Under the pieces are notes generated by a model that was not told the DNA's origin, searched no databases, and saw only the letters and a list, made by a program, of their open reading frames with translations. The position numbers were made by a program, and so were the translations under genes. DNA of 64,000 bases from Mesorhizobium qingshengii (GTDB lineage Bacteria; Pseudomonadota; Alphaproteobacteria; Rhizobiales; Rhizobiaceae), in the NCBI RefSeq assembly GCF_027563465.1, contig NZ_JAPFQA010000001.1:620001-684000 (forward strand). Reading direction: 5' to 3'. Positions 1 through 64,000 of the stretch are shown here, piece by piece. How positions within the stretch are numbered: position 1 is the stretch's first letter; each line of letters begins with the position of its first letter.

Positions 1-1
1 C

Positions 2-868
2 ACCGAGACCGACCAGGCCAGCGCTACCGTCACCGATCTGAAATACCGGATCAACGTCAACGACTTTGCCCATGAGGCGGCCAAGTCGCTCGAAATGAAC
101 GAAGTCGGCATCTGCAACATCTCGACGCGGACGCCGATCGCCTTCGACCCGTTTGCTGAAAACCGCACGACCGGCGCCTTCATCCTGATTGACCGCATCA
201 GCAACGCCACGGTCGGTGCCGGCATGATCCTGCACTCGCTGCGCCGGGCCGAAAATATCCACTGGCAGTCGCTCGATGTCGGCAAGCGCGTGCGTGCCGA
301 CATGAAGAACCAGCGGCCTGCCGTGTTCTGGTTCACCGGACTGTCGGGCTCCGGCAAGTCGACCATCGCCAACCTGTTCGAAAAGAAGCTGTTCGCCACC
401 GGCCGCCATACCTATATCCTCGACGGCGACAATGTCCGTCACGGTCTTAATCGCGATCTTGGTTTCACCGACGCCGATCGCGTCGAGAACATTCGCCGCG
501 TCGCCGAGGTTGCGCGCTTGATGGCTGATGCTGGGCTGATCGTCATTGTTTCGTTCATTTCGCCGTTCAGCGCCGAGCGGCGCATGGCGCGCGAGTTGAT
601 GGCCGACGGCGAATTCGTCGAGGTGTTTGTCGATACGCCCTTCGAGGAATGCGCCAGGCGTGACCCGAAGGGCCTCTACGCGCGTGCGCTGAACGGCGAG
701 ATCAAGAATTTCACCGGTGTGGATTCCCCTTACGAGGCGCCGGAAAAACCGGAAATCCATCTGAAGACGCTCGGCAAATCGGCCGAAGAGATGGTAGATA
801 CCCTGGAACACTGGCTGAACGAGCGCGACATTGCCGAAGACCAATACGACAGCGGCGGCGGCATCTGA
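2..868 (+). CDS. cysNC: CysN/CysC (NodQ-like) bifunctional sulfate-activation enzyme, C-terminal part
   Basis: This is the 3' end of a gene that starts before the window; 288 codons are visible. The first ~100 residues resemble the end of the sulfate adenylyltransferase large subunit (CysN). From about base 335 an adenylylsulfate kinase (CysC) domain follows. Its P-loop GLSGSGKST is clear, with the kinase motifs [15 protein letters not shown] and [17 protein letters not shown] after it. The CysN part makes adenosine phosphosulfate and the CysC part phosphorylates it to PAPS, for cysteine synthesis or sulfation in the cytoplasm. cysQ follows after 10 bases, fitting a cysD-cysNC-cysQ operon. 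The domain call is secure. Whether the product feeds assimilation or sulfation of a polysaccharide or Nod factor cannot be told from this fragment. Confidence 0.93.
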
Positions 869-878
869 CGACGGGCTG

Positions 879-1670
879 ATGCTCGAAATCTTCGAGCGGC
901 TGGCTCTGGCGGCCGGACGCGAGGTGATGCGCGTATTCCACGAGGGCTGTGCGGTCGACCGTAAATCCGATTCCTCGCCGGTGACCGAGGCGGACCGCGA
1001 GAGCGAGAAGATCATTCTCGCCGGGCTGCGCACCGCATTTCCCGACATTCCGTGCGTGGCCGAGGAAGAAGCGTCCGCCGGTGTCGTGCCACCTGACCTG
1101 CAGGGGGCCTTCTTTCTGATCGACCCGCTCGACGGCACCAAGGAATTTGTCAACCGTCGCACCGATTTCACCGTCAACATAGCCCTGGTTCGCCATGGTG
1201 TGCCGGAAGTCGGCGTCGTCTTTGCGCCTTGCACCGGCCGTTTCTTTTCCGGCCGGCCGGGCAGGGCGGAATCGCTCGAAATCAATGGCGATTACCAGAT
1301 TGTCGGCCGCCGGCCGATCTCGGTGAGAACGGCTGCAGCGCCGCTGGCCGTCGTTGCCAGCCGCTCGCACAACACACCGGAAACCGAGGCCTACATTCGC
1401 GACCTCCGTGCCGCCGAGATCGTCTCGGTCGGTTCGTCCTTGAAATTCTGTCTTCTCGCCAGCGCCGAAGCGGACGTCTATCCGCGCTTCGGCCGTACCA
1501 TGGAATGGGACACGGCGGCGGGCGACGCCGTGCTGCGCGCGGCCGGCGGCATGACGCGCACGCTGGACGGTCAGCCCCTGGTCTATGGCAAGCGCAGGCA
1601 AAGCGATGACGAGGACTTCGCCAATCCGCATTTCATCGCCAGCGGCAGGGCAGGGACCAGCCCCGTCTGA
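879..1670 (+). CDS. cysQ: 3'(2'),5'-bisphosphate nucleotidase CysQ
   Basis: An inositol-monophosphatase-fold phosphatase that removes the 3'-phosphate from PAP or PAPS, clearing the by-product of sulfate activation. The metal and substrate motifs are present: the EAD of VTEADRESE, the EE of VAEEEAS, the IDPLDGTKEF signature, and a C-terminal WDTAAGDAVLRAAGG. I place the start at the ATG at 879, giving 263 aa beginning MLEIFERLALAAG, where family members usually begin. A TTG at 831 in the same frame would add 16 residues and overlap cysNC by 38 bases; neither start has a strong ribosome-binding site. It sits directly behind cysNC, as expected for its job. It converges on the next gene with a 14-base gap. 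Confidence 0.9.
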   Translation: MLEIFERLALAAGREVMRVFHEGCAVDRKSDSSPVTEADRESEKIILAGLRTAFPDIPCVAEEEASAGVVPPDLQGAFFLIDPLDGTKEFVNRRTDFTVNIALVRHGVPEVGVVFAPCTGRFFSGRPGRAESLEINGDYQIVGRRPISVRTAAAPLAVVASRSHNTPETEAYIRDLRAAEIVSVGSSLKFCLLASAEADVYPRFGRTMEWDTAAGDAVLRAAGGMTRTLDGQPLVYGKRRQSDDEDFANPHFIASGRAGTSPV

Positions 1671-1684
1671 CACCGGTCGACTGG

Positions 1685-2827
1685 TTACTCGGCGGCGGCC
1701 TGCGCTGAATTCGAGCCGATGTAGTTGCGGATCGTCTCGATGATGCGGTCCTGGTCGGTTTCGCTGAGATAAGCATGCATCGGCAGGCAGAGGATCCGCT
1801 TCGGCAGTTCCTCCGACACGGCAAGACCGGTCGGCGTACGTGGGTAGTCGCGATAGGCGACTTGGGCATGCAGTGGCTTGACGTAGTAGATGACCGACGG
1901 AATGCCCTTCTCGCCGAGATGCGCCTTCAGCCCGTCGCGCTTGGGCGTTTCGATCGCGTACTGCGCCCACGCCGAACGGCTGCCGCCGAGGTTACGGGCG
2001 GCGGTGACGATATCGCCAAGCCCCTCGGCGTAGCGGTTTGCCACCAACTGGCGGGCAACCATCTCGTCTTCGAGAATGGCCAGCTTCTCGATCAGGATCG
2101 CCGCCTGCAGCGTGTCGAGCCGGGAATTGATGCCGACGCGGACATTGTCATATTGCGTCTCGCCCTTGCCGTGGAAGGCGAAGGAACGCAGTTGCTCGGC
2201 CAGTGCATCGTCATTGGTGAACATCGCGCCGCCATCGCCGTAGCAGCCAAGCGGTTTTGCCGGGTAGAAGCTGGTTGAGCCGACGGCGCCGAACGAACCG
2301 CACATCTTGCCATCGAGCGAACCGCCCATCGACTGGGCGGCATCCTCGATCACCATCAGATTCTCTCGATTGGCGATCGCCATGATCGCGTCGTAGTCGG
2401 CGGCGAGGCCGAACAGGTCGACCGGAATGATCGCCTTTGGCTTCAGCCGGCCTTCCTTCTTGATCATGGCGATGGCAGCCTCGAGGCTGCCAATGTCGAT
2501 ATTGTAGGTCGCCGGATCGACGTCGACAAAAACCGGTTCTGCCTTGGCCAATGCCACCACTTCGGCGGTGGCGGCGAAAGTGAAGCTCGGCACGAACACG
2601 GCGTCGCCCGGACCGACGCCGGCCGCAAACAGAGGCAACAAAAGCGCATCTGTGCCGTTGGCGCAGGCCACGACATGCTTGGTGCCGATATAGGCGGCCA
2701 GCTTGTTTTCGAATTCGGCGACCTGCGGTCCGAGGATATAACGGCCCTCTTCGACGACGCGATCTATCGCGGCCTTCAGCCGATCGCGGATTCGTTCGCG
2801 CTGGGCGCCAAGATCGATGAACTGCAT
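1685..2827 (-). CDS. DegT/DnrJ/EryC1/StrS aminotransferase, WbpE-like
   Basis: A PLP-dependent sugar aminotransferase of 380 aa that swaps a keto group on a nucleotide sugar for an amino group. The family motifs are clear: VIEDAAQSMGG, the PLP lysine in TSFYPAKPLGCYGDGG, and GINSRLDTLQAAIL. The closest resemblance I recognise is to WbpE/WlbC-type enzymes, which aminate UDP-2-acetamido-3-keto-glucuronate for surface polysaccharides. No other amino-sugar gene lies beside it, so the substrate is inferred only from the family. It is transcribed alone. The 258 bases upstream (2828-3085) hold no gene I can support and must carry its promoter. Confidence 0.88.
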   Translation of the reverse strand: MQFIDLGAQRERIRDRLKAAIDRVVEEGRYILGPQVAEFENKLAAYIGTKHVVACANGTDALLLPLFAAGVGPGDAVFVPSFTFAATAEVVALAKAEPVFVDVDPATYNIDIGSLEAAIAMIKKEGRLKPKAIIPVDLFGLAADYDAIMAIANRENLMVIEDAAQSMGGSLDGKMCGSFGAVGSTSFYPAKPLGCYGDGGAMFTNDDALAEQLRSFAFHGKGETQYDNVRVGINSRLDTLQAAILIEKLAILEDEMVARQLVANRYAEGLGDIVTAARNLGGSRSAWAQYAIETPKRDGLKAHLGEKGIPSVIYYVKPLHAQVAYRDYPRTPTGLAVSEELPKRILCLPMHAYLSETDQDRIIETIRNYIGSNSAQAAAE

Positions 2828-3085
2828 GTCGGCCTCAAAACGGTTTAGCCAGAGATAGTGGCCCGCTGGTACCAGAGTTGCGCCTGTCGAGAAAGCCGGA
2901 CCGGCAAAGCCGCGAATTGCGCAAGTGTCGCAGTCTGTTACCGCTATTTTCCAGCGTGTCTTCGCGAGATGCCGGAAATCCGGGATTCGCCGGGCGCGAT
3001 CTCACCTTTATAGTCCCTGGAACAGGCCCTGCGAAACATAAAGTGATCGACAAGCTCAATCTATCTTGAGCCCGCTGCGGTCTGC

Positions 3086-4009
3086 TCAGGCGATCTCGTG
3101 CCGCCAGGGGGGATTGGCACCGGCCCGCGACACGGTCACCGCCGCCGCCTTGGCGCCAAGCGCCAGCGCCGTTTGAATGGCATCTTCCGACAGGCTGGCG
3201 GTCGCCGCCTTCGTCAGCAGGCCCTGCTCATGCAAGGAGGCGAGGATACCGGCATTGAACGTGTCGCCGGCGCCGACCGTATCGACCACCTTGACCTTTT
3301 CCGGCATCACCGTGACGGCGTGATCCCTGGTGTAGCCGACGGCGCCTTCGCTGCCATGGGTGACGACGATCAGCTTCGGGCCGCGGTCGAGCCAGTTGCG
3401 GACAACGTCCTCGTGCGAGCCGGCTTCGCCGAACCAGTGCAGGTCCTCGTCCGACAGTTTCACGATGTCGGCCATGGCCATCATGGCGCGGATGCGCCTG
3501 AGGTGCTTTGCCTTGTCGGGGATGAAGTTAGGCCGGATGTTGGGGTCGAGCATCATGACGCGCCGGCCATGCTCGCGCCGCATGAACTCCTCATAGGCAC
3601 CACCGGCGGGCTCGGAGATCAGGCTGATGGCGCCGAACAGCATGGCTTCGATCTCGTCACCGAGTTCCGGCAAATCGTCGATGGTCAGCATGCGTCCGGC
3701 CGTGTTCTCGTCGTAGAATGTGTAGGTCGCCTGGCCATTGTTCAGCCGCACGAAGGCGAGCGTGGTTGGCCTAGGCGAGGTGTGCGCATAGGTGGAGCTG
3801 ACCTTGCTGGCCCCAAGCGCATCCCGCAACTGGCCGCCGAACAGATCCGACGACAGGCCCGAAAAGAAACCTGCCGGCGCGCCCAGCCGGCCAAGCGCTA
3901 TCGCGGTGTTGAAGACCGCGCCGCCGACATAGGGGGCAAAGGCCGGCTCACCCTCTGTCGTTGTACGCGGCAGCATGTCGATCAAGGCTTCGCCGCAGCA
4001 GAGGATCAT
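3086..4009 (-). CDS. frcK: PfkB-family sugar kinase (fructokinase-like)
   Basis: A ribokinase-fold kinase of 307 aa. It opens with ILCCGEALIDMLP, has the substrate-loop region GGAVFNTAIALGRLG, and ends with the PfkB signature VDTVGAGDTFNAG carrying the catalytic Asp. It probably phosphorylates fructose or a related sugar with ATP in the cytoplasm. Its start overlaps the mutarotase gene upstream by 4 bases, so the two are translationally coupled. That pair follows a ROK regulator which is divergent from an frc-type ABC transporter. In Sinorhizobium meliloti a kinase gene (frcK) belongs to the frc locus, and I use that symbol by analogy. The kinase family is certain; the sugar is inference. Confidence 0.85.
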   Translation of the reverse strand: MILCCGEALIDMLPRTTTEGEPAFAPYVGGAVFNTAIALGRLGAPAGFFSGLSSDLFGGQLRDALGASKVSSTYAHTSPRPTTLAFVRLNNGQATYTFYDENTAGRMLTIDDLPELGDEIEAMLFGAISLISEPAGGAYEEFMRREHGRRVMMLDPNIRPNFIPDKAKHLRRIRAMMAMADIVKLSDEDLHWFGEAGSHEDVVRNWLDRGPKLIVVTHGSEGAVGYTRDHAVTVMPEKVKVVDTVGAGDTFNAGILASLHEQGLLTKAATASLSEDAIQTALALGAKAAAVTVSRAGANPPWRHEIA

Positions 4010-4452
4010 GGTTTCCTGGTCTCCGGCGGATAGATCACGCCCTTGCGGATGATGATGTTGGCGTAGAGTCGCGGCTCGCTTGTCGCGACGATGGCATACG
4101 CCGATTTGACCCGTGCATAGAAGTCGGCGCCGGCCAGCGCAACCACCTTGCGGCCCGGCGCGCGTTTGGCGCAGATTGCCTCCACCTCATGGTGGACAGG
4201 ATCGGCGAGCGAGGGATCGCCTCTCACCGACGCGCGAAACAGGGCTTCCGGCACGGCGTCGTCCACCGGCAGGATGCTCAATATCGCGTCGAGCACCGGG
4301 ATGAGGTGGTGACCGTCGGCCCGCACCAGCCGGGTTGCCTGGTGTTCTGCCGGATAATTTCCATCGACCAGGGCGATCTCATCGCCATGGCCCATGGCGC
4401 GCAGTGTCGCCAGAAGGTCCGGACCGAGCAGCGCCGGGATCCCGATCAGCAT
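4006..4452 (-). CDS. RbsD/FucU-family sugar mutarotase
   Basis: A 148-aa protein of the RbsD/FucU family, which speeds interconversion of sugar ring or anomeric forms so the right form reaches transporter or kinase. Conserved features include the start MLIGIPALLGPDLLATL, the MGHGDEIALVDGNYPA segment with the family histidine, and the C-terminal YANIIIRKGVI. Length and the YANIIIRKG end fit FucU better than RbsD. It lies between the ROK regulator gene (stop one base upstream) and the kinase, with a 4-base overlap into the kinase. No fucose-pathway genes are present, so its substrate is probably the sugar carried by the neighbouring Frc-type transporter. Confidence 0.85.
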   Translation of the reverse strand: MLIGIPALLGPDLLATLRAMGHGDEIALVDGNYPAEHQATRLVRADGHHLIPVLDAILSILPVDDAVPEALFRASVRGDPSLADPVHHEVEAICAKRAPGRKVVALAGADFYARVKSAYAIVATSEPRLYANIIIRKGVIYPPETRKP

Positions 4453-5679
4453 TCAGGCACTCCTGGAAATCGTCGTCGAACCGATCAGGAAACGTTCGGA
4501 AAGCGGCAGGCTGGCGCCGCCGAGCGCCCGGGCATGGATGCCGACGGTTCCCTCGCGAACGGCGGGAAGTTTCAAGCCTTCAGCGTCGATCATGGCGATG
4601 GCGGCGACGATGGCGTCAACCAGCCGGCGGCGCACGGCTTTCGGCATCCAGCCGTCGATCACCGCCGCCTCGAAATCGATGACCGAGGATGCCGCGACGA
4701 TGGCATAGGCAAGCGCCTGCGAAGCGCTGGCTATCCATGCCTCGAGTTCGGGACCGATCTCGCCCCAGTCTTCCGGCGACGTCCACAGATGCGAGGCCTC
4801 GACGCCACGCGCGTTGAGCGCCTTTTCGAGCATGGCGATGGATGCCACGTCGATCAGCTGTGTCGGCTTTCCGTCCGGTCCGGGCACGGGCATGGAGCCG
4901 AGGGCGCCGGCATTGCCGGTTGGCCCGCCGAACAGCCGGCCATTCAGCACGATGCCGCCGCCGGCAAAGGCGCCGATATAGAAATAGACGAAGTCACGCG
5001 CCGCGCCGGCCTGGCCAAAGACGAGCTCGGCACCGCAGGCCGAAGTGGCATCGTTCTGCAGGTAGACCGGAAAATCGCATTGCGCCTGGATGTCGGCGCG
5101 AATGTCGCGGTGACGCCATTCGTCCATGACGTCGCGCGGGGCGCCGGCGGTGTCGGCCCAGTTCCACAATTCGAACGGCATGGCGATCCCCAGGCCGGCG
5201 ATGCGCTTGTCCTGCGCTGGCGTCAGCTCGCCGCGCATCTGCCGCATGCCGTTGGTGACGAATTCCACTGTCTCGCGTGGCGCCGGATAGCGGTACGAAT
5301 GCTGCAGCATCGAACGGACATGGCCAAGGAAATCGATCAGCACGAGTTCGGCGCTGCGGCGGCCGATCTTCAGGCCGATGAAGTAGGCGCCATCGGGATT
5401 GAGCGCCATGGGGATGGAGGGTTGGCCGATCTTGCCGCGCAACGGCGCCTGACGAACGAGAAGGCTTTCCTCCTCCAGCTCGCGCATGATGACCGAAACC
5501 GTCTGCGCGGAAAGCCCGGTCATGCGCGCGATATCGGACTTCGCCAGGCTGCCGTGCTGCCGCACCAGCGAGAGCACCAGCCGCTCGTTGTGGTCGCGCA
5601 TGCCGCTTTGGTTGGTGCCGCGGTGAATGAGGCTCTCATTCGCTTCGGGCGAACCGTGCCTCGCAATGGCGGTCTCCAC
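4453..5679 (-). CDS. frcR: ROK-family transcriptional regulator (FrcR/NagC-like)
   Basis: A repressor-type regulator of 408 aa. The N-terminal third has a winged helix-turn-helix (ERLVLSLVRQHGSLAKSDIA and LSAQTVSVIMREL). A ROK sugar-kinase-like domain follows, beginning near GAYFIGLKIGRR. The open frame extends upstream, but a GTG at 5679 has GGGAGG eight bases before it and gives the normal ROK-regulator length, so I use it. It is divergent from frcB, with a strong inverted repeat (5741-5778) in the spacer. Kinase and mutarotase genes lie directly downstream. Inference: it represses both sides of the locus and is released by the transported sugar or its phosphate. Confidence 0.88.
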   Translation of the reverse strand: METAIARHGSPEANESLIHRGTNQSGMRDHNERLVLSLVRQHGSLAKSDIARMTGLSAQTVSVIMRELEEESLLVRQAPLRGKIGQPSIPMALNPDGAYFIGLKIGRRSAELVLIDFLGHVRSMLQHSYRYPAPRETVEFVTNGMRQMRGELTPAQDKRIAGLGIAMPFELWNWADTAGAPRDVMDEWRHRDIRADIQAQCDFPVYLQNDATSACGAELVFGQAGAARDFVYFYIGAFAGGGIVLNGRLFGGPTGNAGALGSMPVPGPDGKPTQLIDVASIAMLEKALNARGVEASHLWTSPEDWGEIGPELEAWIASASQALAYAIVAASSVIDFEAAVIDGWMPKAVRRRLVDAIVAAIAMIDAEGLKLPAVREGTVGIHARALGGASLPLSERFLIGSTTISRSA

Positions 5680-5740
5680 CCTGTTCCTCCCGTCGTTTCC
5701 CCTCAATGCTTTTGGGCCAGAATGAGCGAACGAAGCAAGC

Positions 5741-5778
5741 CTGTCAATAATAAATAAGAGTGATTTAATTATTGACAG
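5741..5778. promoter_or_regulatory. Inverted-repeat operator candidate between frcR and frcB
   Basis: A 38-base near-palindrome. The outer arms CTGTCAATAAT (5741-5751) and its exact reverse complement (5768-5778) match over 11 bases, and pairing continues inward if one base is skipped. It is an AT-rich island in GC-rich DNA. It sits 61 bases upstream of the frcR GTG and 112 bases upstream of the frcB GTG, where a repressor could control both promoters. The ROK regulator next door is the obvious candidate to bind it. Confidence 0.7.
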
Positions 5779-5890
5779 AGGCGTCGGTCTGGTGTCTGTT
5801 GGGACAGCGTCCACGCTGGGAGAAGTTCGTTGGATGCGCTGCGGATGCCGGTTGGCCGGCGTCCAGAGTGGTTCCACTGGGAGGAAAATC

Positions 5891-6925
5891 GTGACCAATA
5901 CAAAACTGTTGAAATCGACCGTGTTTGCCGCCGCTGCTCTGGGTCTGATGGCGTTTGCATCGTCCGCGTCCGCGGCCGGTGTTGGCGCCTGCCTGATCAC
6001 CAAGACCGACACCAACCCCTTCTTCGTCAAGATGAAGGAAGGCGCCACGGCGAAAGCCAAGGAACTCGGCGTCGACCTCAAGACCTACGCCGGCAAGATC
6101 GACGGCGACAGCGAGAGCCAGGTGGCAGCGATCGAAAGCTGCATCGCCGACGGCGCCAAGGGTATCCTGATCACCGCATCCGACACCAAGGGCATCGTGC
6201 CTACGGTGAAGAAGGCGCGTGACGCCGGCCTGCTGGTGATTGCGCTCGACACGCCGCTCGATCCGATCGACGCGGCCGACGCCACCTTCGCCACCGACAA
6301 TCTCGAGGCCGGCAAGCTGATCGGCGCCTGGGCCGCCGCCACGCTCGGCGACAAGGCCAAGGACGCCAAGATCGGCTTCCTCGACCTGACCCCGTCGCAG
6401 CCGACCGTGGACGTGCTGCGCGACCAGGGCTTCATGATGGGCTACGGCATCGATGTGAAGGACCCCAACAAGATCGGCGACGAGACCGACCCGCGCATCG
6501 TCGGCCACGACGTCACCAACGGCAACGAGGAAGGCGGCCGCAAGGCGATGGAGAACCTTCTGCAGAAGGACAACACCATCAACGTCATCCACACCATCAA
6601 CGAGCCGGCCGCTGTCGGTGCCTACCAGGCGCTCAAGGCCGTCGGCCTTGAAAAGCAGGTGCTGATCGTCTCGGTCGACGGCGGTTGCCCCGGCGTGAAG
6701 TCGGTTACGGAAGGCGTGATCGGCGCGACGTCGCAGCAATACCCGCTGCAGATGGCGGCCCTCGGCATCGAGGCGATCGCTGCTTTCGCCAAGGACGGAA
6801 CGAAGCCAAAGCCGACCGAAGGCAAGAATTTCTTCGATACCGGCGTCAACCTGGTGACCGACAAGCCGGCCACTGGTGTGAAGTCCATCGACACCAAGGA
6901 AGGCCTCGCCAAGTGCTGGGGCTGA
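5891..6925 (+). CDS. frcB: Sugar ABC transporter periplasmic binding protein (FrcB-like)
   Basis: A 344-aa periplasmic sugar-binding protein of the RbsB/FrcB type (Peripla_BP_4). I take the GTG at 5891, preceded by GGGAGGAAAATC, because it puts a normal signal peptide at the N-terminus: charged TNTKLLK, a hydrophobic core, then cleavage after SSASA. The mature protein begins with the family strand [19 protein letters not shown]. Later [14 protein letters not shown] and [13 protein letters not shown] are typical ligand-pocket segments. It delivers sugar to FrcC/FrcA; fructose, possibly also ribose and mannose, is inferred from the S. meliloti system. A hairpin follows the stop codon. Confidence 0.9.
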
Positions 6926-6957
6926 TGCCGGTCTGACCGGCAATCCACGGAACCTGA

Positions 6958-6983
6958 GCGGTCGGGGCTTGATCCCCGGCCGC
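6958..6983 (+). terminator. Hairpin between frcB and frcC (partial terminator or mRNA stabiliser)
   Basis: GCGGTCGGGG and CCCCGGCCGC pair over nine of ten bases around a 6-base loop. No T-run follows. Its place after a binding-protein gene and before the permease gene suits a structure that lets more binding protein than permease be made. Confidence 0.5.
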
Positions 6984-7086
6984 TTCGGGTGGACGATGGG
7001 TCGCGTAACCGCGAACAATCCCGGCGACAGACCGGAAAGGCGTGGACGGGCGTCGGCGTGTGGCTGACACCCTACGGGGAGGAAAC

Positions 7087-8148
7087 ATGGCTCAAGCTCA
7101 GGAATTCGAGAAAGTTCTCTCGAGCAGCGACACAAGTGTTGCCGCTTTTGACGAGCACAAATCGGCCGTCAAGCGCGTCCAGCATTTCCTGCATTCAACG
7201 CCAGCCGCTGTGCCGCTGATCGTGCTGCTTCTGGCGATCATTGTCTTCGGCATCACGATCGGAGGGCGGTTCTTTTCGTCCTACACGCTGACGCTGATCC
7301 TGCAGCAGATCGCCATCGTCGGCATCCTCGGAGCCGCGCAGACGCTGGTCATCCTGACCGCTGGCATCGACCTGTCGATTGGCGTGATCATGGTGATTTC
7401 GGCCGTGATCATGGGCAATTGCGCGGTCAGCTACGGTCTGCCGAGCGTACTGGCCGTGGCGATAGGGCTTGCCGCCGGCGCGGCCTGCGGGCTGCTCAAC
7501 GGGGTGCTGGTCGCCTACATGAAGCTGCCGCCCTTCATCGTGACGCTCGGCACCTGGAACATCGTCATGGCCACGAACTTCATCTATTCGGCCAATGAGA
7601 CGATCCGCGACACCGACGTCGACAACCAGGCGCCGCTGCTGCATCTGTTCGCCCTGAGCTTCAAGATCGGCACGGCGGTGCTGACGCTCGGGGTCATTGC
7701 CACGGTCGTGCTCGTTTTGATCCTGTGGTACGTGCTCAATCACACGGCATGGGGCCGCCATGTCTACGCCGTTGGCGATGATCAGGAAGCGGCGAAGCTG
7801 TCGGGCATCCAGACCAAGAAGGTGTTGGTGACGGTCTACACCTTGGCCGGGTTGATCGCCGCTTTCGCTGCCTGGGTCTCCATCGGCCGCAATGGCTCGA
7901 TTTCGCCGTCGGCCGCCGTCACCGACTACAATCTGCAGGCGATCACCGCCACGGTGATCGGCGGTATTTCCCTGTTCGGCGGACGCGGCTCGATCCTGGG
8001 CACGCTGTTTGGCGCGATGATCGTCGGCGTCGTCTCCATGGGGCTCAACATGCTGGGCGCCGATCCGCAATGGAAAGTGCTGCTCACCGGTGTGCTGATC
8101 ATCGGCGCCGTGGCGATCGACCAATGGATCAGAAAGGTTTCCGCATGA
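7087..8148 (+). CDS. frcC: Sugar ABC transporter permease (FrcC-like)
   Basis: A 353-aa inner-membrane permease of the RbsC/BPD_transp_2 family. The ATG at 7087 has GGGGAGGAAAC just before it. A cytoplasmic N-terminus of about 45 residues is followed by many hydrophobic segments, the first near VPLIVLLLAIIVFG. The family motif LVILTAGIDLSIGVIM is present, as are GGRGSILGTLFGAMIVG and NLQAITATVIGG near the end. It forms the sugar channel driven by FrcA. Its stop overlaps the frcA start (ATGA), so the two are coupled. Confidence 0.92.
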   Translation: MAQAQEFEKVLSSSDTSVAAFDEHKSAVKRVQHFLHSTPAAVPLIVLLLAIIVFGITIGGRFFSSYTLTLILQQIAIVGILGAAQTLVILTAGIDLSIGVIMVISAVIMGNCAVSYGLPSVLAVAIGLAAGAACGLLNGVLVAYMKLPPFIVTLGTWNIVMATNFIYSANETIRDTDVDNQAPLLHLFALSFKIGTAVLTLGVIATVVLVLILWYVLNHTAWGRHVYAVGDDQEAAKLSGIQTKKVLVTVYTLAGLIAAFAAWVSIGRNGSISPSAAVTDYNLQAITATVIGGISLFGGRGSILGTLFGAMIVGVVSMGLNMLGADPQWKVLLTGVLIIGAVAIDQWIRKVSA

Positions 8149-8927
8149 CCCAGGAACCCATCCTCACCGCGCGCGGTCTGGTCAAGCGTTATGGCCGCGT
8201 CACCGCTCTCGACAATGCCGACTTCGACCTTTATCCGGGCGAAATCCTTGCCGTCATAGGCGACAATGGCGCCGGCAAGTCATCGCTCATCAAGGCGATT
8301 TCCGGCGCGGCCGTGCCCGACGAAGGCGAGATCCGGCTTGAAGGCAAACCCGTTGCCTTCAAATCGCCGATGGAGGCCCGCGAAGCCGGCATCGAGACGG
8401 TCTACCAGAACCTCGCGCTGTCGCCGGCGCTGTCTATCGCCGACAACATGTTCCTTGGTCGCGAGATCCGCAAACCGGGTTTTCTGGGCGACTGGCTTCG
8501 CATGCTCGACCGTCCGGCGATGGAAAAGCGCGCCCGCGACAAGCTCACCGAACTGGGCCTTATGACCATCCAGAACATCAGTCAGGCGGTGGAAACGCTG
8601 TCGGGCGGCCAACGCCAGGGCGTGGCGGTGGCGCGCGCCGCCGCATTCGGCAGCCGCGTGGTGATCATGGACGAACCGACTGCCGCCCTTGGCGTCAAGG
8701 AAAGCCGCCGCGTGCTGGAACTGATCCTCGACGTCAAGAAACGCGGGCTGCCGATCGTGCTGATCTCGCACAACATGCCGCATGTCTTCGAAGTGGCCGA
8801 CCGCATTCACATCCACCGGCTGGGCCGTCGCCTCTGTGTCATCGATCCCAAGCAATATACGATGTCCGATGCCGTTGCCTTCATGACCGGAGCCAAGGTT
8901 CCACCGGAGGCGGCACTGGCCGCCTGA
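8145..8927 (+). CDS. frcA: Sugar ABC transporter ATP-binding protein (FrcA-like)
   Basis: A single-domain ABC ATPase of 260 aa. It has Walker A GDNGAGKSS, signature LSGGQRQGVAVARA, Walker B VVIMDEPTAALG and the switch histidine in LISHNMPHVFE. Unlike RbsA or XylG, which have two fused ATPase domains, it carries one, as the S. meliloti FrcA does; two copies would assemble per transporter. Its start overlaps the frcC stop by 4 bases. The glycogen operon promoter begins about 50 bases after its stop. Confidence 0.92.
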   Translation: MTQEPILTARGLVKRYGRVTALDNADFDLYPGEILAVIGDNGAGKSSLIKAISGAAVPDEGEIRLEGKPVAFKSPMEAREAGIETVYQNLALSPALSIADNMFLGREIRKPGFLGDWLRMLDRPAMEKRARDKLTELGLMTIQNISQAVETLSGGQRQGVAVARAAAFGSRVVIMDEPTAALGVKESRRVLELILDVKKRGLPIVLISHNMPHVFEVADRIHIHRLGRRLCVIDPKQYTMSDAVAFMTGAKVPPEAALAA

Positions 8928-8975
8928 CTGCCAAATTGCCGCAGGGGCGCCTGGTTCCGTCGTTGTCTAAATCGA

Positions 8976-9003
8976 TTGAACATACTGAAAGATGCGCTAG
9001 CAT
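8976..9003 (+). promoter_or_regulatory. Sigma-70-type promoter candidate for the glycogen operon
   Basis: TTGAAC (8976-8981), a 16-base spacer and TAGCAT (8998-9003) form a plausible housekeeping promoter about 57 bases before the glgP ATG. The palindrome AATCGATT overlaps the left end of the -35 box and could be a repressor site. The only direct evidence is the match and its position. Confidence 0.4.
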
Positions 9004-9059
9004 GGGCTGGGAGGATTGTTGAAAGCCGGTATGATCGTGGCAACAGCACGAGAGGTAGC

Positions 9060-11528
9060 ATGACGCGCGCGATGACATCCGAAGCCCTCCCGCCACTACT
9101 CGAAAACCCCGATCCCAAGACGCTCGCCACGGAAGTCTTGATGGCCCTCAAATATCGGGTCGGCAAGGATACCACCGTCGCGACCCAGTACGACTGGCTC
9201 ACCGCTTCGATCAAGGTCGTTCGCGACCGCATCGTCGATCGCTGGATGCAGGCGACGAAAGAAGCCTATGACCAGCAAGAGAAGCGCGTTTACTATCTGT
9301 CGCTTGAGTTCCTCATCGGCCGCCTGATGCGCGACGCGTTCTCCAATCTCGGCCTGATGGACAATATGCGCGATGCGCTGTCGTCGCTCGGCGTCGATCT
9401 CGATGTCATTGCGGCACTTGAGCCGGATGCGGCACTCGGCAATGGCGGCCTCGGGCGGCTCGCCGCTTGCTTCATGGAAAGCATGGCGACCGTCAATATT
9501 CCCGCGCATGGCTACGGCATCCGCTACGCCAACGGCATGTTCCGCCAGGAGATTCACGACGGCTGGCAAGTTGAACTGCCCGAGACCTGGCTCGATCACG
9601 GCAATCCCTGGGAATTCGAACGGCGCGAACGGTCGTTCGAGGTTGGTTTCGGCGGTTCGGTGGAATCGATCACCTCGAAGGACGGCCGGCTCGAGCGCCA
9701 TGTCTGGAAGCCGACCGAGCATGTCCTGGCCGTCGCCTATGATACGCCTGTCGTCGGTTGGCGGGCGAACCGGGTCAACACGCTGCGACTGTGGTCGGGC
9801 ATGCCGGTCGATCCGATCCTGCTCGACAAGTTCAATGCCGGCGACCATATCGGCGCGCTTGCCGAAAGCAACAAGGCCGATGCCCTGTCGCGCGTCCTCT
9901 ATCCCGCCGATTCCCACAAGGCCGGGCAGGAGCTGCGGCTCAGGCAAGAGTACTTCTTCTCCACCGCGTCGCTGCAGGACATCCTGCAGCGCCACATCAG
10001 CCAGTACGGCGATCTGCAGTCGCTGCCCGACAAGGCGGCGATCCACCTCAACGACACCCATCCGGCCATCGCGGTTCCCGAACTGATGCGCCTGCTGATG
10101 GATGTCCACGGCATGGACTTCGACCAGGCCTGGAGCATCACCAAGCGCACTTTCGGCTACACCAACCATACGCTGCTGCCCGAGGCCCTGGAAAGTTGGC
10201 CGGTGCCGCTTTTCGAGCGGCTGCTGCCGCGCCATATGCAGATCGTCTACGCCATCAACGCCGAAGTGCTTTTGGAGGCGCGAGCCTCGAACCAGTTTTC
10301 GGACGAGCAGATCAGCCGCATCTCGCTGATCCAGGAAAATGGCGACCGCCGGGTGCGCATGGGAAATCTGGCCTTTGTCGGTTCGCACTCGATCAACGGT
10401 GTTTCGGCCCTTCACACCGATCTGATGAAGGAGACGGTGTTCGCCGACCTGCACAAGCTCTATCCCGATCGCATCAACAACAAGACCAACGGCATCACGC
10501 CGCGGCGCTGGCTGATCCAGTGCAACCCCGGCCTGACGGCACTCGCCCGCGAAGCGATCGGTGACCGCTTTCTCGACGACATCGACGCCATCAAGGATCT
10601 CGATGCCTTCGCCGGCGATGCCGCCTTTCGCGACAAGTTCGCCGCCGTCAAGCGCGCCAACAAGGCGCGGCTGGCCAATCTCGTCGCCGACCGGCTCGGC
10701 ATCAAGGTCGACCCTTCGGCGCTGTTCGACATCCAGATCAAGCGCATCCATGAATACAAGCGCCAGCTTCTGAACATCCTCGAGGCGATCGCGCTCTACG
10801 ACCAGATCCGCTCGCACCCCGAGCGCGACTGGATGCCGCGCGTGAAATTCTTCGGCGGCAAGGCGGCGCCCAGCTACCATAACGCCAAGCTGATCATCAA
10901 ACTCGCCAACGATGTCGCCAGGGTCATCAACCGCGATCCGGCCGTTCGCGGTTTGCTGAAGGTGGTGTTCGTGCCGAACTACAACGTCAGCCTGGCGGAG
11001 ATCATGATGCCGGCCGCGGATCTCTCCGAGCAGATCTCGACCGCCGGGATGGAAGCGTCGGGCACCGGCAACATGAAGTTCGCGCTGAATGGCGCGTTGA
11101 CCATAGGCACGCTCGACGGTGCCAATGTCGAGATCAAGGAGTGCGTTGGCGACGACAACATCTTCATCTTCGGCCTGACCACCGCCGAGGTCGCCGAGCG
11201 GCGCAACAATGGCTACAATCCGCGCTCGGTCATCGAGGCTTCATCAGAGCTCTCGCAGGCGCTTGCTGCCGTCTCGTCAGGTGTCTTCTCGCCGGGTGAT
11301 CCGGAACGTTACCGCGACCTCATCAACGGTCTCTACGAGGGCGACTGGTTCATGGTGGCCGCCGATTTCGACGCCTATGCCGCTGCCCAACGCGAAGTCG
11401 ACGCGGTCTGGCGCAACAGCCCGGACTGGTATGCCAGGGCGATCCGCAACGTCGCGCGCGTCGGCTGGTTCTCCTCCGATCGCACGATCCGCCAATATGC
11501 GAAAGAAATCTGGAACGTGCCTGTCTGA
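9060..11528 (+). CDS. glgP: Glycogen phosphorylase
   Basis: An 822-aa PLP enzyme that releases glucose-1-phosphate from glycogen ends. The ATG at 9060 has GAGAGG five bases upstream; the frame stays open further upstream but without comparable support. Family motifs are all present: YYLSLEFLIGR near the N-terminus, EPDAALGNGGLGRLAACF, the catalytic-site stretch NVSLAEIMMPAADLSEQIS, and the PLP-lysine block ASGTGNMKFALNGALTIGT. Size matches GlgP and MalP. It opens the glycogen operon. Confidence 0.97.
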   Translation: MTRAMTSEALPPLLENPDPKTLATEVLMALKYRVGKDTTVATQYDWLTASIKVVRDRIVDRWMQATKEAYDQQEKRVYYLSLEFLIGRLMRDAFSNLGLMDNMRDALSSLGVDLDVIAALEPDAALGNGGLGRLAACFMESMATVNIPAHGYGIRYANGMFRQEIHDGWQVELPETWLDHGNPWEFERRERSFEVGFGGSVESITSKDGRLERHVWKPTEHVLAVAYDTPVVGWRANRVNTLRLWSGMPVDPILLDKFNAGDHIGALAESNKADALSRVLYPADSHKAGQELRLRQEYFFSTASLQDILQRHISQYGDLQSLPDKAAIHLNDTHPAIAVPELMRLLMDVHGMDFDQAWSITKRTFGYTNHTLLPEALESWPVPLFERLLPRHMQIVYAINAEVLLEARASNQFSDEQISRISLIQENGDRRVRMGNLAFVGSHSINGVSALHTDLMKETVFADLHKLYPDRINNKTNGITPRRWLIQCNPGLTALAREAIGDRFLDDIDAIKDLDAFAGDAAFRDKFAAVKRANKARLANLVADRLGIKVDPSALFDIQIKRIHEYKRQLLNILEAIALYDQIRSHPERDWMPRVKFFGGKAAPSYHNAKLIIKLANDVARVINRDPAVRGLLKVVFVPNYNVSLAEIMMPAADLSEQISTAGMEASGTGNMKFALNGALTIGTLDGANVEIKECVGDDNIFIFGLTTAEVAERRNNGYNPRSVIEASSELSQALAAVSSGVFSPGDPERYRDLINGLYEGDWFMVAADFDAYAAAQREVDAVWRNSPDWYARAIRNVARVGWFSSDRTIRQYAKEIWNVPV

Positions 11529-11563
11529 TGTGATTGCATGAGGCCACGAACAATGTGGTCCGG

Positions 11564-11659
11564 TGCATGTCGCCCAAAAGTGTGTAGCGGTTTTGGGGCA
11601 ACGACATGCACAAGAACAAAGTGATGCATGTCGCCCAAAAGTGTGTAGCGGTTTTGGGG
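11564..11659. repeat. Two identical 35-base copies of a hairpin repeat between glgP and glgB
   Basis: The same 35 bases occur at 11564-11598 and 11625-11659. Copy one lies inside a larger palindrome: GCATGTCG and CCCAAAA (11565-11579) pair with TTTTGGG and CGACATGC (11591-11609). Copy two keeps the inner stem but has lost the right outer arm. The core AAAAGTGTGTAGCGGTTTT reappears with two changes at 33197-33215. This looks like a rhizobial intergenic palindromic repeat (RIME-like), and it may form an RNA hairpin between the two genes. Confidence 0.75.
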
Positions 11660-11702
11660 ATGCACGAGAACAAGATTGGTGCCCGGGGAGGGACACTGCC
11701 TG

Positions 11703-13922
11703 ATGAAGAAGCCGCGCGCGACCGCTGCGACAAGCGGGCCGGACGGACTGGCGCCAGCCGGCGATGTCGCGGCGATTGTTGCCGGCACGCATGGCGATCC
11801 CTTCGCGATCCTTGGCGTCCATGAGGTCGGCAAGAGCCTGTTTGCCCGCTGCTTCGTTCCGCATGCGGAGTTCGTCACCGCCTATACACTGACCGGCACC
11901 ATCGCAGGTGAACTTTCCAGGCGCGACGACCGTGGTTTCTTCGAAGGCAAGCTGTCGATCCGCAAGCGTCAGCCGCTGCGCTATCATGCCAGGAACGCCG
12001 GCGGCGACTGGTGGCTGACGGATCCCTATTCATTCGGTCCGGTGCTCGGGCCGATGGACGACTACTACATCGCCGAGGGCTCGCATCTCAGGCTGTTCGA
12101 CAAGCTCGGTGCGCATGTCATCGAGCACGAAGGCGCTTCGGGGGTGCATTTCGCCGTGTGGGCGCCCAATGCAAGGCGCGTCTCGGTGGTCGGCGACTTC
12201 AACGAATGGGACGGCCGCCGGCACTCGATGCGCGACCGTCGCGATACCGGCATCTGGGAGGTGTTCATTCCCGATATAGGCGCCGGCCGCCCCTACAAAT
12301 ACGAGATCATCGGCCCCGACGGCGTCAGGCTGCCGCTGAAGGCCGATCCGTTCGCCTTCAAGTCCGAACTGCGGCCAGCCACGGCATCGGTGACCGCGGT
12401 GCCGCCGTCGCATCCATGGGGCGACGAGGCGCATCGCAGTTACTGGCGCAACGCCGATCCCCGCCGCGAAGCCATCTCGATCTACGAGGTTCATGCCGGC
12501 TCCTGGCAGCTTCGCGATGACGGCACCTTCCTGTCGTGGGACGAACTGGCCGACCGATTGATCCCCTATGCGGTCGAGACCGGCTTCACCCACATCGAGT
12601 TCATGCCGATCTCCGAACATCCCTATGATCCGTCCTGGGGCTACCAGACCACCGGCCTCTTCGCGCCATCGGCTCGCTTCGGCGATCCGGACGGCTTTGC
12701 CCGCTTCGTCGACGGCGCTCACCGCGCCGGCATCGGCGTCATTCTCGACTGGGTACCTGCGCATTTCCCGGTCGACGAGCATGGCCTCGCCCATTTCGAC
12801 GGCACCGCGCTCTATGAGCATGCCGATCCGCGCAAGGGTTTTCATCCCGACTGGAACACCGCGATCTACAATTTCGGCCGGCGCGAGGTGGTGGCGTTCC
12901 TGGTCAACAACGCGCTGTTCTGGGCCGAAAAATATCATGTCGACGGTTTGCGCGTCGATGCGGTCGCATCGATGCTCTACCTCGACTATTCGCGCAAGGC
13001 CGGCGAATGGATCCCCAACGAAAAGGGCGGCCGCGAAAACCTCGAGGCGGTCAGCTTCCTGCAAAAGATGAACAAGGAGGTCTACGGCCACCATCCGGGC
13101 GTCATCACCATCGCCGAGGAATCGACCTCATGGCCGAAAGTCTCGGCGCCTGTGCATGAGGGCGGGCTGGGCTTCGGCTTCAAGTGGAACATGGGTTTCA
13201 TGCACGACACGTTGGAGTATTTCTCCAAGGAGCCTATCTTCCGCAAGCACCACCACAACGACCTCACCTTCGGCCTGACCTACGCCTTCTCGGAGAATTT
13301 CGTGCTGCCGCTCTCGCATGACGAGGTCGTGCACGGCAAAGGCACGCTGCTAGGCAAGATGGCCGGCGACGACTGGCAGAAATTCGCGACCTTGCGCGCC
13401 TACTACGGCTTCATGTGGGGTTACCCCGGCAAGAAGTTGCTGTTCATGGGGCAGGAGTTCGCGCAGCGCCGCGAATGGAGCGAGGCACGCGCGCTCGACT
13501 GGAACCTGCTTGATTTCCGACCGCATCGCGGCGTCTGGCAGACGGTGCGCGATCTCAACTATCTCTACCGTTCGCGCCCGGCGCTGCATGGCCGCGATTG
13601 CGAACCGGAAGGGTTTTCCTGGCTGATCGTCGACGACAGCCAGAATTCGGTCTTTGCCTGGCTGCGCAGCGCGCCGGGCGGCAGCCCGGTCGCCGTCATT
13701 TCCAACTTCACGCCGGTGCCACGCGACAATTATCGCGTGCCGTTGCCGACGGCCGGGAAATGGCGCGAGATCATCAACACCGACGCTTCGGAATATGGTG
13801 GTTCCGGCAAGGGCAATGGCGGCATGGTCGAGGCACGGGCGGAGGGAGGCAGCATCTCTGCGACGATGCTTTTGCCACCGCTGTCGACGATCATGCTCGA
13901 GCTCGTTGCCGAGACTGAGTAA
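11703..13922 (+). CDS. glgB: 1,4-alpha-glucan branching enzyme
   Basis: A GH13 branching enzyme of 739 aa that makes alpha-1,6 branches in glycogen. The order is an N-terminal GlgB domain, a CBM48 module ([12 protein letters not shown]), a catalytic barrel and a C-terminal beta domain. The nucleophile Asp is in [11 protein letters not shown], the acid Glu in ITIAEEST and the third acidic residue in [14 protein letters not shown] choose the ATG at 11703, with GGAGGG about 10-12 bases upstream. A slightly longer form would begin at a GTG or TTG near 11676-11679. It is the second gene of the glycogen operon and is separated from glgP by the hairpin repeats. Confidence 0.96.
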
Positions 13923-13937
13923 CTTGGGAGGGTAGAA

Positions 13938-15203
13938 ATGGCAGACTTGAAACGGACCCAGCCGCTGGCGCGCGATGCCATGGCCTATGTACTGGCCGGC
14001 GGCCGTGGCAGCCGCCTCAAGGAACTGACAGACCGGCGCGCCAAGCCCGCCGTCTATTTCGGCGGCAAGACGCGCATCATCGACTTCGCGCTCTCCAATG
14101 CGCTCAATTCCGGCATCCGGCGCCTTGGCGTCGCCACCCAGTACAAGGCGCATTCGCTGATCCGCCATCTGCAGCGCGGCTGGAATTTCCTGCGGCCGGA
14201 ACGAAACGAGAGCTTCGACATCCTGCCGGCCAGCCAGCGCGTGTCGGAAACGCAATGGTATGAAGGCACGGCCGACGCGGTCTACCAGAACATCGATATA
14301 ATCGAGGCCTATGGGCCTGAATACATGGTCATCCTCGCCGGCGACCACATCTACAAGATGGACTACGAGATGATGCTTCGCCAGCACGCCGACGCCAATG
14401 CCGATGTCACCGTCGGCTGCCTCGAAGTGCCGCGCATGGAAGCCACCGGCTTCGGCGTCATGCATGTCGATGGCAAGGACAACATCATCGCCTTCGTCGA
14501 AAAGCCCGCCGATCCGCCCGGCATCCCCGACAAACCGGAATTCGCCCTGGCCTCGATGGGCATCTATGTGTTCAAGACCAAGTTCCTGATGGAGCAACTG
14601 CGCCGCGATGCCGCCGAGCCGGGCTCGAGCCGCGACTTCGGCAAGGACATCATTCCCTATATCGTCCAGCACGGTAAGGCGATCGCGCACCGCTTCGCCA
14701 AGTCCTGCGTCCGCTCGACGGCCGAGAACGAGGCCTACTGGCGCGATGTCGGGACGGTCGACGCCTATTGGGAAGCCAATATCGACCTTACCGACATCAC
14801 GCCGGAACTCGACCTCTATGACCGCGACTGGCCGATCTGGACCTATGCCGAGTTGAAGCCGCCGGCGAAGTTCGTGCATGACGAGGATGGCCGCCGCGGC
14901 TCGGCCGTCTCTTCGCTTGTCTCGGGCGATTGCATCGTCTCGGGCGCCTCGCTGAAGAGAAGCCTGATCTTCACCGGCGCGCGCATCAATTCCTATTCGA
15001 CGCTGGAAGAAGTCGTCATGCTGCCCGACGTTCATGTCGGCCGGAACGCAAAGTTGAGGCGCGTGGTCATCGACCATGGTGTTAGGATACCGGAAGGGCT
15101 GGTGGTGGGCGAAGATCCCGCTCTCGACGCCAAGCGTTTCCGGGTCTCCGAAAAAGGCATCTGCCTGGTCACCCAGGACATGATCGACAAGCTGGGGCTC
15201 TAG
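13938..15203 (+). CDS. glgC: Glucose-1-phosphate adenylyltransferase
   Basis: A 421-aa ADP-glucose pyrophosphorylase, the committed step of glycogen synthesis: glucose-1-phosphate plus ATP gives ADP-glucose. The nucleotidyltransferase start [20 protein letters not shown] is complete. [14 protein letters not shown], the sugar-phosphate motif FVEKPAD and a left-handed beta-helix C-terminus follow. The ATG has GGGAGGG eight bases upstream and lies 15 bases after the glgB stop. The enzyme is usually allosterically controlled; the sequence alone does not show the effectors. Confidence 0.97.
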
Positions 15204-15229
15204 GACAGACAGGATCGGATTGTAGGCGC

Positions 15230-16675
15230 ATGCAGGTTCTGTCGGTCACGCCCGAGATTTTCCCGCTGATCAAGACCGGTGGGCTTGCCGACGTGACCGG
15301 CGCGTTGCCTGTCGCACTGGCAGCCAAGGGCGTGACCATGCGCACGCTCATCCCGGGCTTTCCCACCGTGATGGCCGCCTTCAAGAAGAAGCGTGCGGTC
15401 CTGCAATATCCCTTGCTGCAGGGCGGCAAGGCTTCCGTCCATGCCGTCCAGCTTGCCGGGCTTGACCTGTTCGTGCTTGACGCGCCGCATCTGTTCGACC
15501 GCCCCGGCGGTCCCTATGGCGATGCCGGCGGTGGTGACTGGCCCGACAACTGGCGGCGCTTCGCGGCGCTGAGCCAGGTGGGTGGTGACATCGCCGGTGG
15601 TGCCATCTCGGGCTATCAGCCCGACATCGTCCATGCCCATGACTGGCAGTCGGCGATGACCCTGGCCTATATGCGCTACGGCAAGGCGATCGGCGTCCCG
15701 TCGATGATGACCGTCCACAACCTTGCCTTCCAGGGCCAGTTCGGCGCCAGCATCTTTGGCGAGCTTGGCTTGCCGGCGGTTGCAATGGCGCTTGACGGCG
15801 TCGAATATTACGGTGGCGTCGGGTTCCTCAAGGCCGGCCTGCAGGCCGCCTGGGCGATCACCACGGTCAGCCCAACCTACGCGCAGGAAATCCGCTCTCC
15901 GGAATTCGGCATGGGTCTCGACGGCCTCATCAACATGCGCTCCAGCGATCTCTATGGCATCGTCAACGGCATCGATACCGGCATCTGGAATCCGGAAACC
16001 GACAGGCATCTGGTATCGAACTACACGGCCAGGACGCTGAAGGGACGCGCGCCAAACAGGGTCGCCGTCGAGGACCGTTTCAGCCTCGATCGCGACGACA
16101 GCCCGATCGTCTGCGTCGTCAGCCGCCTGACCTGGCAAAAGGGCATGGACATACTGGCGCTGGTGATCGATGGCATCGTTGCGACCGGCGCGCGCCTGGC
16201 CATCCTGGGGTCGGGCGATGCTGGCCTCGAAGGCGCGCTGCTTGCCGCCGCCGCCAGACACCGTGGCCGCATCGGGGTCGTCGTCGGCTACGACGAGGCG
16301 CTTTCGCACATCATGCAAGGCGGCTGCGACGCCATCGTCATCCCCTCGCGCTTCGAGCCCTGCGGGCTGACGCAGCTTTACGGCCTGCGTTATGGCTGCG
16401 TGCCGGTGGTTGCCCGTACCGGCGGCCTGGCGGATACCATCATCGACGCCAACGAGGCTGCCGTCTCGGCCGGCGTCGCGACCGGCTTCCAGTTCGCGCC
16501 CAACAATGGCGGCGCCTTGCTGCACGCCATGCGCCGCCTCGTCGACGCACATGCCAGTCCGGCGGTCTGGGAATCGTTGCAGCGCCAGGGCATGAAGGCC
16601 GATGTGTCGTGGGACAAGAGCGCGGAAAAATATGTCGAACTCTATCGCTCGCTGCTTTTGAAAAGGGTTGCCTGA
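15230..16675 (+). CDS. glgA: Glycogen synthase (ADP-glucose type)
   Basis: A GT5 glycosyltransferase of 481 aa that adds glucose from ADP-glucose to the growing glucan. The ADP-glucose-binding KTGGL motif lies near residue 16 ([17 protein letters not shown]), and the C-terminal GT5 signature [18 protein letters not shown] is present. Length is normal. It follows glgC by 26 bases and is followed by pgm after 3 bases. Confidence 0.97.
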
Positions 16676-18306
<1,631 letters not shown>

Positions 18307-18307
<1 letters not shown>

Positions 18308-20355
18308 TGCCATCGAGAACTGCGGCCGATCAGCGGCCGCGATTTGGCGGACTTGTTTCGGACGGTGGCATCCGCTTCGCCGCGTGGTCGCAAGCGGCCA
18401 GGCGGCTGTGGGTCTCGATCTTCGACGAGCAGGGCAGCCGGGAAATCGAACGGCTTGAGCTGCAGCCAGAAGGCGAGGGCGTCCATGCGCTGTTCGTTGC
18501 GGGCCTTGGCCCCGGCGCCCGCTACGGATTTCGCGCCGACGGCGACTATGCGCCGGAGCGCGGGCTGTGGTTCGACCCCGACAAATTGCTGACCGATCCC
18601 TACGCCATCGAGATCGACAGGCCTTACGCCCATGATTGGCGGCTGGCCCACCGCCGGGGAGAAGGGGTCGATACCGCCCCGCTGATGCCGAAGGCGATTG
18701 CCGGGGCCTTGCCGAAACCCGTGCAGGCGTCGCCGCCGCTCTTCCGGGCCGGCGACCTGATCTATGAAGTGCCGGTGCGCGCCTTCACCATGCGCCACCC
18801 CGACGTTCCGGAAAAGCTGCGCGGGACGGTCGCTGCCCTCGCTCATCCGGCGGTTGTCGAACACCTGAAAAAGCTCGGCGCAGGCGCCGTCGAACTGATG
18901 CCGGTGACGGCGTCGATCGACGAGCGGCATCTGCCGCCGCTCGGGCTGCGCAACGCCTGGGGCTACAATCCCGTGACGTTCATGGCGCTCGATCCACGTC
19001 TTGCGCCGGGCGGCATGGTGGAATTGCGAAACACGGTCGCCGTGCTGCGTGAAGCCGGCATCGGTGTCATCCTCGATCTCGTCTTCAACCACACCGGCGA
19101 GAGCGACAGGCTCGGCCCGACGCTGTCGCTGCGCGGCTTCGACAATCAGGCCTATTACCGGCATACATCGGACGGCAGGCTGGCCAACGACACCGGCACC
19201 GGCAACACGATCGCTTGCGACCACCCTGTCGTCCAGGAAATGATCGTCGACGCGCTTCGCCATTTTGTTCGTGATGCCGGCGTCGATGGCTTCCGCTTCG
19301 ACCTGGCACCCATTCTGGGGCGGGTGGAGGGAACATTCGATACCGAGGCGCCATTGTTGAAGGCGATGCGCCAGGACGTGCTGCTGGCCGACCGCGTGTT
19401 GATCGCCGAACCCTGGGACGTCGGGCCGGATGGCTATCAGCTCGGCAACTTCCCGCCGCCCTTCCTCGAATGGAACGACAAGTACCGCGACGATGTCAGG
19501 CGCTTCTGGCGCGGCGACGCCGGCATGGTCGGCGCATTGGCGACACGGCTTGCCGGGTCGTCCGATGTGTTTGCCAAGGCAAGCCAACTCACCAGCCGCA
19601 GCGTCAATTTCATCGCCGCCCATGACGGCATGACGCTGGCCGACACCGTGCGTTACGAGCGCAAGCACAACGAGGCCAATGGCGAGCAGAACCGCGACGG
19701 TCACAATGAGAACCTGTCGTGGAACAATGGCGTGGAGGGCGTTACGGATGACCCGGCCGTATCGGCGGCCCGCCTGAACGATCACCACGCGCTGCTTGCC
19801 ACGCTGTTTGCCTCGCGCGGCACCATCATGCTGACCGCCGGTGACGAATTCGGCCGCACCCAGCACGGCAACAACAACGCCTATGCGCAGGACAATGAGA
19901 TCACCTGGCTCGACTGGGCCGGGCGCGACCAGGCGCTGGAGCGCTATGCAGCGCGGCTCGCGGCGTTGCGGCGCGCGGTGCCCGCGCTTTCCGACACACG
20001 CTTCCTCACCGGCCAGCCGCCGGCCGGTTCAGTGACGCCTGACGTCGCATGGCTGACCGAGACAGGCGCGCCGCTCGATGCACAAAGCTGGCAGGACCCG
20101 CAGAGGCATCGCCTGGTCATGATCCTGGGTGGCGCCGCCGATGATGGGCGCCGCCTCGCGGTGGTCATCAACGGCGATCGCCGGGCCTGCATGTTCACGC
20201 TGCCCGGGCGCGAAGGGTTTTTCTGGGCGCCAGCCCTCGAAACAGGCGAGGCGGTTGACATCCCGGGGCCGGTGTCGGGGCGTACGGTGATCTTCATGAT
20301 CGAACGAGCAGCCGTGCAGGCCGGCTCAAGGGAGAAAAGCAATGGCGGCAAGTGA
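18307..20355 (+). CDS. glgX: Glycogen debranching enzyme
   Basis: A GH13 isoamylase-type enzyme of 682 aa that hydrolyses alpha-1,6 links left after phosphorylase action. An N-terminal CBM48-like region (residues ~10-100) leads into the catalytic barrel. The barrel has DLVFNHTGES, nucleophile Asp in DGFRFDLAPILG, acid Glu in LIAEPWDVG and the third carboxylate in FIAAHDGMTLAD. NNAYAQDNEITWLDW is typical of GlgX. It overlaps pgm by one base and the next GH13 gene by 14 bases. Confidence 0.95.
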
Positions 20356-21967
20356 CAGGTCCGAATGGTGGCGCGGCTGCGTCATCTACCAGATCTATCC
20401 GCGCTCCTTCCAGGACACGACCGGCGACGGCAGTGGCGATCTGCGCGGCGTCACATCGAGGCTGGCTCATGTCGCCTCGCTTGGCGTCGACGCCATCTGG
20501 CTGTCGCCCTTCTTCAAATCACCGATGGCCGACATGGGCTACGACGTGTCGGATTACTGCGATGTCGATCCAATGTTCGGCACATTGGAGGACTTCGACG
20601 CGATGATCGCCGAGGCGCACCGTCTCGGCCTGAAGATCATCATCGACCAGGTGCTGTCGCATTCATCCGACAGGCACGATTGGTTTGTCGAAAGCCGCGC
20701 CAGCCGCGACAATCCCAAGGCCGACTGGTATGTCTGGGCCGATACGAAGCCGGATGGCGGCGCCCCCAACAACTGGCTTTCCGTCTTCGGCGGCCCGGCC
20801 TGGGAGTGGGACCCGATCCGGCGGCAATATTACATGCACAATTTTCTCGCCTCTCAGCCGGATTTGAATTTACACAATCCGGAGGTCCAGGACGCGCTTC
20901 TGGAAACGGTGCGCTTCTGGCTGGAGCGCAGCGTTGACGGCTTCCGGCTCGATACGGTCAACTACTATGTCCACGACCGTTGGCTGCGCAGCAATCCGCC
21001 CTTGGCGTCGAGCGTCGCCGGCACCAACAACGAGACCAACACCTACCTCTACCAGGAGCACCTGTTCGACAAGACGCAGCCGGAGAACCTGGCGTTCCTT
21101 CGTCGCTTCAGGGCGCTGCTCGATGAGTACGAGGACCGCGCCGCCGTTGGTGAGATCGGCGATGAAGGCCGCTCATTGCAGACGCTCGCCGCCTACACAT
21201 CCGGCGGCGACAAGCTGCATATGTGCTACACGTTCGATCTGCTTGGCCCGCAGTTCTCCGCGGCGCATGTGCGTGGCTGCGTCGAAGCCTTCGAGGCGGC
21301 CGTTTCCGACGGCTGGGTCTGCTGGGCATTCTCCAACCACGACGTGGTGCGCCATGTCAGCCGGTGGACACAGCCAGGCAGCGACCCCGACACGGTCGCA
21401 AGATTCTCGATCATGCTGCTGTGCTGCCTGCGCGGATCGATCTGCCTCTACGAGGGCGAGGAACTCGGCCTGGAGGAGGCGGAACTCGCCTTCGAGGACC
21501 TGCGCGATCCCGTCGGCATCCGCTTCTGGCCAGGCGTCAAGGGCAGGGACGGTTGCCGCACGCCGATGGTCTGGGAGGCCGGCGCCGATAATGCGGGCTT
21601 CTCTAGCGGCAAGCCATGGCTGCCGGTACCGGCCAGCCATGGCGCCCGCGCGGTCGACGTCCAGAATGCCGACATCGCCTCGGTGCTCACCTTTTATCGG
21701 GCCACGCTGGCTTTGCGCAGAGAGCATGAGGCACTGATAACAGGCTCGATCCGCTTTCTCGACGCTGAGGGGGACGTGCTTGCCTTCATCCGCGAAGGAG
21801 GCGGTGAAAGACTGCTTTGCGTCTTCAATTTCGCCGGGGTGCCGGCCAATTGGCCATTACCGCGGGATATCGGGTCGGTCGCGGGGCTTGGCGGCGATGC
21901 CGTTGTTGTCGAGGCCGCCGAGTTGTCGTTGCTCGCGCTCGGCTGCTTTCTTGGCCGACTTGACTGA
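20342..21967 (+). CDS. GH13 alpha-glucosidase (AglA/oligo-1,6-glucosidase type)
   Basis: A 541-aa cytoplasmic GH13 enzyme starting with WWRGCVIYQIYPRSFQDTTG. It has GLKIIIDQVLSHSSD, nucleophile Asp in DGFRLDTVNYY, acid Glu in AVGEIGDE and the third acid in WAFSNHDVVRH. It should hydrolyse short alpha-glucosides to glucose. The first 14 bases lie inside the end of glgX, and GGGAG sits about eight bases before the ATG. Place and overlap make it the last gene of the glycogen operon, where it could clear the maltodextrins left by GlgX. A role in sucrose or trehalose use cannot be excluded from sequence. Confidence 0.9.
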   Translation: MAASDRSEWWRGCVIYQIYPRSFQDTTGDGSGDLRGVTSRLAHVASLGVDAIWLSPFFKSPMADMGYDVSDYCDVDPMFGTLEDFDAMIAEAHRLGLKIIIDQVLSHSSDRHDWFVESRASRDNPKADWYVWADTKPDGGAPNNWLSVFGGPAWEWDPIRRQYYMHNFLASQPDLNLHNPEVQDALLETVRFWLERSVDGFRLDTVNYYVHDRWLRSNPPLASSVAGTNNETNTYLYQEHLFDKTQPENLAFLRRFRALLDEYEDRAAVGEIGDEGRSLQTLAAYTSGGDKLHMCYTFDLLGPQFSAAHVRGCVEAFEAAVSDGWVCWAFSNHDVVRHVSRWTQPGSDPDTVARFSIMLLCCLRGSICLYEGEELGLEEAELAFEDLRDPVGIRFWPGVKGRDGCRTPMVWEAGADNAGFSSGKPWLPVPASHGARAVDVQNADIASVLTFYRATLALRREHEALITGSIRFLDAEGDVLAFIREGGGERLLCVFNFAGVPANWPLPRDIGSVAGLGGDAVVVEAAELSLLALGCFLGRLD

Positions 21968-21986
21968 TCTGGCGTCTCGGTCGTCT

Positions 21987-23753
21987 TTACTGGACGAGCA
22001 CCGAACGTCCGCAGGTCGCGCCGGTGACGCGCACATCGGCCTGTCCGACGCCGACACCCAGCGCTGACAACACATTGTAAAGCAGGTCGTCGACCGGCGC
22101 CGTTACACCGTTCAGCACGGCCACCACTGCCGGCTTGACCGCTCCGAGCAGGGCGGTCAGATCGATCCCGAGACCAAGCGCATTGACCGAAAGCGACAGG
22201 TTGTTGACCAGCGACGTGGTGAGCGACTGCGAGATGTTTCGCGTCGAGACAGTCTTTACCGTCTTGTTGGCGATGTCAGTCGCGTTGAAGTTCAGCGTCG
22301 TCGGGTTGTTGTTGGTGATCGCGGTCGCGGCTGAGCCCATCACCTGTATCAGCGGAATGTTGACCAGCAGCAGCTTGAGGCTCACATCCGCGATCTCGGC
22401 GTCGGTGAACGACTGAGGTTGGCTGAAGTCGCCAAAGCCCGAGCTGTTGCTGTTGGCCAGATGCAGCGAGGCAATACCTGGGTGCGCGGCGATCGAAACG
22501 TTGATGCTGGAAGGCCCTTTCGGACAGGTGATGTCGGTCAGTTTGGCCTCGGCATACGCGACTTCGACATTAAGCGGCAGATTGACGGCCAGCAGGCTGA
22601 TGCCGCCGCCGAGACCGGGCGTACCGACACCGACGGAGGCCACCAGCTTGATGCGCGTCTGGGCGGTGCGCACGACGGTGCCGATCTCGCCGACCGACAG
22701 CCATGGTGAGAATTGTGCGGGTTCGCCGATGGCGATGGTGAGTTTGGTGGAAAGGAGCCCCGGTATGGTGGCGCCAAGATCGACCTGAGCCTGGTTGGTG
22801 CCGTTGGCCAGCACGGCGGCGGCGGTCAGCATTCCCATGGCGCTTGCGTCGACCCCGAGGCCGGCTGGTCTTTGCCCCAGGCCCAGACTGCCGACCGAGC
22901 CGAGATCGACAAGGCTGCTGAGCGGGATCTTGACCGTACCGGTCGACTTGGACGCGATCGTCTGCAGGGCGACCTTGGCCGTGTTGCCAAGTCCGGGCAC
23001 GTTGGCCATGGCTGTGGCGATCTGGCCGACGGTCGCTTTCGATGCCAGAACATCCGAATAGGTACCGCCGGTCACGTTCACTTGTGTGGCAAGGGCATCT
23101 ATGAAGGAGAGGACACTGACATCGGCCGAGATCAACCCGTTGTAGTCCATGACGCTGAGCGAGATATTGCCGCCGAGAAGTCCGCTGAGAAGCGCGTTGA
23201 GGATGCCGCCATTGACGCTGAGAAGTCTCGACCCGACCGAGAATGTCGCCTGTGGCGTCATGCTGGCGGTAGCCTCGGTGCCGATGACGGGAGTGGGGAT
23301 CAACGAACTCGCGAAATAGCGGGCAGGGATCTTCTTCAGGGTGACATGCACCGCGTTGTAAGGTGTCACGCCGGCTTGGAAGCGCTGGCTCACGTTGACG
23401 GTTGATGTTGCGTATCGCCCGGGCGTGACCGTCACCACGGTTCTCCCGACAGCCGCGGGAATGGTCTGCCCCGAACCTTGAACGACGACGCCTGGCATGC
23501 CGTTGTCGGTGAGCGTCGTGACGACGGCCGCCTGGATGTTGGTGATGTTCGAGGCGGCGGTGATCGCAGCCAGATCGACCATCGCCTGAGCTTCCCGGCG
23601 CTCGGTGTAGATCGAGGCTTCGTCGATGGCCACCGCGGCCAGCGCCAGCGCCACCGGCGCGCTCAATGCCGTCATGACGGCAAAATTCGCTTTCCTGTCG
23701 TTCAGCATCAACCGTGCAAGCCGGACGATCCTCTTACGCCCACGCAACAGCAT
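21987..23753 (-). CDS. TadG-like membrane-anchored pilus/secreted protein
   Basis: A 588-aa protein with one N-terminal hydrophobic segment after a basic start (NFAVMTALSAPVALALAAVA). The following EASIYTERREAQAMVDLAAI is the usual start of TadG-family proteins. The rest is rich in Ala, Val, Asn and Ser with no known catalytic motif and is predicted to be outside the cytoplasmic membrane. It starts exactly where the TadE-like gene ends (TGAATG arrangement). TadE and TadG are minor pseudopilins of Flp/Tad pili, but no other tad or cpa gene is in the window. Confidence 0.75.
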   Translation of the reverse strand: MLLRGRKRIVRLARLMLNDRKANFAVMTALSAPVALALAAVAIDEASIYTERREAQAMVDLAAITAASNITNIQAAVVTTLTDNGMPGVVVQGSGQTIPAAVGRTVVTVTPGRYATSTVNVSQRFQAGVTPYNAVHVTLKKIPARYFASSLIPTPVIGTEATASMTPQATFSVGSRLLSVNGGILNALLSGLLGGNISLSVMDYNGLISADVSVLSFIDALATQVNVTGGTYSDVLASKATVGQIATAMANVPGLGNTAKVALQTIASKSTGTVKIPLSSLVDLGSVGSLGLGQRPAGLGVDASAMGMLTAAAVLANGTNQAQVDLGATIPGLLSTKLTIAIGEPAQFSPWLSVGEIGTVVRTAQTRIKLVASVGVGTPGLGGGISLLAVNLPLNVEVAYAEAKLTDITCPKGPSSINVSIAAHPGIASLHLANSNSSGFGDFSQPQSFTDAEIADVSLKLLLVNIPLIQVMGSAATAITNNNPTTLNFNATDIANKTVKTVSTRNISQSLTTSLVNNLSLSVNALGLGIDLTALLGAVKPAVVAVLNGVTAPVDDLLYNVLSALGVGVGQADVRVTGATCGRSVLVQ

Positions 23754-24218
23754 TCAGATGCCCCCGATCCTTATCGTTGACTGGCGCTTGATCGTGGTTC
23801 CGGGCATGGCCAGGCCCGGGAAGAGGTTCCAGATCGGCAGGTTTCGGGCGTCGTATTGGATGGACACCACGAACTGGCTTCCATCGGCGGTGCTGTCGTT
23901 GGCCTGATAGGTCAGCTTGCTGGCATCCACGAAGGGATATCCGCTGGCGTTGTTGGTAACGAAGCTGGCCACGAGCGTCTGTCGCTCGCTCTGGTTTAGC
24001 CCGGCAATTGCCGTCCGGGCCGCGTCCGCCGCGATCTGCTGGATCGAGTTGGCGGCGCCGAAATATATACCGTATGCAACCATTCCGAGCAGAAGGAGGA
24101 TAAAGAGCGGCGAGAGAAGAGCGAATTCTACCGCGGAAGTTCCAGATTCTTCTTGAAGTTTCCATAATTTATGACGGATTATCGACAATTTACTTTGTAT
24201 GTTACTCATAGTCGCCAT
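23754..24218 (-). CDS. TadE-like protein
   Basis: A 154-aa protein with the TadE signature: GTSAVEFALLSPLFILLLLG, that is a Glu five to six residues into a hydrophobic helix. A mostly soluble domain follows. I use the ATG at 24218 (MATMSN). The ATG at 24209 is as likely, and neither has a clear ribosome-binding site; a much longer open frame upstream lacks pseudopilin character. It is directly followed by the TadG-like gene. Confidence 0.78.
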   Translation of the reverse strand: MATMSNIQSKLSIIRHKLWKLQEESGTSAVEFALLSPLFILLLLGMVAYGIYFGAANSIQQIAADAARTAIAGLNQSERQTLVASFVTNNASGYPFVDASKLTYQANDSTADGSQFVVSIQYDARNLPIWNLFPGLAMPGTTIKRQSTIRIGGI

Positions 24219-24437
24219 GCGTCTGGAAAGAGAACCGTACAGAAGGTAGTCATAATGTAACCTCAGGTTGATTAAGAACGCATTAACACATTCCGGCAAA
24301 CTGACGCGGCCACGAATTCCCTGTGGAAAATGGCGTCGAGGTGAGGAAACCAAGTCAAGCTTCTGGTTTCGGCTGGTGTTTCGGCCGCCGCGGCACAGCT
24401 TTCGTGTCGCCTTACTTTGGGTGACCCAGAGAGTCTG
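24219..24437. other. Divergent spacer between the TadE-like gene and oppA: no gene seen
   Basis: AT-richer than its surroundings near 24240-24290, including two TTAA steps that could be part of the promoter for the tad-like pair on the minus strand. I see no credible ORF or RNA gene. Confidence 0.4.
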
Positions 24438-24498
24438 TTGAAATAAAAAATCCCCGCGCTAGTGTTTGGGCACCAGCCGCCGGAAGGGAACCGGCGGC
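24438..24498 (+). promoter_or_regulatory. oppA promoter candidate with leader hairpin
   Basis: TTGAAA (24438-24443), 16 bases, then TAGTGT (24460-24465) resembles the glgP promoter in layout. Eleven bases on, GCCGCCGG and CCGGCGGC (24476-24498) form a perfect 8-base stem with a 7-base loop near the start of a leader of about 110 bases. Such a structure at a 5' end may protect the mRNA. It is prediction only. Confidence 0.4.
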
Positions 24499-24580
24499 GC
24501 GCTCAAAGGGGCCAGGCATCGGTTCCGGAGCGTCAACACTCAAAGGGCGCGCCGACGGCAGCGCCCACAGGGAGAACTTC

Positions 24581-26173
24581 ATGCTGAAAAACATGCTGAA
24601 GGCGACGGTCTTCGCCACGACCATGGCTGTGGCCGCCGGAGCATTCTACACGCCGGCTTTCGCCGAGGTCGTCTATAACAGGGGCACCGCCGCCGAATCG
24701 GAATCGGTCGACCCGCACAAGACCTCCACGGTTTACGAAGCCAATGTCTTGCGTGACCTGTTCCAGGGCCTCGTCATGCAGGACGAGAAGGCCAACATCA
24801 TTCCGGGCGCCGCCGAGAGCTGGACGGTTTCCGATGATGGCACCGTCTACACCTTCAAGCTGCGCAAGGATGGCATGTGGTCCGACGGCAGCCCGGTCAC
24901 GGCCGATGATTTCGTCTACGCCTTCCATCGGCTGGAGGATCCGGCCACCGGCGCCGAATACGCTTCCATGCTCTATCCCATAAAGAACGCCGAGGAAGTC
25001 AACACCAAGAAGGGCAAGCCGGAGGATATGGGTGTCAAGGCGATCGATGCCGGCACGCTGGAGGTCACGCTCAAGGCGCCAACGCCTTACTTCCTGGAGA
25101 TGCTGACCCACCAGGCGACCTATCCGGTCAGCAAGGCCTCCATCGAAAAGCTCGGCGCCGACTGGATCAAGCCGGGCAATCTCGTTTCGAACGGCGCCTA
25201 CACATTGGCTGAGTGGGTTCCCAACGACCACATGAAGCTGGTCAAGAATCCGAAATTCTGGGACGCCGCGAGCGTCAAGATCGACACCGTCAACTACATC
25301 CCGACCGAGGATCGCTCATCGGCGATGAAGCGCTTCGAGGCTGGCGAACTCGACAGCTATGACGATCTGCCGACGGAACAACTCGCCGACCTCAAGACCA
25401 AGTTTGGCGCTCAGATCCACGTCGGACCGTACCTCGGCACCTACTACTATGCGATCAAGACAGACAAGGCGCCGTGGAACAACCCTGAACTGCGCACCGC
25501 CATCTCGATGGCGATCGACCGTGATTTCATCGCCGAGAAAGTCTGGCAGAACTCGATGCTGCCCGGCTACTCGATGGTGCCTCCCGGCATCGAGGGCTAC
25601 ACGCCGGCAATGGCCAAGTATGCCGACATGCCGCAGATCGACCGCGAGGACGCAGCCAAGAAGATCCTCGAGAAACTTGGCTACACGCCCGAGCACCCGC
25701 TGAAGATGGAGATCCGCTACAACACCTCGGAAAACCACAAGAACACCGCGGTCGCCATCCAGGAACAGTTGAAGCCGCTTGGCGTCGACGTCACGCTGCT
25801 CAACACCGACACCAAGACCCACTACTCCTTCCTCGAGCAGAAGGGCGACTATGACGTGGCGCGTGCCGCCTGGATTGCCGACTACAAGGATCCTGAAACC
25901 TTCCTCGGCATCTCGCGCAAGGCGAGCGGCAACAACTATTCGGATTACAACAGCCCGCAATACGAGGCAGCCATGGACAAGGCCGCGGCCGCCGGCGGCA
26001 AGCCCGAAGAGCGCATGAAGGAGCTTTCCGAGGCCGAGCGCATCCTCATCGACGATGTCGGCCAGATCCCGCTTCTCTATTACAGCTACCACGATATCGT
26101 TTCTTCGAAGCTGCATGGCTTCGTCGACAACGTGATGGACGTGCATCCGTCGCGCTTCGTCAGCAAGGACTAA
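24581..26173 (+). CDS. oppA: Oligopeptide ABC transporter periplasmic binding protein
   Basis: A 530-aa SBP_bac_5 protein with a signal peptide ending near YTPAFA. EVVYNRGTAAESESVDPHKT is the usual mature start of OppA, and the central block AISMAIDRDFIAEKVW is typical of the family. It has AGGGAG eight bases before the ATG. It binds peptides in the periplasm and passes them to OppBC; the true ligand is inferred from family only. A perfect 12-base hairpin directly follows its stop codon. Confidence 0.92.
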   Translation: MLKNMLKATVFATTMAVAAGAFYTPAFAEVVYNRGTAAESESVDPHKTSTVYEANVLRDLFQGLVMQDEKANIIPGAAESWTVSDDGTVYTFKLRKDGMWSDGSPVTADDFVYAFHRLEDPATGAEYASMLYPIKNAEEVNTKKGKPEDMGVKAIDAGTLEVTLKAPTPYFLEMLTHQATYPVSKASIEKLGADWIKPGNLVSNGAYTLAEWVPNDHMKLVKNPKFWDAASVKIDTVNYIPTEDRSSAMKRFEAGELDSYDDLPTEQLADLKTKFGAQIHVGPYLGTYYYAIKTDKAPWNNPELRTAISMAIDRDFIAEKVWQNSMLPGYSMVPPGIEGYTPAMAKYADMPQIDREDAAKKILEKLGYTPEHPLKMEIRYNTSENHKNTAVAIQEQLKPLGVDVTLLNTDTKTHYSFLEQKGDYDVARAAWIADYKDPETFLGISRKASGNNYSDYNSPQYEAAMDKAAAAGGKPEERMKELSEAERILIDDVGQIPLLYYSYHDIVSSKLHGFVDNVMDVHPSRFVSKD

Positions 26174-26184
26174 TCCCTGGCCAA

Positions 26185-26211
26185 GCCGCCGCGCACTCGG
26201 TGCGCGGCGGC
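26185..26211 (+). terminator. Strong GC hairpin after oppA
   Basis: GCCGCCGCGCAC (26185-26196) and its exact reverse complement (26200-26211) flank the loop TCG, a perfect 12-base stem 11 bases after the oppA stop. No T-run follows, so it more likely protects the oppA mRNA 3' end or only partly stops transcription. Confidence 0.65.
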
Positions 26212-26238
26212 GCTGGTTTGCCATCGCATCGGCCCGGG

Positions 26239-26319
26239 AACCGGAATCGATTTTCGGAAAGTTCGGTGCGAAGATTTGAAAGCTGGAGCGCAATCGTCCG
26301 ACTGGACGCGCGCTGCTCC
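26239..26319. repeat. Imperfect palindromic element between oppA and oppB
   Basis: After the 12-base hairpin, the spacer contains a segment around CGATTTTCGGAAAGTTCGG, then an imperfect stem (26285-26319: GGAGC to GCTCC outside, GTCC to GGAC inside). This layout resembles the mosaic palindromic repeats found in many rhizobial spacers. Family membership is recollection, not a search result. Confidence 0.4.
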
Positions 26320-26337
26320 GGATCAAGCGGGGCACCG

Positions 26338-27261
26338 ATGCTGCGATACGTATTCCGGCGGCTTCTGACCGCCATCCCGACGCTGTTCGTCATCGTGACC
26401 ATGGCGTTCTTCCTGATGCGCGTCGCGCCAGGCGGCCCATTCAACCAGGAGCGAGGGCTGAGCCCCGAGATCAGGGCCAATCTCGAAGCCCAGTTCGGCC
26501 TCAACGACCCGCTCTGGCTGCAATTCGTCCACTATCTCGGCAACCTGCTGCGCGGCAATTTCGGCCCGAGCTACAACATGCCGGATTTCACCGTCACCGA
26601 ACTGTTTGCCAAGGGCCTGCCCATTTCGGTCCAGCTCGGCGCCTCGGCGCTGATCCTGGCGCTGCTGCTCGGCAGCGTGCTCGGCACCATTGCCGCGCTC
26701 AACCAGAACAAGCTCGGCGACTATACAGTGATTGCGCTGGCGACCGCCGGCAGCACCATCCCCACCTTCGTCATCGCGCCGGTGATCCAGCTGCTGTTCG
26801 GGCTGACCTGGAAGCTGCTGCCGATCGGCGGTTGGGGCGATGGCGCTTTCATCAACAAGGTCGGCCCGGTGCTGACGCTTGCCTTGCCGCAGATCGCCAT
26901 CGTCGCCCGCCTGATGCGCGGCTCGATGATCGAATCGCTGCGCTCCCATCATATCCGCACGGCCCGCGCGCTCGGCCTCTCCGACTGGTCGGTGGTGGTC
27001 AAGCACGCGCTGCGCGGCGCGATCCTGCCGATCGTCTCTTTCACCGGCCCGGCGGCCGCGGCACTGCTGACCGGCTCGGTCATCGTCGAGACGATCTTCT
27101 CCATTCCAGGCGTCGGCCGTTATTTCGTCGATGCCGCGCTCAACCGCGACTACACGCTGGTGATGGGGACGGTGGTGGTGATCGCCATCTTCACCATCGT
27201 CTTCAACCTGATCGTCGATGTCATGTACGCGGTCGTCGACCCGAGGGTGCGCTATGACTGA
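26338..27261 (+). CDS. oppB: Oligopeptide ABC transporter permease OppB
   Basis: A 307-aa permease of the DppB/OppB family. It begins MLRYVFRRLLTAIPTLFVI, the usual first transmembrane helix. RTARALGLSDWSVVVKHALR is the EAA loop that touches the ATPase, and the end VDVMYAVVDPRVRYD is diagnostic. The ATG at 26338 gives the standard length although the frame is open upstream. Its last 8 bases overlap oppC. Confidence 0.94.
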   Translation: MLRYVFRRLLTAIPTLFVIVTMAFFLMRVAPGGPFNQERGLSPEIRANLEAQFGLNDPLWLQFVHYLGNLLRGNFGPSYNMPDFTVTELFAKGLPISVQLGASALILALLLGSVLGTIAALNQNKLGDYTVIALATAGSTIPTFVIAPVIQLLFGLTWKLLPIGGWGDGAFINKVGPVLTLALPQIAIVARLMRGSMIESLRSHHIRTARALGLSDWSVVVKHALRGAILPIVSFTGPAAAALLTGSVIVETIFSIPGVGRYFVDAALNRDYTLVMGTVVVIAIFTIVFNLIVDVMYAVVDPRVRYD

Positions 27262-28375
27262 CATCGCGGCCACAGCTTCCGCCGTCGTTGGCCGCTCCCT
27301 GTGGGGCGATGCCTGGGCGCGCCTCAAGGGCAATCGCGCCGCCATGTTCAGCCTCTATTACCTTGCGCTGATCGCGGTCATCAGCGTGTTCGGGCCCTGG
27401 TTCGTGCCGCATCAGTATACGACCATCTATGCCGACTATGTGCGCATGCCGCCGAGCCTTTCGGCCTATCCGAAGCCCGACATGATCGAGACGGCGCTCA
27501 CCGAGGCGATCAAGCGCATGCGGGTCGACATCAAGGAGTGGCATCAGGAAGGCAATCAGGTCTTCGTCACCGTCAAGTCGACCAAGCCGATCGACGACCG
27601 CAATATCCGTTATCTCGACCGTTCCGATGCCTTTGACGACACCAAGGTCGAGAGCAAGTCGCCCGACGGCCTCGAAGTGACGATGAGTGCGTCGATCAAG
27701 CAGCAGTACTTCCTGTTCGGCACCGACAACACCGGCCGCGATCTCCTCTCGCGCACGCTGATGGCCGGGCGCATATCGCTGGCCATCGGCCTGCTTGCCG
27801 GCGTCGTGGCGGTGGTCATCGGCGTGCTTTATGGTGCCGCGGCCGGCTTTGCCGGCGGCAAGGTGGACGAGGTGATGATGCGCATCGTCGACGTGCTCTA
27901 TTCGCTGCCCTTCATCTTCTTCGTCATCATGCTGGTGGTGTTCTTCGGCCGCAACTTCGTGCTGATGTTCCTGGCGGTCGGAGCCGTGCTGTGGCTCGAC
28001 ATGGCGCGTATCGTGCGCGGCCAGGCGTTGTCGATCCGCCGCCAGGAATATGTCCAGGCGGCGGAGGCGATGGGCGTCGGCCAGCGTGGCATCCTGATCC
28101 GCCATGTCATCCCCAATCTGCTCGGCCCGGTGGTGATCTACATGACGCTGCTGGTGCCGCAGGTCATCATCCTGGAGAGCTTCCTGTCGTTCCTTGGCCT
28201 CGGCGTGCAGGAACCGATGACCAGCTGGGGCGTGCTGATTTCGGTCGGCGCCAAGAACATCGGCACCGCCAACTGGCTGCTCCTGTTTCCCGCCTTCTTC
28301 CTCGTCTCGACGCTGTTCGCCCTGAACTTTGTCGGCGACGGCCTGCGCGACGCGCTCGACCCGAGAGATCGATAA
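27254..28375 (+). CDS. oppC: Oligopeptide ABC transporter permease OppC with long periplasmic insert
   Basis: A 373-aa permease. After the first transmembrane segment (residues ~32-50, YYLALIAVISVFGPWF), about 100 hydrophilic residues follow before FGTDNTGRDLLSRTLMAGR, where the conserved permease domain begins. The EAA loop is EYVQAAEAMGVGQRGILIRH and the end is NFVGDGLRDALDPRDR. The insert, predicted periplasmic, makes the protein about 70-80 residues longer than ordinary OppC and is reminiscent of YejE-like permeases. The start overlaps oppB by 8 bases. Confidence 0.93.
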   Translation: MTDIAATASAVVGRSLWGDAWARLKGNRAAMFSLYYLALIAVISVFGPWFVPHQYTTIYADYVRMPPSLSAYPKPDMIETALTEAIKRMRVDIKEWHQEGNQVFVTVKSTKPIDDRNIRYLDRSDAFDDTKVESKSPDGLEVTMSASIKQQYFLFGTDNTGRDLLSRTLMAGRISLAIGLLAGVVAVVIGVLYGAAAGFAGGKVDEVMMRIVDVLYSLPFIFFVIMLVVFFGRNFVLMFLAVGAVLWLDMARIVRGQALSIRRQEYVQAAEAMGVGQRGILIRHVIPNLLGPVVIYMTLLVPQVIILESFLSFLGLGVQEPMTSWGVLISVGAKNIGTANWLLLFPAFFLVSTLFALNFVGDGLRDALDPRDR

Positions 28376-28377
28376 AG

Positions 28378-30012
<1,635 letters not shown>

Positions 30013-30051
30013 AACAGGTCGCCGCAAGGCGCCCAGGCAGCGTCTGTTCGC

Positions 30052-30396
30052 TCAGTCCGTTGACCTCGCGCACTTTCGCGCGCGCACGGCGACAATGGCG
30101 TCTTGCTGCTGCTTCAGCCGGTCGATCCTGGCCGTTTCACGCTTGGCGACCGCGGTCTTCACGCGAGACCCACCCAATAGCCAATTTGGAACACTGGTGT
30201 TTGCGACCTTGCCGCGGGTGATCGCGGTTTGCGAGATGTCGCGGGCGATGCCTCCCAGCGCGCTGTTGAGCTCGGCGCAGCTCAGGCTTTCATATTTCGC
30301 CGGATCGACGGTTTTGCCGATCGACGAGCAGCCCGCAACGAGAAGCAGCGCGACTGTCAGAACCCGGCGCGACGCTGTCGTTGAAATCAAAGTCAT
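30052..30396 (-). CDS. Small predicted lipoprotein
   Basis: A 114-aa protein with a lipoprotein signal: basic start RRVLT, hydrophobic core, and lipobox LLVAGC, so it is probably anchored by Cys23. The mature part holds short helices (YESLSCAELNSALGGIARD) and a basic C-terminus ending in ARKCARSTD. A Shine-Dalgarno-like GGGGTGCGG precedes the ATG. I do not recognise a named family. It converges on the fused ATPase gene with a 39-base gap. Confidence 0.7.
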   Translation of the reverse strand: MTLISTTASRRVLTVALLLVAGCSSIGKTVDPAKYESLSCAELNSALGGIARDISQTAITRGKVANTSVPNWLLGGSRVKTAVAKRETARIDRLKQQQDAIVAVRARKCARSTD

Positions 30397-30904
30397 ATCC
30401 GCACCCCGGCATCGTCAGTTTCAATGGCTTCATCGCAGCCATCGAACTACCTAGAGCCGACGGTGATTTTCGTCAAAGTCTGTGATCGCGATGGAACCCA
30501 CGCTGGGCAGCGACCATGGCGGCCCGACTCACGAGTTTCCGATTGCAGGAACGTTCTCGATCACCCGTTCAATCACGGGTCCAGGAGCCCTCAGAACTCC
30601 CACTTCATCGTGATATGGTCCGATATCCATACGCGAGGCCGCCACCGCCAGCGACCCGGGCGCTTCCGCACGGGAATCAAAAAGCCAGCCAATTGTTCGC
30701 GTGGTCGCTCAGGGCGTTTTCTTGTCCAGCAGCGTGTTGGCAAAGAATGATGCGGCACGCCGTAGCACGCAGGCGCTACTGCTGCTGCGGAAACCAATTT
30801 GCGCATAGTGGCTCCGGGTCTCGTCACTGCCGCCAAAAGAAACATGCGGCATTACTAATATAAATGCAATTCACCAGGTGAATTTCGCGATCTTGCCAAA
30901 CGGC
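30397..30904. other. Spacer with no supported gene
   Basis: Several short ORFs cross this stretch on both strands. None has a good start signal or recognisable protein features. A minus-strand frame at 30591-30845 begins with a short hydrophobic run but then turns into Arg/Pro-rich sequence, as shadow frames do. The promoter of the lipoprotein gene must lie near 30400-30480. Confidence 0.4.
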
Positions 30905-30929
30905 GGAACATTAGATGCGCCGAATAGTT
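30905..30929 (+). promoter_or_regulatory. GGAAC-N17-GTT promoter candidate (EcfG-type) for the microprotein
   Basis: GGAAC (30905-30909), 17 bases, then GTT (30927-30929). Alphaproteobacterial general-stress sigma factor EcfG recognises GGAAC with CGTT 16-17 bases on; here the base before GTT is A. It lies 117 bases before the microprotein ATG. A near-identical layout occurs upstream of the superoxide dismutase gene. Confidence 0.4.
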
Positions 30930-31045
30930 CTATCTCTTGCACCCGACACCAGGGTTTGGTGTCTGCTGAAGATCAGCTGGCAAAGGCTGGTCGGCCCGCG
31001 TCCTCGCCAGAGGCGCGGGTTTCCCAGGCAACCAGGAGATAGATC

Positions 31046-31120
31046 ATGAACAATATCATTTGGCTCGTTGGAGCGGTGGTCATCGTGATAGCGATATTGA
31101 GCTTCTTCGGCCTCAGATAA
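31046..31120 (+). CDS. 24-residue single-span membrane microprotein
   Basis: A tiny frame with strong support for translation: AGGAG sits nine bases before the ATG, and nearly the whole product is one transmembrane helix (IIWLVGAVVIVIAILSFFG), starting MNN and ending LR. The charge pattern suggests insertion with the C-terminus in the cytoplasm. It has its own spacer and a plausible stress promoter. Very small proteins of this type are common in rhizobia and often missed in annotation. Role unknown; it could modulate a larger membrane protein. Confidence 0.68.
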   Translation: MNNIIWLVGAVVIVIAILSFFGLR

Positions 31121-31387
31121 GCGCGACGTCGGCTATGTCCGTCGGGGCCCCGTCGGAATTTGACCAGTCGAAGCCGACACGGCGAAAGCGCCGCAGGCTG
31201 TCTGCCGAAGACCGATATGATGGCAGGGAGTTGAAGCTGCCTAAGTCGTCAGCGTCTTCAATAGGTGACGACGTACGATGAGATCCTCGGCTTGTACACC
31301 GGGGAAGCGAGTCATCTCGCCCTATTTCCTTGTGGGGAACATCGATTTGAGCGCCAAAGTCGGGATGCGCTAACACATTGTTTTTTC
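31121..31387. other. Spacer between microprotein and tRNA-Pro: no gene seen
   Basis: Holds one compact hairpin, CGGCG-AAAG-CGCCG (31180-31193), which might end the microprotein transcript, though no T-run follows. The short ORFs that cross it on both strands have no protein-like features. Confidence 0.35.
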
Positions 31388-31464
31388 TGGTCGGAGTGGC
31401 AGGATTTGAACCTGCGACCCCCTCGTCCCGAACGAGGTGCGCTACCAGGCTGCGCTACACTCCG
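31388..31464 (-). tRNA. tRNA-Pro (anticodon CGG)
   Basis: On the minus strand this 77-base gene folds as a full cloverleaf. The acceptor stem is CGGAGTG with CACTCCG, the D-arm holds AGCCTGGTAGC, the anticodon stem CCTCG/CGAGG encloses loop TTCGGGA with anticodon CGG, and the T-arm has GGTTCAAATCC. The discriminator A and a genome-encoded CCA end complete it. It reads CCG proline codons, common in this GC-rich genome. I see no integrase or flanking repeat to suggest use as an attachment site. Confidence 0.97.
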
Positions 31465-31582
31465 TGACCAGACCGCGGGCTTATAGCCGCCGCACTCCGA
31501 TCCTGCAAGCGGCAATGGCAGCACTTCTGTCGCATTTCGTCTCCTTTCGTCACGCATGTCGCGGGCGCACTGATATTCCTCA

Positions 31583-31618
31583 GGGATAAACATGGCTTAA
31601 AGGCTTGTGTGCTAGTCA
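31583..31618 (+). promoter_or_regulatory. Element shared with the manC-fusion upstream region (copy 1)
   Basis: GGGATAAACA, two variable bases, then GCTTAAAGGCTTG and TAG six bases further on. The same pattern recurs at 35166-35202. Copy 1 ends 44 bases before the phosphomannomutase start. It probably contains the promoter or an operator, though it does not give a clean -35/-10 pair with normal spacing. Confidence 0.5.
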
Positions 31619-31662
31619 CGGCCTCGACAAGCCGTGTTCCAACTGCTCGGAGTTTTCCAGTC

Positions 31663-33183
31663 TTGACCCTCAGGATCGTTGGCGAGGACCGACCCAACAG
31701 CTTCGAATTCGAAACCTCGGCGCTGATCAAGGCGTCCGGCTTTCGCGAATACGATGCGCGCTGGTGGTTCGGCCATCCGGGCTCGACGCAACCGCCAGAG
31801 CTCAACCTGATCGGCGTCCAGGCGCTTGGCATGGGGCTCGGCACGCTGATTCGCCGTCGCGGCGCCGGACCCGATATCGTCACCGGGCATGATTTCCGTT
31901 CCTATTCGCTTTCGATCAAGCTGGCGCTGGTCTCCGGGCTGATGGCCGCCGGCGCGCGGGTGAAGGATATCGGCCTGGCTTTGTCGCCGACGGCCTATTT
32001 CGCCCAGTTCGCGCTGGATACGCCCTCCGTCGCCATGGTCACGGCCTCGCACAACGAAAATGGCTGGACCGGCGTCAAGATGGGCGCGGCGCGGCCGCTG
32101 ACCTTCGGCCCCGAGGAGATGAGCGCGCTGAAGGCGATCGTGCTGGAAGGCGACTTCGACCTTGCCGGTGGTGGCTCGTATGATTTTGTCCGCGATTTTC
32201 GCGCGACCTATCTCGACGATCTGACCAGGGACAAGCGCATCACGCGAAAGCTGAAGGTGGTCGCCGCCTGCGGCAATGGCACCGCCGGCGCCTTTGCGCC
32301 GGAAGCACTGGAGCGCATCGGCTGCGAAGTGGTCCCGCTCGATGTCGAACTCGACCACACTTTTCCCCGCTACAACCCCAACCCCGAGGACATGCAGATG
32401 CTGCATGCCATCAGGGACAAGGTGCTGGAAAGCGGGGCCGATGTCGGCCTTGGTTTCGATGGTGACGGCGACCGCTGCGGTGTCGTCGACAATGAGGGCA
32501 ACGAGATCTTCGCCGACAAGGTCGGCGTCATGCTCGCACGCGACATCTCCAGCCAGCTTCCGGGCTCGACCTTCGTCGTCGACGTCAAGTCGACCGGCCT
32601 GTTCAACACCGACGGCGTGCTGCGGGAGAATGGCGCAGTCACCGACTATTGGAAGACCGGCCACTCCTACATAAAACGCCGCGTCGCCGAGCTCGGCGCC
32701 GTCGCCGGTTTCGAGAAGTCTGGCCATTTCTTCTTCAACCCACCGATCGGGCGCGGCTATGACGACGGGCTGGTCACGGCCATCGCCATCTGCCAGATGC
32801 TGGACCGCAACCCGGGCAGCTCGATGGCCGACCTCTACCGCGCGCTGCCGCTGACCTTCGGCACGCCGACAATGTCGCCGCATTGTGCGGACGACGTGAA
32901 ATATGGCGTGGTCGAACGGGTGGTTTCGGATTTTCAGGCCATGAAGCGGGATGGCGCCACCTTCGCCGGCCAGAAGATATCGGACCTCATAACCGTCAAC
33001 GGCGTTCGTGTCGTCGCCGAGGACGGCACCTGGGGTCTGGTGCGCGCCTCGTCGAACAAGCCGGAGCTTGTCGTGGTCGTCGAAAGCCCGGTTTCATCAG
33101 AGCGTCGCCGGCAGATGTTCGACGCCGTCGACGCCGTGCTGCGGCGCAGCCCGGAAGTAGGGGCCTACAACCAGACTTTCTGA
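31663..33183 (+). CDS. Phosphomannomutase/phosphoglucomutase
   Basis: A 506-aa alpha-phosphohexomutase that converts mannose-6-phosphate to mannose-1-phosphate, probably for GDP-mannose. The phosphoserine loop is VTASHNENGWTGVK, the metal loop is GFDGDGDRCGVVD and the sugar loop FEKSGHFFF. I use the TTG at 31663 (CGGAGT about eleven bases upstream) because the product then begins TLRIVGEDRPNSFEFE without an unrelated leader; no ATG lies nearby in frame. Its partner enzyme, the guanylyltransferase-isomerase fusion, is 2 kb downstream behind an almost identical upstream element. Confidence 0.92.
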   Translation: MTLRIVGEDRPNSFEFETSALIKASGFREYDARWWFGHPGSTQPPELNLIGVQALGMGLGTLIRRRGAGPDIVTGHDFRSYSLSIKLALVSGLMAAGARVKDIGLALSPTAYFAQFALDTPSVAMVTASHNENGWTGVKMGAARPLTFGPEEMSALKAIVLEGDFDLAGGGSYDFVRDFRATYLDDLTRDKRITRKLKVVAACGNGTAGAFAPEALERIGCEVVPLDVELDHTFPRYNPNPEDMQMLHAIRDKVLESGADVGLGFDGDGDRCGVVDNEGNEIFADKVGVMLARDISSQLPGSTFVVDVKSTGLFNTDGVLRENGAVTDYWKTGHSYIKRRVAELGAVAGFEKSGHFFFNPPIGRGYDDGLVTAIAICQMLDRNPGSSMADLYRALPLTFGTPTMSPHCADDVKYGVVERVVSDFQAMKRDGATFAGQKISDLITVNGVRVVAEDGTWGLVRASSNKPELVVVVESPVSSERRRQMFDAVDAVLRRSPEVGAYNQTF

Positions 33184-33186
33184 GAG

Positions 33187-33231
33187 CAATTCCGGGAAAA
33201 GTGCGTGGCGGTTTTCCCTCCGGAACCACGC
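33187..33231. repeat. RIME-like palindrome
   Basis: TTCCGGGAAAA (33190-33200) pairs with TTTTCCCTCCGGAA (33212-33225) with a small bulge. The core AAAAGTGCGTGGCGGTTTT is 17/19 identical to the core of the glgP-glgB repeats, while the bases beside it have switched from CCC/GGG to GGG/CCC with pairing preserved. It starts a few bases after the phosphomannomutase stop. Confidence 0.65.
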
Positions 33232-33246
33232 CGAAACCAAGAGATA

Positions 33247-33283
33247 GAGCGGTTCTGCGTTTCCTCGAAACGGTGAACCGCTC
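33247..33283. repeat. Second palindrome between phosphomannomutase and NmrA-like genes
   Basis: GAGCGGTTC (33247-33255) and its exact reverse complement (33275-33283) form a 9-base stem, with an inner TTTC/GAAA pair in the loop region. It lies between two convergent genes and may act as a bidirectional terminator, although no T-run follows. It resembles another palindromic repeat type common in rhizobial spacers. Confidence 0.6.
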
Positions 33284-33288
33284 CAACA

Positions 33289-34182
33289 TCAGCCGGCAGC
33301 CGCCGGAGCTGTCCGCTCAAGTGCGCTCCAGTCGAATGCGCGCGCCCAGTCGGCAAAACTGTGCCAGCGGACCTCCGGAAAATTCCTGCGCAGGGCGGCG
33401 ATATCGACGTCGTAGCCGACGCGGTCGAACCACTCGAACATCAGTGCCGCATCCTCGCTTTGCTGGCGGGCCGCCGCGATCGGGATTTCCCGATAGCCAA
33501 TCGGGCGGCCGATGGCCTCGGACAGTATTTTCGCCTGCTCTTCGCCTGACAATTCGTCCCCGGCGAAATCGAAGCGCTTGCCGAACACCTGTTCACGCCG
33601 CTCGGCCAAGGCGGCAACAAAGGCGCCGATGTCCGCCAGGGCAACCAGTTGCAGGACGCGCTTCGGAGGCATCGCGAAGGCATGGGTGCCCTGTCTGAGC
33701 GCGCCGATCGACCACGGCGCGACGACATTCTCCATGAAGGCGACCGGTGCGCTGATCGTATAGGGGATGCCGAGCCCGGCGACATGTTTCTCGACGAGAT
33801 ATTTGCTTTCGAAATGCGGGATGCCGGTCTTCTTGTCGGCGTCGGCAACGGATGAATAGATCAGATGTCCGACGCCGGCAGCTTTCGCCGCATCGGCGGC
33901 GATGATCCCCTGGCGGGTTTCTTCTTCCAGCCCGGCCTCGCAGCTGTTGCCCATCAGGAACATGGTGTCGACGTCTTTTGCGGCCTTCACGATGGAGGCT
34001 GCGTCAGCGAGATCGCCGGCAACGACATCGGCGCCCGCCGACGCCAGGTGCCGCGCACCGTCGCTGTCTGGTCTGCGCGTCAGTGCCTTGACGCGATGGC
34101 CCTTCGACAACAGGGCACGCGCAACCGCGCCGCCTTGCTGGCCGGTAGCGCCGGTCACCAGAATGCTTCGTTTGCTGGTCAT
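33289..34182 (-). CDS. NmrA-like NAD(P)-binding protein
   Basis: A 297-aa atypical short-chain dehydrogenase of the NmrA/HSCARG type. The N-terminal dinucleotide motif ILVTGATGQQGGAVARALL is clear, followed by LIYSSVADADKKTGIPHF, whose tail aligns with the strand that carries the active site in true SDRs. Members act as redox sensors or as NAD(P)H-dependent reductases of quinones or flavonoids. It is divergent from a LysR-type regulator with a 101-base spacer, a common arrangement in which the regulator controls the enzyme. Substrate unknown. Confidence 0.85.
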   Translation of the reverse strand: MTSKRSILVTGATGQQGGAVARALLSKGHRVKALTRRPDSDGARHLASAGADVVAGDLADAASIVKAAKDVDTMFLMGNSCEAGLEEETRQGIIAADAAKAAGVGHLIYSSVADADKKTGIPHFESKYLVEKHVAGLGIPYTISAPVAFMENVVAPWSIGALRQGTHAFAMPPKRVLQLVALADIGAFVAALAERREQVFGKRFDFAGDELSGEEQAKILSEAIGRPIGYREIPIAAARQQSEDAALMFEWFDRVGYDVDIAALRRNFPEVRWHSFADWARAFDWSALERTAPAAAG

Positions 34183-34239
34183 GGTGTCTGCTCCTTATTG
34201 TTTCTGCTGGAGCAAAGTTAGGGCCTGTCGCATTGATGC

Positions 34240-34256
34240 ATAATTGCCTATAATTG
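34240..34256. promoter_or_regulatory. Direct repeat in the NmrA/LysR divergent spacer
   Basis: ATAATTG occurs at 34240-34246 and again at 34250-34256, one helical turn apart, in an AT-rich patch just before the LysR start. It may be the LysR-binding site. Confidence 0.35.
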
Positions 34257-34283
34257 AAAAACATCATCCCAATCTTGGATACA

Positions 34284-35183
34284 ATGCTCGATCTCAACGA
34301 TATCGTCGTGTTCGCTCGCGTCGTCGAAGCTGGCAGCTTCACGGCTGCCGCGCGCCTGCTGGCCATGCCCAAGACGACGGTCAGCCGCCGCGTTGCCGCG
34401 CTCGAGCGCGAGGTCGGCGTTCGCCTGTTGCAGCGCACGACACGTAGCCTCAACATGACGGATGCCGGGCGTCTCTACTATGAGCGGAGTAGCCAGGGGC
34501 TGCGGACGATAGAGGAGGCAAATCTGCGCCTCGCGGAGGCAAGGACGGAGCCGTCGGGCACAATTCGTATTTCGGCCCCGGTCGGCTTCGGCGGCCATTT
34601 CCTCATCGACACCGTGGTCGGCTTTCTCGCAACCTATCCGAAAACCAGCGTCGAGCTCCGCCTTACCGACGACAGGCTCAATCTGGTCGAGGACGGCATA
34701 GACCTCGCTTTCCGGACCGGGATCCTTGACGATTCGACACTGATCGCCCGCAAGCTCGGCTCCACGCACAGGCTGCTCTGCGCCAGCCAGGCCTATCTTG
34801 CACGGCACGGCATACCGGAAGGCCCGGCGGACCTCGCGCACCATCAATGCGTCATCGCGGGCCCTTCTGCCTCGGGCGCTCATTGGGTGCTGGACGGTCC
34901 AGGCGGCCAGGAAACGGTCGTCGTGGCCGGGCGCTTCGCTGCCAATGAAATGCAGGCGGTCGTTACGGCCGCTCTCGCAGGCTTCGGCATCGCCCAATTG
35001 CCCCAGGCGATCGCCGAAGGGCTGATCCATGAGGGTCAGCTGCAGCACGTTCTCAAGAGCTACACGACACCGGCTGGTGGCCTGCATATTCTCTATCCGA
35101 GCAGCCGCCACCTTTCGCCCCTGGTCAAGGCATTCATCGAGCTTGCCTCCGAGCGTATTTCCAATGGGATAAACACCGCTTAA
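34284..35183 (+). CDS. LysR-family transcriptional regulator
   Basis: A 299-aa regulator. The N-terminal helix-turn-helix lies in FARVVEAGSFTAAARLLAMP and TTVSRRVAALEREVGVRLLQ, followed by RTTRSLNMTDAGRLYYE. The effector domain begins near GTIRISAPVGFGGHFLID. The ATG at 34284 starts with the usual MLDLNDIVVF; an upstream in-frame TTG is less likely. It is divergent from the NmrA-like gene and probably controls it. Its last codons coincide with the conserved element found upstream of the next gene. Confidence 0.92.
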   Translation: MLDLNDIVVFARVVEAGSFTAAARLLAMPKTTVSRRVAALEREVGVRLLQRTTRSLNMTDAGRLYYERSSQGLRTIEEANLRLAEARTEPSGTIRISAPVGFGGHFLIDTVVGFLATYPKTSVELRLTDDRLNLVEDGIDLAFRTGILDDSTLIARKLGSTHRLLCASQAYLARHGIPEGPADLAHHQCVIAGPSASGAHWVLDGPGGQETVVVAGRFAANEMQAVVTAALAGFGIAQLPQAIAEGLIHEGQLQHVLKSYTTPAGGLHILYPSSRHLSPLVKAFIELASERISNGINTA

Positions 35184-35202
35184 AGGCTTGCATGGTAGCA
35201 AC
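35166..35202 (+). promoter_or_regulatory. Element shared with the phosphomannomutase upstream region (copy 2)
   Basis: GGGATAAACA, two variable bases, GCTTAAAGGCTTG, and TAG further on, matching 31583-31618. This copy overlaps the last codons and stop of the LysR gene and ends 34 bases before the start of the guanylyltransferase fusion. Confidence 0.5.
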
Positions 35203-35236
35203 CGGCCACCAATTGCCTTGTGAGCGCGAGACCCGA

Positions 35237-37477
35237 ATGACCGAGCGGATCGTCAGTTTTGTCATGAGCGGTGGCGTCGGCTCGCGGCTTTGGCCGCTGT
35301 CGCGCGAGGATAATCCCAAGCAGTTCCATGATTTTTCCGGCGATGGCTCGATGCTGGCCAAGACGCTGCGTCGGCTGGCGGCGCGGCCAGAAGGCGAAAC
35401 GCCGATCTTCCTGATCGCCTCGGAGCGCCATGCCGACCGTGTCCATGCCGACCTTGCCGGCCTCGATCTCGCCGGTGGTGGTCCGCTGTTCGAACCGATC
35501 GGCCGCAACACCGCCGCCGCCGTCGCGCTGGCGACGCTGCGCACTTTGTCCGAATTCGGCGACAGCCTGGTGCTGGTGGTGCCGTCCGATCATGAAATCG
35601 CCACCGCGCACCAATTCTGGCAGAGCGTCGAGGCCGGTGCCGAGGCGGCGCGCGCCGGCAGGCTGGTGGTGTTCGGCATCAAGCCGACACAGCCCGAGAC
35701 CGGCTATGGCTATATCGAGGTCGCAGCCGAAAGCGGCGGCACTTTCGACGTCTCGCGCTTTGTCGAAAAGCCGGACCTTGCCACTGCGCGGAGCTATCTC
35801 CAGGCCGGAAACTTCTATTGGAACACGGGTATTTTCCTGTTTCGGGCCAGCGCCATGCGCGACGCCTTCGCGGCTTTCCAGCCCGACATCTGGCAGGCCA
35901 CCGAGGCCGCCTACAAGGCGGCGACGTCGGATCTCTCCGGCCTCTATATGCCGCTCGAGCTCTACGCCGCCATCCCGTCGAACTCGATCGACTACGCCAT
36001 CATGGAACAGGCAAAAGACATCGCCATGGTGCCCGCCAGCTTCCGCTGGAACGATCTTGGCTCCTGGCAGTCGCTGCTCGATGTCGGCCCTGCCGATGAC
36101 CAGGGCAATGTCATTGTCGGCGATGTCGTCGCCATCGATTGCGAGAACTCCTACATCCGCAGCGACGGCCGCTTGCTCTCGGCGATCGGCATGAAGGACG
36201 TCGCCATCGTCTCCACCGCCGACGCCACTTTCGTCGCACCGGTCAGCCACAGCCAGCACGTCAAGAAGATCGTCGAGCAGCTCGAAAAGTCGGGCCGGCT
36301 GGAAACCCGGTTCACGCCGGCACATGACCGCGTCATCGAGAGCGGCGCCTGGCGGCGGCGCGTGCATCACTGGCTGTTCCAGGAGACCTTGCCGCTATGG
36401 TCGACATCAGGCGTCGACGAACGCCATGGTGGTTTTCACGAGGCGTTGGGTTTCGATGCCTCGCCGCTGATGAAGCCCAAGCGCATGCGCACGCAGGCGA
36501 GGCAGGTCTATGCCTTCGCCGTCGCCAGGGCGCGTGGCTGGGATGGTCCGGCCGACCGGCTGATCAGCCATGGCATCGAGTTCATGGCCAGGCAGGGCCG
36601 CACCGACAATGGCGGCTGGGTGCGCACGCTGAATGTCGACGGTTCGGTCGCCGACGCAACCGAGGATGCCTACGATCACTCCTGCTTGCTGCTGGCGCTG
36701 GCGCATGCGCATATGTCAGGCAATCCGGATGCCTTTCGGCTCGGCGAAGAGACCTTTTCGTTTCTCGATGCGCATCTCGAGGATCATCGCATGACCGGCT
36801 TCCTGGAAACGTCCGACGGCGAGGGCGAGCGGCGCTCCAACCCGCACATGCATCTGCTCGAGGCTTTTCTAGCCTGGTATCAGGCGACCGGCGACCGCGC
36901 CCATCTGCGCCGTGCGGCGCGCATCATCGACCTCTTCCGCAGCCATTTCTTCGACCCGGAAAGCTGGACGCTCGGCGAGTATTTCGATGCCGAATGGAAA
37001 CCGGCCGCCGGCGAGAAGGGGGCCTGGACCGAGCCCGGCCACCATTTTGAATGGGCCTCGTTGCTGGTCGATTTCGCCGGGCGCAGCGGCCAGGCCGAAC
37101 TGAGCGGTTTCGCCAGGAAACTCTATGCCTCGGCCATCGCCAATGGCCTCAACCGCGCCACCGGCCTCGCCTATGGCGCCGTTTCCAGGCAGGGACTGCC
37201 GCTCGACCTGATATCGCGCAGCTGGCCGCAGGCCGAAGCGGTCAAGGCGGCGATCGCGCTCGATGGTTCGGGCGGGCCCGACCTCAAACCGGAGATCGAG
37301 GCCCGCGTCGGCCGGTTGTTTCGCTGGCACATCGACCCGGCGCCGCTCGGCCTGTGGATCGACCGCATCGACGAACGCGGCCGCTCGCTGGCCACTGACG
37401 TTCCGGCCAGCATCTTCTATCATCTGGTCTGCGCGCTGACCCAGTATCTGGACAGCACATCTGACAAGGCGGCGTAA
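35237..37477 (+). CDS. Mannose-1-phosphate guanylyltransferase fused to AGE-family isomerase
   Basis: A 746-aa two-domain enzyme. Residues ~1-355 are a GDP-mannose pyrophosphorylase domain: GGVGSRLWPLSREDNPKQF at the start, DHEI and FVEKPD further on, ending at SQHVKKIVEQLEKSG. Residues ~370-740 are an (alpha/alpha)6-barrel of the N-acylglucosamine 2-epimerase (AGE) family, with RSNPHMHLLEAFLAWY and EPGHHFEWASLL carrying the conserved His/Glu residues. In ordinary bifunctional ManC/AlgA the isomerase half is a cupin, so this is a different fusion. Likely steps: fructose-6-P to mannose-6-P (AGE half) and mannose-1-P to GDP-mannose (first half). The ATG at 35237 begins MTERIVSFVMSGG. Confidence 0.9.
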   Translation: MTERIVSFVMSGGVGSRLWPLSREDNPKQFHDFSGDGSMLAKTLRRLAARPEGETPIFLIASERHADRVHADLAGLDLAGGGPLFEPIGRNTAAAVALATLRTLSEFGDSLVLVVPSDHEIATAHQFWQSVEAGAEAARAGRLVVFGIKPTQPETGYGYIEVAAESGGTFDVSRFVEKPDLATARSYLQAGNFYWNTGIFLFRASAMRDAFAAFQPDIWQATEAAYKAATSDLSGLYMPLELYAAIPSNSIDYAIMEQAKDIAMVPASFRWNDLGSWQSLLDVGPADDQGNVIVGDVVAIDCENSYIRSDGRLLSAIGMKDVAIVSTADATFVAPVSHSQHVKKIVEQLEKSGRLETRFTPAHDRVIESGAWRRRVHHWLFQETLPLWSTSGVDERHGGFHEALGFDASPLMKPKRMRTQARQVYAFAVARARGWDGPADRLISHGIEFMARQGRTDNGGWVRTLNVDGSVADATEDAYDHSCLLLALAHAHMSGNPDAFRLGEETFSFLDAHLEDHRMTGFLETSDGEGERRSNPHMHLLEAFLAWYQATGDRAHLRRAARIIDLFRSHFFDPESWTLGEYFDAEWKPAAGEKGAWTEPGHHFEWASLLVDFAGRSGQAELSGFARKLYASAIANGLNRATGLAYGAVSRQGLPLDLISRSWPQAEAVKAAIALDGSGGPDLKPEIEARVGRLFRWHIDPAPLGLWIDRIDERGRSLATDVPASIFYHLVCALTQYLDSTSDKAA

Positions 37478-37481
37478 GGCC

Positions 37482-38945
37482 TCAGTAGGGGCTCGCCACA
37501 TCTCCTGTCTCGACATAGATCGACTTCAGCTGCGAATAGAGCGCTAGCGCCGCCAGTGAATTCTCGCGTCCTATGCCGGATTGCTTGAAGCCGCCGAACG
37601 GGATTTCCACCGGCGTCAGATTGTAGGCATTGATCCAGCAGGTGCCGGCCTGCAACTCGGCGATGACGCGGTGGGCGCGCGACAGGTCGCGCGTGAACAC
37701 GCCGGCGGCAAGGCCGAACTCGGTGTCGTTGGCGCGGTCGATCACCTCGTCCTCGCCATCGAATTTCAGCACGCTCATCACCGGCCCGAAAATCTCCTCG
37801 CGGGCGATGCGCATCGTGTCGGTGACGTCGGTGAACACTGTCGGCTCGACGAAGAAGCCGCCTTGGAAACCTTGCAGCGAAGGTACGTTGCCACCGCAGG
37901 CAAGCGTCGCGCCATCCTGCCTGCCGATCCCGATATAGCCGACGACCTTGTCGTGCTGCGCCTTCGACACCAGCGGCCCCATCTGGGTCTCAGGGTCGAG
38001 CGGATCGCCGATGCGGATTTTCTTCGTCCGCTCGACCAGCCGTTCGACGAAGCGGTCGTGGATGCCGCTCTGCACGAAGACGCGCGTGCCGTTGGAGCAG
38101 ATCTGACCGGTTGAATAGAAATTGCCGAGCATGGCGCCGCCAATGGCGTTTTCGAGGTCGGCGTCGTCGAAGACGATCAGCGGCGACTTGCCGCCGAGTT
38201 CCATCGTCGCGTGCTTCATCTTCGAGCCGGCAAGCGACAACACCTTGCGGCCGGTCGGCACCGAGCCGGTCACCGAGACCTTGGCGACGACATCATGTCC
38301 GACAAGCCCGGCGCCGACGTCGCCATAGCCTTGCACCACGTTGAACAGCCCATCGGGCAGGCCGGCTTCGCTGTAGATCTCGGCCAGCGCCAGCGCCGAC
38401 AGCGGTGTGTTTTCCGACGGCTTGAACACCATGGCGTTGCCCATGGCGAGCGCCGGGGCTGATTTCCAGCCGGCGATCTGGATTGGGTAGTTCCAGGCGC
38501 CGATGCCGACGCAGACGCCGAGCGCTTCGCGCCGGGTGTAGGCGAAGGGCCCGCCGAGGTCGACAGATTCGCCATTGTAGGCGGCGACCGCGCCGCCGAA
38601 ATATTCGAGGCAATCCGCGGCCGACGGAGCGTCGGCCACCAGCGTCTCCTGGATCGCCTTGCCTGTGTCGAGCGTCTCGATGCGGGCGAGGTCGGCATTA
38701 CGGGCGCGCAATATGTCGGCGGCGCGGCGCAGGATGCGCCCGCGTTCGACCGGCTTCAGCCGCGCCCAGGCGGGCTGGGCTGCCCGCGCGGCCTCGATGG
38801 CGAGTTCCAGCACATTCGGCGTCGCCGAACGCAGCATGGCGATGGTCTCGCCGGTTGCCGGATAGATGACCGGCAGCGGTGCGCCGCCTTCGTCCTCTAT
38901 GTAGCGTCCGTTGACATAGTGCGATGCCGTGGGCTGGGCGCGCAT
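37482..38945 (-). CDS. betB: Betaine aldehyde dehydrogenase
   Basis: A 487-aa aldehyde dehydrogenase that oxidises betaine aldehyde to glycine betaine with NAD. The catalytic Glu is in [11 protein letters not shown] and the nucleophile Cys in [34 protein letters not shown] is the cofactor-side motif. The ATG at 38945 has GGAG six bases upstream and gives the standard BetB length. It is the last gene of the bet operon, 57 bases after betA. That gap contains a 7-base hairpin (GATCGTG/CACGATC, 38978-38997). It converges on the fusion gene with only 4 bases between stops. Confidence 0.95.
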
Positions 38946-39002
38946 GGAAGTCTCCAAATTGTCTGTCGCGGCATGCGGATCGTGCGGTCACACGATCATG
39001 GC

Positions 39003-40655
39003 CTATCTGTCTGATAGCTGCCAGCGCGGATTGATCCATGGTTCCTGGTTGGACGGCGCCAGCGGCGTGCGGCCAAGAATGTGGTCGGATGCCTTCTCGC
39101 CGGTCATGATCGACGGCGCGTTGAGGTTGCCGTTGGTGACGCGTGGAAAGATCGAGGAATCGGCGACACGCAGTCCATCGACACCGATGACCCGGCATTC
39201 CGGATCGACAACACTCATCAGATCGTCGGCGCGACCCATCTTGCAGGTGCCGCAAGGATGGTAGGCGCTCTCGGCGTGATCCCTGATGAAGACGTCAAGA
39301 TCGTCGTCCGACTGCACGTGCGAGCCCGGCGAGATTTCCTTGCCGCGATAGGCGTCAAAGGCCGACTGGCCGAAGATCTCGCGTGTCAGCCGGATGCAGT
39401 GGCGGAACTCGGTCCAGTCGTCTGGATGCGACATGTAATTGAAGCGGATCACCGGCTTCGATTGGGGATCCGGCGAACGCAGTGTCACCGAGCCGCGCGA
39501 CTTCGAACGCATCGGCCCGACATGTGCCTGGAAGCCGTGCGACTTTGCCGCCGCCTTGCCGTCATAGCGGACCGCCGCCGGGATGAAATGGTACTGGATA
39601 TCTGGGTACTCGACGCAGGCGCGCGAGCGTACGAAAGCGGCCGCCTCGAAATGGTTGGTGGCGCCGAGGCCGGTCTTGAAGAACAGCCACTGCGCGCCAA
39701 TCAGCGCTTTCGAGAACGGGTTGAGCACCGAATTCAGCGTGATCGGCTTAGTTGATTCCTGCTGGATGTAGAGCTCCATATGATCCTGCAGGTTGCGGCC
39801 GACGCCGGGCCGGTCGGCCACCACGGCAATGCCGTTTTCGCGCAAATGCTCGGCCGGTCCGATGCCGGACAGCATCAGGATCTTGGGCGAGTTGATCGAC
39901 GACGCCGCGACGATCACCTCACGTCGCGCCTTAACGACCTGAATCTGTTTGTGAGCTTCGATCTCGACGCCGATGGCGCGTTGATTCTCGATGATCACCC
40001 GCCGGGCAAAGCCCTTGACCAGACTCACGTTTTTGCGCCCGAGCGCCGGCTTCAGATAGGCGCTCGCCGCCGACCAGCGGCGGCCGCCTCGAATGGTCTG
40101 CTCCATCGGCCCGAAGCCTTCCTGCTTGGAGCCATTGTAGTCGTCGGTCAGTTCAAACCCGGCCTGGCGGCCGGCCTCGACGAAGGCGCCGTAGAGAGGA
40201 TTGCGCAGCGAACCACGCTGGACATGCAGCGGCCCCCCGTGGCCGCGCCAGCCATCCTCGCCACCGTCCGAATCTTCCATGCGCTTGAAATAGGGAAGCA
40301 CGTCGGCAAAACCCCAGCCGGCGGCACCCTCTTCAGCCCAATGGTCGAAGTCGCGGGCATGGCCGCGCACATAGACCATGCCGTTGATCGAGGACGAGCC
40401 GCCGATGACCTTGCCGCGCGGCGTCGCCAGCACGCGGCCGCCGAGATGCGGCTCCGGCTCGCTGGCAAAGCCCCAGTCGTAGAGGCTCATGTTGAGCGGG
40501 ATCGACAGCGCTGACGGCATCTGGATCAGTGGCCCGATATCCGAGCCGCCGAATTCGATGACGATCACCGAATGCTTGCCGTCTTCCGACAGGCGGTAGG
40601 CCATGGCCGAGCCGGCCGAGCCAGAGCCGATGATGACGAAATCCGCTTCAAGCAT
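39003..40655 (-). CDS. betA: Choline dehydrogenase
   Basis: A 550-aa GMC-family flavoprotein that oxidises choline to betaine aldehyde at the membrane. The FAD dinucleotide motif is [19 protein letters not shown], the first GMC signature is [15 protein letters not shown], the active-site His region is [12 protein letters not shown], and the C-terminal [17 protein letters not shown] completes the set. Length matches BetA. It overlaps the upstream PLP-lyase gene by 8 bases. Confidence 0.95.
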
Positions 40656-41652
40656 GGTTCATATGCGCCATAAAATCGGCGAGCGAAACGTTGCCGCCGG
40701 TTGCCACTACAAGGACGGTCTTGCCCTTCACATCCACCTTGCCGCCGAGCAGTGCCGCCAGCGACGCCGCGCCCGACGGTTCGAGCACCAGCTTCATGCG
40801 CTCGAAGGCGATCCGCATGGCCCGCCGCACCGACTGATCATCGACGGTGATGCCGCGAACGCCCGCGGTCTTGACCGCTGCGAACGGTGCGTCGCCCGGC
40901 CGTCGCGACATCAGTCCGTCGCAGATCGACTTTGGTCCGATCGGCATCGTCTCGATGTTGCCATGCGCCAGCGACGAGCCCATGCCGTTGAAGCCTTCCG
41001 GCTCGACGCCGATGATCTCGGTGGCGGGCGACAGATAGTGAAAGGCGAGCGAAACGCCGCCGATCAGACCACCGCCGCCGACCGAGCAGAACAAAAGGTC
41101 GGCGCTGGCATCCTTGGCGGCGAGTTGGTCGAGCGCTTCGAGACCGGCGCCCGCCTGGCCGGCGACGATCTCGGGATCGTCGAACGGATGCAGCAAGGCC
41201 AGCCCCTCGGTTTCGGCGATCTCGCGTGCCTTGGCGGCGGCGACTTCCTCGCGCGCGCGCTCGCCATGGTCGGTGAGCACGACGCGGGCGCCATAACCCG
41301 CGGTGGCGTCGCGCTTGGCGGCCGGTGCGTCGATCGGCATGACGATGGTGACGGGAATGCCAAGCGCCTGCCCGGCAGCCGCCAGCCCTTGCGCGAAATT
41401 GCCGGAGGAATAGGCAACGACCCCCTTCTTTGCTTCGTCAGGCGAAAGCTGCTTCAGGCGCCAGTAGGCGCCGCGCACCTTGAAGGAGCCTGCCCATTGC
41501 AGCGATTCCGGCTTGATGAAAACACGGGCCGCGCCGGTCTCCCTGGCCAAGGCTGCCGATTCCAGCAGCGGCGTGATCTGCGTCGCCCGGGAGGTGACGG
41601 CATAGGCCTGCTTGAGATGGTCGAGGGAGGGGACGAGAAGGTCTGTCATCAT
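40648..41652 (-). CDS. PLP-dependent threonine/serine dehydratase-like lyase in the bet operon
   Basis: A 334-aa fold-type II PLP enzyme. The PLP lysine is in [14 protein letters not shown], the substrate loop is [14 protein letters not shown], and the phosphate-binding glycine loop is [19 protein letters not shown] ends the domain. Relatives include catabolic threonine dehydratase, serine racemase, hydroxyaspartate ammonia-lyase and EutB of hydroxyectoine breakdown. It is locked between betC (4-base overlap) and betA (8-base overlap), so it is made together with the betaine enzymes. I cannot tell the substrate. It lacks the C-terminal regulatory domain of biosynthetic threonine dehydratase. 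Confidence 0.85.
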
Positions 41653-43178
41653 TCGCCTCGCGGAAACCGCTTCTGCTCTTCGAGCACGTTGAGATCCATA
41701 TGGTTGCGCATGTAGCGCTCGGAGGCCTTCTGGAGTGGCTGGAACTCCCAGGGGTAATGCGTGCCGTTGCGCAACGCCGGATAGACCACCCAGCGGCGGG
41801 CCTGGCTGGCGCGAACGGCGGCGTCGAAGCCAGCCATGTCCCAGCGCGCCCGGACCTTTGCCATGAAAGCCGCCACCAGATCGGCATGCGCCGGATCGGT
41901 GGCGAGATTGCTCAACTCATGCGGGTCGGCTTCGACGTCATGGAGTTGTGGCGGATCGATTTCGCAATGGACGAATTTGTAACGGCCGTCGCGGATCGCC
42001 ACGAGGGGCGCGTTGGAGCCTTCGGCCGCATATTCCATCAGCACCGGTGCGGCGCGCTGTTTGCCATCGAGCAGCGGCAGCAGCGACTGGCCGTCGGTCC
42101 AGGGCGCAATCGCACTCATGTCGATGCCGGCGAGATCGCACAGCGTCGGCGTCACGTCGAGATTGGAGACCGGCGCCTCGACCAGGCCAGCCGGTACGCC
42201 CTTGCCGGCGATCATCAGCGGCACCCGCGCCGAACCCTCGAAGAAGCACATCTTGAACCACAGGCCACGCTCGCCGAGCATGTCGCCGTGATCCGAGCAG
42301 AACAGGATGATGGTGTCGTCGAGCATGCGGGTGCGTTCCAGCACCGACAGCAATTCACCGACCTTGTCGTCGAGATAGGAGATGTTGGCGAAGTAGCCGC
42401 GCCGCGAGCGGCGGATCTGCTCGACCGTGATGTCGAAGCTGTCATAGTCGCTGGCTCGATAAAGCCGCTGCGAATGCGGGTCCTGCTTGTCGTAAGGAAT
42501 GAAGCCCACTTCAGGCTCGAGCGCAGGGCAGTCCTCGTAGAGGTCCCAATATTGCCGCCGCGCCACGTAGGGGTCGTGCGGATGGGTGAAGGAAACGGTC
42601 AGGCACCAGGGCCGGTGCGACGCGTCGTCGGAAACGCGGGCGAAATCATAGAGCTTCTGCACCGCATGGAAGGCAACCTCGTCGTCATACTCCATCTGGT
42701 TGCTGATCTCGGCGACGCCGGCGCCGGTCACCGAGCCCAGATTATGATACCACCAGTCGATGCGCTCGCCGGGTTTGCGATAGTCCGGCGTCCAGCCGAA
42801 ATCGGCGGGATAGATGTCGGTGGTCAGCCGTTCCTCGAAGCCGTGCAACTGGTCCGGTCCGACAAAATGCATCTTGCCCGACAGGCAGGTGTGATAGCCA
42901 TCGGCGCGCAGGTGATGGGCAAAGGTCGGGATCGACGAGGCGAACTCGGCGGCGTTGTCATAGACCTCGGTGCGCGACGGCAACTGGCCGCTCATGAACG
43001 AGGCGCGCCCCGGCGCGCACAGTGGCGACGCCGTGTAGTTGTTGGCAAATCGTGCCGAACGCGCGGCCAGCGCTTTCAAATTTGGAGCGTGAAGAAACGC
43101 GGCCGGCCCATCGGGAAACAAGGTCCCGTTGAGCTGATCGACCATGACGATCAGGAAATTGGGTCGCTTCGTTGTCAC
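41649..43178 (-). CDS. betC: Choline-sulfatase
   Basis: A 509-aa alkaline-phosphatase-fold sulfatase that splits choline-O-sulfate into choline and sulfate. The sulfatase signature with the Cys that becomes formylglycine is in [19 protein letters not shown]. The metal residues lie in [12 protein letters not shown] and [13 protein letters not shown], and the C-terminal choline-sulfatase region ends near [11 protein letters not shown]. The frame is open far upstream inside betI. The GTG at 43178, overlapping the betI stop as GTGA, gives the natural N-terminus [14 protein letters not shown]. The anaerobic or FGE-type maturase needed for the formylglycine is not in the window. Confidence 0.94.
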
Positions 43179-43765
43179 TGTTTGTGCCGCTCGCCGAGTT
43201 TGATTTCGAGATAGTCCTCGACCAGCGCGATCGCGGTCGCGGCATCGGGCACGCCGTCTTTCAGCGCCCGCCTGATGTAGAGCCCGTCGATCATCGCCGC
43301 GGTCGCTTCGGCGACGCGGTCGGCTTCTGCTCGGGGCAGGATGCCGGTCAGCCCGCTCATCAGGTTCGAATGCAGCCGTCGCGCGTAGACCCTGAGCAGC
43401 CGTCGCAGCGAGGGAGACTTCTGCGCCTCGACATAGAAGGCCAGCCATGCGGCGATGGTTTCCGGCTGGAACTGGATGTCGGAGAAATTGACGGCCACCA
43501 CGGCCGAGACACGTTCGCGCGAGGTGCTGGCCGAACCGAGGGCGCGCAACGTGTCGGCGGTCAGTTCGGCCAGGATGTGCCGCATCGTCGCCAGCAGCAA
43601 TTCGTCCTTGGCGCCGAAATAGTGATGCGCCAGGGCCGATGAAACGCCGGCGCGCCCGGCGATCTCGGACATGGTCACGTCAAGCGAGCCGCGCTCCCCG
43701 ATCGCCGAGATCGTCGCGTCGATGAGCGCCTTGCGGCGCAGGGGTTCCATTCCAACTTTCGGCAT
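43175..43765 (-). CDS. betI: TetR-family repressor BetI
   Basis: A 196-aa choline-responsive repressor. The N-terminal helix-turn-helix is in [20 protein letters not shown], and the start [19 protein letters not shown] is typical of BetI. The ATG at 43765 gives the E. coli BetI length, while an open frame continues upstream without matching sequence. It heads the operon betI-betC-lyase-betA-betB and is followed by betC with a 4-base overlap. A perfect-arm palindrome 35 bases upstream is its likely binding site. Confidence 0.94.
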
Positions 43766-43799
43766 TTCGCTATGGTCCTTTGAAGCAGGATTATTTTTT

Positions 43800-43813
43800 A
43801 TTGACGGGTCAAT
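43800..43813. promoter_or_regulatory. BetI operator candidate
   Basis: ATTGAC-GG-GTCAAT, two exact 6-base arms around two bases, in a T/A-rich patch between betI and the divergent thiolase gene. BetI of other bacteria binds ATTGA-centred palindromes of similar layout. The position fits autoregulation of the bet operon and possibly control of the thiolase gene. Confidence 0.55.
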
Positions 43814-43965
43814 CAACAAAAAAATTGGCGGTGACTCAGCCTGTACCAAGCGATTGTCTGGTTCCGGCCCTTTCCGAAGCCGGCAAGATTGTTTACATTT
43901 GAACAATAAACGCGAAGTGCGCCATGTGCCCACATGCCAGGCTGGCGCCAAGGATGGAGACCGCC

Positions 43966-45132
43966 ATGACCGCATGCATCGTTGGCTGGGCGCATTCGCG
44001 CTTCGGCAAGCTCGAAGGCGAGACGCTGGAAGGCCTGATCGTCAAGGTGGCAACGGACGCGCTCGACCATGCCGGAATTGGTCCGGACGAGGTCGACGAG
44101 ATCGTGCTCGGCCACTTCAACGCCGGCTTTTCGCCGCAGGATTTTACCGCCAGCCTGGTCCTCCAGGCTGACGACCGGCTCCGCTTCAAGCCGGCGACGC
44201 GCGTCGAAAACGCTTGCGCCACCGGTTCGGCGGCGGTCAGGCAAGGCATTCGCGCCATCGATGCCAACGCCGCCCGTATCGTGCTGGTGGTCGGCGCCGA
44301 GCAGATGACGACGACGCCTGGTCCCGAGATCGGCAAGAACCTGCTCAAGGCTTCTTATCTGCCCGAGGACGGCGACACGCCGGCCGGTTTCGCCGGCGTC
44401 TTCGGCAAAATCGCGCAGGCCTATTTCCAGCGCTATGGCGACCAGTCCGACGCGCTGGCGATGATCGCCGCCAAGAACCACAAGAACGGCGTCGACAATC
44501 CCTATGCGCAGATGCGCAAGGATTTCGGCTATGAGTTCTGCCGCCAGGAGAGCGAGAAGAACCCGTTCGTTGCCGGTCCGCTCAAGCGCACCGACTGCTC
44601 GCTGGTCTCCGACGGAGCCGCTGCCCTTATCCTTGCCGATACCGGGACGGCGCTGAAGATGCGCCGTGCCGTCGCCTTCCGTGCCAACGAGCATGTGCAG
44701 GACTTCCTGCCGATGTCGAAGCGCGACATCCTCGCCTTCGAAGGCTGCGAGCAGGCCTGGAACCGTGCGCTGAAGAACGCCGGCGTGACGCTCGACGATC
44801 TTTCCTTCGTCGAGACGCATGACTGCTTCACCATCGCCGAGCTGATCGAATACGAGGCCATGGGTCTGGCGAAGCCGGGTGAGGGGGCAAAGCTTGCCAT
44901 GAGCGGAGAGACGGCGAAGCATGGCCGCCTGCCGGTCAACCCCTCCGGCGGGCTGAAGGCCAAGGGCCATCCGATCGGCGCTACTGGCGTCTCCATGCAT
45001 GTCCTGACCGCAATGCAGCTGGTCGGCGAGGCGGGTGGCATCCAGGTACCGGGCGCAAAACTTGGCGGCATCTTCAACATGGGTGGTGCCGCGGTCGCCA
45101 ACTACGTTTCCATTCTCGACCGGATCAGATAA
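43966..45132 (+). CDS. Thiolase-family protein (SCP-x/acetyl-CoA acetyltransferase type)
   Basis: A 388-aa thiolase-fold enzyme. The acyl-accepting Cys is in [15 protein letters not shown] and the catalytic His in [29 protein letters not shown] is typical of SCP-x-type thiolases. The second Cys of classical thiolases is replaced in [15 protein letters not shown], as in that subgroup. It probably cleaves or forms a 3-ketoacyl-CoA; the chain is unknown. The ATG at 43966 has GGAG six bases upstream. A DUF35 partner, common with this type, is absent here. It is followed after 25 bases by the asparaginase gene. Confidence 0.85.
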
Positions 45133-45157
45133 ACCGCCCGCATTTGCGGGAGGTGAC

Positions 45158-46162
45158 ATGACAAATCCGGTTCTGATCGAAGTCTTGCGCGGCGCGATCG
45201 TCGAGAGTGCTCATCGCGGTGCGGTCGCGGTCTTCGACGCCGACGGCAAGCCGGTCCTGGAGATCGGCGACACCTCGAAGCCGGTGTTTCCACGCTCGGC
45301 GGTCAAGGCCATCCAGGCGCTGCCGCTGGTCGAGAGCGGGGCCGCCGATGCCTATGGCTTCGGCAACCGCGAGCTGGCACTCGCCTGCGCGTCCCATTCG
45401 GGCGAGCCGGCGCATGTCGAACTGGCGCGTTCCATGCTGGCCAGGGCAGGCCTGGACGGGTCGGCGCTCGAATGCGGCGCGCATTGGCCCTCCAATCATG
45501 ACGCGGAGATTTCACTCGCCCGCGCCGGCGGAACGCCGAACGCGCTGCACAACAACTGCTCCGGCAAGCATTCCGGCTTCCTCTGCACGTGCGTCCACAC
45601 GGGCATTGCGCACAGCGGCTACGTCAGGGCGGATCACGCCTTGCAGGAAATGGTGCGCGACGCCATGCAGGCGGTGACGGGTGCTGCCCATGGCGCCGAT
45701 CAACGGGCGACCGATGGCTGCTCGATCCCAACCTACGCGGTGCCGCTCAGGAGTTTCGCCCTCGGCTTTGCCCGCATGGTGACGACGACAGGTTTCGGCC
45801 CGGAGCGAGCCAAGGCCGCGAAGCGGTTGCTAGGCGCCTGCATGGCAGAACCGTTCTTCGTCGCCGGCACCGGCCGCGCCGACGTCGCTTTGATGGAAGC
45901 AGCACCTGGCCGGATTTTTGCGAAAGGCGGCGCCGAAGGTGTCCACTGTAGCGCGATACCGGAGCTTGGTCTCGGCATAGCGATCAAATGCGATGATGGG
46001 GCAGGCCGCGCCGGCGAGGCCATGGCTGCCACCGTACTTGCCAGGCTGTTGCGCGCGGACGAGGCTTTGGCCGGCAAGCTGGTCGGGCTGGCAAATGCTC
46101 CAATTGAAAGCCGGGTCGGCGCCAAGGTCGGCGCTGTCAGGCCAACTGCAGCCTTGAATTGA
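45158..46162 (+). CDS. Rhizobium-type L-asparaginase (asparaginase II family, PF06089-like)
   Basis: A 334-aa enzyme hydrolysing asparagine to aspartate and ammonia, unrelated to the E. coli asparaginases. Residues described for the R. etli enzyme ReAV have clear counterparts: Ser47 and Lys50 (PRSAVK), Ser79 (CASHSGE), the zinc-ligand pair Cys134/Lys137 (NNCSGKH) and Cys188 (DGCSIP). GGGAGG seven bases before the ATG is the ribosome site; it forms the right side of a small hairpin CCCGCA-TT-TGCGGG (45137-45150) that could hide it. The numbering match is to memory of ReAV, not an alignment. Confidence 0.9.
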   Translation: MTNPVLIEVLRGAIVESAHRGAVAVFDADGKPVLEIGDTSKPVFPRSAVKAIQALPLVESGAADAYGFGNRELALACASHSGEPAHVELARSMLARAGLDGSALECGAHWPSNHDAEISLARAGGTPNALHNNCSGKHSGFLCTCVHTGIAHSGYVRADHALQEMVRDAMQAVTGAAHGADQRATDGCSIPTYAVPLRSFALGFARMVTTTGFGPERAKAAKRLLGACMAEPFFVAGTGRADVALMEAAPGRIFAKGGAEGVHCSAIPELGLGIAIKCDDGAGRAGEAMAATVLARLLRADEALAGKLVGLANAPIESRVGAKVGAVRPTAALN

Positions 46163-46172
46163 AAACGATCAC

Positions 46173-47549
46173 TCAGCTGACGTGATTGCGCTCGACGGTC
46201 AGATGGGCATAGCCGGTATTGTCCGATGATGTCAGGTCGCCCGTCGCTGGCTCGGCCCAGCGCTGGCCGACAACGGCGCCGTTACGCGCGCCATCGATGA
46301 CATTGTCGGAAATGACGGCCGTGCCGGCACCCTCGACCACGGATACGACAATGCCGGTTCCAGCCTTGCGGATGACGTTCCCTGTGGCGACGACGTTGCG
46401 CAGGAACGGCCCCCAGCCGATCTGCATGCCATAGAGCGGCGCGTTCTCGATGACATTGTTGGACACGGTCGTGTCGGCTTCGACGCTGATGCCGACGCCA
46501 AACCCGGGCGGGTCGGCGGGGTAGGGGCCACGGGTCGACAGATTGCGCACGATGTTGCCCGTGCAGACCCCCAGGCGGCCGCCTTCGTTGAAGTTGACGA
46601 TCGAGATGCCGTTGGCGGCGCCGTCGACGATATTGTTGCTGATGACGGCGCCTTCGAAGGAGAATTCGGAATAGACCGCGGTCTCACCCGAACGCGAGCA
46701 GGTATTGCCTGATATCTGCAGATTGCTGGCGCTGTTGGCCCGGATCGCCGAGAACGCGCAATCCGAGACGATGTTGCTGGAGATGACGACATTGCCGGCC
46801 CGGAACGCGTTGATGCCATTGCCGTTCTGGCCGGTTCCGCCGCTACGCGCCTGGATGCGTTCGACGCGGTTGCCGGTGACCATGGTGCCGTCCTCCGCCG
46901 CCTGCCAGCGGTGCACGAGGATGCCGCCATTGGCGCAGTCGGAGACGGTGTTGTCTGTGATCGCCAATCCGCCAGCCTCGACCGAATAGATGCCGGCGTC
47001 GGCAGCGCCCGATATGTCCGAGCGTTCGACCCGGCCCGTCACGCGTTCCAGCGCCAGTCCGTTCTTGCCGCTGCCGGTGACCTGGCAATTGTCGACGACC
47101 AGGTGAGCGACCCGGCGCAAGTCGAGCAGCCCCTGCGCGTAGTCGCCCATCGAGCGGTTTGCGCCATCGAGGACCAGCCCGCCGACTTCGATATGATCGG
47201 CCTGTTCGGCCATGAAGAGGTGCCCGTCGCCGCCATAGACGATCCGCGTTGCGCCCGGCACGCCGGAAAGACGCACGCGGCTGGGCAGCGAGAGGTTGGA
47301 GACGACATAAGTGCCCGGCGGCAGGAACACCGGCATGTCGCGGTCGTTCGCGTCGCGCAGCAGCTTGGCGAAGGCCTTGCTCTGATCGTCAAGGGTGCCC
47401 GGCTGCACGCCAAGTTCGGTGGCGTTGATCGAACCGCGCATGGACGCTTTCTCGATGCCGGTCAGGCCTGCGGCCGCTGCTCTGCCGAGCGAGAGGCCGA
47501 ATACGGCGAACCCAGCCGTTCCAGTCAGCAGCTTTCGTCTGTTCAACAT
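46173..47549 (-). CDS. Tat-exported parallel beta-helix protein (TIGR03808-like)
   Basis: A 458-aa protein. The N-terminus LNRRKLLTGTAGFAVFGLSL is a twin-arginine signal followed by a hydrophobic core and an AAAAG cleavage region. The rest is a string of right-handed beta-helix turns such as ISSNIVSDCAFSAI, ISGNTCSRSGETAV and ISNNIVDGAANGIS, like pectate-lyase-type folds. The organisation matches the uncharacterised rhizobial family TIGR03808. Function is unknown; such folds often bind or cut polysaccharide. I prefer the ATG at 47549 over the GTG at 47555. It converges on the asparaginase gene. Confidence 0.82.
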   Translation of the reverse strand: MLNRRKLLTGTAGFAVFGLSLGRAAAAGLTGIEKASMRGSINATELGVQPGTLDDQSKAFAKLLRDANDRDMPVFLPPGTYVVSNLSLPSRVRLSGVPGATRIVYGGDGHLFMAEQADHIEVGGLVLDGANRSMGDYAQGLLDLRRVAHLVVDNCQVTGSGKNGLALERVTGRVERSDISGAADAGIYSVEAGGLAITDNTVSDCANGGILVHRWQAAEDGTMVTGNRVERIQARSGGTGQNGNGINAFRAGNVVISSNIVSDCAFSAIRANSASNLQISGNTCSRSGETAVYSEFSFEGAVISNNIVDGAANGISIVNFNEGGRLGVCTGNIVRNLSTRGPYPADPPGFGVGISVEADTTVSNNVIENAPLYGMQIGWGPFLRNVVATGNVIRKAGTGIVVSVVEGAGTAVISDNVIDGARNGAVVGQRWAEPATGDLTSSDNTGYAHLTVERNHVS

Positions 47550-47670
47550 CGGCACAGATCCTGGTGTTCAACCCCGACACCGCAGGAATTGTGCCAGACG
47601 TTTTGTCTCTCCTCTCGGGGGGTAACGACAATGGCTTGTCGAGCAGCCTCTCCACGTCTAAGTTCAACCA

Positions 47671-48144
47671 ATGAGCAGAGCCTTTACTCGCGAGGAAGAC
47701 AGCGAAAACGCCATCGCCGGCGTCGGCGAGCGGCCGATCAGCCAGCACCGCAATCTGGTGACGGAGCACGGCTTGGCGATGATCGAGGAAAATCTGGCGG
47801 ACTTGCGCGACGTTCTGGCGAAAGCCGAAAGGAAAGCCGACCGCGAGCGCATCGCGGTGGTGTCGCGCGACCTGCGCTATTGGACCGCCCGGCGGGAAAG
47901 CGCCGAGCTGTCCGTGCCGGAGCCGGGCAGCGACCTAGTTCGCTTCGGCATGGGTGCCACGCTTGAGGGCGATGACGGCAAGAAGGTGCACTGGAAAATC
48001 GTCGGCGAGGACGAGGCCGACCCGGCCAAGGGCACGATTTCCCACGTCTCGCCGATGGCCGTAGCCCTGTTCGGCAAGAAAATTGGCGACGTGGCTGTTG
48101 TCAACGGCAAGGAATGGGAAATCGTCAAGCTTTCAGACAGCTAG
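47671..48144 (+). CDS. GreA/GreB-family protein
   Basis: A 157-aa protein with an N-terminal coiled-coil (residues ~30-75, MIEENLADLRDVLAKAERKA) and a C-terminal Gre domain: MGATLEGDDGKKVHWKIVG, then ISHVSPMAVALFGKKIGDVA. Gre factors rescue stalled RNA polymerase by poking the coiled coil into the secondary channel. The usual acidic tip (two acidic residues at the hairpin turn) is not obvious, so this may be a divergent paralogue such as an Rnk-like regulator. There is no strong ribosome-binding site before the ATG. Confidence 0.78.
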   Translation: MSRAFTREEDSENAIAGVGERPISQHRNLVTEHGLAMIEENLADLRDVLAKAERKADRERIAVVSRDLRYWTARRESAELSVPEPGSDLVRFGMGATLEGDDGKKVHWKIVGEDEADPAKGTISHVSPMAVALFGKKIGDVAVVNGKEWEIVKLSDS

Positions 48145-48174
48145 GGCGTTTCACATCGGGCGCCGATTTGGCGG

Positions 48175-48396
48175 TTATTCGGCAAGCTTCTGAAGCCCGG
48201 CCTTATATTTGTCCATGACATCACGGGCAGCCTTCATCTGCCGATCGAAGCTGTCGGTCGCAGGTCTCAAGACTATGCCATCGTCGGTTTCGACGATTTG
48301 AAGCTGATCGCCCACCCGCAGATTCATGCGGTCAAGAAGCTCCCTCGGCACGATTACGCCTTCGGAATCTCCGATTTTGCGGATGGTCGTTTTCAC
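48175..48396 (-). CDS. AbrB/MazE-type DNA-binding protein, possible orphan antitoxin
   Basis: A 73-aa protein with a SpoVT-AbrB swapped-hairpin domain at the N-terminus: KTTIRKIGDSEGVIVPRELL then RVGDQLQIVETDDGIVL. A charged helix follows (RQMKAARDVMDKYKAGLQKL) that in antitoxins wraps the toxin. I use the GTG at 48396, where the domain naturally begins. No toxin gene is adjacent: the neighbour on one side is the Gre-like gene, on the other methylmalonyl-CoA mutase. It may be a solitary antitoxin or a plain regulator. Confidence 0.75.
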   Translation of the reverse strand: MKTTIRKIGDSEGVIVPRELLDRMNLRVGDQLQIVETDDGIVLRPATDSFDRQMKAARDVMDKYKAGLQKLAE

Positions 48397-48457
48397 GGAG
48401 CTGCATCCCTTTTGCAACGCTGATTGTAGCGCAGCTTGTTCAGCTATGCAGCAGTGT

Positions 48458-50581
48458 TCAACCGGCTGCCAGCAGCCTGTCCATCAGCCGATCCGCCGCC
48501 TCCGGAATGACGGTGCCCGGCGGAAAGATTTCCGCCGCGCCGGCCTCCAGCACCGCGTCATAGTCCTGCGGCGGGATCACGCCGCCGGCCACGATCAGCA
48601 TGTCACTTCGTCCGAGCTTTTTCAGCGCGTCGCGCAACTCGGGGATCAATGTCAGATGTCCCGCCGCCAGCGACGAGGCGCCGACGATATGGACATCATG
48701 TTCGATCGCCAGTTTCGCGATTTCGTCCGGCGTCTGGAACATTGCGCCGACGGTGACGTCGAAACCGAGATCGGCGAAAGCCGTGGCGATGACCTTCTGG
48801 CCACGGTCGTGGCCGTCCTGTCCCATCTTGGCGACGAGGATGCGCGGCTTGCCGCCGAATTTCTTCGCGAAGGCTTCAAGCTTGTCCTGCAGCCGGTCGA
48901 CCACCGGATTGTCGCCGAGCGCCTTGCGGTAGACGCCGGAAATGGTCTGGACCGTTGCAACGTGGCGGCCAAAGGCTTTCTCCAACGCGAACGAGATCTC
49001 GCCGACGGTGGCGTTGGCGCGCGCGGCGCGGATGGCGAACTCCAGCAGGTTTTCATTGCCCTGTGCGGCGCGGGTCAGCGCATCGAGCGCGCTTTCGACG
49101 GCTGCGACATCGCGCGTGCCTTTCAGCCTTTGCAGCTTCGACAATTGCCGGGCCCTGACTTCGGCATTGTCGATCTTCAGCACGTCGACCTCGATGTCGG
49201 TCCCTGGACGATGGGCGTTGACGCCGACCAGCATCTGTTCGCCGGAATCGATGCGCGCCTGCGTGCGCGCCGCTGCCTCTTCGATGCGCAGCTTAGGTAT
49301 GCCCTTTTCCGTCGCGGCGGCCATGCCGCCGAGCGCCTCGACCTCCTCGATATGGGCAAGTGCGCGCGCCGCCAGGTCATGCGTGAGCCGCTCGAGATAG
49401 GCGGAGCCGCCCCAGGGATCGATGATGCGCGTGATGCCGGATTCCTTCTGCAGGACGAGCTGCGTGTTGCGGGCGATGCGCGCCGAGTGGTCGGTTGGCA
49501 GTGCCATCGCCTCGTCGAAGGAATTGGTGTGCAGCGACTGCGTGTGGCCCTGCGTCGCCGCCATCGCCTCGATCATGGTGCGGATGATGTTGTTGTAGGG
49601 GTCCTGCGCCGTCAGCGACCAGCCCGAGGTCTGGCAATGGGTGCGCAGCGACAGCGAGCGTTCGTCCTTCGGCGAAAAGTTCTTGGCCATCAAGGTCGCC
49701 CACAACAGGCGCGCCGCCCTCAGCTTGGCCACTTCCATGAAGAAATTCATGCCGATCGCCCAGAAGAAGGACAGGCGCGGCGCGAAGCGGTCGATATCGA
49801 GGCCCGCCGCGACGCCGGCGCGGGCATATTCGATGCCGTCGGCGATGGTATAGGCAAGCTCGAGGTCGGCTGTCGCACCGGCCTCCTGCATGTGATAGCC
49901 GGAGATCGAGATCGAATTGAACTTCGGCATGTTCTTCGACGTATAGGAGAAGATGTCCGAAACGATCCGCATAGAGGGCTTCGGCGGGTAGATGTAGGTG
50001 TTGCGGACCATGAACTCCTTCAGAATGTCGTTCTGAATCGTTCCGGCGAGATTCTTCTGCGCAACGCCCTGTTCTTCCGCCGCCACGATGTAGAGCGCCA
50101 TGATCGGCAGCACCGCGCCGTTCATCGTCATCGACACCGTCATGTCGCCGAGCGGAATCTCGTCGAACAGTTGCCGCATGTCGAGGATGGAATCGATGGC
50201 GACGCCCGCCATGCCGACATCGCCGGCGACGCGCGGATGGTCGCTGTCATAACCCCGATGCGTGGCGAGATCGAAGGCGACCGACAGGCCCTTCTGGCCG
50301 GCGGCAAGGTTGCGCCGGTAAAAGGCGTTGGACTCCTCCGCTGTCGAGAAGCCGGCATATTGCCGGATCGTCCAGGGTTGCTGGACATACATGGTCGGAT
50401 AGGGGCCTCGCACGAAGGGCGGCAGGCCCGGATAGGTGTCGAGATGCGACAAGCCCTTGAGGTCGCCCTGATTGTACAGATGCTTGACGACCAGACCTTC
50501 CGGCGTCGTCCGCTGGCCCTTGACCTCGACGGGAACGCGGCGTGGCGGCACCCAGCCGATCTGGCTGAAATCCGGGATCAA
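48458..50581 (-). CDS. Methylmalonyl-CoA mutase, large (catalytic) subunit
   Basis: A 707-aa B12 enzyme that interconverts methylmalonyl-CoA and succinyl-CoA, used for propionate and branched-chain breakdown. The catalytic barrel contains [20 protein letters not shown]. The C-terminal B12 domain (from residue ~575) holds the cobalt-ligand motif [10 protein letters not shown] with its His, then [14 protein letters not shown]. The frame is open upstream inside the small-subunit gene. The TTG at 50581, overlapping that gene's stop as TTGA, gives [13 protein letters not shown] and the usual length. Translational coupling from the small subunit is likely. Confidence 0.94.
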
Positions 50582-52020
50582 GAGACGGCTCCGATCGACT
50601 GGTCGATGCGGACGGGAAACAGGGGCTCGCAGACGGCAACGCCTTCGGTGAAGGCAGGTCGCCGTTCCGCCGCCAGTGTTTCGACCGGACGATCGCTTTT
50701 CAGGGGATAGAGTGTGGTGCCGATGATGGCCCGTTCGCCTGCCTTGTAGGCCGCGTTGCGCCGCCCCGCCGCGGCGTGAACGCGTGCCTGGATATGTCCG
50801 TCCTGGAGGCTGGACAACACGCCGCCCTCGGCCTCGATCGTCTGCAATTCCGCCCAGGCCACCTCGCACAGTTCCGCGGTCAGCGCTTCGACCGCGCCGG
50901 AACCACAGGCGGGATCGGCGACATGATCGATATGGCTTTCATGGGCCATGATCAGTTGCGCGTTGCGGGCGACTCGGCGGGCAAAGCCCGCCGGCAGGCC
51001 ATGCACGATCGTGTGCGGCAGGATGGAGATCGAATCCGCGCCGCCCGCCGCCGCGGCGAAGCCGGCAATGGCGGTACGCAGGATGTTCGTCTCGCAATCC
51101 ATCGCCGTCATCATGCGAAACGATGTCTCGGCATGGACATTGGCCGTGGAATTCGGGATCGAGCACGCCTCCTGTACACGCGCCCAGAGCCTGCGCAGGG
51201 CCCGGACCTTGGCCATCGACAGGAACTGGTCCTGGTCGACGCTCAGCGCGAAACCGATATGGGGCGCGGCATAGACAAGCGGCTGCCGCGCCTTCTCGAA
51301 CATTCTGAGATAGGACACCGCGGAAGCGAGCATGATGCCGAGTTCTTGTGCTTCCGTCGCGCCGGCATTGTGAAACACGCGCCCGTCGGCTTCCAGAAGC
51401 ACGCCCGGAACGCCCATCGAGAAGAAATGCGCCAGCGATTGCGGCATCGATGCCTGCAGGGCCTCGATCGACATGCGCAACCGGCCGGTTCCGGCAAAAA
51501 TAGCCGCCGGATCGATGCCGAAGGAAAGGTTGAGCTTTGTCGGATCGGACCGGCGTTTGCTCAGGAACGCCACCAGCCAGTCGGCCACGGCGCGGCTCCA
51601 GGGATGGGCGTCGATGCGGATCTGCACGCGGTTGAGGGGCACGCCGTCCAGCACCGTCTCCAGTGCCTGCGCTGTCCTCGGCAGGCCATAGCCGAATGCA
51701 TTCGGGGCGCCTTCGAAGACAAGCGACAATCCAGTGGCCCCCTGCGCCACGTCCTCCAGCGCCTGGGCCTGGGCGCGGGCGATGTCGGGATCGTCGACCC
51801 GCTGGCTGACGATCCAGGGCAATGTGGGGTTCGCGCGTACCATCGGTTCCGCTGCCATGCAGCGGTCGTAGAGCGGTTCGATGCGGATGTTGTCGTCTGT
51901 ATGGGAGACCAGCTTTTCCTCGAAGGAAGCGCCGGCAAGCGCCTTTTCCGCCAGGGCCAGCCATCGCTGCCGCTCGGCGTTTGCGGGTTCAACATTCTGG
52001 ATCAAGGCTCCGGCGCCCAT
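50578..52020 (-). CDS. Methylmalonyl-CoA mutase, small subunit
   Basis: A 480-aa partner of the catalytic subunit. It has the mutase barrel pattern ([39 protein letters not shown]) but ends before a B12 domain and lacks the DGHDRG motif, so it is the structural subunit of the heterodimer. GAGGAAGACGG precedes the ATG. It is the first gene of the two-gene operon; the 318-base spacer upstream contains a 19-base tandem repeat. Confidence 0.92.
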
Positions 52021-52211
52021 CCGTCTTCCTCGCTTTTATGCGGCCGCACCAACCTGGAGCAATTCAGTCTACGGCCCCCGGTCCGATATCGCAATCCAAG
52101 CCCTTCCAGGGGGCTGAATTCGATCCATCGGATATAGGTCGACCGCGGGCACGAACCATGAACGATTGCCAAACACCGGCAAGATCCGCAAGCTCCAAAA
52201 ATCCGATTTCG
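52021..52211. other. Part of the 318-base divergent spacer: no gene seen
   Basis: Lies between the small mutase subunit and the HerA-like gene, so it must carry promoters in both directions. I see no credible ORF. Two similar segments, CCGATATCG near 52082 and CGGATATAGG near 52129, may be parts of a binding site. Confidence 0.35.
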
Positions 52212-52258
52212 ACGAATGGCCCCAGTTTGGACGAATGGCCCCAGTTTGGACGAATGGC
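52212..52258. repeat. 19-base tandem repeat (2.5 copies)
   Basis: The unit ACGAATGGCCCCAGTTTGG stands at 52212-52230 and 52231-52249, identical, and its first nine bases recur at 52250-52258. It lies in the spacer between two divergent genes, 80-126 bases before the HerA-like start and about 190 bases upstream of the mutase operon. It could be an array of regulator sites or a replication-slippage product. Confidence 0.8.
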
Positions 52259-52338
52259 ATTGTCGCTGCGCAACGGCCTCACTATACCAGCGGCAAGGCC
52301 GCTGGCTTTAAAGACATCACTTCGCGGAGACCGGACAC

Positions 52339-53886
52339 ATGGCTGACGACACCAGTATTTTCATCGGCGCCAGCCGCAAGCCGGACGACAGCTACCAGCG
52401 TGCCGAGCAGTTGTTGCTGCAGTACGGGAACCGCCACGGCCTGGTGACCGGCGCCACCGGTACCGGCAAGACGGTTACCTTGCAGATCCTGGCGGAGGGT
52501 TTTTCCAACGCCGGCGTGCCGGTGTTCTGCGCAGACATCAAGGGCGACCTGTCCGGCATCGCCATGATGGGTACGGCACAGGATTTCCTCGTCAAGCGCG
52601 CCGAACAGATCAAGCTCGACCCCTATGACTTTCAGGAATTTCCGGTGATCTTCTGGGACCTGTTCGGGGAGCAGGGCCATCCGATCCGCGCCACCGTCTC
52701 GGAAATGGGGCCGCTGCTTTTGTCGCGCCTGATGAACCTGACCGAGGCGCAGGAAGGCATCATGAACATCGCCTTCCGCCTGGCGGACGAGGAAGGCCTG
52801 CTGCTGCTCGACATGAAGGATTTGCAGGCGCTCCTGGCCAACATCGCCGAGCGTGCCGACGAGATCGGCTCGCGCTACGGCAATGTGACGAAGCCGTCGG
52901 TCGGAGCCATCCAGCGCACGCTGCTGGTCCTCGAGCAGCAGGGCGCCGCGCACTTCTTCGGCGAGCCGGCCCTGCGGATCTCCGACATCATGCGCACCAC
53001 GCGCGACGGGCGCGGTGCCATCAGCGTGCTTGCCGCCGACAAGCTGATGATGAATCCGCGGCTCTACGCGACATTCCTTCTGTGGCTGATGTCGGAGCTG
53101 TTCGAAGTGCTGCCGGAAGTCGGCGACCCCGACAAGCCGAAACTGGTGTTCTTCTTCGACGAGGCGCATCTTCTGTTCGACGAAGCGCCCAAAGTGCTGG
53201 TCGATCGCGTCGAGCAGGTGGTCCGCCTGATCCGTTCGAAAGGCGTCGGCGTCTATTTCGTCACGCAGAACCCGTTGGATATCCCTGAAAAGGTTCTGGC
53301 CCAGCTCGGCAACCGCGTACAGCACGCGCTGCGCGCCTATACGCCGCGTGAGCAGCAGGCGGTAAAGACGGCGGCCGAGACGTTCCGGCCAAATCCCGAC
53401 TTTGACTGCTCCACCGCAATCACCCAGCTCGCCACCGGCGAAGCTCTGGTTTCGATGCTTGAAGCCAAGGGCGTGCCGTCCATGGTGCAGCGGACGCTGA
53501 TCCGCCCGCCGTCCTCGCGCCTGGGGCCGATCACGCCCGACGAGCGTCGCAAGCTGATCCAGGAAAGTCCGGTCGCCGGCCAATACGACCAGGTCGTCGA
53601 TCGCGAATCGGCTTTCGAGATGCTGCAGAAGAAGGCCAGGGAGGCGCAGGACGCCGAAGAGCAGGCGCGGCAGGCCGGCAGCGGCGGCTCGCGCTGGACC
53701 ATACCCGGCTTCGGCAACGACGATCCGGCGCCTCAATCAGGCAGCAGGCGCACGCCGGCGCCAAGGCCGTCCAACCGCCAGACCGTGGCCGAGGCGGCGA
53801 TCAAGTCGGTGGTGCGCTCGGTTGGCTCATCGGTCGGACGCGCCATCGTGCGCGGGATCCTGGGCAGCCTGTCGCGCGGGCGGTAA
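52339..53886 (+). CDS. HerA/YjgR-like ATPase (DUF853 family)
   Basis: A 515-aa P-loop ATPase of the HerA-FtsK superfamily. Walker A is GATGTGKT (residues ~38-45) and Walker [33 protein letters not shown] is the arginine-finger-side block typical of YjgR. The last ~100 residues are polar and Gly/Ser/Arg-rich, ending in a basic helix. YjgR homologues are widespread but poorly understood; a DNA-pumping role is inferred from fold. No NurA nuclease gene is beside it. Confidence 0.88.
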
Positions 53887-53921
53887 GATTTGAAGCTGCG
53901 GCGTTGCCGCTGCCTCGCTAG

Positions 53922-54746
53922 TCAGAAGATCGAGTTGGTGACCTCTTTTAGCGGCCCGAGAAGCACCGATCCTTCCGGCACGCCGGCGTCGATCGGGATG
54001 GCCTTGCGGTTGGCCGTCGCCACCATTGCCTGACCGATATCGGCGGTGACGATGACCGGGCTCTTGGAGGGCACGCGATCATAGAGATCGATGATGTCCT
54101 GGTTCATGAAGCGAACGCAGCCGGAAGAGACCGATTTGCCGATCGATTTCCATTCCGGCGAGCCGTGCAGGCGATAGAGCGTGTCCACGTTGCCCTGGAA
54201 AAGATAGAGCGCGCGCGCGCCGAGCGGATTCTTCAGCCCACCGGGCATGCCGCCATTGTCGGCGCTGTATGGCTTCAGTTCCGGCTGCCGGGCGATCATT
54301 TCATCCGGCGGTGTCCATTTCGGCCATTTCTGCTTCCACTGGACCACGGCGTCGCCGGACCATTCGAAGCCGGCGCGGCCGAGACCCACACCATAGCGGA
54401 TGGCCTGGCCGCCAGGGCGCACGAGATAGAGGTGGTGCCCGGTTGTGTCGACGATAAGCGTGCCTGGCTTCTGTCCCGTCGGATCGGGAACGATCTGACG
54501 CAGGTACTGCGGATCGATCTTCTCGAACGGTATGGCCGGGAGGTCGAAACCGCCATCGCTGACGGCCGCGTACATCGTCGCATAGTCGGGCAGCGGCGGC
54601 TCGACATAGGTTGGCGGCGGCGGCTCGACCGGTCCCAGTCCGGTGGTGGCGCATGCGGAAACCGCGATCGAAGCGGCGCCCAATGCAGCGGCGTTCAGAA
54701 AGCCGCGACGGCTCAGGCGATAGGATTCGATTTCGGTTATGGACAT
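53922..54746 (-). CDS. L,D-transpeptidase (YkuD domain) with RR signal/lipobox
   Basis: A 274-aa cell-wall enzyme. The N-terminus LSRRGFLNAAALGAASI resembles a Tat signal and runs into AVSACA, a possible lipobox. The YkuD domain lies at residues ~95-235 with the active-site block HGSPEWKSIGKSVSSGCVRF, including catalytic His and Cys. It forms 3-3 cross-links in peptidoglycan or links lipoproteins to it, in the periplasm. Transcribed alone and converging on the ATPase gene. Confidence 0.9.
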   Translation of the reverse strand: MSITEIESYRLSRRGFLNAAALGAASIAVSACATTGLGPVEPPPPTYVEPPLPDYATMYAAVSDGGFDLPAIPFEKIDPQYLRQIVPDPTGQKPGTLIVDTTGHHLYLVRPGGQAIRYGVGLGRAGFEWSGDAVVQWKQKWPKWTPPDEMIARQPELKPYSADNGGMPGGLKNPLGARALYLFQGNVDTLYRLHGSPEWKSIGKSVSSGCVRFMNQDIIDLYDRVPSKSPVIVTADIGQAMVATANRKAIPIDAGVPEGSVLLGPLKEVTNSIF

Positions 54747-54798
54747 GGTTGCCTTCTTTAGGTCTCAAATCGCAACAAAGCGTCAATACGCTGGCTGC

Positions 54799-54827
54799 CG
54801 CGCGGGTGCCTTACAACACCCGGCGCG
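54799..54827. terminator. Hairpin between the L,D-transpeptidase and dehalogenase genes
   Basis: GGGTG/CACCC extended by CGCGC/GCGCG with one bulged base around an 8-base loop. It lies 94 bases past the dehalogenase stop and 53 bases before the transpeptidase start (minus strand). No T-run, so a weak terminator at best. Confidence 0.4.
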
Positions 54828-54920
54828 ATAGGCGGTTCCGATTCTGGCTTGAAGGTGGGCAAAGAAAGGCGAAGCTGTGACTGTGCCGCCACTGTGGCGC
54901 CAGGGACACAGGTCTGCGAC

Positions 54921-55583
54921 CTAGCTGCCGGACACCAGGGCTTCGAGGGTTGGCAGGATCAGGGCTGGTGGAAAATCGCGGTATTCCTCGGGCTGGTTGG
55001 AACGGTTGATCCATACCGTGCGGAAGCCGAACTTGGTGGCGCCCGCGATGTCCCAGCGATTGGAGGACTGGAAGGAAACCGCGCCGGGGTAGAGCCGCTG
55101 GCTGGTAGTGACCATGTCGTAGACCGAGGGGTCGGTCTTGAAGCGGCGCACCGCATCGACGGAATAGACATCGTCCAAAACCTGGTCGAGCGCGGCGGAC
55201 TTCACCGCTGCCTCAAGCATTTCCGGCGAGCCATTGGAGAGGATCGCCAGTCTCGCTCCAGAAGCCTTGAGCGCCTTGAGGACGGCCGGCACCTCGGGAT
55301 AGCAATCCAGCCGCCAGTAAGCGTCCAGCAGTTTTGCCTTGAGGCTGGGATCGGCTGAGGGAACCTTGCGCAAGGCGAAATCGAGCGCCTGCTCGGTCAA
55401 CTGCCAGAAATCGGCATAGGCGCCCATCAGCGTCCTCACCCAGGAATATTCGAGCTGCTTGGCGCGCCAGATCTCGGACAGCAACTGGCCGTCTGGTCCG
55501 ATCTGATCGGCATGGCGGCGCACGGCCGCATGCACGTCGAACAGCGTGCCGTAGGCGTCGAAAACATAGGTAGCGTATTGCAT
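54921..55583 (-). CDS. Haloacid dehalogenase, type II
   Basis: A 220-aa HAD-superfamily enzyme. Motif I with the nucleophile Asp is YVFDAYGTLFDVHAA, motif II is LAILSNGSPEML, motif III Lys lies in VRRFKTDPSVYDM and motif IV ends in SSNRWDIAGATKFGF. These match L-2-haloacid dehalogenases, in which FDAYGTLFD and SSNxWD are diagnostic. It hydrolyses 2-haloalkanoic acids with inversion, or a natural substrate not yet known. I use the ATG at 55583; the longer upstream frame lacks conservation. Confidence 0.9.
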   Translation of the reverse strand: MQYATYVFDAYGTLFDVHAAVRRHADQIGPDGQLLSEIWRAKQLEYSWVRTLMGAYADFWQLTEQALDFALRKVPSADPSLKAKLLDAYWRLDCYPEVPAVLKALKASGARLAILSNGSPEMLEAAVKSAALDQVLDDVYSVDAVRRFKTDPSVYDMVTTSQRLYPGAVSFQSSNRWDIAGATKFGFRTVWINRSNQPEEYRDFPPALILPTLEALVSGS

Positions 55584-55739
55584 GGCGACAGTTTTGGGGC
55601 GAGGCGAGGCGAGGTGCAAGCTTTGATTGTGCCGCGCCTGCCGCTGGCCTCAACAAAACTCCTCGATGCCGGTTGACGCCGCCCGCCAAAGCATCTTCCA
55701 ATGGCTGTCGAACGAGACCGATTGAGACGGGACAACGCG

Positions 55740-56618
55740 ATGACACTGGCGGCAGCGGCACAATCCGCGACTTGGACTTTCGTCGATGGCGATTGGCATG
55801 AGGGCAATGTCGCCATTCTTGGGCCGCGCAGCCACGCCATGTGGCTTGGCACCAGCGTCTTCGACGGCGGCCGCTGGTTCGAGGGCGTGGCGCCGGACCT
55901 CGAGCTCCATGCCGCCAGGGTGAATTCGTCGGCGATTGCGCTCGGCCTCAAGCCGTCCATGACCGCCGACAAGATCGTCGGGTTGACGTGGGATGGGTTG
56001 AAGAAGTTCGATGGCAAGACAGCCGTCTACATCAGGCCGATGTACTGGGCCGAGCATGGCGGCTACATGGGCGTGCCGGCCGATCCCGCGTCGACCCGTT
56101 TTTGCCTTTGCCTCTATGAATCGCCGATGATCCCACCCACCGGCTTTTCGGTGACCGTGTCGCCGTTCCGGCGCCCGACCATCGAAACCATGCCGACCAA
56201 CGCCAAGGCCGGCTGCCTCTATCCCAACAACGGCCGCGCCATCCTCGAAGCCAAGATGCGCGGCTTTGACAATGCGTTGGTGCTCGACATGCTGGGCAAC
56301 GTCGCCGAGACCGGAACCTCGAACATCTTCCTGGTCAAGGACGGCCATGTCTTCACGCCGGCGCCGAACGGCACCTTCCTGTCCGGCATCACCCGCTCGC
56401 GCACGATGACCCTGCTTGGCGAGTATGGGTTCAAGACCACTGAAAAGACGCTGTCGGTGCGCGATTTCCTCGAAGCGGACGAGATTTTTTCGACCGGAAA
56501 TCATTCCAAGGTGGTGCCTATCACGCGTATCGAGGATCGTAATCTGCAGCCCGGGCCGGTGGCCAAGAAGGCGCGCGAGCTCTATTGGGATTGGGCGCAT
56601 TCGACGCCGGCTGGCTGA
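55740..56618 (+). CDS. Branched-chain-amino-acid aminotransferase (class IV)
   Basis: A 292-aa PLP enzyme of the BCAT type, which transfers the amino group of leucine, isoleucine or valine to 2-oxoglutarate. Seen: TSVFDGGRWFEG near residue 40, RPMYWAEHGGYMG, the PLP-lysine segment NAKAGCLYPNNGRAIL, and VAETGTSNIFLVKDG, followed by TFLSGITRSRT. An in-frame ATG at 55701 would add 13 residues; I prefer 55740 because homologues of this group begin near LAAAAQSATWTF. Aminodeoxychorismate lyase and D-amino-acid transaminase share the fold but are shorter. Confidence 0.88.
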   Translation: MTLAAAAQSATWTFVDGDWHEGNVAILGPRSHAMWLGTSVFDGGRWFEGVAPDLELHAARVNSSAIALGLKPSMTADKIVGLTWDGLKKFDGKTAVYIRPMYWAEHGGYMGVPADPASTRFCLCLYESPMIPPTGFSVTVSPFRRPTIETMPTNAKAGCLYPNNGRAILEAKMRGFDNALVLDMLGNVAETGTSNIFLVKDGHVFTPAPNGTFLSGITRSRTMTLLGEYGFKTTEKTLSVRDFLEADEIFSTGNHSKVVPITRIEDRNLQPGPVAKKARELYWDWAHSTPAG

Positions 56619-56653
56619 CGCGTCCGGCTGGGTCTTTTGCCTCTGCGTGGTTC

Positions 56654-56687
56654 GTTGTCGGAAAACCGTGTGACAGTTTTCCGCAAC
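56654..56687. repeat. RIME-like palindrome upstream of the superoxide dismutase gene
   Basis: GTTG..GGAAAAC (56654-56666) pairs with GTTTTCC.CAAC (56676-56687) around a 9-base loop. The AAAA-11 bases-TTTT core has the same spacing as the palindromes at 11576 and 33197. Confidence 0.55.
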
Positions 56688-56699
56688 CCGCTTAGAAAG

Positions 56700-56724
56700 G
56701 GAACCGGCGCTTCATTCCGGAGTT
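56700..56724 (+). promoter_or_regulatory. GGAAC-N17-GTT promoter candidate (EcfG-type) for sodB
   Basis: GGAAC (56700-56704) and GTT (56722-56724) 17 bases apart, 71 bases before the superoxide dismutase ATG. The same layout precedes the microprotein at 31046. A stress sigma factor would suit this gene. Confidence 0.4.
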
Positions 56725-56794
56725 GTTCCAGCTCAATCCAGACCTATCTTAATCCGGTATCGACACCGGATTTTTCCACGAGGGAGTACCATCC

Positions 56795-57397
56795 ATGGCT
56801 TTTGAATTGCCCGCTCTGCCTTACGACTACGAGGCCTTGCAGCCTTACATGTCGAAAGAGACGCTGGAATACCACCACGACAAGCACCACAAGGCCTATG
56901 TCGACAACGGCAACAAGCTGGCCGCGGAGGCTGGCATGGGCGATCTGTCAGTCGAAGAGGTGGTCAAGCAGTCGTTCGGCAAGAATGCCGGCCTGTTCAA
57001 CAATGCCGCCCAGCACTACAATCACATTCATTTCTGGAAGTGGATGAAGAAGGGCGGCGGCGGCAACAAATTGCCGGGTGCCCTGCAGAAGGCGGTCGAT
57101 AGCGATCTCGGCGGCTACGACAAGTTCAAGGCCGACTTTATCGCCGCCGGCACGACGCAGTTCGGCTCGGGCTGGGCCTGGGTTTCGGTCAAGGACGGCA
57201 AGCTGGCGATCTCGAAGACGCCGAATGGCGAAAACCCGCTCGTTCATGGCGCGACGCCGGTCCTCGGCGTCGATGTCTGGGAACATTCCTATTACATCGA
57301 CTACCGCAACGCCCGCCCGAAATATCTCGAGGCGTTCGTCGACAGCCTGATCAACTGGGACCATGTCCTCGAGCTTTACGAAAAGGCCAAGGCCTGA
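56795..57397 (+). CDS. sodB: Superoxide dismutase (Fe/Mn)
   Basis: A 200-aa cytoplasmic Fe/Mn superoxide dismutase, converting superoxide to peroxide and oxygen. The four metal ligands sit in LEYHHDKHHKAYVDNGN (first His), HYNHIHFWKWM (second His) and DVWEHSYYIDYRN (Asp and His). GSGWAWVSV is the usual core. Iron versus manganese cannot be decided by eye. GAGGGAG lies ten bases before the ATG, and an excellent terminator follows the stop. Confidence 0.96.
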   Translation: MAFELPALPYDYEALQPYMSKETLEYHHDKHHKAYVDNGNKLAAEAGMGDLSVEEVVKQSFGKNAGLFNNAAQHYNHIHFWKWMKKGGGGNKLPGALQKAVDSDLGGYDKFKADFIAAGTTQFGSGWAWVSVKDGKLAISKTPNGENPLVHGATPVLGVDVWEHSYYIDYRNARPKYLEAFVDSLINWDHVLELYEKAKA

Positions 57398-57408
57398 TCG
57401 ATTTACGG

Positions 57409-57440
57409 AAAAGCCCCGGCACGCCGGGGCTTTTCTTTTC
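57409..57440 (+). terminator. Rho-independent terminator after sodB
   Basis: GCCCCGGC (57413-57420) and GCCGGGGC (57423-57430) form a tight GC stem, with AAAA before and TTTTCTTTT after. It is the clearest intrinsic terminator in the window and can also work in reverse. Confidence 0.93.
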
Positions 57441-57555
57441 CAGCGTCGGCGCGGTCGATGCAAAATTATGCCCGGCAAAATCCGGCAATCAATAGGGAAT
57501 ATTCACGCCGGCCTGGCCGTTATCGTTCTGTCCCCTTCATCATGGAGCCAATTGA

Positions 57556-57993
57556 ATGAGAAAGCTTGTCATCGCCATCTCTATGCTCGGCCTCGTCGGT
57601 TCGGCGGCTTTTGCCGACCCGATCCTCGATCGGCAGGCTCTGATGAAGGAACGTGGAAAGATTGCCGGCGGATTGTCGAAAGTGGTCAACGGCCAGGAGC
57701 CCTTCGAGGCAGCGGCGGTGCTGACGGCGTTGCAGGCGCTTCAGGCGAATGCCGAGAAGTTGGATATTGACGCTCTTTTCCCGGCCGGCAGCGACGCTGG
57801 CGACACCACGGCTGCTCCCAAGATCTGGGAAGACATGGCAGGTTTCAAGGCGGTTCACGCCAAGTATCTCGCTGACGTCAAGGCCGCGGTTGCCGCCGCC
57901 CCTGCCGATGTCGACGCCTTGAAGGCGCAGTTCGATACGCTTGGCTCCGACTGCGGCACCTGCCATCAGACCTACAGGATCAAAAAGGGCTGA
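57556..57993 (+). CDS. Cytochrome c' (class II c-type cytochrome)
   Basis: A 145-aa periplasmic haem protein. The signal peptide ends near AAFA, and residues DPILDRQALMKERGKIAG form the first helix of the four-helix bundle. The single haem site CGTCH lies close to the C-terminus, as in cytochromes c'. These proteins bind NO or shuttle electrons. The ATG has GGAG eight bases upstream. The diheme cytochrome gene begins 9 bases after its stop, so the two form an operon. Confidence 0.9.
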   Translation: MRKLVIAISMLGLVGSAAFADPILDRQALMKERGKIAGGLSKVVNGQEPFEAAAVLTALQALQANAEKLDIDALFPAGSDAGDTTAAPKIWEDMAGFKAVHAKYLADVKAAVAAAPADVDALKAQFDTLGSDCGTCHQTYRIKKG

Positions 57994-58002
57994 TCGCGGG
58001 CA

Positions 58003-58953
58003 ATGCCCTTGCTGAAAAAACTCGTCGGCGCCGCCCTGATCATGGGCGGTGTCGGTGCTGTGGCCGGATGGCTGCTGTCGGCGCCGGTCAAGCTCGACGC
58101 TGAAACCCTGGCGCAACTCGGCCCCGGCGATGCCGCCAGGGGCAAGCGCATTTTCAATGCCGGCGGCTGCACGTCCTGTCATGCCAAGCCTGGTTCCCAG
58201 GGTGATGCCCGACTTCAACTGGTCGGCGGTCTCGAACTCAAGACGCCGTTCGGCACCTTCGTGCCACCCAACATTTCGCAGGACGCCAAGGATGGCATTG
58301 GCGCCTGGTCGGTGGAAGACCTTGCCAATGCCATGCTGAAGGGCGTCTCGCCTTCAGGCGAGCATTTCTACCCGGCGTTCCCCTACCCGTCCTACGCACG
58401 CATGAGGCCAGCCGACATTGCCGATCTCTACGCCTTCCTGAAGACGCTTCCGGCGGTTGCCGGCAAAGCGCCAGGTCACTCGTTGAGTTTCCCCTTCAAC
58501 ATCCGTCGCGGTCTCGGGCTGTGGAAGCGGCTCTATTTGAGCAAGGAGCCGGTGATCGCTTTCCCTGATGGCACGCCGGATCCGGTGATGGCCGGCCGCT
58601 ACCTGGTCGAGGGACCAGGCCACTGCGGCGAATGCCACACGCCGCGCGCCTTCACCGGTGGCGCCAAGAAGAGCGAGTGGCTGGCTGGCGCGGCGGCGGC
58701 TGAAGGCAACGGTATCGTGTCGAACATCACCTCGGGCGAGGGCGGCATCGGAAAATGGTCTGAAGACGACATCGCCAACTATCTCGAAACCGGCTTTACG
58801 CCAGAGTTCGATTCCGCGAGCGGTGCCATGGTCGATGTACAAAAGAACATGGCCGAGCTGACTGCGGACGATCGCGCGGCGATCGCCGCCTATCTGAAGG
58901 CGATACCGCCGCATCCCAACGGCTACCCGGCTCGCAAGAAGACGGCGAACTGA
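58003..58953 (+). CDS. Diheme cytochrome c
   Basis: A 316-aa exported protein with an uncleaved or cleaved N-terminal hydrophobic segment (LVGAALIMGGVGAVAGWLL) and two class I haem sites: GGCTSCHAKPG (residues ~55-60) and GHCGECHTPRA (~207-212). Each is followed by a distal Met region (for example EHFYPAFPYPSYARM). It resembles the cytochrome subunits of membrane alcohol, aldehyde or gluconate dehydrogenases, but no dehydrogenase gene is adjacent. Paired with cytochrome c' in one operon. Confidence 0.9.
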   Translation: MPLLKKLVGAALIMGGVGAVAGWLLSAPVKLDAETLAQLGPGDAARGKRIFNAGGCTSCHAKPGSQGDARLQLVGGLELKTPFGTFVPPNISQDAKDGIGAWSVEDLANAMLKGVSPSGEHFYPAFPYPSYARMRPADIADLYAFLKTLPAVAGKAPGHSLSFPFNIRRGLGLWKRLYLSKEPVIAFPDGTPDPVMAGRYLVEGPGHCGECHTPRAFTGGAKKSEWLAGAAAAEGNGIVSNITSGEGGIGKWSEDDIANYLETGFTPEFDSASGAMVDVQKNMAELTADDRAAIAAYLKAIPPHPNGYPARKKTAN

Positions 58954-58960
58954 TTTTCGA

Positions 58961-59350
58961 TCACGGGTGGCGGTCGCCGAGGAAATCGAAGCCGGTTTCG
59001 AAGAAATGATTGTAGTCGCAGGTCAATTCCTCGCCGGGCGCGATGTCGCGCAACGCGTAGGTCTCCTCGGGCGAGGAGACATCGCAATTCGGATCGTCGT
59101 CGTGGTTCATGTAACGCGCGTCGTCGGCTTCGAAGACGATGTAGTTCGGGTCGCGCCGGTCGGGATAGGAATATCGGTCGAGATAGGCTTTGACCGGCCC
59201 GGTTTCGTTCTCGTAGGTCTCGACCTTGATACGCCGGTCATATTTGGGATCGAGCTTCCAGATCAGCGCGCCGCTGGGAATATGGGTCTTGGCGAAGACA
59301 CCGATACCCTGGATGGGCGATTTGTCGAGATAGACGTCGACGAGCAGCAT
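58961..59350 (-). CDS. SET-domain protein (protein lysine methyltransferase fold)
   Basis: A 129-aa protein consisting almost only of a SET domain. Seen in order: GIGVFAKTHIPSGALIW, the AdoMet-binding RYMNHDDDPNC, and GEELTCDYNHFF with the catalytic Tyr. The ATG at 59350 has AAGGG seven bases upstream. The Cys-rich post-SET segment is missing. Bacterial SET proteins are few and their substrates mostly unknown; methylation of ribosomal or nucleoid proteins has been proposed. Confidence 0.85.
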   Translation of the reverse strand: MLLVDVYLDKSPIQGIGVFAKTHIPSGALIWKLDPKYDRRIKVETYENETGPVKAYLDRYSYPDRRDPNYIVFEADDARYMNHDDDPNCDVSSPEETYALRDIAPGEELTCDYNHFFETGFDFLGDRHP

Positions 59351-59381
59351 GGCAGACCCTTGCGAGATTGATGATTGGGCG

Positions 59382-59405
59382 GCGCGGCTTTGAAAAAAGC
59401 CGCGC
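59382..59405. terminator. Perfect hairpin between oligopeptidase and SET genes
   Basis: GCGCGGCTTT (59382-59391) and AAAGCCGCGC (59396-59405), loop GAAA on the plus strand. It stands 40 bases after the oligopeptidase stop (minus strand) and 31 bases before the SET start. No T-run follows on the minus strand; it probably ends or stabilises the oligopeptidase mRNA. Confidence 0.6.
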
Positions 59406-59444
59406 ATTGGGTAGCGCGCGACTATCGCAATTGCGAGCGGAAAA

Positions 59445-61571
59445 TCAGCTCAAAAGGTTGTGTTCGACAAGATGCGCCTTGCCGGCAACCTTGAGCGCGA
59501 AGGCATAGGTATAGGCGATTTCCTCCAGCCTGGAAAACCGGCCCGATGCCCCGGCATGGCCGGAATCCATGTTGATCTTGAACAGCACCGGATTGCTGCC
59601 GATTTTGCGCTCGCGCAGCCGCGCCACCCATTTGGCCGGCTCCCAATAGGTGACGCGCGGATCGGTGAGGCCAGCCAGCGCCAGGATCGGCGGATAGTCG
59701 AGCGCTGCGACATTGTCATAGGGTGAATAGGCGGCGATCGTCCGGTAGTCATCGGCTGACGCGATCGGATTGCCCCATTCCGGCCATTCAGGCGGCGTCA
59801 GCGGCAGGCTGGCGTCAAGCATGGTGGTCAGCACATCGACGAAGGGCACCTCGGCCACGATGCCGCCAAAGCTTTCCGGCGCCATGTTGGCGATGGCGCC
59901 CATCAGCATGCCGCCGGCCGAGCCGCCTTGTGCGATGATGCGGTCGTGGGCCGTGTAGCGTTCCAAAACCAGATGGCGGGCGACAGCGATGAAATCGGTG
60001 AACGTGTTCATCTTGTTCTCCCGCTTGCCGTCGTCGTACCAGCCATAGCCCTTGTCCTTGCCGCCGCGGACGTGGGCGATGGCGAAGACAAACCCGCGGT
60101 CGACCAGCGAGAACCAGTTGGTGTTGAATGCGGCCGGCACGGTGATGCCATAGGACCCGTAGCCGTAGAGCAGGCAAGGCGCGGATCCATCCAGCGGCGT
60201 ATCGCGGTGGTGCAGAAGCGAGATCGGCACCAGTTCGCCATCGGCGGCAGGCGCCATCAGCCGCCGCGTGACATAGTGGTCCGGATCATGGCCGGACGGC
60301 ACTTCCTGGGTCTTCAGCAGCACCCGCTCACGGGTGCGCATGTTGTAGTCGAACACCTGCGCCGGCGTCGTCATCGACGAGTAGGAAAAGCGCATGATCT
60401 CGGTGTCGTATTCATAGGAGCCGGACAGGCCGAGCGAGAAGGCCTCCTCGTCGAGAGACAGATGATGCTCCTCGCCGCTGTCGCGGTCATGCACGACGAT
60501 GCGCGGCAGGCCCTCCTTGCGTTCGAGCCGCACCATGTGGTCCCTGAAGCCGATCACCGACAGGATCAGCCGGCCCGGCTCGTGCGGCACCAGTTCCTGC
60601 CAGTTGGCGCGGACCGGGTCGCTCGCGGGCGCCGTCATGATCTTGAAATCCTTGGCACCGTCGGCATTGGTCAGGATGAAGAAGATGTCGCCGCCTTCTT
60701 CCAGGTCGTATTGAAGGCCAACCTCGCGCGGCGAGACCAGTTTCGGTTCGGCAAACGGGTCACTGGCGCTCAACAGGCGATATTCTGAAGTCTCGTGATC
60801 GTTTATGCCGATCATGATCCACTCGTTAGAACGCGTGCCGCCGACATCCATGAAGAAGCCTGGGTCGGTCTCCTCGTAGATCAGCCGGTCATCTTCAGGG
60901 CTGCCGCCGAGCGTATGGAACAACACCTTGGACGGGCGATGATTGGGATCGAGGCGGGTGTAGAAGAAGCCGTCATCGCCGGCATTCCACACGCCGGAGC
61001 CGCCCGTGTCGGGAATCTGGTCCGCAAGTTCCTTGCCGGCGGCAAGGTCGCGCACACGCAGCGTATAGAACTCGGAGCCCTTGTCGTCGAACGCCCATAG
61101 CAGCTTGCGATGGTCGGCTGAATGATCGACGCCACCGAGACGGAAATAGGCCTTGCCCTCGGCCTCGGCGTCGCCGTCGAGCAGGATCTGCTCGACACCG
61201 CCATCGCGCGGCATGCGGAAATAACGCGGTTGCTGGCCGCCCAGCTTGAAGGATGAACCGTAGGCATAGGGGCCATCCTTCATCGGTACGGAAGAATCGT
61301 CTTCCTTGATGCGGCCCTTCATCTCCTTGAAAAGCTGCTTTTGCAGTTCGACCGTGTCGGCCATCAGCTTCGACTGGTAGGCGTTCTCGGCCTCGAGTTC
61401 TGCGCGAATCCCGGCATCGAGCAATGATGGATCCCGGAACATCTCCTGCCAGTTGTCGGCCCGCAGCCAGGCATAGTCATCGGTTCGCGTGATGCCGTGG
61501 TGAGTGTCGGACACCGGCCGTTTCTCGGGGGCTGGCGGGCTGACGATCGGAAATGCGGAGGTCTTGGTCAT
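59445..61571 (-). CDS. Oligopeptidase B / prolyl oligopeptidase family (S9A)
   Basis: A 708-aa serine peptidase. Residues ~75-420 form the beta-propeller that keeps large proteins out. The C-terminal alpha/beta-hydrolase domain has the nucleophile Ser in AQGGSAGGMLMGAIAN, the Asp region ALAGLTDPRVTYWEP and the His in DSGHAGASGRF. LPLTPPEWPEWGNP is typical of oligopeptidase B, which cuts small peptides after Arg or Lys. No signal peptide, so it is cytoplasmic. Confidence 0.92.
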   Translation of the reverse strand: MTKTSAFPIVSPPAPEKRPVSDTHHGITRTDDYAWLRADNWQEMFRDPSLLDAGIRAELEAENAYQSKLMADTVELQKQLFKEMKGRIKEDDSSVPMKDGPYAYGSSFKLGGQQPRYFRMPRDGGVEQILLDGDAEAEGKAYFRLGGVDHSADHRKLLWAFDDKGSEFYTLRVRDLAAGKELADQIPDTGGSGVWNAGDDGFFYTRLDPNHRPSKVLFHTLGGSPEDDRLIYEETDPGFFMDVGGTRSNEWIMIGINDHETSEYRLLSASDPFAEPKLVSPREVGLQYDLEEGGDIFFILTNADGAKDFKIMTAPASDPVRANWQELVPHEPGRLILSVIGFRDHMVRLERKEGLPRIVVHDRDSGEEHHLSLDEEAFSLGLSGSYEYDTEIMRFSYSSMTTPAQVFDYNMRTRERVLLKTQEVPSGHDPDHYVTRRLMAPAADGELVPISLLHHRDTPLDGSAPCLLYGYGSYGITVPAAFNTNWFSLVDRGFVFAIAHVRGGKDKGYGWYDDGKRENKMNTFTDFIAVARHLVLERYTAHDRIIAQGGSAGGMLMGAIANMAPESFGGIVAEVPFVDVLTTMLDASLPLTPPEWPEWGNPIASADDYRTIAAYSPYDNVAALDYPPILALAGLTDPRVTYWEPAKWVARLRERKIGSNPVLFKINMDSGHAGASGRFSRLEEIAYTYAFALKVAGKAHLVEHNLLS

Positions 61572-61683
61572 TGCGTCTCGCTTTGGAAGTATCTTGAATG
61601 GCGAATGAACACGCCGATCAGCGCGGGTTCAAGAGCCGCAGCCTATCGGTTGTGTCGGCTCCAGGAGATGGGCCGGGAGAGAG

Positions 61684-62055
61684 ATGATGGCTATTTGTTC
61701 TTGGATTGCCGCAGCTCTCGCCGTTGCTTCGCTGACCCTGGCTGCTGTCGGCCAGTCTCATGCGACCGTATTCGCGGCTTGGCAAGTGGCCAATGTGCCG
61801 TTCGGCGATACGCTCAATGTGCGAAAATATCCCTCGGGTACATCCCAGAAACAGGCGGCATACCCGAACGGGACCGTTCTGCAGATGACTGGACGATGCA
61901 CCGGTGGGGTAAATCTGCTCGACATCGCCAATCAACCGGCGTGGCAGCAGGAACGGAAAGTTCGCCACCGCTGGTGCGAAGTCTGGCATGATCCTGCCAG
62001 GAACGGCAACTTCGTGGCCGGCTGGGCCTATGGCAAGTACATCACCCCCAATTGA
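61684..62055 (+). CDS. Secreted SH3-like-domain protein
   Basis: A 123-aa protein with a signal peptide (AALAVASLTLAAVGQSHA) and a mature part resembling a bacterial SH3 domain: VPFGDTLNVRKYPSGTSQ near the start and CEVWHDPARNGNFVAGWAYG near the end. Such domains bind peptidoglycan or other cell-envelope ligands. Two cysteines could form a disulfide. GGGAGAGAG stands directly before tandem ATGs. I do not know a more exact family. Confidence 0.72.
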   Translation: MMAICSWIAAALAVASLTLAAVGQSHATVFAAWQVANVPFGDTLNVRKYPSGTSQKQAAYPNGTVLQMTGRCTGGVNLLDIANQPAWQQERKVRHRWCEVWHDPARNGNFVAGWAYGKYITPN

Positions 62056-62485
62056 TTGATTGGTTCGGCGGGCACGTCGCCTGGTTGCTTGCTTGCGACA
62101 GGCGCGCGGCAACCTGTGGTTTTGTCGAGAGATGCAGGCAACCAATGTTGCCAGCGGGGCAACCAAGCAGAATCAAGCATTGAAACTTGCTTAGTGAGTT
62201 ATCGCGAATGTAATGGCGAGCTGACCTAACGTCAGCCTTTGCTGGTTTGGCGAGGGAAATATCGAGAAATTACATGATGCACGAAAGATTGAAGCTGATC
62301 CGCGAATAATTTAGATACATCGCGCAATATAGCGCGAGGGGAGAATTGACTTACTTGGTCTGCGGGCTCATTGATGTGCCCGCGACACGAATCGCAGAAA
62401 TTCTACCTGCACAAAATTCGTGCTATGCCCTGTCTGTTAAAAAAAGGGCGCGGACCGAAGTAACTCCTGTTGGGGCCTGAAGACC
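62056..62485. other. 430-base AT-rich spacer upstream of mucR: regulatory region, no gene seen
   Basis: From about 62170 the base composition shifts to AT-rich, with runs such as GAAATTACATGATG and AATTTAGATACATCGCG. Ros/MucR proteins bind AT-rich, degenerate sites and control their own genes, so autoregulation is likely. A run of seven A residues precedes GGGCGCGG near 62440. No ORF here has protein features. Confidence 0.45.
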
Positions 62486-62911
62486 ATGGATATTGCCGAA
62501 ACACCTGCCAGAAACAGCGATGCGCTGATCGAGTTGACCGCCGATGTGGTGGCCGCCTACGTCAGCAACAATCCCGTGCCGGTCGGCGAATTGCCGAACC
62601 TGATAGCCGATGTCCATGCCGCGCTCGGGCGCGTGGGCGGAACAGCCGAACAGCCGCCTGCGGACAAGCAAAAGCCGGCCGTCAACCCGAAGCGCTCGGT
62701 TCACGACGACTACATCGTTTGTCTCGAAGACGGCAAGAAGTTCAAGTCGCTGAAGCGCCATTTGATGACCCACTATGACCTGACGCCCGATCAGTATCGC
62801 GAAAAGTGGAATCTCGATCCGACCTATCCGATGGTTGCTCCCAACTACGCCGCAGCCCGGTCCCAGCTTGCCAAGAAGATGGGTCTCGGCCGCAAGCGCA
62901 AGGCGCGGTAA
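62486..62911 (+). CDS. mucR: MucR/Ros-family zinc-finger transcriptional regulator
   Basis: A 141-aa global regulator of surface polysaccharide, motility and symbiosis genes in rhizobia. The conserved N-terminus ([19 protein letters not shown]) serves oligomerisation. The DNA-binding finger is [20 protein letters not shown], followed by [20 protein letters not shown] and a basic tail. In Ros the finger is C-x2-C-x9-H-x3/4-H; here the second Cys is Asp (C-L-E-D), as known for some M. loti homologues, some of which fold without zinc. A clear terminator follows. Confidence 0.94.
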
Positions 62912-62939
62912 TCGCTGCTTGCCAGATCGGATCGACCCC

Positions 62940-62971
62940 AACGGCGCCCTCGGGCGCCGTTTGATTTTGCA
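62940..62971. terminator. Rho-independent terminator after mucR
   Basis: AACGGCGCCC (62940-62949) and GGGCGCCGTT (62952-62961), then TTGATTTT. A 10-base GC-rich stem with short loop and T-rich tail. It lies between convergent mucR and sufE and may serve both. Confidence 0.85.
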
Positions 62972-63017
62972 AGGCAGTCGGCAAGACGGGGTGAAGACGG
63001 CCGAACTCGGCGGGTGG

Positions 63018-63446
63018 TCAGGCGGTCTGCTTGAGTGCCGCCTCGGCGTCACGCTTGATGCGCTTGACCATCGAGCGAAGACCATTGGCGCGCTGCGGCG
63101 AAAGGTGTTCGTCGAGGCCGAGCTCCCTCAATGTGGCTTCCGCGTCGGTTTTCTCTATCTCGCTGGCAGTCCTTCCGGAAAACAGCGCAAGCATGATCGC
63201 CACCAGCCCACGCACGATATGGGCATCCGAATCGCCGGTGAAGGTGATGACGGGATCGGTTCCCGGCCCCTGTTCCGTGGTCAGCCAGACCTGGCTGACG
63301 CAGCCCGGCACCTTGTTGGCGGCGTTGCGCTCCTCGTCCGGAAATGGCGGCAGCGCCTCGCCCAACTCGATCACATAGCGATAACGGTCCTCCCAATCCT
63401 CAAGGAACGAGAAGTCGTCGCGGATCGTCTGGATCGTGGTCGTCAT
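63018..63446 (-). CDS. sufE: SufE-family cysteine-desulfuration protein
   Basis: A 142-aa protein that takes sulfur from the desulfurase SufS and passes it on for Fe-S cluster assembly. It shows the family order: IRDDFSFLEDWEDRYRYVIE, the sulfur-accepting Cys in NKVPGCVSQVWL, and SDAHIVRGLVAIMLALFSG, then LGLDEHLSPQRANGL. The ATG at 63446 gives the normal length. It stands alone, away from any suf operon, as is common in rhizobia. Confidence 0.93.
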   Translation of the reverse strand: MTTTIQTIRDDFSFLEDWEDRYRYVIELGEALPPFPDEERNAANKVPGCVSQVWLTTEQGPGTDPVITFTGDSDAHIVRGLVAIMLALFSGRTASEIEKTDAEATLRELGLDEHLSPQRANGLRSMVKRIKRDAEAALKQTA

Positions 63447-63546
63447 CACTCGGATATAGTCACGCAGCAGTGCCGCGTCACGGAAAAAACAAAGACACCG
63501 CGGGCGTCGAGAGGGCAGACAACCCGCGGTGCGCCGTCGAGACGGC

Positions 63547-63900
63547 TCAATTCTGCGCAGGCAAGTTGACTGTCTCGGGCAAGACGATTTCCTCCGGCAC
63601 GCTGCCGGTCGTCGCCGACGTGTCAGGACCCGCGGCGGATTTGTCGTCCAGCATCGCGGCCGCGATCTTGGCTGTTTCCTTGGCGCGGGCGGTGATGGTG
63701 TGCATCGCCGACTTGCCGGTTTCACAGACATCGGGCTTGCGCTCGCAAATGCCGGCTATGTCGCCAACTGCCTCGCGTGCCGCGAACAGGGCCTGGATCG
63801 GCCCAACGCTTTCGTGACCCGACTCGTCGGAACCGACACTCAGTGGCAGCGCCAGCAGCACCAGCGAAAACCAGAAAGCCATTCTTATCAGGAAGAACAT
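63547..63900 (-). CDS. DUF5330-like small exported protein
   Basis: A 117-aa protein with an N-terminal membrane segment or signal (MFFLIRMAFWFSLVLLALPL) and a helical mature part containing AREAVGDIAGICERKPDVC and ETGKSAMHTITARAKETAK, a pattern I associate with the rhizobial DUF5330 family. Two Cys residues could pair. The C-terminus is Pro/Val-rich and probably disordered. Function unknown. It is 100 bases upstream of sufE on the same strand. Confidence 0.75.
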   Translation of the reverse strand: MFFLIRMAFWFSLVLLALPLSVGSDESGHESVGPIQALFAAREAVGDIAGICERKPDVCETGKSAMHTITARAKETAKIAAAMLDDKSAAGPDTSATTGSVPEEIVLPETVNLPAQN

Positions 63901-64000
63901 GCCTTGCCTCTCGTCGTAACCGGATCATGCATCCATATGGCATGACCTCTTTTGTGGGCGGGATATTGGCACACAGCCGCAAAGGACGGCTTGCAGGCAA
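63901..64000. other. Window edge: upstream region of the DUF5330-like gene
   Basis: No gene seen in the last 100 bases. An open frame crosses it on the minus strand but overlaps the DUF5330-like gene in another frame and has shadow-type composition. Confidence 0.3.

What the first reader, a model, noticed from the sequence alone, without database searches (positions are those of the whole stretch)
30905..31120. 24-residue membrane microprotein with a stress-type promoter
An excellent ribosome site, a single transmembrane helix and a GGAAC-N17-GTT motif upstream make a good case for a translated, stress-induced microprotein in otherwise empty DNA. Automatic annotation would usually miss it.
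Basis: partly seen in the sequence, partly recalled or inferred. Interest (0 to 1): 0.5.

Follow-up and report, generated by a model that had tools for sequence, protein, structure and literature searches.

The report
Stress-promoter 24-residue membrane microprotein
The window holds what looks like a real, easily overlooked gene for a 24-residue membrane peptide that many proteobacteria share and that rhizobia appear to switch on with their general stress sigma factor; here it follows a conserved hairpin-rich RNA.

Summary
The frame at 31046-31120 belongs to a peptide family almost always exactly 24 residues long (148 of 150 unique loci), found in 114 of 146 same-genus genomes, 52 of 109 genera of the bacterial family and 28 of 212 across the phylum. 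Eight DNA-selected orthologs differ by 41 synonymous and 5 non-synonymous codons. GGAAC-N17/18-GTT, the R. etli EcfG1 geometry, precedes 96 of 118 Rhizobiales loci; other spacings and shifted windows give background. None of 19 Beta/Gamma or other-class loci has it. Between promoter and start lies a covarying RNA found in 49 of 61 Mesorhizobium genomes, often behind its own such promoter without the peptide. Best reading: a general-stress inner-membrane microprotein, here behind an RNA leader; its target is unknown. Prior detection is possible: S. meliloti carries one member, and the published SEP6 (under 30 aa, membrane, translated) fits it, though its sequence was not readable. No Pfam, NCBIfam or Rfam family reaches its cut-off. 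Evidence here is comparative only.

The parts
30905..30929 (+). EcfG-type promoter: GGAAC-N17-GTT with a partly palindromic core (GGAACATTAG...GAATAGTT)
   Evidence: conserved spacing in relatives; R. etli EcfG1 motif GGAAC-N16-CGTT in PMC3892343 (passages)
30935..31022 (+). Structured RNA leader; transcript start near 30935 is inferred
   Evidence: Three hairpins, -46 kcal/mol, z -3.78, 0 of 200 shuffles as stable
30939..30966 (+). Leader hairpin 1 (not covered by model R1)
   Evidence: partly supported in the ortholog alignment
30971..30992 (+). Leader hairpin 2, strongest covariation
30993..31021 (+). Leader hairpin 3 (terminator-like stem, weak T-tail TTTCCC)
30963..31025 (+). Match to RNA model R1 (hairpins 2 and 3), a multi-copy family in Mesorhizobium
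   Evidence: 76.3 bits; the window is one of the 13 rows that built the model
31034..31038 (+). Shine-Dalgarno AGGAG
   Evidence: AGGAGA invariant in 19 leader orthologs
31046..31120 (+). 24-residue single-helix microprotein MNNIIWLVGAVVIVIAILSFFGLR
31135..31281 (+). 48-aa ORF, probably the eroded form of an 86-aa second ORF
   Evidence: 86 aa in 6 of 27 leader orthologs (L046, L049, L051, L052, L053, L107)

Best explanation
A sigma-EcfG-type (general stress response) promoter at 30905 drives a short transcript that starts with a ~90-nt three-hairpin RNA leader and then, from a strong Shine-Dalgarno, encodes a 24-residue peptide that inserts into the inner membrane as one helix. Having no soluble domain, no conserved neighbour gene in the loci examined, and a nearly fixed length and sequence across the phylum, the peptide most likely acts inside the membrane during stress, by packing against a larger membrane protein or changing the bilayer. 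Supported by comparison: a selected coding gene, the conserved EcfG-type promoter signal, the RNA structure. Inferred: transcription start, stress induction, membrane insertion. Speculative: the partner (partner binding alone about 0.45).
For: Near-fixed length: 148 of 150 unique loci, all 80 kept named loci. Selection: 41 synonymous versus 5 non-synonymous codon differences in eight orthologs first found by DNA similarity, 23% synonymous expected; pN/pS 0.144 versus 1.17 and 4.42 in the other frames. Promoter: N17 in 81, N18 in 15 of 118 Rhizobiales loci, union 96; every other spacing from N8 to N27 gives 0-5; 29 of 42 upstream-sequence clusters against 1-2 in shifted windows. None of 13 named Beta/Gamma and 6 unnamed other-class loci has it. 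NepR over its cut-off in the own genome. S. meliloti Ak57 carries one member, 24 aa, with a full GGAAC-N16-CGTT 50 nt before its ATG. Hydropathy.
Against: No expression data for this locus. The C before GTT is missing here and conserved in only 24 of 81 motif loci. 22 of 118 Rhizobiales loci lack N17/18, among them several with GGAAC but a different -10. 4 of 11 other Alphaproteobacteria have it, 7 do not. GGAAC is also the -35 type of other ECF sigma factors (recalled). 32 of 146 same-genus genomes have no match, and the second copy of G010 is a 5'-truncated remnant (L018), so the gene is dispensable. No conserved helix face was found (permutation p 0.30), which does not help the partner idea. 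Protein-profile selection of most loci inflates apparent peptide conservation.
Confidence: 0.82

Rival explanations
1. Dual-output stress transcript: the leader descends from a free-standing EcfG-type small RNA whose T-tail was lost, so that one transcript both acts as a regulatory RNA (whole or processed) and encodes the microprotein. This extends rather than contradicts the main reading.
For: The RNA recurs 1-17 times in 49 of 61 same-genus genomes. 42 of 61 examined copies have GGAAC-N17-GTT at 51-62 nt before the model start, against 5 of 180 shifted windows. 97.2% of cells pair, 11 of 18 pairs with double-sided change against 4.3 in shuffles (model-fitted alignment). The 13 copies that run into the microprotein have T-poorer tails (mean 1.77 versus 3.62 in 47 others). 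In most other genera the peptide sits behind short leaders.
Against: The tails of the free copies are weak for terminators (TTT in 30 of 47), and the window itself keeps TTT (one of 2 of 13). Copies are related, so the test value is not a probability. No RNA was measured and no target sought. Of 4 own-genome copies examined only 2 (window, C26) have the exact motif.
Confidence: 0.35
2. The leader is only a cis-acting 5' UTR that tunes stability or translation of the microprotein mRNA.
For: It lies directly before the SD, and the fold of the longer stretch partly pairs bases next to the SD.
Against: 48 of the 61 copies examined are not directly followed by this peptide.
Confidence: 0.4
3. The peptide is a type I toxin-like pore former induced by stress.
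For: Size and hydrophobicity resemble such toxins (recalled); several copies in some genomes.
Against: Net charge +1 in 67 of 90 proteins and a nearly fixed sequence; wide conservation; no Rfam antitoxin RNA in the region and no sigma-70-like antisense promoter in 30000-32000. An antisense RNA from another promoter type was not excluded.
Confidence: 0.1
4. The conserved palindromic core is a repressor or activator site rather than an EcfG promoter.
For: GGAACATTAG...CTAAT.GTT is an inverted repeat in many Mesorhizobium copies; 11 of 118 regions also match on the reverse strand.
Against: Other genera and some RNA copies (L014, L015, L023) keep only GGAAC and GTT at the same spacing, without the palindrome.
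Confidence: 0.08
5. Not translated; the conserved block is RNA only.
For: The leader RNA is itself conserved.
Against: The peptide is conserved without this RNA in most genera; codon-position entropy 0.70/0.23/1.44; synonymous excess.
Confidence: 0.02

Closest known systems
S. meliloti SEP6 (PMC10117765; passages and sections 23 and 24 read)
   [quoted passage not shown] S. meliloti Ak57 has exactly one member of the family in its 3.7-Mb record, 24 aa and unannotated there.
   Different: SEP6's sequence is in a supplement that could not be read, so identity is unproven. The passages seen mention no stress promoter and no RNA leader for it.
EcfG/PhyR/NepR general stress regulon (R. etli EcfG1 targets, including ncRNA ReC64, PMC3892343, passages seen)
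   Same: GGAAC and GTT at the same spacing; NepR present in the genome.
   Different: C before GTT missing here; no mutant expression data.
Stress-induced small membrane proteins such as YohP (Pfam PF25659)
   Same: Short single-helix membrane peptide.
   Different: One relative scores 12.7 bits against a cut-off of 27; the window protein does not list it.
Dual-function RNAs such as SgrS/SgrT (recalled)
   Same: Structured RNA and small ORF on one short transcript.
   Different: Here the ORF follows the RNA, the RNA also occurs alone in several copies, and regulatory activity is not shown.
Type I toxins such as TisB (recalled)
   Same: Short hydrophobic peptide, stress link.
   Different: Wide conservation, no antitoxin found, toxicity untested.

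Membership tests
EcfG (general stress response) regulon | GGAAC and GTT at EcfG spacing upstream | tested here: met
   Window N17; 96 of 118 Rhizobiales loci N17/18
EcfG (general stress response) regulon | Full consensus CGTT at the -10 | tested here: not met
   AGTT in the window; C in 24 of 81. Hence 'EcfG-type promoter', not proven regulon membership
EcfG (general stress response) regulon | Host encodes the NepR branch of the pathway | tested here: met
   NepR 61.2 bits, cut-off 25.7; EcfG and PhyR themselves were not searched
EcfG (general stress response) regulon | Expression lost in ecfG mutant | not testable with these tools
   No expression data
S. meliloti SEP6 | Under 30 aa, TM helix, conserved in Hyphomicrobiales | tested here: met
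   Ak57 member is 24 aa and hydrophobic; family spread in the order (paper)
S. meliloti SEP6 | Same amino-acid sequence or coordinates | not testable with these tools
YohP (PF25659) | Profile score over cut-off | tested here: not met
   12.7 of 27 bits for one relative; not listed for the window protein at E 1
Type I toxin | Antisense antitoxin RNA | tested here: inconclusive
   No Rfam match, no sigma-70-like promoter; other promoter types not scanned
Type I toxin | Toxicity on overexpression | not testable with these tools
   Bench test
Known Rfam RNA family (leader) | Match at gathering score | tested here: not met
   Only the tRNA in 30400-31700; none in four loci with copies
Dual-function sRNA/mRNA | Conserved RNA structure on the same transcript as an ORF | tested here: met
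   Structure; common transcript inferred from position
Dual-function sRNA/mRNA | Base-pairing targets and a discrete RNA species | not tested
   No target search, no RNA data

The most novel reading that the evidence does not exclude
A multi-copy, EcfG-driven three-hairpin small-RNA family of Mesorhizobium has been captured as the 5' leader of a phylum-wide 24-residue stress microprotein by loss of its terminator tail, giving a dual-output stress transcript: regulatory RNA plus membrane peptide.
Probability: 0.35. Interest if true: 0.75.

Novelty: new member of a known kind. Interest (0 to 1): 0.6.

Why it matters
A 24-residue peptide of nearly fixed length, kept across Alpha-, Beta- and Gammaproteobacteria and placed behind a general-stress promoter in rhizobia, points to an overlooked membrane component of stress survival. 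It is easily missed: two annotated records (Rhizobium sp. T1473, S. meliloti Ak57) list nothing at the site and R. etli 8C-3 lists an antisense 'hypothetical protein' (the plasmid gene tables are incomplete). If S. meliloti SEP6 is the same peptide, translation is already shown and this work adds its regulation, its phylum-wide spread and the RNA leader. Both peptide and RNA are testable in tractable, harmless rhizobia.

Tried and rejected
Sigma-70 promoter scan: none in 30000-32000. Plasmid tblastn with the peptide: no match, but a 24-residue hydrophobic query is probably beyond that search. Neighbour clustering in 80 loci: apart from a cluster that I read as ORFs overlapping the peptide itself, no cluster spans more than 12 loci, and those look like lineage synteny. 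Conserved helix face: not significant. Genome-wide motif count as evidence: rejected. The 86-aa downstream ORF as DUF3606-like: suspected, no Pfam hit at E 1. PDB sequences: no hit. PHROGs: only hits of E 0.05 or worse. S. meliloti 1021 pSymA and pSymB: no match.

Literature: peptide strings of the window gave 0 papers. Strings of relatives plus two DNA strings gave 69 papers; the 20 listed hit only the 10-mer GGAACATTAG, the other 49 were not seen. Topic searches were seen as listings. Of PMC10117765 I saw passages and sections 23 and 24; of PMC5596092 (M. huakuii sRNAs) and PMC3892343 passages; of PMC5082802 a term search without hits. No supplements were readable. Whether M. huakuii candidate sRNAs coincide with the leader RNA was not checked.

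Full report
What is there. The window lies in a 6.5-Mb genome whose genus I infer to be Mesorhizobium from named relatives at the same locus. At 31046-31120 (+) an ATG frame of 24 codons encodes MNNIIWLVGAVVIVIAILSFFGLR, with AGGAG 7 nt upstream. GGAAC at 30905 and GTT at 30927 are 17 nt apart. The peptide is strongly hydrophobic (Kyte-Doolittle maximum 2.82; all 90 unique relatives scored at least 2.6).

Is it a gene? A 401-nt DNA search hit 16 of 61 genomes, all same-genus; some of those hits are only the RNA part or only the ORF. Peptide profiles then matched 114 of 146 same-genus genomes (E 0.01), 64 of 297 genomes and 28 of 122 genera in the order (E 0.01, with a few weak partial hits inside long frames), 66 of 151 genomes and 52 of 109 genera in the family (E 0.001), and 47 of 398 genomes and 28 of 212 genera in the phylum (E 0.01). 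Counted from the ATG or GTG at family position 1, all 80 are 24 aa; of 150 unique loci pooled, 148 are 24 and 2 are 25 aa. G9, V12 and G22 are invariant in 145 unique ORFs. Eight orthologs first found by DNA similarity differ from the window at 41 codons synonymously and 5 not, where 23% of random single changes would be synonymous. pN/pS is 0.144 in frame and 1.17 and 4.42 in the other frames for 55 MNNIIW-type ORFs (0.30, 1.02 and 2.48 for all 145). Against: 32 of 146 same-genus genomes have no match, and one second copy is a 5'-truncated remnant.

Is it under the stress sigma factor? A single motif is weak evidence: the genome has 338 matches, fewer than the 712 of the reversed pattern. Across 118 unique Rhizobiales loci (own locus excluded) GGAAC-N17-GTT lies within 250 nt upstream in 81, N18 in 15 (union 96), N16 in 0 and any other spacing from N8 to N27 in 0-5. 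Shifted windows, tested for N16-17, give 0-9, shuffles 0.86, and the reverse strand of the same region 11, which I attribute to palindromic cores. In 42 clusters of similar upstream sequence 29 carry N17/18, against 1-2 in shifted windows. Of the 32 loci outside Rhizobiales, 0 of 13 named Beta/Gamma and 0 of 6 unnamed other-class loci have it, 4 of 11 other Alphaproteobacteria do, and two contigs labelled Scytonema and Solirubrobacterales do not (split made by hand). PMC3892343 (passages) gives GGAAC-N16-CGTT for R. etli EcfG1, and its abstract calls EcfG exclusive to the class. The C is absent in the window and present in 24 of 81. NepR is encoded in the genome; EcfG and PhyR were not searched.

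A possible earlier sighting. PMC10117765 reports S. [quoted passage not shown] The 3.7-Mb record of S. meliloti Ak57 holds exactly one family member, MNQIIYLVGLVVIVIAILSFFGLS, unannotated there, with GGAAC-N16-CGTT 50 nt before its ATG. pSymA and pSymB of strain 1021 have none. SEP6 is therefore a strong candidate for the same peptide, but its sequence was not readable.

The RNA leader. The 88 nt after the promoter fold into three hairpins (-46 kcal/mol, z -3.78). A 64-position model of hairpins 2 and 3 finds copies in 49 of 61 same-genus genomes, up to 17 in one and 5 in this genome. Forty genomes of other genera in the family give three marginal hits. On the model-fitted alignment 97.2% of cells pair and 11 of 18 pairs show double-sided changes, against 4.3 in shuffles and 1-2 in slid controls. 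Of 61 copies examined, a chosen part of those found, 42 have GGAAC-N17-GTT at 51-62 nt before the model start, against 5 of 180 shifted windows. Thirteen run directly into the microprotein and 48 do not; some precede other small ORFs. The nine bases after the stem are T-poorer in the 13 (mean 1.77) than in 47 others (3.62), though the window keeps TTT. The copies share ancestry, so no probability should be read from this. It suggests that an sRNA with a weak terminator-like tail became a read-through leader.

How it probably works. Under stress, EcfG released from NepR would transcribe the locus; the leader folds; the peptide is made from a strong SD and inserts into the inner membrane. Topology is a guess from the C-terminal arginine. 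With no conserved neighbour in the loci examined and no conserved helix face (p 0.30) the target is open. I favour modulation of a membrane protein or of the bilayer over toxicity, because the peptide is selected, widespread and nearly fixed in sequence.

Known or new. No Pfam or NCBIfam model reaches its cut-off (best E 0.032 and 0.011), nor Rfam its gathering score; PDB sequences and PHROGs gave nothing convincing. The kind (a stress-linked small membrane protein) is known. The peptide may be SEP6's family; its EcfG-type control, phylum-wide spread and RNA leader were not found described in the searches listed.

Noticed in passing
L249, L247, L248 (own genome C28, C26, C27); loci: The leader RNA is a multi-copy family in Mesorhizobium, up to 17 copies in one genome, absent from Rfam, often behind an EcfG-type promoter.
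   Followed up: partly
L196/L020, L028/L192; similar starts in L251, L254, L260: Copies of the RNA precede a different small ORF (about 54 aa, M..KPATTYVV.VFEKPHWRT...), suggesting a modular EcfG-RNA-small-ORF cassette.
   Followed up: no
L213, L214, L218: RNA copies about 50 nt upstream of a 141-aa ORF (M..QT.DQLHA.ADI.PL...).
   Followed up: no
31135-31281; L046, L049, L051, L052, L053, L107: A second ORF of 86 aa follows the microprotein in 6 of 27 leader orthologs; in the window it is 48 aa and looks eroded. No Pfam hit.
   Followed up: partly
L023, after the RNA: A second GGAACATTAG...GTT and a further GC-rich hairpin follow directly: possibly tandem stress RNAs.
   Followed up: no
30905-30929 and relatives: The promoter core is palindromic (GGAACATTAG-N6-CTAA..GTT) in many Mesorhizobium copies but not in other genera; unexplained.
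   Followed up: partly
L270 1463-1639 (R. etli 8C-3 pRsp8C3a): An annotated 'hypothetical protein' lies antisense over a divergent family member (MNNIIWLVDAIVIVLAVLGFFGLR), probably a mis-call.
   Followed up: partly
L279 (CP090106.1): The record is labelled pSymB but is 3.7 Mb long, which suggests a chromosome or fused replicon under a wrong label.
   Followed up: no
30052-30396 (-): A 114-aa ORF with a lipoprotein-like start (ALLLVAGCSS) lies upstream on the other strand; weak lipobox hit only.
   Followed up: no
31388-31464 (-): tRNA-Pro (CGG) gene downstream.
   Followed up: no
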